Source: Polymyxa betae
Lineage: Eukaryota > Endomyxa > Phytomyxea > Plasmodiophorida > Plasmodiophoridae
DNA: 64,000 nt
Reading direction: 5' to 3'
Assembly (NCBI GenBank): GCA_003693705.1
Contig: RBZT01000125.1
Span: forward strand, 434,001-498,000
Shown: one piece after another, positions 1 through 64,000 of the stretch
Numbering within the stretch: position 1 is the stretch's first letter
How the letters are laid out: the number at the start of each line of letters is the position of its first letter
Notes under the pieces: generated by a model
Told to the model about the DNA's origin: nothing
Seen by the model: the letters and a program-made list of their open reading frames with translations, nothing else
The model's database searches: none
Translations under genes and position numbers: made by a program

Positions 1-2752
1 ATTGATGATGAACCTGGGACTCTATACGCTTATGCTGATACAAACCCCATGGAGTCACCCCCCGACCCCATCTCCTATCTTGGCGATCTCGACTTCTCTC
101 TTAAAGGCAATTGTGCCGATCTCCTTCGTCAAAGCAACGCCCTTCTCCTACAGGCGTCGCTGACCTCCGCTCCGGCCCCTTCGTCCAACGTATCAACGCC
201 GCGCGCTTCCCCGTCGCTTTCGATGGCGGCTCTGGTCTCCGCCGTCTCCCCTGCCATCCGTGAAACTGGGCCTCGAACATACTCGTCGTCTGGTATCAGG
301 CGGACGCGGACTGCCGGCAGCAGTCCTGCCTCCCAGCTGCCACAGCAGCCGAATGTACGCGCCTGCGTTTGTAAGCCGACCTCGGGTATCAGCAGGTTCG
401 CGGTCGATCGTCACCCACTGGCCGACGCCGTCACTCTTCCGGATGTCGTCTCGATTCGATTCGGGGCGAAGATGGCGCGCCTCCTTCCCCGCCGCATTCG
501 CTATGGCCCATCAGCGACACCGGCTCCGATCGCCGTTGCCGGCGCCAATGACGTCATGGATGTCGACATGACTGCGACAGGGATCGAGGCTGGTCAGAAC
601 GACGACGACGACCGCGACTGTTACGTGACGGATACGTCCAGTGATAGTGACGTGCAGAGCTCGGCGTCCGTCTTGTTGACCGCCGCCAAGACATCGCGTG
701 CCCATCGTGCAGCTCCAGATCTCGATCCGCTTGATGCTCCGACTTTGCTGCTTCTGCAGCAGCACGTCCACGACCCGTTCTTCGGGGCCATATTGGCCCG
801 GAGCTGGCGCCAGGCGGGTACCGCGGCGTCTGAGACGATCGGGTTTCCAACATTTCTGTCGCAGAGCTGTGGCGAGGCAATTCGTGTCAGACAGCTGCTG
901 TTGGCGTCGAGTTTGTTGCCGAACTGGAGGGCAGTCACGAATCCGCTCCCGGTTCAGCAAACTCGACCCGACCAGACGACCAATCTAAAGGATTCGGGGT
1001 CGTCGGCCATCGACCAGATTGTCGTCAACGACTGCGACCTGCTGTTAGGGTTCGATGGTGACATCCGAACAATGTCGGCGGCCGCCGTCGAATTCTGGGA
1101 GGAATCGTGCCTGGAGCCGTTCAAATCCAAAGCCGATGTGTCGTACGTGGTCATACTACCTCACGAGACAAAGCCAACGGTTTCTTCCACCCTCATTGAG
1201 CCGTTTATCGAGGCTGTAAGCTCCATGTATGAGGTCATCCGATACTGCTGGTTTATTTGTTAACCCGCCTAACTGCTCTATAGACGAGCATGCTGGGCCA
1301 TCATACGCCCATCAAATGCTTCAGAGAGATTTTATCGCTGTCAACTCAGTTCCAGGAGACAATCGCTGCAGGAGCTAAAACTGATGACGACTTAACTGAA
1401 CGATATCACGAGTTCATTCTCGAAGCAATGAGTAACGCTCTAAAGAGATTCGCTGAAAATTTCCGAATAACATTGTTTGCAGGTTCTGCGGCGATGCGCT
1501 CGAAGCTGATTTCCACCGACACAAGCGTCGTCGTTATCTACATTGTCGTGGATGGGACGTTGCCCATCAATCTACGGCAGTTCGCGCTGCTCGTGAATCG
1601 GTTACGTTTGGTTCTGGGAGCTCCCAGCTGGAACTCGACGTCAAGACGGAAGAACGTGGTAGCTCAGATCGTCCCTCTCAGTCTAGTTCATGGAGTTCAC
1701 ATCTCCAATGAAATATCACCAATCACGACTCTCCGCCAGCTTGTGTTCTCGGTTTTCTCGCGGAACCACTTCGTACCAGCGATCCCCATCGATTTCGAGC
1801 TGAATATGAAACTTGATGCCGGCCTGGGATTGACGGCATTCGAACCGGCATACGTCGTCCACAATGAATGTGCGGTCCCGAATCCATCCCAAACTATGCA
1901 GCGATCACGTCTCTCTGTTCACATCACTTATCTCTCTATACGAGTTAGTGAACATCAGGAATGGATTGTTGGCTGTGCGACAGATATGAGAGGCGAACGT
2001 CTACATACAACGTGTGTACAACGAGTTCCAGGGCAGCCGCTTTCTTTAGCTTTTAAATCGCTCTGGTCGGAATGTTTGCGACCGGTTCTTGTATGAACTG
2101 TACTGGCTCGTGCAAATTGTAACAACTGATTTCTGTTCAGGATTTTTTACATTCGCGCACGGATCAAGGCCCGATGACGGTTGCTGTGTTCAAGATTGGG
2201 ACGATGTCCGCAGAGGAATGCTCGACTTGGATATCGCTTTTGGCTGATCGTCTAGGAGGCCACTGGACGACTTTCCAAGAGCAGAATCTGCGATGCAATT
2301 CGCCAGCCGCAGCTACCAAGGCGAACCCCGCTGTCCCCGCCGATGTTCGCCTTTCGGTTTCGGCTGCGTTTCTCATGTCGTGCCCCAGTTCGGCAATGTT
2401 ACAATTGATTGAGGAAGCATCCCATCAAAATAACAGCTTCGTGTTGCATCAACATCAACTCTTACATGATTACAGACTCGATGCTCCGATCGTCAGCGCC
2501 GATCTCTATTTCCGGGATGGGTCGTCAATCAGATGCCAATTAGAACGCTACATAGTGCATGACGCCAACGATACTTTAGAGTCGGGTTTTGTGATTGATG
2601 CTTATCGGGCCATAATTCAACAAACCCTCGCTCTTAATGTATTCAGTGCTGGACCAGGCGCAGGACTGCCTTTGCATTTCACTACAACTCAGCGTCTGGC
2701 GCTCTATTTAACTGCTACTTTGCAGCAACTCAATAATGATCGTGCTGTATAG
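1..2752 (+). CDS. MED13: Mediator complex subunit 13 (Med13), 5' end at or beyond window edge
   Basis: Med13 belongs to the CDK8 kinase module, which reversibly docks on Mediator and controls RNA polymerase II transcription in the nucleus. Three exons join in frame: 1-1233, 1284-2090 and 2141-2752, with two 50 bp GT-AG introns. The first frame is open to base 1, so the ATG at 49 may be internal and the large N-terminal half may lie outside; 883 residues are visible. Med13 signatures are the WEESCLEPF..DVSYVVILP block, running across intron 1 into MYE-TSMLGHHTPI (compare the animal YE..RLGQHRP segment), then EWIVGCATDMRGE and the C-terminal GAGLPLHFTTTQRL block. The first ~250 residues are low complexity, with acidic DDDD runs. 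Identification is firm; the start is not. Confidence 0.9.
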
Positions 2753-3241
2753 CAACGACCATCATATTGAGCTTATCGATTTAATTATTTAATGTATATC
2801 CAAATATTCCATTCTCAGTTCTCCAGGCTTCGAAATTGTCATTACTGCACAAGAATCTCAATTTCTATGTACATATCATTCTATGAGGCACCAGGCCCCT
2901 CGATTGTTTCAGCAATTGCAGACTGAGCTTTCTAACTTCTATCAGAGTAATGTGCAACTGGCAATGCGATGCAAACTCAGGGTGTTTTGGAGTCACATCT
3001 AAGCGGTTTTAGATCTGCTCTCCATCCATTAATTCACTCTCAGAATCTACTCATTCATCTTCAACAGGGTAACAAATTAATGACAATGGTCACCAAACAA
3101 TACCAATCGGTGAATTTGTGGTATTGCATTGGGCGATGCAAGCAAACGCATGAACTATATCATTGACCGAACTCAAATCCGAACACTCAATACAGCACTT
3201 CAACCTTTCGAGAGAGACTTTTGATCGCACAACAGGCAGGA
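2753..3241. other. intergenic stretch with only weak short ORF
   Basis: Between Med13 and the next membrane-protein gene. A 65-codon plus-strand ORF at 2969-3166 has a helix-like stretch (HSQNLLIHLQQGNKLM), and another short ATG frame starts near 2884, but no splice choice joined them convincingly. I see no RNA gene or repeat here. Confidence 0.4.
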
Positions 3242-4072
3242 ATGAGAGAACATTTCAATTACTTCATTTTGGTGTTCGCTTTGGTGCTCACTGCTATCGA
3301 GAACCATAACGAGTACAAGCACATTCATACCGTATCACCCCGTCTAACGACTAGCAAACCATTCGTAATTGGTCGTCCAACAGCCATTGACTCCGGCGCC
3401 AACATACTGAAGACCGAAGCCCAACTCGATATCGTCTTGTCGGGATCGTTTTGGACTGTGTACTCATTCGACATCGTTTGTCACACTTGGTGCAAAAAGT
3501 TCGCCGATTATAGTGGACCTGTGAAAAAGGAGGATGACGTCAAGAGTGCCCCGTTTGCGGCCATGACCGGCATCTTCGGTTCGGTTGGGAAGATGCGGTC
3601 GCTGAATATAACCATTTCCACACCAGTTGATACCAACAACAACGACATCTGTGCTGTTATTCGACCAGTATACCCGACCCGATATGATAACGCGCCGACC
3701 ATCAACGTCAAGATGACGTATCGCTACAAGAAGGCGGATTTCATGACCATATGGTTTAGGTGCACCGCTTGCATCGTATGCACAGCGTTCGCTATCTTTC
3801 ACATGCTTAACTATATCTTGGCATGTTACCTTTATCCCACAGCCGAAAAGAAGATTCCCGGATCGAAATCGGTTGAGCGCAGGAAAAGAGAGGAACAAAC
3901 TGTACAGGGCAATGATGTGGACGATGCAATAGGGAAAGCGGAACATCCAGGAAAGATAGGGCTGGTTCAGGGTAAACAGTCGATTGAAAACATATCGGAT
4001 CAGAACAGCAATGATTCCGATTACGAACTAATTCCAGATACAAAGAACGTCTTTGCTCCAAAGTGCAAATAA
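3242..4072 (+). CDS. predicted type I membrane protein, tandem paralogue A
   Basis: Single-exon gene of 276 residues with no recognised family. The start is the ATG at 3242, just before a hydrophobic N-terminus (YFILVFALVLTAI) that looks like a signal peptide. An ectodomain of ~150 residues follows, containing Cys pairs such as CHTWC. A single membrane span (CIVCTAFAIFHMLNYILACYL) comes next, then a ~70-residue basic/acidic cytosolic tail. The tail carries SDYELI, a good YxxPhi sorting motif of the type read by clathrin adaptors. The gene directly downstream has the same layout and alignable ectodomain blocks: LSGSFWTVYSFDIVCHTWC here against QSGSLFARYTVSLIADPWC there. The pair therefore arose by tandem duplication (inference). 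Function is unknown; receptor, adhesin or cargo protein are possible. Confidence 0.75.
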   Translation: MREHFNYFILVFALVLTAIENHNEYKHIHTVSPRLTTSKPFVIGRPTAIDSGANILKTEAQLDIVLSGSFWTVYSFDIVCHTWCKKFADYSGPVKKEDDVKSAPFAAMTGIFGSVGKMRSLNITISTPVDTNNNDICAVIRPVYPTRYDNAPTINVKMTYRYKKADFMTIWFRCTACIVCTAFAIFHMLNYILACYLYPTAEKKIPGSKSVERRKREEQTVQGNDVDDAIGKAEHPGKIGLVQGKQSIENISDQNSNDSDYELIPDTKNVFAPKCK

Positions 4073-4261
4073 AAAACAGCTCAAAAGTGCCCACTGCTAG
4101 CTAGCTGGTTTAAGGATCGTGCACGGACTGCCAGAAATGATTGGAGATCGGCCGACGCTGATGTTGCTGCAGCTCGTTGGCTAAGTTGCATTTTGCGCTG
4201 CAATCCTGCACCCGTCATTGCAATCGGCTTCAATCCATCGCTGCACTACGTCGTTGAAAGA

Positions 4262-5356
4262 ATGAAGTCTATGTTGGTTGGAGTTTCCACTGCCTTGGCG
4301 TTGGCGGGCATCCTGACAGCGACACTTCTGTCGCTGAGCGCCAGGGTGGAACGTCGCGCTATATCATCGTCGCCGACACTTTTTCGTGGCCGCCCGTACG
4401 TCATGAAGATTCACGATTTTAACAGAGAAAAGAAGTCAGTCGTGAACGCGAATGTTAAGGTCGAACTGGTCCAGAGTGGGTCTTTATTCGCCAGATACAC
4501 GGTATCATTGATCGCCGACCCGTGGTGCCAATCGCTGCCGAAAGAAGCCTCAATGGATTTCGAAATGAACTCGATTCCGACACCTCTCGTATCTGGTACA
4601 TTTGGGCCCATGATGAATCCGAAATTGAATCTCTCCATTGAGGATGACCTTGAGCTGACAGGTCGAGACTTCTGCGTTGTCATCACCAATGATAGACATC
4701 CGTCGCATTCATTAACCGATGCAGCCAAAGCCAATGTCGTCGTCCGTTTCCATGTCCGAACCCGAAGAGGCAAAGCTTTCAAGTTCCTGTACGAACCCGG
4801 TAATCAACCAGCTATTATGGCGATTTCATTCGTGATTGGATTTGCTGCTGTCTTCATTTCTTTGATCGCGACTTCGAAGTCCAATTTAATCGATGGCGAG
4901 AACATTAAATACGCAGAACCGAACAAGACGAAACTGCCTGAGTCCCAGGGCAGCCAATATGAAGCAGGGCGTCGTCGCGGTCGTCATCGTAACCAAAACC
5001 GAGCAAGTCTAAAGTCTGAGGACGACCAAGGTAAACAGGACGACCAAGGTAAACTTGAACAAGTTGGCGCCGTATCAGATTTGGACGTGCCGTCACCAAA
5101 AGTTGCCGATGAACATCACGAGACCGCCATCGGTATGATTGATTGCGACCCTGCAATCGACATTCCGAAAGCAGTTGTGGAGAAGAAATCGATGATCAAC
5201 CCACCAAGTGAAGATGTTTTAGATGATCTAATCACTGAGGATCGCAGCGCTGTTGACGGCATCCATGATGATGACAAACGCATACTTGAACAACTGCTGC
5301 AGGCTACAGAAGTATCAGATAAAGAATCCGCCGATTCAGATTATCTCGTTATTTAA
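4262..5356 (+). CDS. predicted type I membrane protein, tandem paralogue B
   Basis: 364 residues, single exon, from the ATG at 4262, just before a signal-like segment (VGVSTALALAGILTATLL). The ectodomain resembles that of the preceding gene: an SGS..ARYTVSLIADPWC block and a TFGPM..LNLSI..DFCVVI block. A membrane span (AIMAISFVIGFAAVFISLIA) precedes a longer tail of ~150 residues rich in acidic and Lys/Arg residues. The tail contains a direct repeat of DDQGK encoded by two copies of gacgaccaaggtaaa near 5023-5055. The protein ends in SDYLVI, so the tyrosine-based YxxPhi motif is retained at the extreme C-terminus. About 190 bp separate it from its paralogue, on the same strand. Function unknown. 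Confidence 0.75.
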   Translation: MKSMLVGVSTALALAGILTATLLSLSARVERRAISSSPTLFRGRPYVMKIHDFNREKKSVVNANVKVELVQSGSLFARYTVSLIADPWCQSLPKEASMDFEMNSIPTPLVSGTFGPMMNPKLNLSIEDDLELTGRDFCVVITNDRHPSHSLTDAAKANVVVRFHVRTRRGKAFKFLYEPGNQPAIMAISFVIGFAAVFISLIATSKSNLIDGENIKYAEPNKTKLPESQGSQYEAGRRRGRHRNQNRASLKSEDDQGKQDDQGKLEQVGAVSDLDVPSPKVADEHHETAIGMIDCDPAIDIPKAVVEKKSMINPPSEDVLDDLITEDRSAVDGIHDDDKRILEQLLQATEVSDKESADSDYLVI

Positions 5357-5422
5357 ACTTCCTGACCATTAGTTCCTATTAATTTCCTTACAATCGAATA
5401 TTGACGTGATAAATATCTTCAT

Positions 5423-6218
5423 TTATACAAGGATAAGGTGTCTGACCAGAGTCAGAGCAATTGCGGACAGGATTGGGATGGTGAGGTTGTCATCCATCAC
5501 GGTGCTGAGTACCGAACATTCGGTAGTGCTCGCTGCCAGAGCTCCTGCTACTGATTGGGCTAAAATATAGCTTAGAGGCAGCCTGTCCATAGAATATAAA
5601 TAAGCACAGCCCACAATCAAACACGTTGTGAAGTTCGCAACAGCTCCTATCAAAGTCTTCCCATTTCGAAACCGAATCGAATCCGGTTTTTGCAGCCACT
5701 TTCCGAAAAATGAAGCGGCAGGATCCCCGATTGCTAGATATAGAGTCGATAGGACCGCCACCGGAAGAGCGAATACTGTGACCAAAATATCAATACTGAG
5801 AAGAAAATAGAAAGCTGTAGGCAGTTGATTATGCTCGCATGGGCGCAATATCGGCGAAAAACAACGATTGAATGCAGCGTTAAACAATGGATCGTTTAAC
5901 CGAACGATATGCAGAAGACCAAACAGAAATAATACGATAGTCAGGACAATTGTAGATTCAAACGGCAACAATACCCATTGCCCAATACAAGCACATCCAA
6001 TGCCTAGCAATCACTTAGACGCTTTCGTATTGACTGTCAGGCGGACAGATACCGATGAGAGCATGGAATACCATTCGGCGCAAATGAAACCGCGACCGAA
6101 TCGGTGGCGCCGGGCACTTGATAGCGATCAGCGTCAAGGTTAGGATGGCCAGAGACGATGCGAACCCCATCGTGACCGACGAGGTCGCCGGCCACGATGA
6201 CATGGAGGTTAAAGACAT
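5423..6218 (-). CDS. CTP-dependent lipid kinase of the SEC59/DGK1/VTE5 family
   Basis: Two exons, complement(5423-6003, 6053-6218), with a 49 bp intron; 248 residues. The joined N-terminus reads HLRRMVFHALIG, like the RK.FH motif that opens dolichol kinases and CTP:diacylglycerol kinases. The catalytic region has YLAIGDPAASFFGKW followed by FRNGKTLIGAVANF, the GDxxAs..G..KT..G signature of this family. Six or seven hydrophobic spans are visible. Such enzymes use CTP to phosphorylate dolichol, diacylglycerol or phytol in the ER or plastid membrane. The window does not say which lipid is used. It converges with the plus-strand paralogue B about 65 bp away. Confidence 0.75.
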
Positions 6219-6464
6219 GATAGAGAAGAATGCGAGTATAAAGAACCCTTTTAGTGACTATCATACAGCTGTATACGTGACAATGAGTCATGATGTGGGC
6301 GCGGGCCTGTTGGCAGTCGCTGGCCCCATCTCTGTCATTTCTAGTGCTCTGTCTGAGTGCTTGTCTGACCCCTTCACCCCATTTGATCCTCACTACGGAG
6401 GGTGCAGAGCATCAGAAGCTTTGTCTCATTTCTGTTAGTGTCTGTCCCGGTAGACCGCGGCTGT

Positions 6465-8106
6465 ATGCCGAAAGTCGAGGCGCCATCGCCAAAGAATCGG
6501 AATGGGGCGAAACCGGCGCCAGAACCCCAGATGTCGCCGAAATCGGCTTTGAAAGTGAGCCAGTAGCGATGGGGTTGGATCGAATTAGTTGAATGATATC
6601 GTTGTAAGGCAGATCAATATCGGAAATTGGACCGACTTGGGGAAGGTAAGGAGACCGCTATGATGGCTGCATCTGTGATGCTGAATGGAGATCGGCCAGG
6701 CTCTTTTGGAACTGCGTATTTGGTGGAAAAAGTCGATGAACCTAATCATAAACGATTCGTCCTGAAGTATTGTGGAATCTGATGACATATTGTATGGTTA
6801 TATGCTTATTAGGGAGATACGCTGTCGTGATAAAGAGCAGGTGATTGATGCATTACGAGAGGTAATCTTATGTCAAATTGGAAGCCAAGTCTTACATGAG
6901 CTTTCCAGATGGTGACAATGAGAATTCTGCAATGCCCTTGGGTAAAAGCACTCTTTGTATTTCGAGTCCCATTTTGATAATTTGATCCACCAGGTTGTTC
7001 GTTACGAAGGTAATCAAATGCCCGTTCTGATTCTAGACAACTTCTAAATCTCACACTGAAGATTACTGGACTGAAGATCTGAATGTCATTCTGGTTATGG
7101 TAATGCTGTATTGTAACTCTACCTGCTTGGCTAAGCGTAAATTCAGGAATATTGCCCTGGCGGTGACCTTTATAAGGAAATGAACAAAGCGCTGAAAAGA
7201 CGATCCCATCTACCCGAAGAGACCGTTATTAAATGGTTCACCCAAATAGCTCTTGGCCTAAATGAAGTCCACAATCGCGCCTTCATGCATCGAGATATCA
7301 AGCCTTCAAATGTATTAAGCAACTTCATGATTCTGCTTCATTCAACAAGTGTAACAGGTACTCTTAGATTCAGAAGGAAACGCCAAATTGGGTGATTTTG
7401 GTCTGACCAATAATATTGGCGGAGCTGATATTAACGAAAGCTACCGCGGTACCATATGTGGAACGCCAGGATTCCTGTCGCCTGAAATCGAGCGCGGTGA
7501 CAAATACAACGTTAAATCGGACGTTTGGTATCGGATTAGCTGCCCAATTGTCTACTATGTTAAGCATTCGATATGTAGGGCGCTTGCTTGTACATTGTAT
7601 GAGATGCTAGCACTACGATCTGTGTTCCAAGACACGTTGGATGGAACCTTTCCTGGGCCTATACCTGATGTATATAGGTAGACTAAATCCTCATTGGATC
7701 AGCACCCTTTTAACTGATTTCCAGTCAAGAGATCTGCGATTTACTCAAAACGATGTTGGTTCCTGAGATGGCCTTGCGACCTCATGTTCGAGATGTTCTG
7801 AAGGTTCCGATGAAGTTTCGGTATCGCTTGAAAGCTCAATTTTTACATTAGATTCCGATCGTAGCGCGTTGTGCTCGCAAACTGTCTGGACTTCCCGAAG
7901 AACCAAGTCCGAGTGAAAATGAAGCTAAGACCGAGACGCAAAGCGATGCCAGTCCAGATTCGCCACTGAATCTATCAGAGCTCGGAGTTAAACTCAAAAA
8001 CCTGCAGTTCGATTCTGTTTGTAAGGATATTAAGGCCCATCCGATTACAGCATTCTATTTAACACTGCTATTTATTATGTTTTTGAAAATCTTCAGAATA
8101 TGTTAA
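6465..8106 (+). CDS. NEK-like Ser/Thr protein kinase with C-terminal hydrophobic tail
   Basis: Twelve exons close in frame: 6465-6554, 6609-6645, 6700-6766, 6813-6861, 6909-6941, 6994-7009, 7062-7099, 7147-7311, 7358-7527, 7579-7677, 7725-7803 and 7852-8106. The protein is 365 residues. Visible kinase motifs are the Gly loop GEGSFGTAYLVE (about 41-52), the beta3 Lys in FVLK (65), [20 protein letters not shown] (158-165), LGDFGLT, GTPGFLSPEI and KSDVW. The closest family feel is NEK, which has roles in cilia, centrosomes and mitosis. After an acidic Ser-rich linker the protein ends with a hydrophobic run (TAFYLTLLFIMFLKIF). That suggests a tail anchor, which is unusual for this family. The donor of the last intron (gttccg) is weak, so the extreme C-terminus is less certain. 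Confidence 0.85.
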
Positions 8107-8205
8107 TACACCTTATGATTTCCTTCCATTCCAGGCAGTGAACACGTAATTTGTCTCATTTCTTCACGAATTTGAAAAACATGTGGATTGTGCCCTGTGT
8201 GTTGA

Positions 8206-8900
8206 CTATGTAGGGCTTGGTCTAAGATGGTCGGGAATGCCCTCAGTTGTCCTTCGTAGCACTGGAGGGTTTCGTCCCCAATGGTCTAGAACCATCAGAA
8301 CAGCCTTAGCCATCTCGTGCCAAGCATTCAGAAGAGGTAAAGAAGGTGTTCCAGCAAATTCAGGCAACAAAATTTGGGAATTCGAAGGAATCAGCTTAAG
8401 GATGTCGAAACCTCCATTCTGGATACCATGTTGTAGAAGGAAGGCAGCCGCATCTTCATCCAATGACGTCTGCAGTCTGCCCAGTAAATGGCACGCTGAA
8501 TCTGAACGATTGTATATAAAGAATTTCCAGCATTGGAGAATGTCCAATGGATCCGAAATGAACTTCACAGATTGCCATTTTTCAGTTTTGCTCGCATATA
8601 AGGCTATCAATCGTCATGTTATTACATCAACAATTAAGATGGTTCCTGGGTCCAGCATCTCCATGATCTCATGATCTAAATCTTAGAACAATGACTTCCA
8701 AACAATTCACCGACCAGAATAACGGCGCAAATTGCAGCGATTACCAAAAGAGCACGTTTAATCAGGTAGACAATAGCCAGCATTGACATTCTGTCGGCTG
8801 CTCGGCGTCACTGGACAGAGCCAGCAAGGCTGCTGGTAGTAGATAGAGGCAATTCATTATGAAAGGGAGAATGACCGGCTCCATTACTGTATGCGTTTCA
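8206..8900 (-). CDS. uncharacterised protein, partial model
   Basis: The 3' exon (8206 to about 8610, minus) encodes ~134 residues with no family I recognise, containing WKFFIYNRSDSACHLLGRL and ending LRPSPT. It is open at its 5' end. Upstream on the same strand, between 8640 and 8890, are short frames with hydrophobic segments (KRALLVIAAICAVILVG), but I found no splice path of normal length that keeps frame. The gene is therefore real-looking but its 5' half is unresolved. It converges with the NEK gene. Confidence 0.4.
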
Positions 8901-9072
8901 CGTTATTAGTGAAGAGGGGTGGTGCCCATTGGATGAGCCCATCACCCCAAGCAGTCTCCAGCACATTGCAGTGAAACACCAAACGCTGGAACCCTCTCTC
9001 CGTCATTATCAATTTCACGGGCTTCATCTCGCGACTCTTCATTCAGTCAGAACTGCTGCGTCTTCCATCGCC

Positions 9073-10342
9073 ATGGCCAGCTCCAAATCGAGGTCAACGG
9101 CAAAGAATCTGGTGGCGGGTGGCCTAGCTGGGGTTTGCCGATCCTGGTGTTCCTTGCGCTTGGTTTTTAATTGAATGGATAGGCTACCGAAGCATGCATC
9201 ATGTATCCGACCGAATTTGTGAAGACACAGCTGCAGCTAGCCTCCACATCCAAAGGATCGTCACCGCCGTTTAAAACTCCAATTGATTGTTTGAAGTTTA
9301 CTGTTCGAACACAAGGATTTCTGGGTCTTTATTCGGTTTGGTGAATTTTCCAATAGTATATCCGTTTAAGATTACGTTTAGGGCCTATCCACATTGATTG
9401 TTGGAAGCATACCGAAAGCTGCAGTTCGGTTCGCGGCGTTCAACCAACTGTCAAATATGCTGAAAAGCTCAGATGGACAACTGTCAACAACTGCTACGAT
9501 GGCATCGGGGCTTGGAGCAGGGATCGTGGAAGGTAGATCGGTTATCATTGTTTTGTGAACAGCTCTCTCTAAATCTCTTTTGTAGCTGTTGTTGCTGGTA
9601 AGAAATCGAAATTTCTTCCAATTATTGATTTGGCTAAAATTGGGGGGTTTAGTGACGCCCATGGAGACTGTGAAAGTACTTCCTTGAAACCTATATTTAC
9701 CTAGAATGAAGCGTTTCCTTCTGTAGACTAGGCTGATCGACGACCGAAACCGACCGCAACCAAAGTATCGAGGATTGGTTGATGTGATTTCCAAGATTGT
9801 CAAAGCCGAAGGAATGAAGGGCTTCTATGCGGGTGTTGTTCCTACTATGGTATGCTGTTTTCCTTGGTAGATCCACTCGTTAATTTTGTGTAGATGAAGC
9901 AAGGCGTAAATCAAGCTGTCAGGTTCTGAAATTTCCTCAACTGTCTCTCCACCTTAAAGTTCCTTCTCTAGGTTCGCCATATATGGGCGAATCAAGGCAT
10001 TCGTGACTGGTGGATCTGGTCAGATTACAACACTACAATCGCTCTTGTCTGGCAGCTTAGCGGGCTTCGTTAGTGTTTATGTGACGATGCCATTTGATGT
10101 AAACTGCACCAACAGCTCGTGCAGACTAATTTAACTTGATTTCTGAGCAGGTTGTTAAAACACGTATGCAAGGCCTTGAAGCTAAAGCATATACGGGAAC
10201 CTGGAACTGCTTCACGTCGGTTATAAAGAATGATGGTGTTCTAGCTCTATGGAAGGGAACTACACCCAGATTAAGCCGTGTTATGTTTTCTGGAGGGATC
10301 ATATTCGCGAGTACGACCCAACTAATGCAAACGTTTTGTTAG
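9073..10342 (+). CDS. SLC25A1: mitochondrial tricarboxylate (citrate) carrier, SLC25A1 type
   Basis: Nine exons: 9073-9132, 9183-9335, 9382-9532, 9586-9597, 9653-9675, 9727-9849, 9894-9922, 9972-10098 and 10151-10342. They give 289 residues, normal for a three-repeat mitochondrial carrier. Diagnostic stretches are [63 protein letters not shown] and VVKTRMQGLEA, which match citrate carriers closely. The protein would exchange citrate/isocitrate for malate across the inner mitochondrial membrane. Exon 4 is only 12 nt, and its removal would delete part of repeat 2. The same frame is open upstream to an ATG at 8929, so an N-terminal extension (a presequence is possible) cannot be excluded. Confidence 0.9.
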
Positions 10343-10437
10343 AGACCGATTTTGTCGTTTAGGTTATGAAGCCGTTATGAAATCTTTAATCAATGTCTGG
10401 CCGGAGCCAGAATAACAATACTGTCTCGTGAAATGCA

Positions 10438-10686
10438 TTATCTACATACCCGATAAATTTGTGCTGCAGCTGCAGCTGAAAACCCGCATATGGCGATCAC
10501 AGCGATGATGAGACCGACCCAGAATACGGCTTTCGAACTCATGAAGACGTACATCAGAACGAAACCGGCGACAAATATGATAGCGAACGTCATGATGATT
10601 AAAGAGTAGCGGACTGTATCGACGGTTTGTCGGATTGCTTGTGTTGGGACTGTTCCAGGTCCTGGGACAAACCATCTCTGGAGCAT
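10438..10686 (-). CDS. small membrane protein with two TM segments
   Basis: 82 residues, no recognised family. Two hydrophobic spans (SLIIMTFAIIFVAGFVLMYVF and FWVGLIIAVIAICGFSAAAA) follow a 30-residue polar N-terminus that contains VPGPGTVPTQ. The ATG at 10684-10686 begins the frame; an upstream exon cannot be excluded. It lies tail to tail with the citrate carrier and is not obviously related to it. Confidence 0.55.
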   Translation of the reverse strand: MLQRWFVPGPGTVPTQAIRQTVDTVRYSLIIMTFAIIFVAGFVLMYVFMSSKAVFWVGLIIAVIAICGFSAAAAAQIYRVCR

Positions 10687-11146
10687 ATCGTTAACGATGA
10701 ATTTGTAGCCGGCCGAATTAACAAATTCCGTTCATGTCAAGCGGACCAGCATACCCCCAACATAACGAACAACCGCACAACAAAATCTATTTGTGTGACA
10801 ACGTTCGCGCTGCGCTTTGTTCGAATCGAAAACTCTTCTTAGATTACGTAGATCATCATAAACAAGTTGGGTTTTCGGACTAAGAAAATAGTAGGATAAA
10901 ACCCGTGACGAATTCGCCCTCATACTTGAGAGTTGGGGCCGTGTTCTTTCAATAGAGATAATCATCTATCAAGATCAGAGGGACTATCGGCCACACACAG
11001 ACACACCCGGCATTGATCTCCGTTTGATTCCGAGACGTATTGTCACTGCCCGGACTGGTTTGTAGCTCCTGTTATCGAATTGGGTCTGGGGCTATCCCCG
11101 GGCTCTCCTTTCGGGTTGTAGGCTGATTCGCCATCCATAGGGCCGA
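10687..11146. other. divergent intergenic region
   Basis: About 460 bp between the minus-strand small membrane protein and the plus-strand MAP2K. It presumably holds both promoters. A short CA-rich run (cacacacagacacacc) lies near 10993. No gene, RNA or convincing motif seen. Confidence 0.5.
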
Positions 11147-12464
11147 ATGGGCGACGATAAAAATCGCAGGAGACGCCTGACTCTGTCTGTTGAAGTCCCC
11201 AATCGGGCTGATGATTCTTTCAAGGCGTAAGTAGAAACCGTGTTGCAAATTCTTAATCGATCGTTGGATAATTAATATGTTTTTCAGTTCGGATACGACA
11301 TTTGCAGCAGGGCATCTGCTAATTAATCGGAATGGTGTCTATCGTGATCTATCCGATGAGCCCGAACCGAGTCCAAGCGTATCTAACGATAAGCTGATCA
11401 AAGATCTGGATGAAGTCCAGGTTCGTTTTGCCATATGGTCGGATTTGTCAACGATTAACATTGTTGATCAGTTATTGGGAACGCTGGGTCGTGGCTCTAC
11501 CAGCGTTGTTCATTCTGCTGTTCATAAATCCAGCGGATTGAAACTCGCTGTCAAAGAGATCAATGTGTTTGAGAAGGATCAGCGCCGATCATTGCTGAAG
11601 GAGCTGCATACTCTATATGAAGCGGATTCGCCATATTTGGTGAACTTTTATGGGGCTTTTTATAAGGGAGGCTCCATTTACATTGTGTTGGAATTAATGG
11701 AACTCGGGTCGTTACGCGATCTGCTCAATGCTGCCAACTCGAAATCGCTCCGAATCCCGGAATATGTGCTGGCGTCATTGTCGAAACAGATTCTGCTGGC
11801 ATTCGAATATCTGCATAAGAGGAAGCGAATGGCAGGTTTGCTTCCTCGACCCGATCTCAGCTACTAATTTGTCGCTCTAGGTGCATCGCGATATTAAACC
11901 TTCCAATATCGTCCTTAGTCGAGACTGTCAGGCGAAATTAACCGATTTTGGAGTGTCCACCGAGCTGGGTGAGAATGCGGTTGCTACAACCTTCGTTGGT
12001 ACGAGCACTTATATGAGGTAACAATACAATCATCCACCTCATGGAGCTCTAAACATGCTGACAGCCCTGAACGAATAATGGGTCTTGATTATTCACAACC
12101 TTCTGATATATGGAGTCTTGGCGTCACTTTATTAGAATGGTTCGTTGTGTATAGCATTGATTATCACGAATTTGAATTTTATTGATTTTGTTATAGTGCA
12201 ATGGGAAGGTATCCGTATCCGAATACAGGAGTCTATATAGAGCTCATGCAAGCGATTGTAAATGGGGATGTTCCAAGACCTGCTTCTGATACCAGTCCCG
12301 AGTTCCATTCGTTTCTAGATCTTTGTCTTCAGAAAGCACCCGAACAACGAGCGGCGGTTGAAGACCTCTTAAATCATCCTTTCATGGCGAATGTCAGTGA
12401 TGAGGTTATGAAAGCCGGGTCACAATGGATTCTTGAACTGCTCTGTCCTACAATCGATGCTTAA
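11147..12464 (+). CDS. MAP kinase kinase (MAP2K/STE7 type)
   Basis: Five exons: 11147-11226, 11288-11831, 11881-12017, 12065-12139 and 12197-12464; 367 residues. The kinase core shows [64 protein letters not shown] and [12 protein letters not shown]. The [20 protein letters not shown] activation loop and the STYMSPERI block are typical MAP2K. The N-terminus (RRRRLTLSV) fits a MAPK docking D-motif, a basic patch followed by LxL. Intron 2 (11832-11880) starts with GC rather than GT. This is the only choice that restores MVHRDIK, and a tactaat branch-like site lies inside it. The enzyme would phosphorylate a MAPK in the cytosol. Confidence 0.9.
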
Positions 12465-12549
12465 AACCTGCCTGAACAATCCAACAAGTTCTTTTAAATT
12501 ATTATTCTAATATAATCAGCAACATCACAACATCTTCACAAAGCGACAT

Positions 12550-13997
12550 TTAGTCAGAGTGTTCATTGAAATCAAACGATTCTTCATCGTCCATGGCATC
12601 GTTATCTTCGGGTTCCATTGTCCTGGTCTTAATGACAGGCACAGATGGAATTGGGACGAACAGGTTCCTCTCCATTTCAGGCTGCGTCCTGATAAACGCA
12701 TCCAGATCGAGCTCTTTGCCGAATTCGTTCACAATGATGGGAGCCTGAACTTGGACCTTCTCGACAGCAGGAGGCGCCACATAGAACGGGATCACCCCAT
12801 TGTTCCAATCATGAAGAACGAGACGGGCGGCCTGCTCGATATCAGGCACGCCGCCTCTCTTCAACTTCCCACGTTTATGAGCGACCCGCATCAAGAACTC
12901 GTTGGCATCAGCGAATCGGGCGATCTCATAGATCGCCATCAGTTCCTGGGCCGGGAATCGCTCCAAGATCGACTCGACGGCGCCGGCCGGGTCTTCGATC
13001 GTCTCGATCTTGACCGCATTTCGTAGGCAGGCCGACCCGACGTTATCGAAGATGACCCCGGGTGAATCCAGCAGCTTGATCTTGCCATCGAGATGCACCT
13101 CCTGGATGGATTTGGTCAGACCCGGCGTCGAACCCGTATTCACAGCCCGGCTTCGCTTCAGGCTGTTGATGACCGAGCTCTTCCCGGTGTTCGGGTACCC
13201 GATCAGACCGACCACCAGCGACGTCTTCAGATTCTGATTACGCGAATAGTTCTTGAGCAGCTGGAGGAGAGTGTCGGCGCCGAGGCAGCCGCTGGTCGAA
13301 ATCTGGCTGTCGTTGACGTGTTCAGCTCGACCTTTGTTCACAGACAGGCGCGACTTTTGGTTCTGCGTCGACGCCTTGAAGGCGATCGTCGGGAACGATT
13401 GCCGCAGGTACGCCAGCCAGCCTTCAGCGACTTCGCGAGGAACCAGATCTATCAGATTGATGAGATAAGACGCATTAGAGACGATGCAGTATTACCGATC
13501 TTGTTCAGGACGAAGACGATGCGTTTCTGGACCGGCGACGAGGGCGACATTTGCCCGCTGATGATCTTCTGTTCAAGGTCGATAGATCGGCAGCCCATGG
13601 GATCACGGGCGTCCAGCACCATCAGAATGACATCAGCGGTCTCCACGACACGCTTTAGTTCTTTTTGATACCAGGAGCGGGTGTTGCCCGACTCGCCGAT
13701 GGCTTTCTCAGGTCGGTTGCTGTCACGATCAGCGACGAACTCTTCGACCTGCATCTGCGTTGCTCGCTCCACCATCTTGCGACGCTTCTCAGCTTCACGT
13801 TTTCGGAGCTCCGACAGGCGGGACTGTTCGTCGGCCTCCTCCTCCTTCTTCTTAGCGAGCTGACGACAAAGATCTTCTTTGAATGGCCATAGATTCGGGA
13901 TACCGGGATCTTTTGATGGTTTCTTGGCCAGATTTGGATTCTGTTTCAGAAGTTTGGCGGCTTTCTTACGATGACTTTTGGCCTTGTTATCAACCAT
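12550..13997 (-). CDS. circularly permuted nucleolar GTPase (NUG1/GNL3-like)
   Basis: Two exons, complement(12550-13448, 13496-13997), with a 47 bp intron that splits the NKID (G4) motif; 466 residues. A Lys/Arg-rich N-terminus (AKSHRKKAAKLLK) and coiled coil (EEADEQSRLSELRKREAE) lead into VILMVLDARDP and NKIDLVP. GYPNTGKSS (G1) and LLDSPG (G3) follow. The order G4 before G1 is the hallmark of the YlqF/nucleostemin/Nug1 family. These proteins act in the nucleolus in assembly and export of 60S ribosomal subunits. An acidic tail (EPEDNDAMDDEESFDF) ends the protein. The ATG at 13997 starts the basic domain directly. Confidence 0.9.
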
Positions 13998-14347
13998 GTA
14001 TTTAACACGTAGTGATTGGCGATGCGATTTCGTCTCTGTACAAAAGGAATTCAGTAATGGAATACGACGAGATGGACGGATGATGTACTTTTACGACCCA
14101 TTTCACAAGATCAGCTGGAAAATCAACGAATCTTACACAAAGGGGTTATTGCGGATTCCGTCACGGACTATCACGGACTCGGAAGAAATTTTTCAAAGAA
14201 ATTCGTGTTTATTTATTATGCAGTTTTATGGTGGAGCAATGACTGCATTAGCAACAATATCGTTACGAATCGTTCGCCATGAAAGAAAAATATCGACCCG
14301 TTGTAATCTGGAGAACTGAGAGCGATCGTCAACTGAGACTGAATTGT
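13998..14347. other. intergenic, nothing recognised
   Basis: 350 bp upstream of the nucleolar GTPase and downstream of the KH-PLD gene, both on the minus strand. An open plus-strand frame here has no coding character I can defend. Confidence 0.5.
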
Positions 14348-15517
14348 TCATGTAGAAGGACTGAATTTCTTGTTGAATTCAGCAATAAAGGCTCGGACGA
14401 AGTCTCGATGATTCGTCATAGTAATGATCTGACGAACAGATAGAGATTCAGCTTTCGTCCAGGTATGAGTCCCGTTGATCACAACCGCATTATCAACAAT
14501 AATAAACTGAATACAATCCTCCTCTATTAAAATCTCCCTTTGGCGACATACAATATTCACTTACGTTGATGGCGGATTCGGCAGGAGATTCGTCGATATG
14601 AATCTGAGCACCGAGTCCTTGCAGGGTACGAATCTCGGTCAGGTCAGAGCCCAGATACCCGTTCTTAGCGATAATACGAACGGGGACGTTCTGCGAGAGC
14701 AGGTTTTGGAGCAGTACAACCAGGTTCTGGTTGTCCAACGATGTGACATAGAGGTCGACGGAGACCCTGGCGATGACACTTAAACGACGTAATGCACGAC
14801 AAGCGTCCGATTGGCTTACGAGGCGTTGGAGATGCATTCGAGGAGGCGCTCCATGGGGTCTTGCTCGGGAGGCGCTGGTAGAAAGAAGACCTGATTGATT
14901 CTGCCTTTATCCAGACGAGGTTTGCCGGTCGTGGCGTTCACAGGAACCTGACGAGGGGAGGCCCGGCTAGCGCCTTCATTACTGCCATTGGGCGAGGATC
15001 GCCGGGCTGTGCCCTTACGAGGCGATACGTTGTTTGGCGTCTTCGATCGGACGACGGGACCGGTAAGGCTGACGGCAATAGGGTGGCCGAGAATCGCCTC
15101 CAGCTCTTTATGAGCAGCCTGGATGGCGGAGGCGCTCCCGTGAACTTCGACATTGCGATCGCGATCGCGAATCCGGGGAACATGAATATGACAGCCGCAT
15201 TTCTTTCGAAGTTCTTTGAGAATGGAGCCTTCAGGGCCGATAATCGCTGAATGTTGTTTCTTAGGAATGGAAAAATACGCGATGGTTAATTCGTTGTCGT
15301 CGAGTTCATAGCCCAGAATACGCTCGATCATTTCTTGAGCTTCTTCAATTGATTCGGGTTCTCCAGTGATGGTCACCGCCGAAGACTGTTCTTTACGAGA
15401 CGGGATGACGATGACGGTGCCGGTTTTCGCCATGATGTCGTTGATGATCTGGCGGGATTTCCCCACGACCAGGGACTGAGCCCTACGAGGCATCTGCAAA
15501 GTCAGAGTGTTGGACAT
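14348..15517 (-). CDS. two-KH RNA-binding protein fused to a degenerate PLD-like domain
   Basis: Three exons, complement(14348-14521, 14565-14766, 14820-15517), give 357 residues from the ATG at 15517. KH1 (about 8-70) has a degraded loop, GKSR instead of GxxG. KH2 (about 76-145) keeps the full GPEG loop in SAIIGPEGSILKELRKKCG. A Ser/Pro/Arg linker follows (150-205). Residues 208-350 look like the PLD superfamily of the PLD6/Zucchini type: QVFFLPAP, then VSVDLYVTSLDNQNL, NVPVRIIAKNGYLGSD, IQFIIVDNAVVINGTHTWT. Where HxK of the HKD motif should be there is C303-I-Q305, so both catalytic His and Lys are missing while D310 stays. I infer a pseudoenzyme. The last intron could equally be 46 bp, deleting one Glu. 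Confidence 0.75.
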
Positions 15518-15810
15518 GGCGTCAGCTGGTGGAGGAAGAGGTGGCAGGCCGACGGTGATGAACGTGTCCAGACCAGGAGATAGTCGTGAGAATTCCACTT
15601 CACAAAGCAGAATAAAAACACGGCACTCACTCAAGGCCAAGCAGGCTTTCCCAAAAAAGTGCGCTGTGCTGACCACTTACGCACTTTCTTAATTCCAACT
15701 TACCTCACGCTCGACTCCTCTTTATTTCGTCGAATTTTCTTGGTCGAAACTGCCAGCCAGGTTTTATTCTACTCTTGACTGATGATCGTGTCATTGTATT
15801 ATGATATAAA

Positions 15811-17371
15811 TTACATTTTCAGATGTGGAAATTTCGAGTGTGATTCCAGAATATGGGCTAATCGGAATAGTTTCTCTTCCTGGAACGCATTGCCAATCAG
15901 CTGGATGCCTAAAGGCAATGATCTGCTCGATAAAGATGACGGTATCGATATAGCTGGCAATCCTGCTAGACTGGCTGGAATCGTCATGATATCCTGAACG
16001 GGATTGTAGTTAGTGAATGATGCAATTCCAATAAAAGACTCACATTAAGGTATCCGCCAACAATGTCGTCTTTTGTTTCCACCAAACGCTTCAAAGTAGG
16101 AGCATCCGATATTGTAGTTGTTGTTAGCAAGGCATCAATTCCTAATGCAGGATAAGTGTCATTTACGAAATAAAGTTTCACGCCCACAGCCATATCTACC
16201 TTGATCAAACAAGGCGGAGAACTCTGCCATTAACGTGGCTCGTAAACGTTGGGCTTGTATGAAATATTCCCGAATCGCATCACTTGATAGAATGAAGGAT
16301 CCAGCAAGAATTCGCCGCTTGACTTCGACACCGAAACCTTCAGTCCTGTTCTTCTGAATTGCCTCTCCAAAGGTTGTGTCTTTGTCAGCAGGAGTGCAGT
16401 ATCCTAGCGATTATCAGCAAAAAATCAATTTAACAGACCGATCATGCAAACACTTAATACCATATCGCATGCCATCATAACGAGATAGATTGGAAGAGGC
16501 CTCAGCAGGAGCCAGGATATAATAGGCTGGTAGTGCATATTTCACCGAAGGTATGCTGACAGATACAACTTTGGCTCCCAGGCTTTGGACCCGGTCGACA
16601 GATTGTTGCCAGCAAGATCTAACATCGGAAGCGATCTATGAAAAATGGGCAACCAATGAGGACAGAAATCAACATTAAGAGTCCGCCTACTTCTTCAACA
16701 TTGAATTCTAAGGGAACCCCGATTGTTATCCCATTGAAGTCATTACGATTTTCGATTTGATCAAGGCGAATTGGGTCGCTGGCCACTGAAGTCGGGTCCT
16801 TTTCATCGAGACCGTCGATCGCAGAGAATACCTTGGCAGCATCCACAACACTGCGAGCTAGGATTCCAGGACAATCCAGCGAGCTAGCGTAGGCGAGAAG
16901 TCCCCAACGAGATAGTCGACCATATGTGGGCTTCATGCCAACAATGCCACAAAATGAAGCGGGCATGCGAACAGAACCACCCGTATCAGATCCCAATGCT
17001 GCGAACACTTCGTTGCTGGCAACAGCTGCAGCACTGCCGCCAGAGCTTCCGCCAGCTGTCACCGGCTCTCCGACCACTTTCGACCACGGGTTCTGAACCG
17101 AAACGTTAAAGCTTCCCATTCCGAATTCATCCATCGCTGTCTTCGAGACAATTTTACATCCCGATTCTCGTAACCGTTTTACAACCGTAGCGTCGAATCC
17201 AGGCTGATACGATTTCAAAATGTCGCTGCTGGCAGTACATGGGAACCCGATCACAGAGAAATTATCTTTAACTGCGATGCAAGCCCCAGACAGATCTGGT
17301 CGCAATGCATTTGGAGGAAGACTGGCGGGCTGGCTGTAAAAGCGACAGCTATATTTCAATCGCCATCGCAT
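15811..17371 (-). CDS. GATA: glutamyl-tRNA(Gln) amidotransferase subunit A (organellar)
   Basis: Five exons, complement(15811-15993, 16044-16141, 16200-16403, 16461-16635, 16691-17371); 446 residues. The amidase-signature Ser-cisSer-Lys triad is visible: Lys in IAVKDNF, Ser in [13 protein letters not shown] and Ser in [13 protein letters not shown]. The C-terminal part has [16 protein letters not shown] and [17 protein letters not shown]. GatA generates ammonia from glutamine for the GatCAB complex, which converts Glu-tRNA(Gln) to Gln-tRNA(Gln). The Arg/Ser/Tyr-rich start ([15 protein letters not shown]) looks like a short mitochondrial presequence, so action in mitochondria is inferred. GatB and GatC are not in this window. 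Confidence 0.92.
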
Positions 17372-17549
17372 TGTGCAAAGTACATGATCCGGAGTTGCGT
17401 CAACGACAGGGGGTTTGCCCTATTCAGTTTTCACATCATTGTAGCTTGATTTCTAATATTGGCTCAATCGATCGACGTCCTCGTCAGCTAGAGATAAAAA
17501 ATTGTCAGTTAAAGTATAGAATGTCTATTGTAATAAATAATTAACAATG

Positions 17550-20500
17550 TTATTGAGGATTCGATTCTTCACGATGGACTAGAACGGCATCCCCTGAGAC
17601 AGTTATAACAGAATAGACCTGATCACGGCGAGGCTGAGCAATTGAAAATTGATTCACACAATAGCTCAGCAGGCAATTGCCTCCTATAATTAAAAGTCAT
17701 TTCGTATAGGTCGGAGCAGTAAGACAAACAAACCCCTTGCTGCAACATTAGCTCGAAGTACCGAATGGGCTTCGGCTAAGAACTGATGTGTGTAGCGCGC
17801 GAGTCCTCCCTCATCATGAGACAACCAACGCTCGTTAATGAAATGCAAATGAACCCGGCCAAGGCATTTAACAATCGTCATTCCCGCAGGACAAACCTCC
17901 AATGCAGATATCGACACTTGAGAGTCAAATGGCTCCTTGCTACTTTCAACAGGCTTTTCAGGGAACTCCAATAATCGGGGCCAGCCTTCATTGTAGCGAT
18001 CCGATTCCTGCATGTTTGGCTGCGTTCTAACAGCCTGCGCTGTCATTATGATATCGATTTCATCTTCATCAGGGATATTAATCTGAGCCTGCATACAGGT
18101 CAACGTCAAGGGGCGAGAATGCCTCACAGAAAACGCCAGCTGAGCCTGCATATCGTGGAATGCCACTGATAGTTGCTGATTCAGTTGCGAGTTAGGCACA
18201 TTACAGGCAATCCTTCGAAAGGCTGTAAGCGAGCCAAGGTCAGCAGTGATAAGATGATATGTGCCCATTCCATCGGTATTTGTGAAGAACATGTCATCAG
18301 GTGGACACGGATCCAGTCTGAATTCTTATTAGCTCCGGTTATATTTACAAGTGAAAAACTCACAGAGAACTGACGACATCTTCATCGTATTCATCGTCAA
18401 TTTGAAGAACAACTGCTTGTCGATCTTGATCGTCTTCGAGAATATTGGCGTCATCGCTTTCGTCGCTGCTGGTCCAAGATTCATTACTAGTCGGTGAGGA
18501 TTGCCGATGACGCAGCAGCTCCGTGTGTTTGGAGATGTTTCGGTCACTGATGGAAACCAGCAGATCTTGGGCATCAACCATCGCTTTCTCAGTCATCGTA
18601 CTTCGAGCGATACGTAAAACTGGAGGAAGAGGAAGTGCAGGCAGGAAAGTCGCCGTTGCCATTGCGACGGCAACGATCAAATTATCTCCAACAGTCAATC
18701 GGATTCGCAGCCCAAATGCTGCATTCATTCCAAAAAGACGCAGCTTATACATAAGTTGACGATGCAGATCAAATTCGATAAATGGGATTGTTTCTGATAC
18801 CAGATGTGCGTTCGCTTCACCTTGGCATTTCTTCTTCGAGCGCACCACCCGAGCCTCGATCATACGGCATCCGCCGGTCATTTCGAAGCGTTTTCCGGGG
18901 ACAATTGTCGCAAGCAATATATCTGGGACAAGGTGTTTGCCGCAAATTGCACACGGCATGAGATTCATGCGAAATGGGGCTGTTTCCCTTGAATATGTGA
19001 TATGGCAAACAGAGCATGATCCTTTTCGCTTCATCTCGGATGTTTGATAATTGATCTTTGAAGGTGTATGTCCTGCGGAAGGTTAGAAATAGTACATTGA
19101 TTCGGAAGCGGCTGACTTCTGCGAATCGATCTAGAATGCCTCTTCAAGGCGGCGTTAGGCTTGAGTTCGCACTGTACGGCAGTCCCAATAGCAGATAGCA
19201 CACATACATCGCCTTCAATAATGCTGGAAGATTCTGAATAGCCCAAGACAACGTGACAATTCAGTGCTCTCGCATGAGAGCGGATCTCATTACGTAGCTC
19301 CTGCCACCTAGATATTGGTTAGAGGAACGAAGTCATGGCAATCCATAACACCATTTATCGCGGAGGTCTTTATCGGTGTTCTTGTGCGCCAATATCTTCA
19401 CACTGCGCGCAGAGACGACACCGCCAATTCGAAGATCGAACATTTCTGGAAGATAGGTAACCGTTAAAAGAACAACACCCTTCAAAATCGTCCTTTGGAT
19501 ATTTAGCAACGACAGCAGATCGACATCCACATGGGCGGATCCGGGAAATGGCATTGAAGGAAGCGAGGTTGTGGGAGCCAACAGGCCCGATTTTAGGACA
19601 GAGACACGCTCCGGATGACGTGAAGGCGACGACAGTGATGATTCGCTAAATGATTCTCTACGATCAAAATATTCGGGTTGCTGTAAATGTGACGATTGAA
19701 CTTGATGCGAAAGACGACGCTCGACGGTGCATGCGGTTCCGAGTCCACGAGAAATTATGCCTCCCTCTCCTTCAAAATCGAACTGAACAGCAATCTCAGG
19801 CTTAAAATTGCCGATTGGAAGTAAATACCTCAAGACGATAAGCAAGAACGGCATTTGCTCCCATTTCAAGAGCCTTACTGCCTACGCTTCGTCGAACAGT
19901 GCTGGCCAGCTGATGAAGCAACAACATTCGCGCTTCGTTAGAAGTACGAGATGTACGAAACGAATCGGCCCAGTGGTATTCAGGATCGGCAGCCATAACC
20001 AGCTCTTCACAAAACCCATTAATGTGAACAAGTTCATATTCGCTTTCTGTTAGTCTCGATGTACAGAAGACTGCAAATTCACCGGTTAAATTTGGAAAAA
20101 GAGCAACCGTAACCGCGCCTACAGACAACACCCGCAGCAGTGCTTTTGAAAGCTACCACAAATTCCTCAGTCGATTTACTAATGCAGAGCGCAAGACCTT
20201 ACGATTGACGTCGCCAAAAAATTGCAACTTGACTTGAACGCAAAGATATCCTCGGACGCCTCGTAATGTGTCGAATATCGGATACCAGCCCTTGAGCTCA
20301 GATGCAGCGACTAGAAGACAGTTGAGGTCCAAGATTACGGCACTGAAGGAAATGAAAATTCGGCCCGATATTGGTAATCGAGTTGACTACCCGATTGTGT
20401 TATCAGACGAATAGACATCTTTGTCTAGAACAGTGAGACGAATGGGTTCATCCTAAAACAGAATTAAAATGGCATAAGGAACAAGAATTAACACTGATAA

Positions 20501-20939
20501 AATTCATAATGAATCTACGTAAATACGATAAACAAGGAATAGCATTGTGTATATTTTCGATGGTCAAAGCATAATTACAAAGTAGGGATATATTGGGCTT
20601 TATATTGGGCTTTTCCAATATATCCCTACAAGGTAATAAAGCATGAAAAACGCAAACTCGTTAAAGTAAAGAATGAGTCTTGAAATCCACCTGAAGGATT
20701 GTGTCATCGGGCACATCGATGCGGAATAAATGGTCCCATTTCGGATGCAATCTGAGCAATGTAAAAATGAAAATAATTACATGCTCTTAGGCAAATTCTG
20801 ACGTTTTCCTGCAGATAGACGTTTTATCTGTATGCTCGCCGAACAATAACGAGACATAGGCATCGGTCAGACCGCTTTTCCGATCCATTACAGGCAGGTC
20901 GCGCGCCTCGATGATTCGAAGCTTGATGGTCGAAGGCAT
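17550..20939 (-). CDS. C2CD5: C2CD5-like protein (C2 domain protein of vesicle traffic)
   Basis: Multi-exon gene from the ATG at 20939 (MPSTIKLRIIEARDLPVMDR, an N-terminal C2 domain) to a stop at 17550. Resolved exons include 20803-20939, 20691-20751, 20391-20452 and an exon ending at 20342. Blocks along the protein match animal C2CD5/CDP138 in order: TLHPKWDHLFRIDV, INGFCEELV, DPEYHWADSFRTSRTSNEA, LEMGANAVLAYRLE, ISRGLGTACTVE, GGVVSARSVKIL, VVLGYSESSSI, CSVCHITYSRETAPF, CAICGKHLVPDILL, MYKLRLFGMNAAFGL and a final TVSGDAVLVHRE. In animals it aids GLUT4 vesicle translocation. Here a general membrane-traffic role is the safest inference. Intron 2 is 238 bp and carries a perfect hairpin, reported separately. 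Confidence 0.88.
20583..20630. repeat. 15-bp perfect inverted repeat in an oversized C2CD5 intron
   Basis: The arms gtagggatatattgg and ccaatatatccctac are exact reverse complements separated by an 18-nt loop, gggctttatattgggctt with small boundary ambiguity. Inside, attgggctt occurs twice. The element lies in intron 2 (20453-20690), about five times the length of nearly all other introns here. A small hairpin element or recent insertion is possible. No target-site duplication could be fixed with confidence. Confidence 0.85.
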
Positions 20940-21378
20940 GGTTCATGCCCCGACCTAGTCTGGGGCGTTCGTTCAGCCAGCAGCCAGGGTCGCGACGGAG
21001 ATATGAAGTCCCCAGAGCTGCGTGATGTCGGAAACATGGCCATTCTCATAGAAACACTCTGTAAAGCAAATGGCTCGCCATTGAGGTAGCAGCAATCACC
21101 ACTACAAAGAGAACACAGTCATGAGCCTTAGTGAATTTCAACACGCGCCCAAATGAAACGCAAGGGTTTGTCATATGTTTCACATGGCCGATATAGTTCA
21201 GTCTAGACTACCCATAGGGGAGCCCCGCTGACCTGTAATGAGCGCTCTAACACATGAACATTTTCACTATCGTCGTGTATTATGACTATTATCCATTAAC
21301 TATTGACTCCGTCGTCACGACCGGTCATTGCGGGCTTGATCTTGTTGCAGACTGGCTCTACGCCAGACCGGGACCCGG

Positions 21379-22372
21379 ATGCCGATCGGCCTGGGTCGTT
21401 CTAGCGGTCCCAATTTCCGAGCGGGCTATCTACGTTCGGCGCTGGGCGCCGTAGATCGGCGCCGAGACCTGCAGCGCTCGATTGATGCACTCTTGAATGG
21501 CGACCACGAAATAATTGGTAACGGCTGCGATCGAGCATTCATGAATTTCCCTCAATTATTTCAGATCTTGCTCGGCTTCGGGATCTGATTTCTGCTGGGG
21601 TGGGTGAGGTCCCTGCTGAATGTCGCCAGACGGTTTGGGCCCTGTTTCTTGGTGTTCTTCCGACACTGCGTCCTTCATGGTCGTTTGTGTCTTCTCAACT
21701 CAATGACCGCTATCTCGATCTGTCTGAAGCTGCTGATGTTCTTATCAAAGCAGAGACAAAATCTCTTTGCGCTGCTAAACGCATGAGATGTGCATTAAAA
21801 ATTGCAAACGAAATTGAGCGTTTGGATAATTTGATTCCGGTTCACGACGGCGTACTAAAAATTTTCGCTTCGGTCTTTCCAGATTCTGAAGCGTTTGCTT
21901 TCTTTATGTATTGTTCGTACATTCGCTCATCTTATCAGACTTATTCAAACCTATCTGAGCTGGTGTTTGATTTCTGCGAGCTCTTCGATCTCGATTTTCA
22001 AACTGTTTTGGAGCGAAACATGGCGGAATTGGGATCTCTTGTTCAATGGTGGATCGATTCCTGTTTTGTATCGGCAAAGTTGTTCGGGTCATTACTCCCT
22101 ATTTGGGAACGAATTGTGCTTTTGCAAAGCACTCATTTCATTATATCAATCTGCTTGGCACTGTTGTCGTGCGCTCGCGAATCTATAATGCAAACCGATC
22201 TCCCCGTCGATTCGATATCCACATCTGTTGAAATTGCTGTAAGGTTTTTTTGATCTTTTGTTGAGGGCGCTAACTCATGCTCCAGATTCGTGATCGACCG
22301 GTTGAGGTTGTATACGCTAAAGCTCTGGAGCTTGATGCCTCACTCTCCAGGCGAATTTCCCACAATTTTTAA
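21379..22372 (+). CDS. TBC1D7: TBC1D7-like TBC-domain protein
   Basis: Three exons, 21379-21517, 21565-22238 and 22286-22372, close in frame to 299 residues; human TBC1D7 is 293. The N-terminus has GPNFRAGYLRSALG (compare NFR..Y of TBC1D7) and RSIDALLNGDHEI. VPAECRQTVWALFLGVLP follows, then an all-helical body and a C-terminal YAKALELD block that corresponds to the end of the animal protein. The usual catalytic TBC fingers (IxxDxxR and YxQ) are not visible, as in TBC1D7 itself. In animals TBC1D7 is the third subunit of the TSC complex that restrains Rheb and mTORC1. No TSC1 or TSC2 gene lies in the window. An upstream start in frame was not found. Confidence 0.72.
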
Positions 22373-22742
22373 GAAAAACAAACCGAACCATAGCCATCCT
22401 CTTTTCGTCTAATGTATATTTAATATAAATCAAATTGTATTTCAAATTTCTCTGGCTGTGTTTCTGGTCGAACTCTCTGGATTTCTCGTCTGTTCTTTGG
22501 TGGATACTGCGAACGCCGATAAATAACACATCACATTACAAGGTCTCTTTCCGTCCAACTTATCAGATTACAAACAGGTCGGTGCTTGTTTCAGATTGTA
22601 TAGTAATTGGTCCCACCGCGCAGTTTGATTCTTTCTAGCTGGGCGCCTTCGTCACAATACTGCCTGCTGATTTCTCAGAGCTCATTGCCGGTGTCTGCCG
22701 ACGCCAACGCTGCGGCGGCCTTTCGTCGTCGGCAGCACCTCC

Positions 22743-25700
22743 ATGATCCGATCGGTGCCCTTCTCAGCAACTGGTATCAAGCGTCCTCAGAATCCTCTTC
22801 CGAATCCAGCATTGACAAAAAGGCCAAATTTGGCACCTTCGCCGGTCGTCGGTCCTGCCCCCGGTCATCATCCCAATGAGTTTACGCCGGGAGGAGCCCC
22901 AGCGCGAGATAAACCCAATCAGGCGCTCACCACATCGCGATTCGATGACGAATTCGGTGACGACTTTTTTTATGGGACCAATCTTGATAAGGTTATAGCC
23001 TTAACCGATATGGCTCTTAAAAGTTCGGGTTTGCCGCCAATGACGCTTCAATCCAAACCGATACCGATACAAACGAATTCTACTGCATTGCAACCACTTG
23101 GTGCAATGCCTCAACCTATAGCGTCATGTTCGGCTTCGATGCAAATCCCTCCAACAACAAGTTCTGTCCCAATGAAGTCTCCTGGACCGATGTCGCTCGG
23201 TCAAAAGCAGCTTCCACCAAAGCAACTCCCGACAAAACAGCCCCCGATAAAGCAGCCTGTGGTTAACCCCAATCGTTACGGGAATGGGTTCCACGATTCT
23301 GCTGCGAAACAGGGTGTACCATTTCCACACTCGATTAAGCCTAGCACTGGTCAACGTGCCTACGTCAATGGTCAGCAACAGGCAGTTTCACAAAATCCAA
23401 ACCAAGGTCCAGTGACAACGCTCTTGAATACAGCGCCTGCAACACCAACCCAACATGTCATATATACCGGTACAGAACCTTTTTATAAAATCGATGGGCT
23501 CAGGGCTAAGTCGTTGTTAGAACCTAATATTGCCTCTGTTGCTTGCGGGAAGGACTCAACACATCCATCGGATTTCTCACTAGAGGAGGAATGTAATCGT
23601 CTTCGCACAATGTACAACGAATGTAGCCAAGAACGAGGCAGGCTTCGTCTTCAGCAAGCGAGATTACAAAAACAGATTGATGACAAGGTTTTCGTTTTCA
23701 CAACTCTTTGACTTATATGCTCATTATTTGTGCAGACAAACACAGTAATCTTGCTGAGGTCGAAATTAAGTTCTCTCGAATCGCAAGTAATCTCTGGCTG
23801 CTTCTGTCATGTTTGTTGCTCATACGACTTTGCAGTTGAGCAAAACTCGTGCGGAGATGGCACATCGAGCGGCTCAGAAGAATGATGCTTATAAGGCTCA
23901 GCACGAAAGGTTGGAAGCCCAGATTAACACTCTAAATCTTGAGAGGGAATCGCTGGTTCGATTATGTCATTTCTCTTTTTTCATGTGGATTTATCGCGTT
24001 TTCAGGAGCGAGAGCTGGAAGAAATTGGACGCACTAATGAGTCTCTAACACGAGTCTGTTAATTCACGACGCCCTTTACAAAGCTAATTTTCTGTTGATG
24101 AAAGGCCTTATCGTCCGAAAGACAAGTTGTTCTGGCTCTGAAGCGACAAGTGACGGGATCAAATCACTTTAATCGGAACAATAGCTCGTCCGTTGATGAT
24201 GTATTTGGCTTTGTCCGGACATTAATGTTGCTTAGTCCAGAGAAAGATGTATCAAATCATCTTCCGCCATCCGAAGATGCTGTTGCTTGCCAAAATTCAA
24301 ACGTTTCTTTGCGAAGAGATGGCAGCTTAGGTTCGAAACTTTGCAATATTTTCTGAAATTCCTTTCTTATCTTTCTTGCCAGTTTGCAATCCAGAATCGT
24401 TTCTTAAAAAGTCCAGTATTTCAACTCAGCAAAACAGCTGCGACAGATTCCTTCCAAAAATCCTGTTTGCTATTGTCAATATACCCGTTTTTTGCACGTG
24501 TTTACTCCTTTCAGGTCAGCATCGCTGGAAGACGGGTTGCTTGAGCTTGCCCGTTGCTCTGGTATTGCAGAGCTGTACCAGAAGCTAGGCACGGGAATCG
24601 AAAACCAAATTGAGCTTCTAATTAACGGCAGCTATCCCGTCTTCTATGCTGTTCCTATTCTAAAGCCAATCATAGATTCTGGCAACACATCATTGTAATA
24701 GTAGTTTCGGATGTTTAACGGCTAAACTGAAGGTGTTCACAGCATGAGACCTGTATTGAAGGTCCTCTTCGTCCTTGTTTCACATGATTCTCGCTGTCGA
24801 CAGATCGTTCTTGGTCTTCCGAAGCTTTCAAAACCACCGCAGTCTTCTACTTGTTATTTTGGACATTTCACTCCTGAGTTGGTCCCAAGTCCTCTTTGGC
24901 CGAAGCCAGGGACATGCTTGGCTGTTTTTAAATCCAGTATGGCTCGTTTCGAAGCAACCAACAATTCCTTACGAAGGTAATATCATTTTTTGATGTTTTC
25001 TCAATCTTATTTTACAATAGCTTTTATAAACCTGAAGAAGAATCAATTGCAACCGACTTCATCGAATGTCCTGGCATTGTGAATTCGCTAATGACTGTTT
25101 TAAAGAATCCCAACAAACCTGGTTCCACTGAGGTTATTAGGTTCTCTTTGTTGATTTTACTGGAACTGTTACGTCATGCTCAAAATCCCCAGATACCAAA
25201 GTTGCAAGTAACAGTGAGCTTATTGACTGCTTTCTAAACTCATCCGTTCAGATTCAATGCTCTGTTAGACACTGGCTTGTTGCAGTCATTGTTTAATATG
25301 ACTGCAGATCTTTTTTGCCAGACGATTATTCTTATGATATTTAACCATCTTTTATGGTATGAGGATAACTTGAGATGGTTTACCAAGAACAGCTCTCAGC
25401 CATCTGCTCTGGAATGTGCTTTCAAAGCTTTGGAATTTAGGGCCAATCCCGAAGAATACCAACAAGTATATGTGTCTGTCCACAGAGAGTTTTGTGATAA
25501 TAATGCTTAGGCCACGACTTTACATCTAATGGCGATGGATCTGATTGGGTTCATTCTAGCGAAGTATGGTCAATGCGGTGTAAAGGTGATTTTCTATGGT
25601 TCAGTTAATCCCGAACAAAGAAATTTACCAGAGCAACAAGTACTACCGAAGATTGCTGCTGTAATGACGGCTGTGTTAGATATCTCTGAGACTCTTCAAT

Positions 25701-26004
25701 CAGAAAGGTAGGCTGGAACTTAGCGTTAAGATTGAATTGATCTCTCATATGCCGTGTTAGATATCAACTAGTTTACAAAGGGATCTCTCTGATTGAAACA
25801 CTTCTACTCCATGTCGACGCCACTCTACAAACAGCAGGATACAGGTTCCATTTTCTGAGCCTACTGACGCGTATCATGCAGGTCGGCGACGATTCCCTTG
25901 CCGACCATGCTAGCTGTTGCCGCCTTCAGTTGATTGAATCTGGCTGTCTGGATCTTCTTAGCAAGCCAGGTCGCAGCAACGACTCAAATAGTTTCTCTGC
26001 CTGA
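22743..26004 (+). CDS. coiled-coil and helical-repeat protein, possibly ATRIP-like
   Basis: Multi-exon gene; exon limits are only partly resolved. The first exon (22743-23689) encodes a Pro/Gln-rich disordered region with an acidic patch, FDDEFGDDFFYGTNLDKVIA (about 67-86). That patch resembles the acidic RPA-binding segment of ATRIP. A coiled coil follows (EEECNRLRTMYNECSQERGR) and continues through exons near 23760-24160 (RAEMAHRAAQKNDAYKAQH, ERELEEIGRT). Downstream exons (24520-26004) encode Leu-rich helices of HEAT/ARM character, for example FSLLILLELLRHAQNP and CRLQLIESGCLDLLSKP. Acidic N-terminus, coiled coil and helical repeats together are the ATRIP layout, the partner of ATR kinase. 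Similarity is by architecture only, so another scaffold protein is quite possible. Confidence 0.45.
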
Positions 26005-26224
26005 CTATCCCAACCACTTAATATCTATGCAGTTTTATTTATTCTCCCATATATAAACTATTACAGAAACTCTGCTCATAATCGTAAGAACTTACCTGTT
26101 AGCTCACTGCTACTCATGGATATCATTGCCGTCAACAATATACTTAGTGGGCGTGGCCAGGGTAACGTAGAGTGGCTGATAATGATGGCATTCATTTCTA
26201 GAAAGCATAATTAATCAGTTAGTG

Positions 26225-28451
26225 ATGTCTTCTGGTTCACCGCTGAGAAGAGCGGGTTCAAACTCGTCGCTGGCCGTATTAGAGTCTGGCTTTGAAGCGG
26301 CTGGCTCCGAAGAGTATCAGACCAAAGGCCAATATGCTACGTTGTTATCTAACAACAATCATGACCTTCTCATTGAAGGTGTCGTCAAATTGCTTCATGA
26401 CTTATGACCTATTTATTGTTTGTTCTGCTTAGAAGATGTCACATCCTCAGATCAAAAGCCTAACGCTTTCGTTTCTGCCCCAGTTCGCCAAGTTAACAAC
26501 AACATGCAGAAGCTTGAGAGGTGGATGTTTCGACATTTACTCAAAATTACCCTCATCTCCCAGACTTTCGTATTGCTTGTGATAAGATGTATGTAAAAAG
26601 CTATTTGGATCAACCTTCGCATGAAACTATTCTTTTAGGGTTCCATCCGAAGGCGTTCGCATTTGACAGGAACAGAAATGTCAGCATCGAGGTATGATCA
26701 ATATTTCATCTCTAAAACTCCTATCTAGCTGTCATAGGCGTTTTGTTGGTTTTCAGAAATTGCTCTGGCTGTTTGCAATACCATTGCTAACATCAATGCG
26801 TATGGTTTATCCATTGCTTTTCGGCAGACGCTCTGAGTACCTCATTTATCAGGGCACGATCGATTATGAACGCTTATGTGAGCCTTTCTTCTCTGATTCA
26901 ACTTTATATATCTAATACGATTGTATTCGCAGGATTGTATTTCTCGTAAGTTATTTCTCTATTTGCTAGCACTAATTCACGGCTAAATTATCAACTAGAT
27001 GTTTTCTGGTTGATCAATTCTCGTTTCGGCTGCAAACCGATTTTAGCGATCACGGCCCCTCTGCAACCTTCATTGTAATCCAGGCTCATACTGACCTGAC
27101 TGAAATCCTAATGCGAAGTTATTTGTCAGATTTTTTGGTATTTTTCTTTTGCAACGCAATCTACAAGTGGATTTGGTGACATCATACCGAGGAGATTTGT
27201 GTCGCAAGCTCTGACTTCAATGCAAATGCTAATTTCAGTATTATATTCCGGTCTAAAGGACTTAACATGTTTTACCAAAAAATGACCTTTATTCTCAGTT
27301 GCCATTTTTGCTGTTGGCACAACTCACATAAGAATTCAGCATGAGCTCAATGCTAGGGAGAGTGTAAGACGCGTTGAAAGTAGCTTCGACATTGAAGCAA
27401 TTACTGGAAGGTTTTCGAATCAATTCGAGAGGTGGGCTGATTCGATCGCCTGCTTTTTTCATTGATTGAGTTGTAGGTACATACCTGGATATCATCTTCT
27501 AAGTGTTTTCATTCGCAAAGCTCCTCTACTACTAACTTGTTTGACGATGCTTCTGTGTCTGCTTATTGTGATTATTTTCAAAGTCGATTTTTCTGACATT
27601 TTGCAACCAAGTGCGAAATTAGGTTGACTTTGTTGAACAAATTGCATTTTCGTGTCTGATTACCCTCTTAGTGTTTACCGCACTGTTTGTTTTGATGCTG
27701 CAATGTGCCAATTTCATCGTCGTCATGACAACTTCGTTCATACTTGTTCGTAAGATCAATGCCGAAGATGTATATTTTAATTATCGCAGTCTTATCCAAG
27801 CTTTAACATCGCGAATTCCAGGTGACGCCAGAATTTCTCATCCAGAGCTATCTTTCCACTGCATTATTGTTCGGTGGAATGTATTTCACCATTTACGTTA
27901 TTGAGGGCCCATCATCATTTCATTTGGTCCCAAGCGACCTGCAAGGAAAAAATATCGCACAACTGATATTTCACTTTGGGTAACAAGCTTCTCATCTCCG
28001 ACAGGGTAAACTAAGCACTATGATGCTTTCAGGTACTTTGCTATATCGGCGCAGACAGGATGCGGTTTTGGTGATATTTGTATGTGCCAAAATTGAATGC
28101 GAGAAAATTGACATATTTACCGTTGTGCAGATCCCTTGGTAAATGCCCAGCTAAAATGGTGTTCATTCCATCTTAGATGCTCATAGTCGATTTCAACTCG
28201 TTTAGTTGTCTCATTTCACTTCTTAGTGTCAATGATATACACCGGTAATGCTCACACCATACGGCTGGCATCATTGATTGATGTGTTTTGCCATTCCTAT
28301 AGCAATTATTCTTGGATTGGGACTTTCCAATCTGGTCGATCGGATAATTCCAGGTAGAATATTAGCTTCAGCTAAAAATCTGAATCGTCCTGTGGTGCTG
28401 CAGACAAGGCCTGTGCCACTGTCTAAATCAGACGACACCGAATCTATTTAA
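26225..28451 (+). CDS. K+ channel-like membrane protein with TGCGFGD filter
   Basis: Many-exon gene. The 3' exons 27822-27979, 28033-28079, 28131-28138, 28187-28244 and 28303-28451 close in frame. They encode an outer helix (LSTALLFGGMYFTIYVI), a pore segment (YFAISAQTGCGFGDIYP), a second helix (RLVVSFHFLVSMIYTAIIL) and GLGLSNLVDRI. This is the Ion_trans_2 layout: membrane helix, pore loop with a TxGxGD-type selectivity filter, membrane helix. Exon 28131-28138 is only 8 nt and supplies YPL right after the filter. Further hydrophobic helices lie upstream (WMFRHLLKITLISQTFVLLV near 26520-26590; FTALFVLMLQCANFIVVM near 27680), so there are probably more than two spans. The N-terminus from the ATG at 26225 and the middle exons are not resolved. 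Confidence 0.65.
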
Positions 28452-28572
28452 GTCACTTATCAGTAATAGTGACTGGGAGCTGTTTAAATATATCAATATT
28501 AAATACATATTCGAGCAGACAATTTGAACGCCTTTAGGTGCATGCACTCGACGTTAATCGATGGTTAGGCTG

Positions 28573-28941
28573 TTAGACATGAGAGAATTTTTCTGGACGC
28601 CTACTTGGTAATAACTGGACTGGAGAGGGGAATGTTGAATGGTTGCCAGGTTCTTTCGAGATAACCGGAGAAGCATAACGCACTGGAACGACGATGGTTC
28701 CTTCAACGGTCGCTTGGCCTCTAAGAAGTCTGTTATATAAGCGAAATGCTCCAAACAATAGAAGTGCTCCGATCACAATACAGATAATCCCGATGATAAC
28801 GCTTTCCGATTGAGCATGACTTGTATCGCAACCGCCTGTATTCTGGCATCCTAAACGCTGATTTTGGGCGATAACACCAGCTGCGATTACAGATCCAATT
28901 ATGATTTGTTTCCAAAGAGATTGCGGAAAAGCAATCTTCAT
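28573..28941 (-). CDS. small secretory-pathway membrane protein
   Basis: 122 residues from the ATG at 28941. An N-terminal hydrophobic segment (IIIGSVIAAGVIA) looks like a signal peptide. It is followed by a very short ectodomain with two Cys (GCQNTGGCDT) and one membrane span (VIIGIICIVIGALLLFGAF). A ~60-residue basic/Pro-containing tail ends the protein. No family recognised. It converges with the channel-like gene about 120 bp away. Confidence 0.55.
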   Translation of the reverse strand: MKIAFPQSLWKQIIIGSVIAAGVIAQNQRLGCQNTGGCDTSHAQSESVIIGIICIVIGALLLFGAFRLYNRLLRGQATVEGTIVVPVRYASPVISKEPGNHSTFPSPVQLLPSRRPEKFSHV

Positions 28942-30304
28942 GTTGTGCACCTTTTTTCGAATTCTGTATGACAAGTGACTCAACTGAACTGCACAACCGA
29001 CAATTTAAGGATGCACGCGCCACCTTATAATAGTCGGTAAATGCCGGAGTGAGATATATGCTGATTGTCAGTGATTGATGAAAACCCAAATCGATCTATT
29101 GATCGCATGCATAACGTATTACACCCACAGCTCATATGGCTATCATATCCATCAACTATGGGCTATAGTATACTCAGTGCAGTGGCCGCACTTCGTCGGT
29201 GTTAGCAGCTCCCGCGAGATTGTCATTCATGACAGGCTCGGTCAAGATTGTTTACGGTCATAACTAAAGGAAACATAATCTTCACAGTACGTATCTCAAA
29301 CGACATTCGCCATTAGAGCGATTATGAATTTCTTGAGTGTGTGATTGTCGCAGATCCGTACTCTTATTTCAGTATGTCCAAGGTTAGGGTAGGGTTAGGG
29401 CTTTAGGGTTTGTGCTTAGGGTTCAATGAGCACCACCGGTAGATTTGCGTGTGTGTTGAGGCCGCGCACTGAAATCACCCCATCTTCTATAAAATGCCAA
29501 ATTGGCAATTTCATGGTCTTTTCGAGGACAAGGGGACGTTTCAAAATACAAAATGCGACAACAAAATGCACAACTCATTTATAATTTTAGTAGGACATTC
29601 CAATTTCATTTTCTTCTGATCAGCTCCTTAACTTAAGATAAAGCGATCACATAAATCTACATAAATATCCATATAAGCAGAACCTTGTACCAATACTCAG
29701 TCTTCAGTTTCCAGGGTAGTAAAATCCAATCCAATCCAACCACCGCACAATAATATTGAAAATGCAGTTGCTGCTTTAAGGGCCAATTTTAATTCACGTT
29801 GGGTAATAACTAAGTAAAAGGTGACTAGGATATAAACACGACCTGGCCGGTCTAGGAAGATGCTGTAAGGAATATCGACGCAGTTCACTTCCTATGAACA
29901 GAATTTCGGAGCTAGATTATCGTCATGCAAACAGAATCCTAGCTTCCCAGGTCGGTCAAGCGCGAGCCTCTCCGACCGAGCTGCACAAGTTCGGATCGGA
30001 GAACATCGTGTGCATTCACATATCTCGCTCACGGTTAGCCGACGGATACTGCTGCTTGAAGGCGACAAACGCAGCTCGGTGACGACGTTTGTTCGGGTGA
30101 ATGGAATGCCTGGTGACAGAGAGAGCCATGTTGATTCGGACTGCGCAGTTTGTTTCTGCGCAGATAGGTTTGATGGAGTAGCTGCCGAAGGGGACGATTC
30201 TCGACTCCATCCGGCTACCCCGTGACGGCGTCATCACCATATCTTGGTCTCCATCTGCTACATACGTCGTCTGGCCAAGTTAGACAGCTGCAGCTGACTT
30301 CGTT
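28942..30304. other. gene-poor stretch with telomere-like tract
   Basis: About 1.36 kb without a gene I can defend. An open minus-strand frame at 29697-29888 (hydrophobic RVYILVTFYLVITQ) and several open minus frames at 30016-30240 may be fragments of an unresolved gene. The G-rich telomere-like motif at 29382-29423 is listed separately. Confidence 0.5.
29382..29423 (+). repeat. interstitial telomere-like TTAGGG/TTTAGGG tract
   Basis: The sequence contains ttaggg, tagggttaggg, tttagggtt and ttagggtt in the same orientation within 42 bp, that is four to five degenerate telomere-type units. Neighbouring bases are ordinary. It may be an internal telomere scar, a degenerate promoter telo-box cluster, or chance. 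Confidence 0.7.
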
Positions 30305-31564
30305 ATGGATGATCCAAGCAATAATTCCGGGACGGATCACGGATCCGGCACCAAACCGCAATACAGCCGTCGATCTCACTCCCTCGGTGTTCTAATTCTT
30401 CTGGTATTATCATGTTCTAATTTCAGGCTATATAATGGTAATGGTTGGCTGTTAGGCGATCTCTGCGAGTTTCGTGGGCTCGTCATTCGTGACGCAACAG
30501 CTTCAAATGCCGTTTTTCTGTTCATATTTCAACAACTCGTTTTCGTCTGTGTATATCGTGGCGTATCTCAGCAAGATGCTGATCGGACGTGACCAACAGG
30601 CTTCAGAAACTGCCGCGACAGATCTTCGGAAAGTGCATTGGCAGACTGCTAAACAGGCCATGCTATTTATGCCATTGATGTAATTCGTTTCTTCCTGATT
30701 ATCGTGGCTGACAATTTTTGCAGCTTTTCAATGTCAGTATCATTCAATTGGTCGTTGGATCACACGAGTATGTCCAACAATAGTGTTATCTGCTCTTCTT
30801 CTGGCTTCTTCGCTTTAATGTTCTCATGGGTCTTGATGCGATCACCAATTCGGCTGGTTAACATGCTGGGCGCTTTATTGACGTAGGGCTCTGAAGATTG
30901 ATCGTAAATTGTATTGCTGATCTATCCCTTCCAGAATGGTTGGCATATTCCTTGTATCGTGGTTCACAGAATCATCGCATGCTTCGTCCTCGATTGTAGG
31001 CGATGCCGCTGCCATGGTATCTGCGATTCTGAGCGGTTTCTACACTTCGCTGATTTCAAAGCGTATTCCTTCTGAAAGCCCCGTGAATATGACCCTCTTC
31101 TTCGGTTTGATCGGCATATTCGGGTGCATCGTCTTTATGCCCGGCATCTATCTTCTACATCATTTCGGAATCGAAAATAGCCTAATTCAGATTTCTGGCG
31201 CTGAAGTCGGCAAATTGTTTTTGAACGCTTGCCTGACCATTGCTGCGAATTTGATGTGGGCTAAAGCTATCCAGCTGACGTCGCCGTTTATGGCAACGAT
31301 TGGCTTAGGCATGACGACGCCACTAACCATGGTCGTTGATTTTCTTGTCCTTAGAAAGGTTATTATTCCTGAACCAACAACCAGTATTGTTTGCTCAACT
31401 TATTTTTATAGAGGTTCGGGTTGGCCTACTGTTTTGGAGTCGGCCTTGTAATTCTAGGTTATTTGGTCACAAATATTCAACATCGTAACGATGGAGAAGA
31501 CTCGTTAAAAGAAACAGACAAACCAGTCGAAAAGTGCAAGATCGAATTTGCTGAAATGGCTTGA
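30305..31564 (+). CDS. SLC35F5-like drug/metabolite-superfamily transporter
   Basis: Five exons, 30305-30403, 30456-30679, 30724-30882, 30935-31358 and 31412-31564; 352 residues. The joined N-terminal span is LGVLILL-AISASFVGSSF, followed by QMPFFCSYFNNSF. Further blocks are SLDHTSMSNNSVICSSSGFF (compare [20 protein letters not shown] in SLC35F5), MVGIFLVSW, MTLFFGLIGIFGCIVFMPGI and GLGMTTPLTMVVDFL. About ten hydrophobic spans are present, as expected for EamA-type transporters of the SLC35F subgroup. Substrate is unknown. The tail is short, polar and Lys/Glu-rich. Confidence 0.8.
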
Positions 31565-31741
31565 TTTAATTTATTGAATATATGATATATCTCACTGTTA
31601 GGTACCTACTAAACGTTCACAGATTTGCAGATTTTTTTTATGTGTAACGTGAAATGTACTGGAACATCAGCGGCCCTCTGAAGAACCTTAACGCTGTCTG
31701 ATTAAGCAGAACTATCATCGTTTAATAGAATTAGAAGTGGA

Positions 31742-34043
<2,302 letters not shown>

Positions 34044-35283
34044 GATGACAGTGATAACTGATGCCGAGTAACCGAATATCGAGTATGAGATGTTCTTCGG
34101 ACCACAAGTCTCTCTACACTCTACACAGTGAAAAGCGCCGCGTTGCCCCGTTCTCCGTGCCACTGCGCGAACTGTGCCCTCCCCACACTGGTCTGCAAAA
34201 AACAATAGAGGCTTGATTATATCAAGCCTTGACGGTGTAGCCTTTAAAGTCGGCCATACTGTGCAATTGGAGGCTGCCTTCTGATTTTGCTTTGTCTGGT
34301 GGTCCATACAGCATGCTGTCTATTCCAGCGCTTGCATAACAACTTTACGTATCAGCAATGCTAATAAAGTAGTGCCTTCTGTACTGAAAAACTTTCATGA
34401 TCTGAAAACCTCAAAAACGTTATAGTCAATTCCGGTTTATTGAGTACTGTATGGCCAGTATGGGTGACGAGAATTAACTGGGCATTCTCAAAAGTGCGCG
34501 ATGCCCAGTTCGAGGAATTGCAAGAATGAAGCGGTTTTCACCGTACAGCTAAAGTTGGAGGCACCGTATTAAACAGATTAAACAAAAAAATTGTGCGATT
34601 TCTGATCGAAAGTACTTGCAGAGCGATCTTGAGTCAGCATTGAAATCCATTGCTGTAGAAACAATATCTTCAAAAGCAATGCGAACGGCCAATGATCTCA
34701 TGAAGATTATTGGTCTTGTTCGGGAGACTCGCTACCTTGAACCCCTTTATCAGGGTTTGTGCTGAGGAGTTCCTTTGTTAGCCGGCCTTATCAGCGGTTA
34801 GTGCGCGACGCACAGCCAGGCATACTTTTGATTTAAAAGTAGCGCCATGGCGGAAAAAGCAGATTCGGAGAATCGTTTAATTAATTCTGTGTTTATTTAC
34901 TTTGGATGTGTACCGATACCAGTCGCTTCTTTCTGCATTTAGTTCTTCAAATGGCCTCAGCCATGAGCTGCTACGACATTCGGGAGCATTATCTACTCGG
35001 ACGGTTCTGCAAGAAAAGAGATCGTCGAACACGAACCACATGCCATTTGGGGATTTCGCTGCGATTTTTCCAACTAAAATCCCTCAATCGTTATCCAGCA
35101 TATCGTTAGCTCGTGGTCAACGTCTACGCAGTGATATAAAGTACCAAACATGGCGCACTTTCGAAAATGCCAAGTTCTGAATGCCCTGTAATTCTGGTCC
35201 CGCCCCCCTTGATATAATTGCGAACGACTTTGACTTAATGCGAGACTGAGACTGTCGAGTATTATGTTATAGCGGACGCTCTC
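34044..35283. other. gene-poor stretch with weak ORFs
   Basis: About 1.24 kb. A plus-strand frame near 34600-34765 encodes a plausible helix (SDLESALKSIAVETISSKAM) that ends YLEPLYQGLC, and a 92-codon ORF lies at 34902-35180. Neither could be joined to other exons or assigned a family. No RNA gene or repeat recognised. Confidence 0.4.
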
Positions 35284-36081
35284 ATGGTGTCAAGATGGAC
35301 AATCGTCTTGTTTGTGGTTGTCGTCGTCCAGGTTCAGTACTGTATCAGTGCGGAAGTAGATACGCATGTGAATCTGAATAAGCATCTTTTGAAACCCATG
35401 CAATCAGTTCGACCTTCATCTGAACAAGTCGCCGACTGGCTGAGTCACTTGCCATCCCTATCGATTCTCCGTAATCGCTACCAACACAATCGTCACCAAG
35501 CATCACAAGGACCACCGAGGCCAATATGTGTTAAACGTAAGCAGACACCTAATCGTTTCATACGTTTTATCAAGAAACTTCTTCCCGGTTGGACTAATTT
35601 CAGCTTTACAAGATGGTGTTTAACGCCAATATGTGGTCAAAAGCCTGATGATGATGACAGCTCCTCAACATCTTCATTCGGTTACGTAAGCGCTTGCCAG
35701 ATATCGTTACCATATGTAAGCTCTCTCAGCTCTGGCGGTGGTGATATCGTCTTGGAAATTAATCCCAACGATGGAACTTACACAATCCGTCGATTTTCAA
35801 CACCAGATTCGAGTTCTGTCTTGGAAAGCTTCTCGGGTCCACTAGAATCGATGGGTTCCAGCTTTCGATCCGCTCAGCAATCGCTCACGCCTCGACGGCT
35901 ATCGGTGGGAGAATCGAGCTTCCGGTTCGATTCGAGACCGCACAGCCCCATTCACTTCTCACCCAGCCCCATGCACTTCTCATTTGGAGAATCAAGTACC
36001 CAATGCGAGCGTATCGATGAGGAGGACGTCTCTAGCGAGCTCACGTTCCGCATACCTCCGGTATTCTGCAGTGATTTATGA
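35284..36081 (+). CDS. secreted orphan protein with signal peptide
   Basis: 265 residues, single exon. The N-terminus is a textbook signal peptide (WTIVLFVVVVVQVQYCISA, cleavage predicted after CISA near residue 23). No membrane span follows. The mature protein has a basic segment (RFIRFIKKLLPGW) and two Cys in RWCLTPICG. An acidic/Ser stretch (DDDDSSSTSS) and a Ser/Pro-rich C-terminal half with repeated HFSPSP and SFGESS elements complete it. No family recognised. A secreted structural or effector-type protein is possible, but nothing in the sequence proves export from the organism. Confidence 0.7.
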   Translation: MVSRWTIVLFVVVVVQVQYCISAEVDTHVNLNKHLLKPMQSVRPSSEQVADWLSHLPSLSILRNRYQHNRHQASQGPPRPICVKRKQTPNRFIRFIKKLLPGWTNFSFTRWCLTPICGQKPDDDDSSSTSSFGYVSACQISLPYVSSLSSGGGDIVLEINPNDGTYTIRRFSTPDSSSVLESFSGPLESMGSSFRSAQQSLTPRRLSVGESSFRFDSRPHSPIHFSPSPMHFSFGESSTQCERIDEEDVSSELTFRIPPVFCSDL

Positions 36082-36350
36082 CCTACTATAAATTCTGTAC
36101 ATACATGTACAAACACTATAGAATCGTCTTTAACCAATGGTCGTTAGGCACCACATGGTTTGCCTGCAGGCAGTAGCCTGCCCTACAGGGAGACTCCAAC
36201 ATCTTATCTGATGAACAGCAACTGGCTGAATTCACCCAAACAGACTCCTGCTGTAATGTTACAGCTGCAGCCTGCATCATTGGTTGGCTGCGCCCATCCT
36301 ACTTTGAAACTGTCTGTCTGTGTTCAGAACACAATCCAACAATTCTTCTG

Positions 36351-37391
36351 ATGACAAAGCCTGTCTTTGTCTTGACCCAATCTGTCGTCGATCCAACCGA
36401 ATCCCGAATCGATCCGGCGACCGGCACCCGTTACGTCGATGTTGATGTTGCGACGGCCGACGTACACATTGCCGGGGAATCGGCGGCCGGAGTCATCGAC
36501 AACTTCGACGAGATTAGGCCCCTTCCATATCCGCTTCGAGTTCAGCGAATGCTTCTTGATGATGTGACCTTCGACCGAAATGAGCTCCAGGAGCTGATCG
36601 ATTCGTGTCGGCCGCGGTCGTTGAGTATACAGAACTGCCGAGGCCTGACACTGAGGCATATTCCCATATCGATCCAGCAGCTCGATCTATCAGGTAATCA
36701 CGAGCTATTCATGGCTTCTGATGTATCCATTATAATCGACTGTCTGCCACAACTCAATCTCTTGTGCCTGGAACATTGCGAGCTATCAAAAGAACAGTGT
36801 GCGACACTGGCTGCTGCTGTCTCTCGAGCTCCCAATCTGAAGCATCTCAATATGGCTGGAAATGATATTGGAAACGTTGGAATTGAGATTCTAAGCTTCA
36901 ATCTGAAGATGTCAAGATCAATCGAAGAGCTAATTGTTGCAGAATGTAACATCTCTGAAAGCGGTGCCATTTGTCTAGCATCGCATCTACCAGAACTGGA
37001 CAACCTTCGTATGCTGGACCTGGAACTAAACCAGTTACGAACAGAGGGCGTTCATGCCATCGTACAATCGCTTGTACGCTGCCAAAACCTTCAGCGCATC
37101 AATTTGGCACAATGCGGATGTAGCGATGTTCACCATCTTCTGAGCTCGTGCACCAATCAGACACTTCTGGAAGTGGATATCGATCAAGCACCAGATGCCC
37201 AGGAAGTGATCGCTGCCTTCACATCACGAAATCTGGCCTCTACTGTGTCACAGACAAGATGCCTGTTTTTAGGCTCAGAAATCGTCCGGAAATTTACTTC
37301 TAGTCCGACATTCGACCGAAGCCTACTGCATAAGATCTTCTCTATGTGTCCTCCGATTTGCCCATTTCCAAAACGAAGGCATTCTTCATAG
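36351..37391 (+). CDS. leucine-rich repeat protein
   Basis: 346 residues, single exon from the ATG at 36351. After a polar ~65-residue N-terminus come about seven repeats of the ribonuclease-inhibitor LRR type. Examples are LPQLNLLCLEHCELSKEQC, APNLKHLNMAGNDIGNVGI, LRMLDLELNQLRTEGVHAI and CQNLQRINLAQCGCSDVHH. There is no signal peptide or membrane span, so a cytosolic scaffold role is likely. No enzymatic domain seen. It converges with the RhoGEF gene, with 24 bp between stops. Confidence 0.75.
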   Translation: MTKPVFVLTQSVVDPTESRIDPATGTRYVDVDVATADVHIAGESAAGVIDNFDEIRPLPYPLRVQRMLLDDVTFDRNELQELIDSCRPRSLSIQNCRGLTLRHIPISIQQLDLSGNHELFMASDVSIIIDCLPQLNLLCLEHCELSKEQCATLAAAVSRAPNLKHLNMAGNDIGNVGIEILSFNLKMSRSIEELIVAECNISESGAICLASHLPELDNLRMLDLELNQLRTEGVHAIVQSLVRCQNLQRINLAQCGCSDVHHLLSSCTNQTLLEVDIDQAPDAQEVIAAFTSRNLASTVSQTRCLFLGSEIVRKFTSSPTFDRSLLHKIFSMCPPICPFPKRRHSS

Positions 37392-37415
37392 GTCGCTTGT
37401 GAACACGTTCGCTGA

Positions 37416-38891
37416 TTATTGCCCCTTTCCAAGCAATGGCGAAATGCGCGATATCCAGGTCGCTCTGGATTGCTCATTTTCAGCTACGAACGTGACATCC
37501 TGATTCGGTGTAGAGAGCTTCATATCGAAAGCGTCTGCTGTAGTGTCCAACGTGGTCTCGCTGAGGTACATAACACCTAAGATTTGAACTGAATTAAGGT
37601 TCGAACGGGATCGGTTGGACGCCGAACCTTTAAATTTATGGGACGTGCTGGTCCACAGACAAATATCACTAAATAGGTATGCAACGCAATCAACTGTGGA
37701 CCTGCCAATTGGCGAGAATCCCGACAGCTGTTTGCGGACTGCCAGATGCCCTTCATGCACCAGTGTCCTTCCTGGTTTGATTAACGACGCCTCATCGTCG
37801 TATCCCACAAGACGATTTTGTATCTGGATGATCTGGGGAGTGTTTGTATCATGATTTTAAGTCAACATCTAAAACTATTGTTACCTTCGTGACGTTCTCA
37901 AAATTTGCTTTAGCCGAGTTGATATGCGATGTTATCTTCTCAATGCGTTCTGTAGCTGTTGCTAAAGCTGGATAATCATGGTGGAAGTCGGGCGTGTTCT
38001 TCCTCAGCTCTCTCAGCAACAGCAAATACCTCGGGACGCGTTGAATTGGCATGATCATGAAACTCTCCAGCGCTGCCACATTCGGATTCGCCGCCTTCAC
38101 TTTCTGTACGAACGACTGGAACTTCTTGCTGTTCCTCAGAGCACCCAACACTTGTAAGATGTTGTCATAGCTGTTCACGAACACCGTGTACATCTTCAAG
38201 AAGTCGCCTGTTTCATGTCAAGTTAAACCTGGACCAGCACCGTCCCATGCGTCTAACCAAACTTCACGAAAGTTGCTCCAACGTCCCTGGCTGATCTCAG
38301 CTGCGGTAGGAGCGCATCATGCAGGTTAGTAATAATCGTGAGGCTCTTGAAGGATAGCATATCGATCTCCTTCATTGTTAAGCCATTGGAGCGATTCTGT
38401 GCCGAAGCAGTCATGGGTTCGATCCAGATTTTCTCTAGCTGATGCAGGCTGCTCAGATATGATTCTTCCGTCTGAGAGAGGAACACCCTCAAACGTCATT
38501 CCAACAATCGATGGCCATCAATACACCAAACCTGAATGAGTTCGTTGATAATCAAGGTTCTCTTGCGCTCCATGGATTCTTCCGATCCCCATTTAGCAAT
38601 GGTGTTCTGACCCCAGAGCTGTAGCTCCGATTTCTCTGCTTTAACCTCACCAACATCTTGTTCTTTGATGGTGTCGGCTTGTTGTTGTTGTTGTTGTTGT
38701 TGTTTCTCTTTCGTCAAGTCCAGGCCCGAATCAAGTTTGTCATCGGGGTCCTCTGTGATCGAGATGTCAGTCACCGAGTCGCTGAGGTGGAACACGAATC
38801 GAGGTTTGGGCGCCTGTACGCTGGCGACCCAGAAGAGATATAGGAGTGTTAGTTGTAGAAAGAGGAATAGCCAGGCTGCAATCACTTCCAT
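37416..38891 (-). CDS. RhoGEF (DH-PH) with N-terminal membrane segment
   Basis: Four exons, complement(37416-37832, 37885-38207, 38258-38471, 38532-38891), close to 437 residues. The DH domain begins with INELIQTEESYLSSLHQLE (CR1) and has FMIMPIQRVPRYLLLLREL (CR3), the most conserved block of Dbl-family exchange factors. The PH region includes VHEGHLAVRKQ, VAYLFSDICLWT and ENEQSRATWI. Such proteins load GTP onto Rho GTPases. Before the DH domain lie a strongly hydrophobic start (AAWLFLFLQLTLLYLFWVA, residues ~6-24) and a polyglutamine run of eight Gln. A signal-anchor would place a RhoGEF on a membrane, which is unusual. The ATG at 38891 could instead belong to a longer, unseen model. Confidence 0.85.
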
Positions 38892-39173
38892 AACTGTATA
38901 ATGACATCATACATAGGTCGAAGGAGTCGGCACGCGTCCATCCCATCTTGTGTTTCAGACATGAAAACACATCATATTCGACATCATTAGTTGAACCAGA
39001 TTCGCCTGTTTTAATTACAGAAATGATGGTAGCTCATAGGAGCAGCCAGCTTTTGCAGATGATGATGTGATGCCTGCAATCGTTGTACATAAATCATGAG
39101 CAGAATCTGTGAACGACCAGAAAGCAGCGTTTTTTTGCAGCATTGTTAATTGTAGGATCTTGGCTGGAAGATA

Positions 39174-39809
39174 TCATGTCTTTCGTCTAGCGAATCGGCA
39201 TGGCTCTGAATGCATCTGCATAGATCTAATCAGATCCGTGTTTCGATGTGGCATATTTAACAGGGCCGCCTGACGTAACGCTGCCAACATGGGTGACGTG
39301 CGCTTCTTGAGCGCGACGATGGGCGGCTGCCGGGCCGGTATCACCTGCTGCGAACGGGATCGCGGTAATCTCGGAATGGCAGCCATTAGGGATGTCGCTT
39401 GCAATGAGAGTGGCTTCAACGTGGTCGTCGGCAGCGAATCCGTTGCTGACAAAGCCACCGGGTCGCCTTTCAGCTGGTCCAAGATCGAGACCGAGGGCGG
39501 ATCCACCCGCGGCGGCGCCCGCCGCTTCAGATTCGGGACCACGCGAAGCACCGATAGGTCGAACTGCTGGCCCACCGTCCCTGCCAGAGCCGTTGATTTC
39601 CGGATCTGGGGCTGGGCCGGCACCACACCGGCCAGTACGTCGGCGAAGGCGACCGCTCTGAGGTCGGCTCCGGTACCGACCGGTCTCTCGATATATCGGT
39701 GAATGCAGTCCTACGATCCATAATCAGGTCGGCAATGTATGGCTGGGGGGGGGGGGCCAGTATGACTGACCCGTATCTGGTCGAGGGCAGCGTCAGTACC
39801 GGGCGTCAT
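39174..39809 (-). CDS. uncharacterised basic protein
   Basis: Two exons, complement(39174-39710, 39771-39809), with a 60 bp intron that contains a run of 12 G/C; 191 residues. The start reads MTPGTDAALDQIR-DCIHRYIERP. The rest is rich in Ala, Pro, Arg and Leu (LKRRAPPRVDPPSV, IPRLPRSRSQQVIPA) with no domain I recognise. Base composition is clearly more GC-rich than in its neighbours. A plus-strand ORF overlaps it completely; the minus strand is preferred because it yields a clean splice and start. Divergent from the GST-like gene, whose start lies only 42 bp away. Confidence 0.5.
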
Positions 39810-39851
39810 GGCGTCGCCACGTCTGCAATGATCTGCTGGTACGGTCATTGA

Positions 39852-40541
39852 ATGGGCGGCGGCAGATATCTGTTGGTGAGGTCGTCGTCGGTGTCGTGTC
39901 GGGCAGTCTGGGCTCTCGTTATAGCCCATCCTGATTGTCACGTTCATGTCATCGATCTCGATCAGGGTTCTGCTCCTGCTCCAGGGACGCCCCAGGACCT
40001 TCCGCAGCCGAAGCGTGTCCCATGCCTGTACGACCCGCCCGTCACGCTCTACGAATCGCACGCCATCTTGCGGTATCTGGGCGCTAGCAGCCAGTTCTAT
40101 TCAGACGATCTGATCGTTAGAGCGAAGATTGATGAGATTATGGTATTTATGCTATATACATATAGTAGGCGATGTTCTCTAAATGGATCGTTATTACAGG
40201 ATTATCAAGGTCGAGTTGTGAATGTATTGATTCAGAGATGCATCATGCCGATTCTGTTCCCAACATTATTCGGAGCGGATACATTAACGAATACGAGCGA
40301 GATGATCATGAGAGAGATACCAAATCTGTATGAATCTCTACACTATCTACAAGACAGATTACAGGCTCCAGGACCCTATCTGATTGGAACCCACCCGACC
40401 ATCGCCGATCTGTCTATGGTCGGCGTCCTTCAGGTCCTACAGCATCCCAAGATCGCATTCGACCTGGAACCATTTGCTAGCATCAAGCACTGGATGCAAT
40501 TGATACAGCAGGAGAAATACTGGCCCCAGCAGGAATCCTGA
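39852..40541 (+). CDS. glutathione S-transferase-like protein
   Basis: 229 residues, single exon. A thioredoxin-like N-terminal half (YLLVRSSSVSCRAVWALV; KRVPCLYDPPVTLYESHAIL) has the cis-Pro segment VPCLYDP and the glutathione-binding ESHAIL. An all-helical C-terminal half has GTHPTIADLSMVGVLQ, the conserved N-capping box/hydrophobic staple motif. A Ser in RSSSVSCR would be the catalytic residue, as in theta-class enzymes, but this is inference. Roles in conjugation of electrophiles to glutathione in the cytosol are typical of the family. Confidence 0.82.
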   Translation: MGGGRYLLVRSSSVSCRAVWALVIAHPDCHVHVIDLDQGSAPAPGTPQDLPQPKRVPCLYDPPVTLYESHAILRYLGASSQFYSDDLIVRAKIDEIMVFMLYTYSRRCSLNGSLLQDYQGRVVNVLIQRCIMPILFPTLFGADTLTNTSEMIMREIPNLYESLHYLQDRLQAPGPYLIGTHPTIADLSMVGVLQVLQHPKIAFDLEPFASIKHWMQLIQQEKYWPQQES

Positions 40542-40664
40542 TTACGAGCCCCAGTTGTTTGGATGTTAGATGCTCTCTAGTTTACGTTACATAAACTTTT
40601 TCGACAAATTTGTGGAAACTCTCGATTTTTTTTTGATGCGGACCCGAACGCGGATGCAGAGTTG

Positions 40665-41599
40665 ATGCAAGCCGACCATAGCCCAGATGGGGCGTTCATG
40701 CCGCCATCAGAGCCGTTACATAGAGACAATGGGTCTAGGACCGAGTTCGAAAGGGCCATAATGGAACAAATAGATTCGATCGGGGAGACTGTCAACATGC
40801 TGGCCAGCACCGTCGAGTCCATTGAACTCAAACTTGACGAATTCATCCAGATTCGCGGCGGAAAACCACGCCCGGATCCTAAACAGCACAATCGAACGAA
40901 TCCGAACTGGTCTGCGCCTTTACCCGAGCCACAACCTCCTGATTCTGTTTTGAATGTTTACGAGCATGAAGACAGTGCCGCCTTTCTTTCATTAACCGTA
41001 ATGCATGTCAGTTGATAATAACTGGCACTAATTTGGTTACAGAGCGAACAGCGGCCGCCGCGCGAATCTCAATCTGAAAAATTGCTTGCGAATGCTTTAA
41101 ATAAGATCTTGGTCTCGCTACCGTCGCAATGTGTATGTTTGTGGTTGAAGTTCAGATAGATCCATATGTCAACATAATCTTATTCAGGACGGTGTTGATA
41201 ATGTGTACGAGGAAATTAAGTTGTTCGTAGCGCTGACCATGAATCTGATTACCGGTATTACGCCCCAGGGTATCATCTCCCGTGCTTTGATGCCCTGTTA
41301 GTTGAAATCCACACTCTCCTGAACTCCTCATTTAAGCAATCTGTCTAGATCTACTTATGACCACAGGAAGGTCGCCTTCCTTGCTCCATCGAATATGGAA
41401 CGATATGTCGGCTGTCACAGGTTGCAACGAAGATGAAATTCGACGCACTTTCAAGCGAATGATCGATACACATTGTCGAGGGTTCAGGCGGAAAATGATG
41501 TCGCTAGAGCAGTTTCCGGCATCAATATTGCATGTGACCAAGTGGGTCAAGACAAATGTTCTAAATCAAGTCGACGACCATCAGCTGAATTCCGATTGA
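40665..41599 (+). CDS. uncharacterised coiled-coil protein
   Basis: Four exons: 40665-40997, 41043-41132, 41188 to about 41271, and about 41350-41599. The last junction skips an unusually long ~79 bp intron and is least certain. The N-terminus has a short coiled coil (MEQIDSIGETVNMLASTVES). Helical segments follow (SEKLLANALNKILVSLPSQC; DEIRRTFKRMIDTHCRGFRR). No family recognised and no signal peptide or membrane span. It converges with UGGT, with 59 bp between stops. Confidence 0.5.
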
Positions 41600-41658
41600 A
41601 TTCCCATGATGAGTTAATCAAATTGTGTTCTTTTAAGTCTATAAAACTAAATATCTGT

Positions 41659-44600
41659 CTACAGCTCAGTTTTTTCAGATGCAACTTCAGCATTAGACGC
41701 AGGAGATTCCGTGGCGTTCCTGCTGACTAAATTCGCTTCCTCGTTCAAAGCATTCCACTCAGGCAGCAATCTTCTAGCCCTTGATAATTTCGGTTCTTTT
41801 GTCATCGGATTATTGCATAGATCTATTGTCTTTGCTTCGTCTAACAATTAGTTAGTGGTTTGAATTCAGTTATGATAGTGTCAATACTTAAGGATTCCAT
41901 CGAACACCATGTTTCACACCATAGCCATTCTTGCGGCAACGAATATATCCCCACAACATGCTTATATTTGAATGAGCAAACCTCATGAAACGGTTCGCGA
42001 GTTCAATCATTACCTGTGCGTAATTCGGAAGGTCTTGATCAAGATTTGCTAGACTGTTCGGATCGGCAGACAGATTGTCATACATAGCACGCAATGTATC
42101 ACCTGCTCGAATCTAAACCATAATTAACGAACACGCTCGGGTCGGAAATTGAACAGAGACTTAACCTTTCTGAATTGTTTCAGATCTACGACATAGAGCG
42201 CTGAAATGTGATACTGCCTTCCTCGAAGATGTTCTTTCCAAAATCCGCCTTTCCAGAACCGGAATCCTTTCATCGTATCAGGTAATGATGACCGAGAGGA
42301 GAAAATGGACAACCTTCGGTTAAAGTGTTACTGTCGCAGAATGGGGTATACGCGTATGGGTTGCCGTTCAAGTCAAGGTTCCATAATTCAGAGAGATCAC
42401 CTCGAACTATCTGTTTTAAAGTTCAGCCCTGAGATTACGTTCGTATTTGTAACGCAGCGAACCTGATCGGCATCGATAAAGATGATACGATCCAGGTTAA
42501 TAGGAAACAGGACATCAAGAAAGAGAATCTTATACCCCCAAATAGTTCGTTGCTTTTCACGTTGTCTGCGTAACCATGATGGCCATTTATAGGTGACCAG
42601 CTCCACAGAGAATCCGTCTAAAAACTGTTAGCAGAATGAAACCAGTGCATATCAACGAACGTTGCTCAGCAAAGGAATTGATATTGGTCTTGAATTGGGG
42701 AGATAAGAACTGGCCGACAAACCAGAACTTGATCTTGTAGTTTGTTGATGACATACGTTTCGCCACACTTAACATCATGATTCGCAGGAAACGTTCATAT
42801 AAATGTCCCGAGGCAATACTGAAAATATGGATTGTTTCCTTATCCCCTGACTGTAAGAGCTTCAGTTAGTTTCAGTGAACAATAAAGGCGGTCAATACCT
42901 CGTTTCGGAATAACGAATTCCAAAATCCGCTTATCCTCGATGGAGAAGCATCCGGCTCAGTGAGCTCCAGAAGACTCCTCTACAATCAAAGTTATAAACA
43001 TTAGATGGACACACAAATTGCTGACCATTTCCATTCCAGGACGGCGAACCAGAAACAACTGAAGATGGGAGCGTGTGAAGCTTCTAACAGGAACTCGCAC
43101 GCGATTAGACTGAAGGGAATATTCAATACAATCCAGTATCTTAGTTGTAGCGAACCTGATAAATGAGATCTGCAGAATGAATCGGTAACTGCTGATTGTC
43201 TGGGAACATGAACATTTCGGTGGCCTTTCCGGGAGCGAGTTTCAAATCAAAGACATTTGGAGTTGACTAAAAATCACATTTTTGTCAGAGGTACTTCAGT
43301 TGCAACCACACCTACTTTCAGCTGGAAGTAACCGAGATTTTCCATCACAATGGTATCATAGTGCTTGTCAGATGATTCTAGCAAAATTTTTAAGCCTGCA
43401 GGAGGAGACGGATTTGGAGATAGTTCAAGACAAGTCCCGTATACTAATTCACATCTAAGTTGAGATATCAAAACACGACTAGTTTACCTAAAAGGTTCTT
43501 TAGGTCAAAGGTCACCCTTTGTTGGTCCATTCCAGGATAAAGCTGCATGTTATCCAGGTCGATTTCCGCATAAGAAGATTCCACGAGCCAAGGTTCTGTG
43601 GTCTCCACAGAAAGAGTAAGGACGGGTGTTTTAGAAGGCAGAACAAAGTCTGCCTTAACATTGCTGACAATTTTTTTTAGATAAGACACCTATAGCCAAA
43701 CGTCCAAGTACCTGAGATCAATAGTTCCGTCCGATTCGAAGCGCAATTCGGGTTCAAAGACATAGCGGTAATATCGTTTGATCGGCAATGAGGAAGTAAC
43801 AGATGGTGGGTTAAATATCAGTGTAAGATCCCAGTTGAGCTTATCTCGTAACCCCAACAGGACTGACGTAAGCAGCTGGCAAACTTCGCTGAGAGGAGAG
43901 ATAACTGCAACAACCTAATCCATGTCAATTAAAACTCACCTTCAGCGACTCTGCCCAAACCTTAAAATGAGACGATGATGCGTAGCGTTTTGAAGCTGAA
44001 ATCATAGAATCGAAATTTCTGAGAAATTCAATACCTCGCATTCGAGCACCTGAAAGCAGTGTTAGTTAACGAAAAAAATTGCAATGTGAATAATTAGACC
44101 AAGACAAGCTGTAGTGAGCATGTACTTCTCGACGTCATTCTTCAAGTCGTCGCTCAGTTCAAAGGCGAGTTGATCGAGCAGTTTGAATTCCGATTGCACC
44201 ATCGGTCGGGTAACCTCAATAACGCGGCCATTAACGATCAAACTTGGACCCTCAACATTTGCTGTGATGTTATCAGGAACTTTATCTTTCGGGTAAATTG
44301 AGTGAAAACGCACTTAAAAGTTGAGGGCCCCATGTTGATGAGCTGGCTGTCAAAACATCCGGGTCTTCAGCTCCCCACGATATTACTCTTTTCCGGAAGG
44401 TTTCAGAATTCTCAGAAAGCCTCAAACATAATAACTTGATGATTTTGGATACAGCATCCAACGGTTCCTGAATTTTCCTGACCAGATCCATTACCAATGA
44501 ATTAGCAGTAAATCCACTATCAGCGGATGAGCCATATGTGACGAAAGCGAGGCGCTTTCCAGATCCAGCTGGCGACTGTAAATGGCGCAGGGCACTGAGA

Positions 44601-47575
44601 GCTAATGAAGCACCTTCGACTGTGCTAAGATCAGCGTATACCCAGATGGTGATATTAGCAGGTTCCGTATGAGGACCAGTCAAATACTGAAGATTCTGAG
44701 GCTGAACATATAGCAAATCCACAGCCATATCGGAAGTATACTTCCACTGAATAACCAGCTGATCAACATTCAAGATTTGATTGATAATCGGAAAACTACC
44801 TGATCTTTTGGTTGTTGCAACAGATCGCTATATGATTTCACCACATCGGAGCCGTCGAAGATATAACTGGATATATCATCATCGTCAGATAATGAGCCGG
44901 AATGCACAGCATGCATTATCCTCGTCTGCCAGGTGTATGTGGCGCGAATTAAGGTCTATTTTTTGTTAACAGAACTGTAGGTTATACAATAAAAGATCAC
45001 CTGCAGAAGCAGTTGAGGATGCGGAACTTCCTGCTGAACGCCATTAAAGAAGATTGTATCGACTGTCGCGATATTCCTTTCTGTCACATAATTGATGCAA
45101 TCGCTTACAAATTCGTTTTCCTAGAAATCACACCATTACCAAACGTTACTGTATTTCATTTTGCTTACCGTATCTGTCACTGAGAACAAGGCATTGTATG
45201 TCTCGATATCTCCGGATGCACCATTTTTAGCGAGAAAAGCTTTCTTGACGCGATCAATAGATACGTCTTCGCTTGTAACTGTTTCTTGAATTTGCAAAAG
45301 CGCAGAGAGGAAAGAGAATGCTCTAAAATAATCAGAGGAAAATGGTTTAAAACAGGAACGCTAACCTTCTTCGCGACTTTGCCAATGCCCAGCTGAACAG
45401 ACGAGCAGTTAGAGACGCGACTGGATTCAGCTTTGTTATCTGTGTTTGATTCTCTGATATATCTTCATGAATAGACTTAAAATCGCCAAACCGCCCCCTA
45501 ATCAGTTTATGCTTTACATCTAATTCAATTGAAGAAACCAAACTACCTTTCTGGCCGATTTGCGTCGAAGACAATGCCAACGCGAACAGGAGCCTGTTGT
45601 TTAACGAGTTGCTTCAGTTGTTCAACTAACTGAAGACCGGATCTTTTGCTCGGATCAATAACAGCAACGCAGTTGTATAAGTTTCGCCCAATTTGCAGTA
45701 GCTACGTAAAAACATTGAGAATCCCCATCATAATTATGAGTACGAATTACAGAGAACTGGCCAGGATACAATCGCATTGTACTTAAACTTCGATGCCAAC
45801 TTCGATATTTAGAACCTGTTTCAATATCATTCATCCAGGAGATCGAATCGCTGCGAGTATCAAGTCTTGGTTTAGCACCCGCTGCCGATGGGTAAACAGC
45901 AGTTCGTTTGGACTTCAAAGGTCGGGATGCTAATGGATGGTTAAGAATGAGAGCTGAGTACCACATGTGATTTAGAACCATTTTGTAGTGCATTATCAAT
46001 CTGGAAAGAATTCAACCCGATATTACTGAGCATCTCGATATACTTCGATTCTTTAGCAGCTAATGAATGCAAAGCGAACAGATCGAACTCAGAGGTATCG
46101 ATTGCAATTCCATTCAGATAAAGCGAGCTTTCTCCAGTAACGATATCTGAGCTCTCGTGGATGGTGGATATCTGCGATCTCACTATACACAGTCCGCTCA
46201 GCTGAAAAAATAGGAAAGGTAACTTAGTTCGAACCTTCTTTGCTGACTTGAACAGTCTTTAGCTTCGTGGCGTGTCGAGGGAAATCGCATGCAAGCCGAG
46301 CAAGCTCAGAAAGCGTGTCTTTGCTGTCCAATACATACTGCACAGCTTGTGATCCGAAATCGGCTTTTTGAAGAAATGTTCAGTGAGAGAATGTCAAAGA
46401 GAGATCAACCTCACCAATGTCCCAAACTCGAAGTTCTTCTTGAAGTTCATGGCGTAGTTTTACTGCAATATCATCGAGCTGTTCCGAACTGGATGGATAA
46501 CGAGTTTTAAGACGAGAAAAGTTAATCCCTATACGATCATTATAACCTAAACAGTCTAAAAGTTGTGCATAATACCATTGACTGATGAGCTATCGGCTTG
46601 CAAGTTGGTATCGTCTAGCACATTGTATTCCATATTCTTGAAGGCCAGCTCAACTCCAAAACCGTTCAACGGGAACGAATCAGATGCCCCGAGGTTAAAC
46701 GATGATAGCCTCAAGATAAAGCGAAAAGGTTGCTAAAAGTTGTCAACTTTAGGCAGAACAACAGCGTCAATGCTTTACCTTGCAGCTGACAATTTTTTGA
46801 TAAGAATCCGCGAAACCAGGTTGATCCAAATTTCCATAAACAACCAGTGCTGCACCTGGAACAAATTTTTTTAGCAAGATTTTTGACCCTTTTTGCTACT
46901 GAACCAGTTGTCCTATTAGGATGCATATGATCGAATTCAAACGTCTCCAGCATCGCATCTGTTTGCAACAGTTTGGGGTCAAATCCGCAGCTGAGTTGCT
47001 TGTTCCCATAATCAACGATTACTCCACTTTTGCATGAATCAGGTTCCAACTTGGATGCAGAGCCTTTGATCGCATCCTATATAATCATGAATATCAGTAT
47101 TAGAATGTTCTTCAACTTCGCTTGCCCGTAATAGCTGTCGATTCGATTCTAAAAGCGGTGAATAGACATTTAGCCCCTGGCGTTCAAGTTAGACCGAAAA
47201 AAAGAAGTGACTCTCTAACAGATACTGACCAGCGACATTTTTAATGTGGAGCAAGCCTCGGAAGAAGACAAATCTATGCATGCAATGATACTATCGTACA
47301 AATCGCGATCGGTCCGAGACACATTTGCGGTTGACAATGTCGAGAGATGTTCAAGCGACGACCAAAACAGCAGCGGCGATACCGACGCATAGTATTCCCT
47401 GTAAAGCTTCAAAAGGCAATCCCAAGCTGCTCATCCATCATTACGCAGCTTGATGCGTGATGGAATCGCTGGGAAACCGCGACTGCAAGTCGACCGACAG
47501 GTTGGCGTTGGGATCGGCATCGCAGGTCAGCAAACTCTGGCACAGAGCTGCAATGAATATGGCGACAGTCCTCAT
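41659..47575 (-). CDS. UGGT: UDP-glucose:glycoprotein glucosyltransferase (UGGT)
   Basis: Large multi-exon gene from the ATG at 47575 to a stop at 41659. It starts with a signal peptide ([20 protein letters not shown]). The first intron joins [17 protein letters not shown]. The long middle corresponds to the thioredoxin-like folding-sensor domains, which are poorly conserved. The C-terminal GT24 domain is unmistakable: [54 protein letters not shown] (DxD motif), [33 protein letters not shown] and [14 protein letters not shown]. The protein ends KTEL, a KDEL-like ER retrieval signal. UGGT adds glucose back to unfolded N-glycoproteins in the ER lumen, so they re-enter the calnexin/calreticulin cycle. 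I did not define all exons. Confidence 0.93.
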
Positions 47576-47782
47576 TATGACAATGACGAAACGATGAGAA
47601 ATGCCTCTGCAATGAGAGTGGGGGGACACACGACACCAAAGTCGCAACTTATTGCCTCACTGATACCCTTATCAGGGTTTCGTTACTCTTACGACAGTTC
47701 TAACTGCTATGAATGCCTTCTTCACAATAAAACCCAAATGGTTCATTAACAATATAATGGCTGGTCAACAATCTAACAACGA

Positions 47783-49693
47783 TCAGCACTTGACATTCTG
47801 GCAACGCGAATCCGACCCGGGAGCTATAGCGTTCCCGACACAGATTGTCCCGAGAGCAACCCGAAGCTTGCCAGCAGATGCACCGTCCTTGCAGATATGG
47901 AAGTTGCAGGAGCAATCGCCTGGATCGCATGCAAGGCCGCTGGCAATACCGGAACAGACGTTGCCACTAGGAGGACCGGGAGGTGGTGGCTGGGTCGGCG
48001 AAGGTGTTGGTGGTGCCTGGGTCGGCAAAGGCTTTGGAGGCGGTGCCTGGGTCGGCGAAGGCTTTGGCGGGGAGTTATTCTTTGCAAATCTGGCTCCCTG
48101 CAAGATCCAGTTACGAAAATGGTTGATCTGCTGCATAGACAGGTATGGTCCACCGAGAGGCATCTGCTGCCCAGATACACCGACACCATTGGTCAGCTTC
48201 AGTATAATATAGCTGTTATCAGGATCTCCAGGCTTCACATAGACCTTGCTGGGTTGGCCAACTGATGGTTTGTTGATCAGATTGGCATATGCAGTCTCTG
48301 GATCAGGCATGCGAAGCAGGGTCCAGCCATCGGGAGCGGATACATGAACACCACCACGAGCCTGGATGATGGGCCAAATATCCTCTAAGAAATACACTGG
48401 TGTGGCTGGAGCAGGGGTCGGTGCTGGCGTTGGTTGGGGTGTTGGGTTGCCACCTGAGCCACAGTAATCGCGTCCTGTTCCACAGAAACTAAACCCAATT
48501 CTTGTTAGATCCCGTAGTGGATGATCAGAAAAACCGACCTGAATCTTGAGCAGCATTCGCCAGGCTTACATGGGGCATCCGCAAAGCCAGGGCCACATCG
48601 TCCATCCGTTCTAATAGGCCCTGAGCCCGGTGATGGTGTTGGGGCTGGAGCTGGTGTTGGAGCTGGCAGAGGAGCTGGTGTTGGGGCTGGGTTACTGCCG
48701 ACAGGTTGCTTGCCTCCTTCGCGTGTAGTCAATCCGGTCTTTGCAGACACCCAGGCCACCTCATCTGACGATGTCGGTATAGGGATGCCGACTTCGTTGC
48801 CCGAATTCGGGAATGGCCCGTTCAGGCATGGTTGGTTAACACAAACTCGCAGCTGCCGGGTCACACCAAACTTGCAAACGTCTTTGTCTGGATGCTGTTT
48901 TGTCGGAATGTGATATCGGTTGCATCGAATCGAGAGATTACCATACCGACACATCGCCACCGTAGAATACTGGCTGTAGATAGGGTCCGGTAGGACCCCC
49001 TGTAATCTCATAATCTGCACATGAATAGTAATCACCAAGAATAGATGGATTCGATGTTCCTCCAAACCACTGTGCTATGAATCAGAAGTAATTTCGGTTC
49101 TGACTATGGCAAACTTACCGCCCATTGAAGAGTGACCCTTCCATTGGGAAGATGTAATGGGATCCCCAACCGAAGCTTGCAAGGATTGACGCTGCCATCT
49201 TGAGGATTGTTATCACCGCCGTTCAAAAATTTCGTCGCTGAGCGGCATCCAGGACCGGTCTCGTAACACGAATATGCTTGGACACCTAGATCGAAAGCCT
49301 TATGGCTGCCCGATTGATCGAACGTTGTCCAGGCATATCGTACAAATCCACCGGGATGGTTATTTCGCGGCCATCTGATGCAGAAATTATTGGGCAGTCC
49401 CTCTCGCTTTCATTACAATAGGCATTACTCAACTGAGATGAGGTCACCACGTTTTGCTTGATGAATGACTCCTAATCGAACATCAAAAACTGATAGAAAC
49501 AGATAAGTTGTGACTCAGTGCCTAGCCTGGTTTTGGGGGCATCGCACGGCCCGGTACAGCTCGGCCCACGGCAGCCAGATTGCGCGACCGATTCGAATCG
49601 TGATGACGGTTTAGTCATGTAGCTATGTGCAGTAATACAAGATGGGAGCCATATTACAAGAACAGATAGAAAAATCAGACGCATAACTGTCAT
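47783..49693 (-). CDS. secreted LPMO-like protein fused to CBM18 and a haem-less cytochrome c-like domain
   Basis: Six exons, complement(47783-48488, 48539-48894, 48947-49069, 49119-49402, 49451-49471, 49522-49693), close to 553 residues. A signal peptide (1-22, ending CITA) is followed at once by His23 (HSYMTKPSSR), the N-terminal His of a copper histidine brace. The second His is H80 in IRWPRNNHPGGFVR, and WFGG with GDYYSCADYEI (160-181) completes the lytic polysaccharide monooxygenase-like core. A hevein/CBM18 module (300-328, CGPG..CCSRFSFCGTGRDYCG) sits between Pro/Thr linkers. Residues 350-453 match planctomycete-type cytochrome c folds (DIWPIIQAR, VYVKPGDPDNSYI, QQMPLGG, NWILQGA). The CxxCH haem site is replaced by RGGVHV. 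A Pro-rich linker and a Cys-rich C-terminus end the protein. The first intron uses a GC donor. Likely role: oxidative attack on chitin or a related wall polymer. Confidence 0.82.
47990..48065. repeat. imperfect tandem repeat coding the Pro/Thr linker
   Basis: The unit gcctgggtcggcgaaggctt, with minor changes, recurs about three times on the plus strand. It encodes repeated PTQAPP-type segments in the last exon of the LPMO-like gene. Such linker repeats expand and contract by slippage. Confidence 0.7.
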
Positions 49694-49837
49694 CGTTGCT
49701 TAAACAATTAGTTGCCAAGGATCATGAACCAATTAGCCAGGGTGGTACAGCGGATCATGGTCCTGAAACTGGAAGCGAGGATCCCAGTACCGCGTAACCA
49801 TTCCGCTTAATACGTAGATATTAATCAGCCAATTTTA

Positions 49838-52800
49838 TTAAGCAGGGGCAACAGCTCCCTTAAACTTAAGTCCTTCTACAAATTTACCCATCTCAATAAC
49901 GTCGCTGATAACAACAGATGACGGGGCATCATAGTCAACGGATCGAGAGGTTGGATAATTGTCATCAGGAACAAGTTCTAGCCTGGTCGGTATCCGGAAA
50001 AGTTGCGACATTGACGGCGCTAATTCAAAACAATTCTGGAATAGGCTTCGGCGCCCGAATATATAAAGCCCTGAAATATGGATGAGAGAACGGAAATTAA
50101 CAGAGGAGACATTCAGAACCTAGTCTCGCTCGGGAAAGCGCGACGACAAGACGGCGTACATCTCGAATGTGACCAATATTACGGGTTCTGACAAGCGATA
50201 GCAATATGATATCGTTTTGCTGGCCTTGGAAGCGATCAACTGAAAAGCAGCGCAATGAATATTCAGCTTGTAAAGTGATGCGGAACTGACCAGTTGCCAC
50301 TTTATGAGGCAGACCAATATGGCGGCATCGTGCATTGAAAATGTCACGCAGCAGCTGCTTTTGGCCGTTATAAGTTGTAATTACAGATATGCGAGATGCA
50401 GGATAGCCAATAAGGCGAAGGTACATATACCTGTGTCTGATAAGACCCAAAGAAAAAGCATACAAAATCGATCACGATACAGTTGCACAACATATTCGGC
50501 CTCGCCAAGATTCTGATAGAAGTGGGGCGTTGGCTGTGATTCGCCCTGATTCATGTAATCAGGTACATCAATGAACTGATGAGTGAAACGCATCCCCGCA
50601 TTAGCAAGAAGATAATCCCCTTGCATGACCGAAGGCATATCTTTGAGATTAGGATATCGCCATTTGTACAATGATGCAATATTTGGCCGGGTTCGACCCT
50701 ATATAAGGTTAAACCGAGGAAATTTTTTTCACTATGGTATGGACCTGAAAATTTAATTCAACGAAAGGAATTCCAAGTCGAACAAAGCGTGCAAAGAGAG
50801 ACTGGTCAAGACGTGAGAATGACTGCAGCACTTGGCTTTGGACGATCGGAGGAAGCTGCCGATGATCACCGAGAAGAATAGCTCTTTTCAATAGACAACC
50901 AAATTCTTAACCTGAACTAAGCGAAAAGTAGGGCTCGATTGAACAAACCACCGACCTGGATCAGCTTTCTGTAGCAGAATCGGAATGCAAGTTTCGATGT
51001 CTAAAACTTGTCCTGCTTCTTCCATGATCATAGTGTGAAACCGGAATCTGAAGGTGTTACTTAAAACGAAACCTGGCGGAAATATTCAGTTGTCCAACCC
51101 GTTTCGGATGAAGTCTTGTCGCTTCAAGGACGCATGTGTACAGGTCATCGCTACAATTCGAGCATGCTTCATCACCAAATAGTCGGCGCGATCCGATCCT
51201 ATGAACAGCGTTCATGTAGGCACAGACAGCAGTACCAGATATCGTACCTTTTCGTAATACCTCGAACGATCTGCATTCCCGCAGCTGCATAAAGATCCTG
51301 TCAAGATGAGCAAAGCAGCGATCAGCCGTTGCAGAGTATTCAGAATCATCCTTTTCGGGGAACGTCGTGTTAGAAAAATATTGAAGAAACGGGAAAGTGG
51401 AATCCCCGGATTGAAGTTCCCTACAGAAAAAAATGAGAAAGAAAACACAGCATACTTCACTGGTCATACTTGTATTCTTTGATTTTGGGTTGAATCGTAT
51501 GCTTGTAGAACATCTCAGCAGCGTCGCAGCTAGATGCTGGCAGCATAGGTTCAACGCCTAAAGTATGAGCAAGAATTCGGACTTGATCTAACAGCATCAT
51601 CCGGCGAGCTAGCATAAAATCGATACGACCACGAGAACTGAAATCAGTCTCCACAAAGCCTGTATCCGACGATTCACGTATCTTCCGTAAGTCTTTATGA
51701 CCTTGACCTAAATCACACAATAAGTCAAATGTTCTGCAGTGTGATCGGAAAACCCCAACCCAGCCGCAGCATCAGCGAGGGATCGATATCCCGACGGCAT
51801 AGCTTATCAAACAGATCATTCAGGGCATGATTGCTATGCGTTACCAACAAAATACGCTCATGCGGATATTGATGGTGCAGGTTCACGATAATCTGCACAG
51901 CGACATCCGTCTTTCCGGTTCCGGGCGGCCCGACAATCAGCGTCAGACCGGGCTGACAGCCCGAAACGATCGCATCTAACTGCAGCCAAAGTTAATTTGA
52001 AATGAGAATGATTAGGCAATGGGGGGTACCTGATTGGGCGTGTAACGAATCGGGTTGCGCTGATTTGGGCTGTAATAAGTCATAGATGCAGACAGATACG
52101 GTTCACATCGGGCTGAGAGACGGTTGCCTTCAGCAACAGGATGGACATCCTCAGTTCTAGTAGCAGGTTCAGCACCGTCAGTATCGGTCATGGCTTCGGG
52201 TTGATCGTGGTCAGCTCGCTCGTTCTCGTCCAGGAGCCGCTCGATCAGCTCAGCTTTCCTTCCAGACGTCTCCTTGCCCTGACGCTTCAGCATCTTACGA
52301 AGCACAACAACCTGAAACGATCATGTAGGAACCCGTAAATCACATCGCCGTTTTTGTTACAGTAAGCTGCTTTAATTCATCGCGAGTATGACTCGGTTGA
52401 GAAGACGATTCTGGATCCGGCTTTTCAGTATCGGTTTTGGAGCCTTCTGCGTCATCGGTATGGACCGCCTCAGTCCCGTCGTCAGCGATTTGGGCTTGAG
52501 CCGAGTCGATCTTGATATTTTTTGGAATGTGTAAGCGATACGGAGGACCGTGACAGTCCTTGACGTCAATGTTTAGCTGAGGGAAACATTCCACAAGATG
52601 TTGCTCATCGAGGCAAGTATCATGCAGATTGAGGCACTGCAGGGAATTCGGCAGATTCCAATAGCATGCCTGATCTGGAGCTCCATATCCCAGAAACACC
52701 TAATAATATTTCATAAAAGGAAAAATTAAGACCCCCCCCCCCATAGCGATTACTTCTTTAAGCCAATCAGGAACGTCCAGATCCAGTTGCATCATATCGC

Positions 52801-55276
52801 GGATCGATTGCAGAACCGCCTTGAAGTTATTCTCCTTCGGCTTTCTTCGAAGCAGCAAGTTCAGCGATGTGTAGACAGCCGATGCAACATCGTTAATCTA
52901 CGAACCAATTAAGCAGAATCGTAGTTAACAAGAACATTGAAGTACTTCGCCATCGCTCATTGAATGGAGGGCGGCATCGCGATCAATCGCAAATTGAGCC
53001 GGGTCGAATGCTACTGTCAAAACCCGCTGTGTGCCGATGTATTCCTTATTGTTGGCATCGATAACACGACCGTTAACATCCTGAACAGAGATGATTTCGC
53101 AACCGCGTATATATTTGACAACCGAGGAGATGCCGGCCTGTCATCACATAAGAAAAAGCGATCAAAACAGGCTCAGTTATGATACAATATCGTAGAAAAC
53201 AATACTCTTCTTGGCATCTTTGGCGTTCACTCCAGAAATCTCAATATCCGAATATTCTCTTGCAGTCACCTAAAGACCAATTCAGGTAACCGTCGACTCA
53301 TTTGTTGAATTTGCTACATTGAGCATAAACAAGGCATCATGCTCTTTAAGTTCCTCCCATTCCTGACGAACTGCACCAGAAAACGGTTGTAGATTGATTC
53401 GGATATCTAAAACTTATTGAGTCGGAGAGCTGATTCTGAACCAGTCAGATACTGACCTGCCAGAACGCAGGATGGTTTCTGCTCGCCAACCCGATTACGG
53501 CCGATCTGTTTGATCTTGATAGAGTCAACAGGGACTGCCATACGGCTCCAACCAGTAAAGATCGTCTCGCTCGTCTCTGTATGTAATCGCGGTTCAAGAC
53601 GCGAAACAGCCATACAGATATCCTGAACATTAGATGCCAAGATCAGAGTTCGATATCCAGCGAAGCAATAACCAGGGCGACCTGGCGAATCTGATGAGTC
53701 GATTCTAAACGATAAAGATGGAAGTTTCGCAATAGATAATCGTGAAGCGATAAGAATTGCAGATTGAGCTTCGGTAAAGGAAGCGACGTCTCGCCCTGAT
53801 ACTGTTCTAGATCGCCATGAGAACAGCATCTCTCGACAGAAAAGCTCAGACGATACCTTCTGGGATCAAATTCGTGTCGAAAACGATCGACTCCGTTGGG
53901 TAGAGTGGAAGAGCAGAGATCTCTTGGCGCCTCGATCTCCGCTTGCAGACGTAATGGACGAGAATCTGTTCGACCAGCTCACGACTGATACGGAAATCTG
54001 GGCCCCATTCCGGGTCGATCAATTCCAGACGGGTAGCGAGTGATGACAGATCGGGATCAGACCACGACCTCACCGTGTTGATGAACGAGTCGGCGCTATC
54101 GATAGAGCAGACCGAAGCCAACGCCAACGATAACCTGCACGATTGTAAACAGCAGATTGAGAACAATTCGGGTATACTGACCCTGATTCGCGGAAATATT
54201 TGAAGACAATATGCTGCAAGATCTGAACGCGATCGTATCGCTGACGTTCTACAGCGCCATCAGTTAATGCCACACCGGTGCGATCATCGATCTCGAAATT
54301 GAGATAATACTCGAGCAAGTCCAACATTTGCTGACAGAGACGGGATTTTGGCAGGGCTAGAATTTGGCGAATCAAATTATGTGGTGAAGCAAAGGCGGGC
54401 AGGTACCTTTACTAAGACGAGCACGTTCGATCAGGTGCGATGCCACAATAATGGGGCGTGTGAAACGTCGTGTTGGGACCAGGGCGATCAAATCGATGAA
54501 AAACTCGAAAAAGCGAGAGAAATACACATCGTCAATCTGATCATCGTCTTGTAGAATGCGAAGGGCGTCGTCGATCAGATCCCAAAGCAAGTTCGCTTCC
54601 GGAGACTCAGCATCGATTTTCATGGCTTGATAGCTATCGGAGAGGTCCTGATAATCGCGAAGAATACGCTGACGCATGCGAGGCGGCAGACGGGTCCATA
54701 AAGGCACCGATGCATATTGCAGAGTAACATTACGAACATGGGTGTTCTCAAGTGATCGAAATGCAGCAATTAAGAACGTGATAAATATGCTTCTTTCAAT
54801 GTCGGATAGATTTTGGAATGACAATGTGAAACACGATTTTAGAAGGGCAGAGAACGCCTCCGGCTCGGTTTCAAAACAGCCTAATTCGGCAATTCAAAAT
54901 CGATATAAATTCTGAAAGGTCGAAGTCGTACCCCAAATGGAGACGTTCTGTCTCGATTTCTGATTGACGAGCGCCATGATTGATAGAAGAACAGTGCTGG
55001 ACGAAGAGCGATCATGTTGAAAGAATTTCCAGAGATAACTGCAAATGGGTTCTCAGAAACGACCAATACAAAAGTGGAAACGAAAGCGAACTTTTCAAGA
55101 TAGGAGCTGATCTCGAGAATCGAGATGGCAGTTGGATCGTCGGCGCCGTGGATATAATCGTGGTAGATCTGGTCCACCAGCTTCACATCGAACGAGATCT
55201 CGGTATTAGCCGCCCAGCGTCGATTGGCCAGTCGGGTGACGGGATGTGTCAGGAGATCTGACACCAGGATCGTCAT
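49838..55276 (-). CDS. AQR: Aquarius (intron-binding spliceosomal helicase) with inserted SAP domain
   Basis: Large multi-exon gene, ATG at 55276 ([20 protein letters not shown]), stop at 49838. Aquarius is an SF1 helicase-like protein that binds introns upstream of the branch site in active spliceosomes. Matches in order are [15 protein letters not shown] (N-terminal ARM region), [59 protein letters not shown] (Walker A), [85 protein letters not shown] and [16 protein letters not shown]. Between the PYRLHIP segment and the helicase core lies an acidic linker plus a SAP-like domain ([20 protein letters not shown], then [10 protein letters not shown]) that I do not expect in this family. Many short introns; one contains a run of 11 C near 52732. 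Confidence 0.92.
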
Positions 55277-56660
55277 GGTCGAAGCGGCGACCGCACCACG
55301 ACGGCTGTCGATGTCGAACGAAATCAATGTCCGCCACGGTGTGTCTTTGCCTTTTTAGTTTTTATGAACCTGAGCAGCTGGTTATGAGAAAGATATTGTG
55401 ATAGTGAAACCAGTCATCTCAGCTTGACAACTGACAATAAAGTCCAATGACAGTGACGAATTCTACGGAAAGAGATCAAGTGTCAATGATGAAATGGGAA
55501 GATGCAGTAATCTGTGATGATATTACCAGCATTGAGATTGATTCCATATCAGCCTAACCTGATACATAACGCTGCACATTTATGTTAACCAACATGGAAA
55601 AAACCAAAGTGAAACGCCCTGTAACAATTTGAGCTTCCGGCGTGGGAGACGAGAAAAAACTGTTATACATCACCACAATTGGGTTTATTCAAGAAATCTT
55701 AGTTGTTCATTTCTATTCGTGACACTTGGGCAAGCTGTTCCCGATAAGCAAAACACGGATGTCTGGGCTAGGGTCTCAAAAATAACAATTGCGATTGCAT
55801 CGTGGTTGAGAAATTCGCGATTCTAAGCAAGTAGTTTCCGGTAAGTCGAATCAGACCGATTCTTTGCTGATGCTCTGTGTATCGGCTCACAAATTCCTGG
55901 CTACAGGAAAACTGGGAACATCGAAACTATCACGTAACGATTCGGGTATACTATATGAGTGCCTTCAGGCGTTGCGTCTGTGTGTTGAAGAGTTAAGCTC
56001 CTGTGGCGGCATTGTATGCCGAAGCAAAGCCCCTTCTGTAGGAATTCGGGTCTTGCAGTACGGGCTGGATCGTGGCCAACTGCAGACGTTTCCGTACACG
56101 GCGTGTACACCATCTTCATAATGGGACAAAGACTCGACCCGTCTTTCACAGTATCTGGATCTCTTGGCCCGTTTTGGATAATGCAATCTCGAAAGGATTC
56201 GAAAGAACACAATTCCTACCCTGTTCAATCGCTACTCTTGCAGTCTGCTGGCACCGAAAAAAATTCGAATTAATGATCTCAGATCGATGCCGAATACGCA
56301 CAGCTTGGATTGCTGTCGGCATCTGCTGCTAAAAATATGCTGAACAGACCCAATGCATTAAAAGGATGGCATTAATAAACCAGCCACCCATCTTTCAACT
56401 CTTTGTTACCGGAATCGACCCAGATCACCATGTAAGGCGCCCACGCCGCCGCTCCCAGCCATGGACGCCGGACCTGACGCCCGTCCGTCCTTCCCAAAGA
56501 GTGCTCAATGGAATCTTAGTAACAAATATTCGAGAATGAACTGATGATGGAACGCGGCCTTTGCCTTCAGGGCAACAATGTTTTAATCAGCTGTGTCCCA
56601 TGATGGCAGGCCTTCTGTATGACTGTCTCACCATTATCAGTCGTCGTGGCCTTGGAGGCG
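55277..56660. other. gene-poor stretch between AQR and UBE2J
   Basis: About 1.4 kb. Overlapping ORFs at 55864-56121 (plus) and 55901-56228 (minus) exist, but none has a motif, a convincing splice partner or a clear strand preference. The region probably holds the AQR promoter and the UBE2J 5' end. Confidence 0.4.
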
Positions 56661-56668
56661 TTCTAGAG

Positions 56669-57644
56669 GTGGAATATGTCAGCAGAATCGATCAGCCCAC
56701 AGAATGGCAGGAATTACCATCGCGTTGCTGGTCGCTGGAGTTGAGTATGTGAGTAGGACAAAGACGATCAGGGGCGGTCAAGCGGATCATGCAGGAGCTG
56801 AGAGAACTGCAGGAGAACCAATCCAGCGATTTCCAAGCGTGCCCGCTCGAAGACAACCTATTCGAATGGCATTTCACGATTCGAGGGCCTGCTGAGACTG
56901 AATTTCAGGGCGGGGTATATCATGGAAGACTTATGCTGTAGAGACGTTCTACATAAAGAGGTTGATCTAACGATTTTGTAGACCTAGCGGCTATCCATTC
57001 CATCCGCCTGATTTAATGTTGTTAACTGTGAGTGCGATATAATTGTGATTCAAGAATAACTGAATCGATTGGCAGCCTTCTGGACGATTCGAAGTCGGCA
57101 AGAAGATATGCCTAAGGTTGGTGACAGGATCCTCAATGGTTAAACTGCTCTGAGTATTGATAGCATTTCTGGTTATCATCCTGAATACTGGCAGGTATGA
57201 CTTGCCATACTTTATTTGAAGTAGCTGATCGTTGATTCTCGCAAGCCTTCGTGGAGCATCCGCACCGTTTTAGTGGCTCTGATTGCTTTTATGCCAACCG
57301 ATCCTCAAGGCGCGATAGGATCGCTGAACTATAGCCCAGAAGAAAGGCGCGCTCTGGCAAGAGAAAGCGTCTCATGGACATGCCAAGGATGTGGCTCATC
57401 GAATGCAGAATGTTTCGGATCAAGCGAACTAACGCCACAGATAACAACCGATACAAACGATGTCCCGGTATCGAACCCACCCGAGAACATCCACCCAGAC
57501 CAAAACGTTGAAGAAATTCTAAGCACAGAAATCGTGGACATCAAACGGGATGCGTCAAGCGGAGATGTAATTTGGACTTCTGTTATCGTGGCATTAGTAG
57601 CAGCCATATTCGCGATTCTGATTAAGAAAGCGATCTCAACCTAA
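56669..57644 (+). CDS. UBE2J: tail-anchored ubiquitin-conjugating enzyme, UBE2J1/Ubc6 type
   Basis: Five or more exons: first coding exon ending at 56937, then 56982-57027, 57076-57116, 57164-57194 and 57246-57644. The core reads RSGAVKRIMQELRELQ, CPLEDNLFEWHFTIRGPAE, FQGGVYHGRLML-PSGYPFHPP, SGRFEVGKKICLSISGYHP (catalytic Cys in KKICL) and PSWSIRT. GAIGSLNYSPEERRALA follows, nearly the same as animal UBE2J1. It ends with a C-terminal membrane span (SVIVALVAAIFAILIKKA), as expected for an ER tail-anchored E2. The enzyme works in ER-associated degradation. The N-terminus is unresolved: the ATG at 56669 gives MSAESISPQNGRNYHRVAG, but joining it needs an intron of only ~26 nt. Confidence 0.85.
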
Positions 57645-57679
57645 AACAGCAATGTAAAAACATATCAAATGAAATTAAA

Positions 57680-58043
57680 TGTATGATGCAGAGAGCTGGA
57701 GTTTTAAGAACTGGTTTGTACAGGAATATCGGTTGCCTCAGGCATTCCAAGTCCAACATGTTTAGCAACACCTTCACATAACTTCTTGTTATCACGATTA
57801 TTTCCCCAGCCATATTCTCTTAATAATCCCTGTTCAGAGGTCGTCACCTAATGACTGCAATAGGAATGTGACGCAGACCTCGTGGGCGAATGTCTTCTCC
57901 AGCGTATCTGCAAAGTTGCTGTCAACCAGCTGTTGGCATTGCTGTACTTGTTGGAGCCAGGCTGTCGTTGCCGCCTTGATCGTAGGAGTGGCTTGCTCGG
58001 CCTGGCAGCGAAGAACCAAACGAGAAATGGTAGACAGTGTCAT
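57680..58043 (-). CDS. short uncharacterised protein, exon junction unresolved
   Basis: The 5' exon (from the ATG at 58043) encodes a helical segment with several Cys (TAWLQQVQQCQQLVDSNFAD; FAHEVCVTFLLQSL). A downstream in-frame tail on the same strand (REYGWGNNRDNKKLCEGVAK, ending PVQTSS near 57707) looks coding. The only GT-AG joins available are about 28 nt, shorter than any well-supported intron here. No family recognised. Confidence 0.4.
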
Positions 58044-58113
58044 GATGCTGTTTTTGCGTTATGCTCTAAACCTCTCTAACACACAGCGTGATCATCTTAT
58101 TGCAATTTGCTAT

Positions 58114-58942
58114 TTATTTATTCACCAATTCGCAAGACTTAACACAATCCAGTTGTTTGATTTTACATTGAACTTGACTAGAGTCGATTTTGCTGGGAAA
58201 TCGACAAAGGGCACGAACGCAATCGGAAGCAATTTGACGGAAACTGATCCACTGAATACTGTTATTTAACTCTGCAGAACCGTTGATTGCCTGCTTAAGA
58301 CTGACAAGATCGACACCTGGATTAAATCGGAGATCGAACAACGCACAAAAGCTGTCTGATAATTCCAGCAGCTTTTTCGTGCGTTTTTGCGAAAGCGTCA
58401 ACGTCGATTCGGAAATCAATCTCAGATCCATTTCAAGCGACATAAGCTGCTTCAGGAAACCGACATTTGGATTGACGAAATGGCGCTTTGATAATATGTC
58501 GCTAAAAATGTCGTTAAGGGTGCGGGTCGTTGACCTTAAAAGATACGCCATGCAAACGGTGGGAGACCGAGATGCCCCTGCAACACAATGGACAAGGACG
58601 CCATGGCCCCGTTCACGAGCCTCGTCAATCAACCGATACGTTTGATCAAAGCTTTTGCTGATAGTCTCGCTGGCTGTATCTAATAAAGACAATTCTATGA
58701 CATTGAACTCTCCAGGGCATTTTACAGCCAGTTTCGATTTACACTCGATGGCACAGTTAATAATTGTCTGAGAATAATTGATTAAAAATGAAACAAAAAG
58801 AATATATTTAAACGGTTACTCTGATTTTGTAATGGCGAAGAGCTTTGACTTGCTTGGCATCTTGTTGATTGCCAAGGTACAATAGAGAGGGAATCAGTTC
58901 AGTCGCTCGCCATAACGAAGGCCCAGCTCCTTCCGACGACAT
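58114..58942 (-). CDS. dual-specificity protein phosphatase
   Basis: Two exons, complement(58114-58767, 58820-58942), with a 52 bp intron; 258 residues. The N-terminus has TELIPSLLYLGNQQDA, the usual DUSP opening (I.p.LYLG), then TIINCAIECKS. The active site is VLVHCVAGASRSPTVCMAYL, a perfect HCxxGxxRS loop. NPNVGFLKQLMSLE is the conserved C-terminal helix. Its ~100-residue C-terminal extension has no recognised domain. It would dephosphorylate Tyr and Ser/Thr of a substrate such as a MAPK; the MAP2K of this window is a conceivable pathway partner, but that is speculation. Confidence 0.88.
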
Positions 58943-60879
58943 GTTCTCTAATCGAATGGCCGAGGTTAGCGCGAGAGCCGGCCAACAACAGGTAGCTGTA
59001 CGATCGAACGACGCCAAGTACGGTAGCGTTTGGTCACACCGCGAGCAGCAGAGTGACAAACGAATCGTTTCCCCCCATGATCAAAGTTCGGAGTTTCGAT
59101 CAAACAGTCGTAAAGCGACTAAACTAGCTATTATCTGATCGATAATTGAATATGGAGTTGGTTGGAAGGCGGTATAGAGACCCCAGCACCCACCCCATGA
59201 CCCCATGACCCCATGATGACCTGCCTGAGGGTGGAGCGGCCATCCCTCTTTGACCTATTGCGTTTATAGCTTCAGGTTTCGTGATCTTTCCAACTACTTG
59301 GCCTGGTCTAATTCTTATTAACTGCATCGGCTTCATCCAGGGCTGATAATACTGTGAGGTACCTGTTATCGATGACCCTGTCGGATATGTCAGTGAGAGA
59401 TATTTGTATTTTGGACATTGTGGTTGGTCGCTTAATGCGGTTGGCCTGGAAGCTCGACTTGCCAGACGCGCTGCACCACGAATTGGGCGTCTTGTATTGG
59501 TGCTCCGAAATGTATGCATTCTTGTACGAGGCTGTTAAACAGGACGCAGGTTGGGATCCGATACAGGGCGGGAGTTTGTAACCATTTCTTGACGGATGTC
59601 CTTACGACCTGATCCCAAACAGAGAATATATCACAATCGAAAAGAGAAATCCCCAAAATTGGAGGATATAATGGCGTTGTGCAGACCGTTCTACTTGAAC
59701 TTCGCTGGCGTTGTTGACGTCCCAAGAATTTGGTGATGACAAAGGGTGGCGGTGAGAGTAAGGGCTGAGGAATGTTCTCGTACCGATTCATTGTCATATG
59801 AACGGCCGATCCCTCCATCAAACACGTTCAAGGTCCGATCACGGCCGACCTCTTTGCTCAATCTATTTGTCTCCATAAGTTTGCTGGTGGTTAACCTGAG
59901 ATGCTAGAAATCGTCATGGATATATATGATCATACAAGCATTATCTTATCATGGTTCAATTAGACATCTAAACCGAAAGAGAGGATTCAAACCCTTAACT
60001 AATTTCAGTAATCGTGCATTCACCTTTTGCAGTAGGGTAGTCCGTAGCTTAGTTGTCAATCGTTTGATGTGAGCCCTGCTTCAGTTACCGACCGTTGATT
60101 AATACGAAAGAGAATGGCATTCATCTTCAATTACCCTTCCGGCAAATGCACGAAGTAAATCTCAGCATGTAAACTGAATTTCTTCGACCAAATGCCCAAC
60201 TGAAGCATCAGACCTTCGCAGACATTTTCAAAAATGATTTGATTCTGATTAGCACATTTTAGTACCTGCAGTTTCAGGTTGTTTGTCTCCAGCCAGAACA
60301 GCCATTATACGACTGAACATGGTGAATCAGCCATCGCGAGCCCGGATTAATGCTGTCTGCCGATTCCCTACTATTGTCGTGATGGCTGTCTAATTCTGAA
60401 TCTAGGGCCATAATAAGGTAGCTAAAGTTCGGTCAGCATTCGAAGAGTTTTCGATAGTGTTGTCCGGCATTGCTCAAGAAATACAGCATCGAACATTGTC
60501 AATATAATTCTGCCAAACAAGAGTAGCTGGAAAACTACATACACAAATCGCTGATGAACAACGCAAATTTGAAGCTCTGTTATCAATCAGGAAATTCGCC
60601 TCTACTTCGGGCAACAACATTCCATACTCCTAATGTCTATTCCTCGTTTTTTTATTTCTAGCATTGAATTGCTTAATACCGCAGAGAAATTCCAGACAGA
60701 ACACGTTGCTGTAGCGGAAATGATTGGTGAATAGATTGTCATTTCCAATCTATTGAATGCTGGAAGTTCAGACTCTCAATTGATTCATCTCTCCGACAGT
60801 TCGTACGGACCAACCAATGCAAATTGTAGCCTAATGCGGTCATATAATCACAACTACAATTAGGTTCGTATTCATACTA
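58943..60879. other. gene-poor stretch with conflicting ORFs and a short tandem repeat
   Basis: About 1.9 kb. Overlapping frames at 59432-59821 (minus), 59124-59519 (minus) and 59354-59581 (plus) compete and none has a known motif. One minus-strand join (ATG near 59401, intron ~55 bp) would give a ~78-residue protein containing NRPGQVVGKITKPEA. Near 59192-59217 the 9-bp unit ccccatgac is repeated three times. From 59880 to 60879 I see nothing. Confidence 0.4.
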
Positions 60880-61608
60880 ATGCCAACCCAATTAGTCTAT
60901 CGAGTCGAAAAAGCGAAATCCTCCAGATCCAAATGCAAGGTTGGTGAAACCAGATCCGGTTTCCGGCGGAAATATTCACCTGAACCAGGGTGCGTGTAAA
61001 CAAGCAATTCCTCGAGACGCCTTGCGATTTGGATCCGTTGGCGATGCATTGCATGGGACCTATGTCTGGCGCTGCATGGATTGTTTAACAAGTCAGCAAG
61101 TTGTATCAGCTGAAAGTGTAAGCACACGTCTTGTATGAGGAACGAGACTCGAAGTATTGTCTAGGTTCATGGATCTATAGATAAAATTCCAGGTCTTGAC
61201 GAACTGCCTGAAGGCGACCGTATAACGTATTCGATAACCTTGTCCATGAACGAAAAATGAAGTAACAAGTACATTAGGGCCATCGACAGGATAAATACTT
61301 GCAAACAAACTGGCGAAGAAGCTGGAAATAGAGTGAAGGGTAAAGATAGGACCACAGAAAAAGAAAATATCAAGCCGATGGAAGGTGAAGGCATCGAAGA
61401 ACGTTCTGTCCATCTAGCAAAACCGAAAGGCAAAAGTGTCGCAGGAAAGCGTAAAAAGGCGGAGGCAGAACGAGGCGATACAGGAACCGATTCGGAAGGC
61501 GGCGTTCATGCAGAGGAAGGAGGTGAAGTCAGTGGACATGAAGAAGTTGAAGGGCGTCGTGCTTCGTCTGAAGAAGTGCCTGCTAAGAAGGCTGCCGTAC
61601 AGGTTTAA
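60880..61608 (+). CDS. stand-alone PARP-type zinc-finger protein with altered zinc ligands
   Basis: Four exons, 60880-60939, 60989-61117, 61165-61226 and 61278-61608; 193 residues. The N-terminus is a zf-PARP domain: LVYRVEKAKSSRSKCK-GACK, QAIPRDALRFGSVG, HGTYVWRCMDCLTSQQV and IDKIPGLDELPEGDR. These fingers normally recognise DNA strand breaks in PARP1 and DNA ligase III. Instead of C-x2-C...H-x2-C I read C-x3-C...C-x2-C. The CKGAC spacing crosses a splice junction, so an alternative acceptor could explain one change; the His to Cys change lies inside an exon. The C-terminal half is Lys/Glu-rich (AKPKGKSVAGKRKKAEAE), as in nuclear proteins. There is no PARP or ligase domain. Confidence 0.78.
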
Positions 61609-61777
61609 ATTTAAAGGTTGCTGAACGTTACTGGTAATACTAAAGTTATTGGTCTACAACTAAACGCGTGCTTTCTCGGTTGATGTAAGAACAGAAGTCG
61701 TCGCAGCTTTGACTGCTACGTGCAAACCCATCAGATACTTATTCAATTCAACAATTGAAGCTGTTATCATCAATTGC

Positions 61778-61861
61778 GCATTTGTGGCCGAGCGGTCCAA
61801 GGCGTCCGACTCAAGTTCGGATCCTCGTCAGAGGGCGTGGGTTCAAATCCCATCGAATGCA
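61778..61861 (+). tRNA. trnL(CAA): tRNA-Leu (CAA)
   Basis: Type II cloverleaf. The acceptor arms GCATTTG and CGAATGC pair over seven positions with one G-T. The D arm contains GGCCGAGCGGTCCAAGGC. The anticodon stem is TCCGA/TCGGA with loop CTCAAGT, so the anticodon is CAA. The variable arm is long (tcctcgtcagagg), and the T arm is GTGGG TTCAAAT CCCAT. No intron interrupts the anticodon loop, and CCA is not encoded, as usual for eukaryotes. Position 61861 is the discriminator A. Confidence 0.95.
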
Positions 61862-62460
61862 TGTTTTTGATTTCGTTGGCTTGCAGCAATTGGTTTTGTA
61901 TTCTATGGTGGCGCCTACCAGTCAGGTCTAGTCTCGCTACCTGTATGATAGCCTTGCATCTGGGGCTACCATATGACACATCCTCTTATTTTCGATAATG
62001 AGGGTGGTCGGGTCCCACCATGCGCCATTCTGCTGCATGAAACGTAATATCAATTATGAGGCAGTGTAATCCTCGAAGCATTCTGTTCTGTCTTGTCTCT
62101 TTCATCTCATGGTTCCGATCCTCGACGTCTTGAACGTGCTGCTGTCGCCGTGTGAACTCCTCCGAGTCACTCATTGGTGCAGGCGCAGGCTTACATCCGC
62201 TGTCGGTCGTATCTCTGGAGTTTACTTCGCGTTCTCCCCTGGTTCTATGTCAGACAGGATAGATTAACACCGCCTGTATTGGGGACTTTTGCCCAGCTGT
62301 GTTCTCTGCTTGGCAGATGGTTCTGGAACGTGCTCGCATTCCTCATGCAACGATTCCCGCGTCCACGTCCGTCATGTCACCAAGCGCTTCTAGAATTTGT
62401 GTCCTATGATAGACTATCGAGAAATCAAATGGCCATCATTGCTATATCGTTCTCGGTTCT
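61862..62460. other. intergenic region before the H+-ATPase
   Basis: About 600 bp. A plus-strand ORF at 62174-62488 overlaps the ATPase start in another frame and has no recognised motif. The region likely contains the ATPase promoter. No further RNA gene seen. Confidence 0.45.
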
Positions 62461-64000
62461 ATGTCGTCACCCGAGGTGGCAATTGTAGCGCCAATGCACG
62501 ATGATGAAGTTGTCCTGTATCATCTGAATCGGGGCGGCTCCCAATACGATCCTGAGAGTCGACGCAGCTCTCGCCATGAATCGTTTCGCTTGAAAGACGT
62601 TCGGAAACAGCGCGCCAAACTCGATCAAGAAGCGTCATCCGTTCTGTCTCAAGCCGAAATTGAAAACGAATTTCATTCGGCCCGTAAAACTGAACATCGT
62701 CTATCTGTCAACGGAACCGAGAACATTCGCAACACGAAAGGGTTGACGACATCCGAGGCCGAAGATCTTTTGAAGAAATACGGCGCGAATGAATTAACGG
62801 AGAACAAGAAGTCAAGATGGAAGCTGTTGCTTGAGCAGTTTACAGGACCGATGCCGATCGGGATTTGGATCGGTATCGTCATCGAATTCTCGCTACAAAA
62901 CTTCCTCGATGCTGGCGTCTTATTGACCCTGCAGTTTCTGAACGGGTCCGTTGGATTTTTCGAGACCAACAAAGCCGATAATGCCATTGCGGCTTTAAAG
63001 GTCAAGAACGATTAGATGGAGTTTGCCAGATTGTTAAATTGTCCATTCAGGCGAGTCTTAAACCGCACGCTCAAGTTAAACGTGATGGTGGATGGAAGGT
63101 GATCGATGCGCGAGAATTAGTGCCCGGCGATTGTATCATGCTTGCAGCCGGGACTGCAGGTCGGTTGATAAGCCGTTTGGATGCTGTCTGAACTTGCTGA
63201 TAGTTCCCGCCGATTGTGTTATAAACGAGCACAGTGTGAGCATCGATCAAAGCTCGATCACGGGTGAATCGATTCCTGTTCGGAAAGTGGCCGGAGACCA
63301 GGCGTTTATGGGGTCGACTGTCTCTCGAGGGGAAGCTGAAGCTACTGTGTTCGCAACTGGTAGCCATACTGGCCCATAAGTGAGGCCTTTCTAAACTGAG
63401 TGATCATCCTTCAGGTATGTCAACAATTTACGGAAAGACTGCGGCGTTGCTGAAGCTCAACGAATCCGGCGGTCTGGGAAATCTCGACAAAATCATCCTG
63501 CGAATCGTTGCGAACTTATTGGTGCTGTCTGTGGCGTTATGCACAATCACATTGGTCTATCTGTTAGTTATGGGGCAGAATTTTCGTGAGGCGATCTCAT
63601 TTACAGTCGTCCTGCTGATTGCTTCTATCCCTGTCGCTATCGAAGTTGTCGTGACCGCCACTTTGGCGCTGGGATCGCGCGAATTATCCTCTCACAACGC
63701 GATCGTTGCAAATTTATCTGCGATTGAGAGATTAGCCGGAATGAGCATTCTATGTTCTGATAAGACCGGGACATTAACTCTGAATCAAATGAGAATTCAA
63801 GACGAATGCCCAGTATTTTATCCAAACTGCAATCGTGAACAGTTAATCCTTCATGCGGCGTTGGCCACCAAATGGAACGAACCAGCGAAAGATGCATTAG
63901 ATACAATGGTTAGTCTCGAAAGCTCTATCCGGATATCTGTCTTAGTTTCTTTCTAGGTGTTAAATGTCGCCAATTTAAATGAATGTGGCAAATATGTTCA
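62461..64000 (+). CDS. plasma-membrane proton-pumping P-type ATPase (P3A), 3' cut by window
   Basis: Exons 62461-63000, 63051-63159, 63204-63359, 63415-63908 and 63957 to the window end, all in phase. After a ~70-residue polar N-terminal extension with basic/Ser clusters come GLTTSEAEDLLKKYGANEL and QFTGPMPIGIWIGIVIEF (M1-M2). The actuator domain follows with PADCVINE and SSITGESIPV (TGES loop), then ATGMSTIYGKTAALL. M4 comes next, with LLIASIPVAIEVVVTATLAL, and the phosphorylation site is ILCSDKTGTLTLNQM. This set is typical of fungal, plant and protist H+-ATPases. The pump builds the proton gradient that drives uptake across the plasma membrane. The nucleotide-binding and C-terminal regulatory parts lie outside the window. 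Confidence 0.93.

Follow-up and report, generated by a model that had tools for sequence, protein, structure and literature searches.

The six-exon gene at positions 47783..49693 on the minus strand of this Polymyxa betae window, the whole 64-kb stretch of DNA analysed here, raises the question of what a domain related to bacterial cytochrome c might do in a protein that is predicted to be secreted and from which the haem-attachment motif is missing. The product is read as a predicted copper-dependent lytic polysaccharide monooxygenase (LPMO) joined to a chitin-binding CBM18 module and to a cysteine-free cytochrome relative, and on balance we favour for the latter the role of a haem-free accessory module. 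The repurposed module of the sequence-only reading is supported in part: of the possibilities listed under it, noncovalently bound haem and another metal are kept solely as rivals and are weighed below.

One gene and its exons

The exons at 49693-49522, 49489-49429, 49374-49119, 49069-48947, 48894-48539 and 48488-47783 (minus strand, stop included) splice into a single open frame of 557 residues, so that the spliced protein proposed from the sequence alone is confirmed at exactly 49693..47783. Introns 2, 3, 4 and 5, of 54, 49, 52 and 50 nt, are all of the GT-AG type, the junctions of exons 2 to 4 fit the alignment of the LPMO family (12 rows) and the placing of intron 5 fits the related protein P0001. 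Intron 1 as modelled (49490..49521, minus strand) is uncertain: it has GC-AG borders and, with 32 nt, is unusually short, and either it is genuine or exon 1 has another end. Its placing touches residues near position 57, and the numbering used here runs about three to four residues higher than in the sequence-only reading.

The CBM18 module comprises residues 303-335 (48452..48600, minus strand), is split by intron 5 (48538-48489) and ties the two halves of the gene together. Exon 5 alone scores 13.1 bits against PF00187, while the spliced protein reaches 28.7 bits and thereby marginally exceeds the cut-off of 27.8. The module reported earlier at C300-C328 is thus real, with the bounds now set by the match. 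Because it takes the joined exons 5 and 6 to clear the cut-off, the LPMO core and the cytochrome-like domain belong to one gene. A second line of evidence comes from P0001, a protein of 161 residues encoded on a public contig of 504 nt and known as protein only. It begins with RMLFQIQV, corresponding to RMLLKIQV in P. betae, which is the end of exon 5 in an out-of-frame reading; next come a diverged segment as long as its P. betae counterpart, then FCGTG.DYCG, and lastly the cytochrome-like domain. We interpret this as an intron shared in position, and the end of CBM18, the intron position and the cytochrome-like domain are common to P0001 and the P. betae gene. The non-canonical intron 1 might be taken to mean that two genes lie head to tail and that their fusion is a misreading of exons, but this is extremely improbable, given that CBM18 requires both exon 5 and exon 6, that the junction between CBM18 and the following domain recurs in P0001 and that the contig measures at least 498 kb. 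Two separate genes were rejected on the grounds of CBM18 extending over exons 5 and 6, and bacterial contamination on the grounds of the introns and the length of the contig (at least 498 kb).

The LPMO-type core

A hydrophobic stretch, residues 1-22 (49628..49693, minus strand), directly precedes an invariant histidine and was taken by eye, without a predictor, to be the signal peptide. The LPMO-type core that follows (residues 23-234, distributed over exons 1-5, 48805..49627, minus strand) was delimited by the family alignment, the profile, and the model of the relative P0065 with its structure matches. Three residues of the predicted copper site are invariant in all 12 rows: His23 (49625..49627), the first histidine of the brace, His84 (49356..49358), the histidine of NNHxGG, and Tyr177 (49028..49030), the first tyrosine of DYYSC, all on the minus strand. 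Tyr177, the predicted axial ligand, falls on the tyrosine of YMNCA of AA11 in the HMMER alignment. The predicted histidine brace recognized earlier is upheld, its second histidine being His84 instead of H80 with the revised intron 1. The LPMO hallmark of an N-terminal histidine and a second histidine is provided by His23 and His84, cleavage before His23 being a prediction.

A structure comparison of the LPMO part, suggested with the sequence-only reading, was made with the model of P0065, which is 52% identical (mean pLDDT 65) and has the LPMO fold. Foldseek returned 49 matches to the model at E<=0.001, and there were 50 VIA rows, of the LPMO type as classed by title or by synonyms such as GH61, CBM33, GbpA and CBP21. 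The relationship to fungal AA11 and AA9 enzymes (e.g. 4mah, 7p3u, 9exj) is remote in sequence: the profile of the core matched AA11 with E 2.1e-5, and the P. betae core alone with E 0.01-0.02. Among the structure matches of the modelled relative AA9 ties with AA11 by Z, which leaves the core without an AA family assignment. None of Pfam's LPMO models matches the spliced P. betae protein. The core relatives P0065-P0073 and P0075-P0077 form an LPMO-like family, mostly from metagenomes, which these models reach at weak levels at most; two of the 12 show a weak AA9 match (best E 0.049) and one matches DUF7492 (5.3e-5). P0066 and P0067 carry additional modules at their ends. A single-sequence search of the P. 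betae genome with the core returned its own exons only, a search that distant paralogues would escape. Taken together, these features predict a secreted copper LPMO that attacks chitin oxidatively and that CBM18 likely aims at this substrate.

Across the genome PF00187 has 13 matches, eight of them above the cut-off. A radial-spoke match and chitin-synthase-like matches were also obtained there, the control of the latter being positive in 4 of 14 genomes as well, all bacterial; by themselves they would suggest a flagellated fungus. The cytochrome-like exon and the module at the C-terminus each occur once in the genome. The latter (residues 498-557, 47786..47965, minus strand) contains eight cysteines, has no Pfam match, was absent from the sequence-only reading and may be an undescribed binding module. 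Among ten open frames scanned with Pfam elsewhere in the window, which are a minority of its frames, five were matched (leucine-rich repeats, a GST, a dual-specificity phosphatase, a phosphoglucomutase and the N-terminus of a cation-ATPase), none of them a carbohydrate-active enzyme by name. The open frame 50709-50906 (minus strand) carries a motif that presumably recalls superfamily 1 helicases; two pieces neighbouring it have no Pfam match.

A relative of bacterial cytochrome domains and the probable loss of its haem-attachment end

A phmmer search with exon 6 retrieved 64 proteins at E<=1e-3, led after P0001 by one with E 9.1e-22, which places the homology to cytochromes far above chance; a search with the region found 14, of which ten were new. 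The cytochrome-like homology proposed earlier for residues 350-453 is thereby upheld, with bounds now at 353-460 (48077..48400, minus strand) according to homologue searches, alignments and conserved columns. The bacterial domains, e.g. P0002-P0064, lie near PSCyt1 (PF07635) and have PGDPDNSY...K(L)...MPLGGPYLS...WI..GA in common with P. betae; they carry C-x(2-4)-CH, whereas the P. betae domain has no cysteine and contains a four-residue insertion. PSCyt1 was matched by eight of the 12 members of domain set A3 at E<=0.1 (best 0.0013), and the P. betae domain itself matches no Pfam family. The best hits of exon 6 among PDB sequences (E 0.56) and of the exon pieces in NCBIfam (E 0.45) were unrelated. 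In the P. betae genome a bacterial domain used as query retrieved only its own gene (E 1.7e-17) and a chance-level locus (L009, E 0.08); PF07635 gave no match there, but the control was silent as well, so that this does not establish absence. A scan of prokaryote genomes yielded seven loci, six of which (Pseudomonadota, Acidobacteriota, Gemmatimonadota) contain the haem motif; the seventh, L016, was a false match and was dropped. The bacterial proteins P0080, P0081 and P0074 contain two to four cytochrome-like copies between Ig-like, Big or CopC-like stretches, with haem motifs that range from CxxCH to CxxxxCH. With the motif masked, a 90-row tree grouped P. betae and P0001, which are 66-67% identical in this domain, at 100/99; it does not resolve where the pair belongs among the bacterial rows (89/54 beside two Acidobacteriota, the bootstrap not having converged).

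Residues 353-460 contain no cysteine and hence none of the c-type motifs CxxCH, CxxxCH or CxxxxCH. Thioether-bound haem is therefore excluded under any alignment, and covalent attachment through another motif was rejected for the same reason. At the place of the motif stands QARGGVH (residues 365-371, 48344..48364, minus strand, from alignments to relatives). The loss of CxxCH had been recognized from the sequence alone; its replacement is not RGGVHV but, in a gapless alignment, QARGG (365-369), with QERGS in P0001, or, against CxxxxCH relatives, QARGGVH, in which case His371 would remain. In global pairwise alignments with 81 bacterial copies, QARGG was obtained 28 times, a shifted placing 29 times and His371 on the motif histidine seven times; for P0001 the corresponding counts were 47 for QERGS and 14 for its histidine on the motif histidine. 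How exceptional the loss is was seen in a census with a profile of the post-motif part only, built from motif-bearing copies and hence leaning toward close relatives, by which 89 proteins and six bacterial loci were scanned. Of its 91 hits, all but one have 35 or more residues upstream; the exception, P0038, begins too late to be scored. C-x(2-4)-CH is present in 88 of the 90 (77 CxxCH, 2 CxxxCH, 9 CxxxxCH). The two copies without it are P0001 and the third copy of P0080 (E 0.014), where CDPCH sits immediately outside the part that was scanned.

The loss falls mainly on the haem-attachment end: by our own count, P. betae keeps three of the 11 strongly conserved columns before residue 390 and 20 of the 25 beyond it. 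In total, 36 columns reach at least 90% conservation among the 81 copies; P. betae retains 23 of them and P0001 retains 16, four lying past the end of P0001. Met432 (48161..48163, minus strand) occupies the usual place of the distal ligand, aligning with methionine in 99% of the 81 copies; P0001 has lysine there. Both proteins share the four-residue insertion, in the pattern G-W/F-T/A-L/I-L-R/P-M-P, which includes Met383.

The domain could be a passenger, acquired by chance fusion, never functional in the host and drifting in slow decay beside an active LPMO. The haem motif missing from both proteins, the missing methionine of P0001 and its PVDHD in place of the PGDPD of P. betae are what such decay would leave behind. 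We nevertheless consider it unlikely, as the exon frame is open throughout, 20 of the 25 conserved columns after residue 390 are kept, and the two sequences, although diverged, agree at 66-67% of the positions in the domain while the linker preceding it varies in length.

Electron relay or accessory module

Bacteria couple c-type cytochromes to carbohydrate-binding modules, and reduced CjX183 reduces LPMOs and can start their activity (excerpts of PMC8981238). The X183 domains of Teredinibacter turnerae, in the excerpted text of PMC10916295, lost their electrons to O2 instead of driving the LPMO. Cellvibrio Cbp2D and Teredinibacter TERTU_2913/3803 (X183, X132) resemble the P. betae protein, by description, in tying cytochrome c to carbohydrate-binding modules; they differ in possessing CxxCH and, where solved, bound haem, and the LPMO assayed was a separate protein (excerpts of PMC8981238 and PMC10916295). 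The structure-match lists contain no X183 or X132 chains, which does not establish absence.

The AA8 cytochrome of cellobiose dehydrogenase is a secreted fungal domain that serves LPMOs, with b-type haem and a fold unrelated to that of the P. betae domain. PF16010 was not matched in the P. betae genome, but as the control was silent this does not establish absence. Among the matches listed in the open-access literature, by titles and starts of abstracts and with most subscription journals outside this scope, there was no fungal LPMO joined to a cytochrome c-like domain.

A b-type relay would hold haem by His371 and a methionine, 432 or 383, and pass electrons to the tethered copper centre. His371 and the insertion Met383 are common to P. 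betae and P0001, Met432 is at the usual ligand place, and reduced CjX183 alone starts LPMO activity in bacteria (excerpts of PMC8981238). This is nonetheless unlikely: P0001 has lysine at the usual methionine place, the histidine falls on the motif histidine in just 7 of 81 alignments (14 of 81 for P0001), and the T. turnerae X183 domains gave electrons to O2 and not to the LPMO (excerpts of PMC10916295). The same two shared residues might instead bind copper or another metal and feed or protect the LPMO site, but little can be built on two soft ligands, and the domain matched no metal-protein family, which makes this very improbable. The comprehensive version, a bacterial cytochrome c domain rebuilt within the LPMO as a relay that uses haem b or copper via His371 and Met383, is likewise improbable; if true, it would describe a chitin oxidase carrying its own tethered electron source.

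The favoured haem-free accessory module agrees with the location of the haem-attachment machinery. Haem lyase HCCS (System III) acts between the two mitochondrial membranes; prokaryotes have Systems I and II, the first of which some mitochondria retain (excerpts of PMC11727520). In the P. betae genome the haem lyase family PF01265 is above the cut-off in two stretches, and PF01578 has no match, its control being positive in 8 of 14 genomes. Given that HCCS is mitochondrial and that PF01265 was matched but PF01578 was not, a domain that passes through the ER to be secreted would likely never meet a cytochrome c synthase.

In the sequence of events that we propose, a bacterial cytochrome domain would have been inserted behind CBM18 in the common ancestor of P. 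betae and the source of P0001. The donor could have had a role like that of CjX183; in the host, on a secretory route expected to lack a working cytochrome c synthase, the domain would have received no covalent haem and would have to act by another route. The free thiols of CxxC, likely a burden in the oxidising ER, would then have been lost, and the shared four-residue insertion may compensate for part of the missing haem packing. As the least certain step, the domain would now bind or space, its partner being the substrate, the cell wall or another protein, and would not relay electrons.

The core draws attention to a group of LPMO-like proteins missed by the LPMO models of Pfam. If the favoured reading is right, the gene shows the fate of a bacterial cytochrome domain on a eukaryotic secretory route, the haem-attachment end having been lost and the remainder kept, and the role of a haem-free cytochrome relative on polysaccharides becomes testable.
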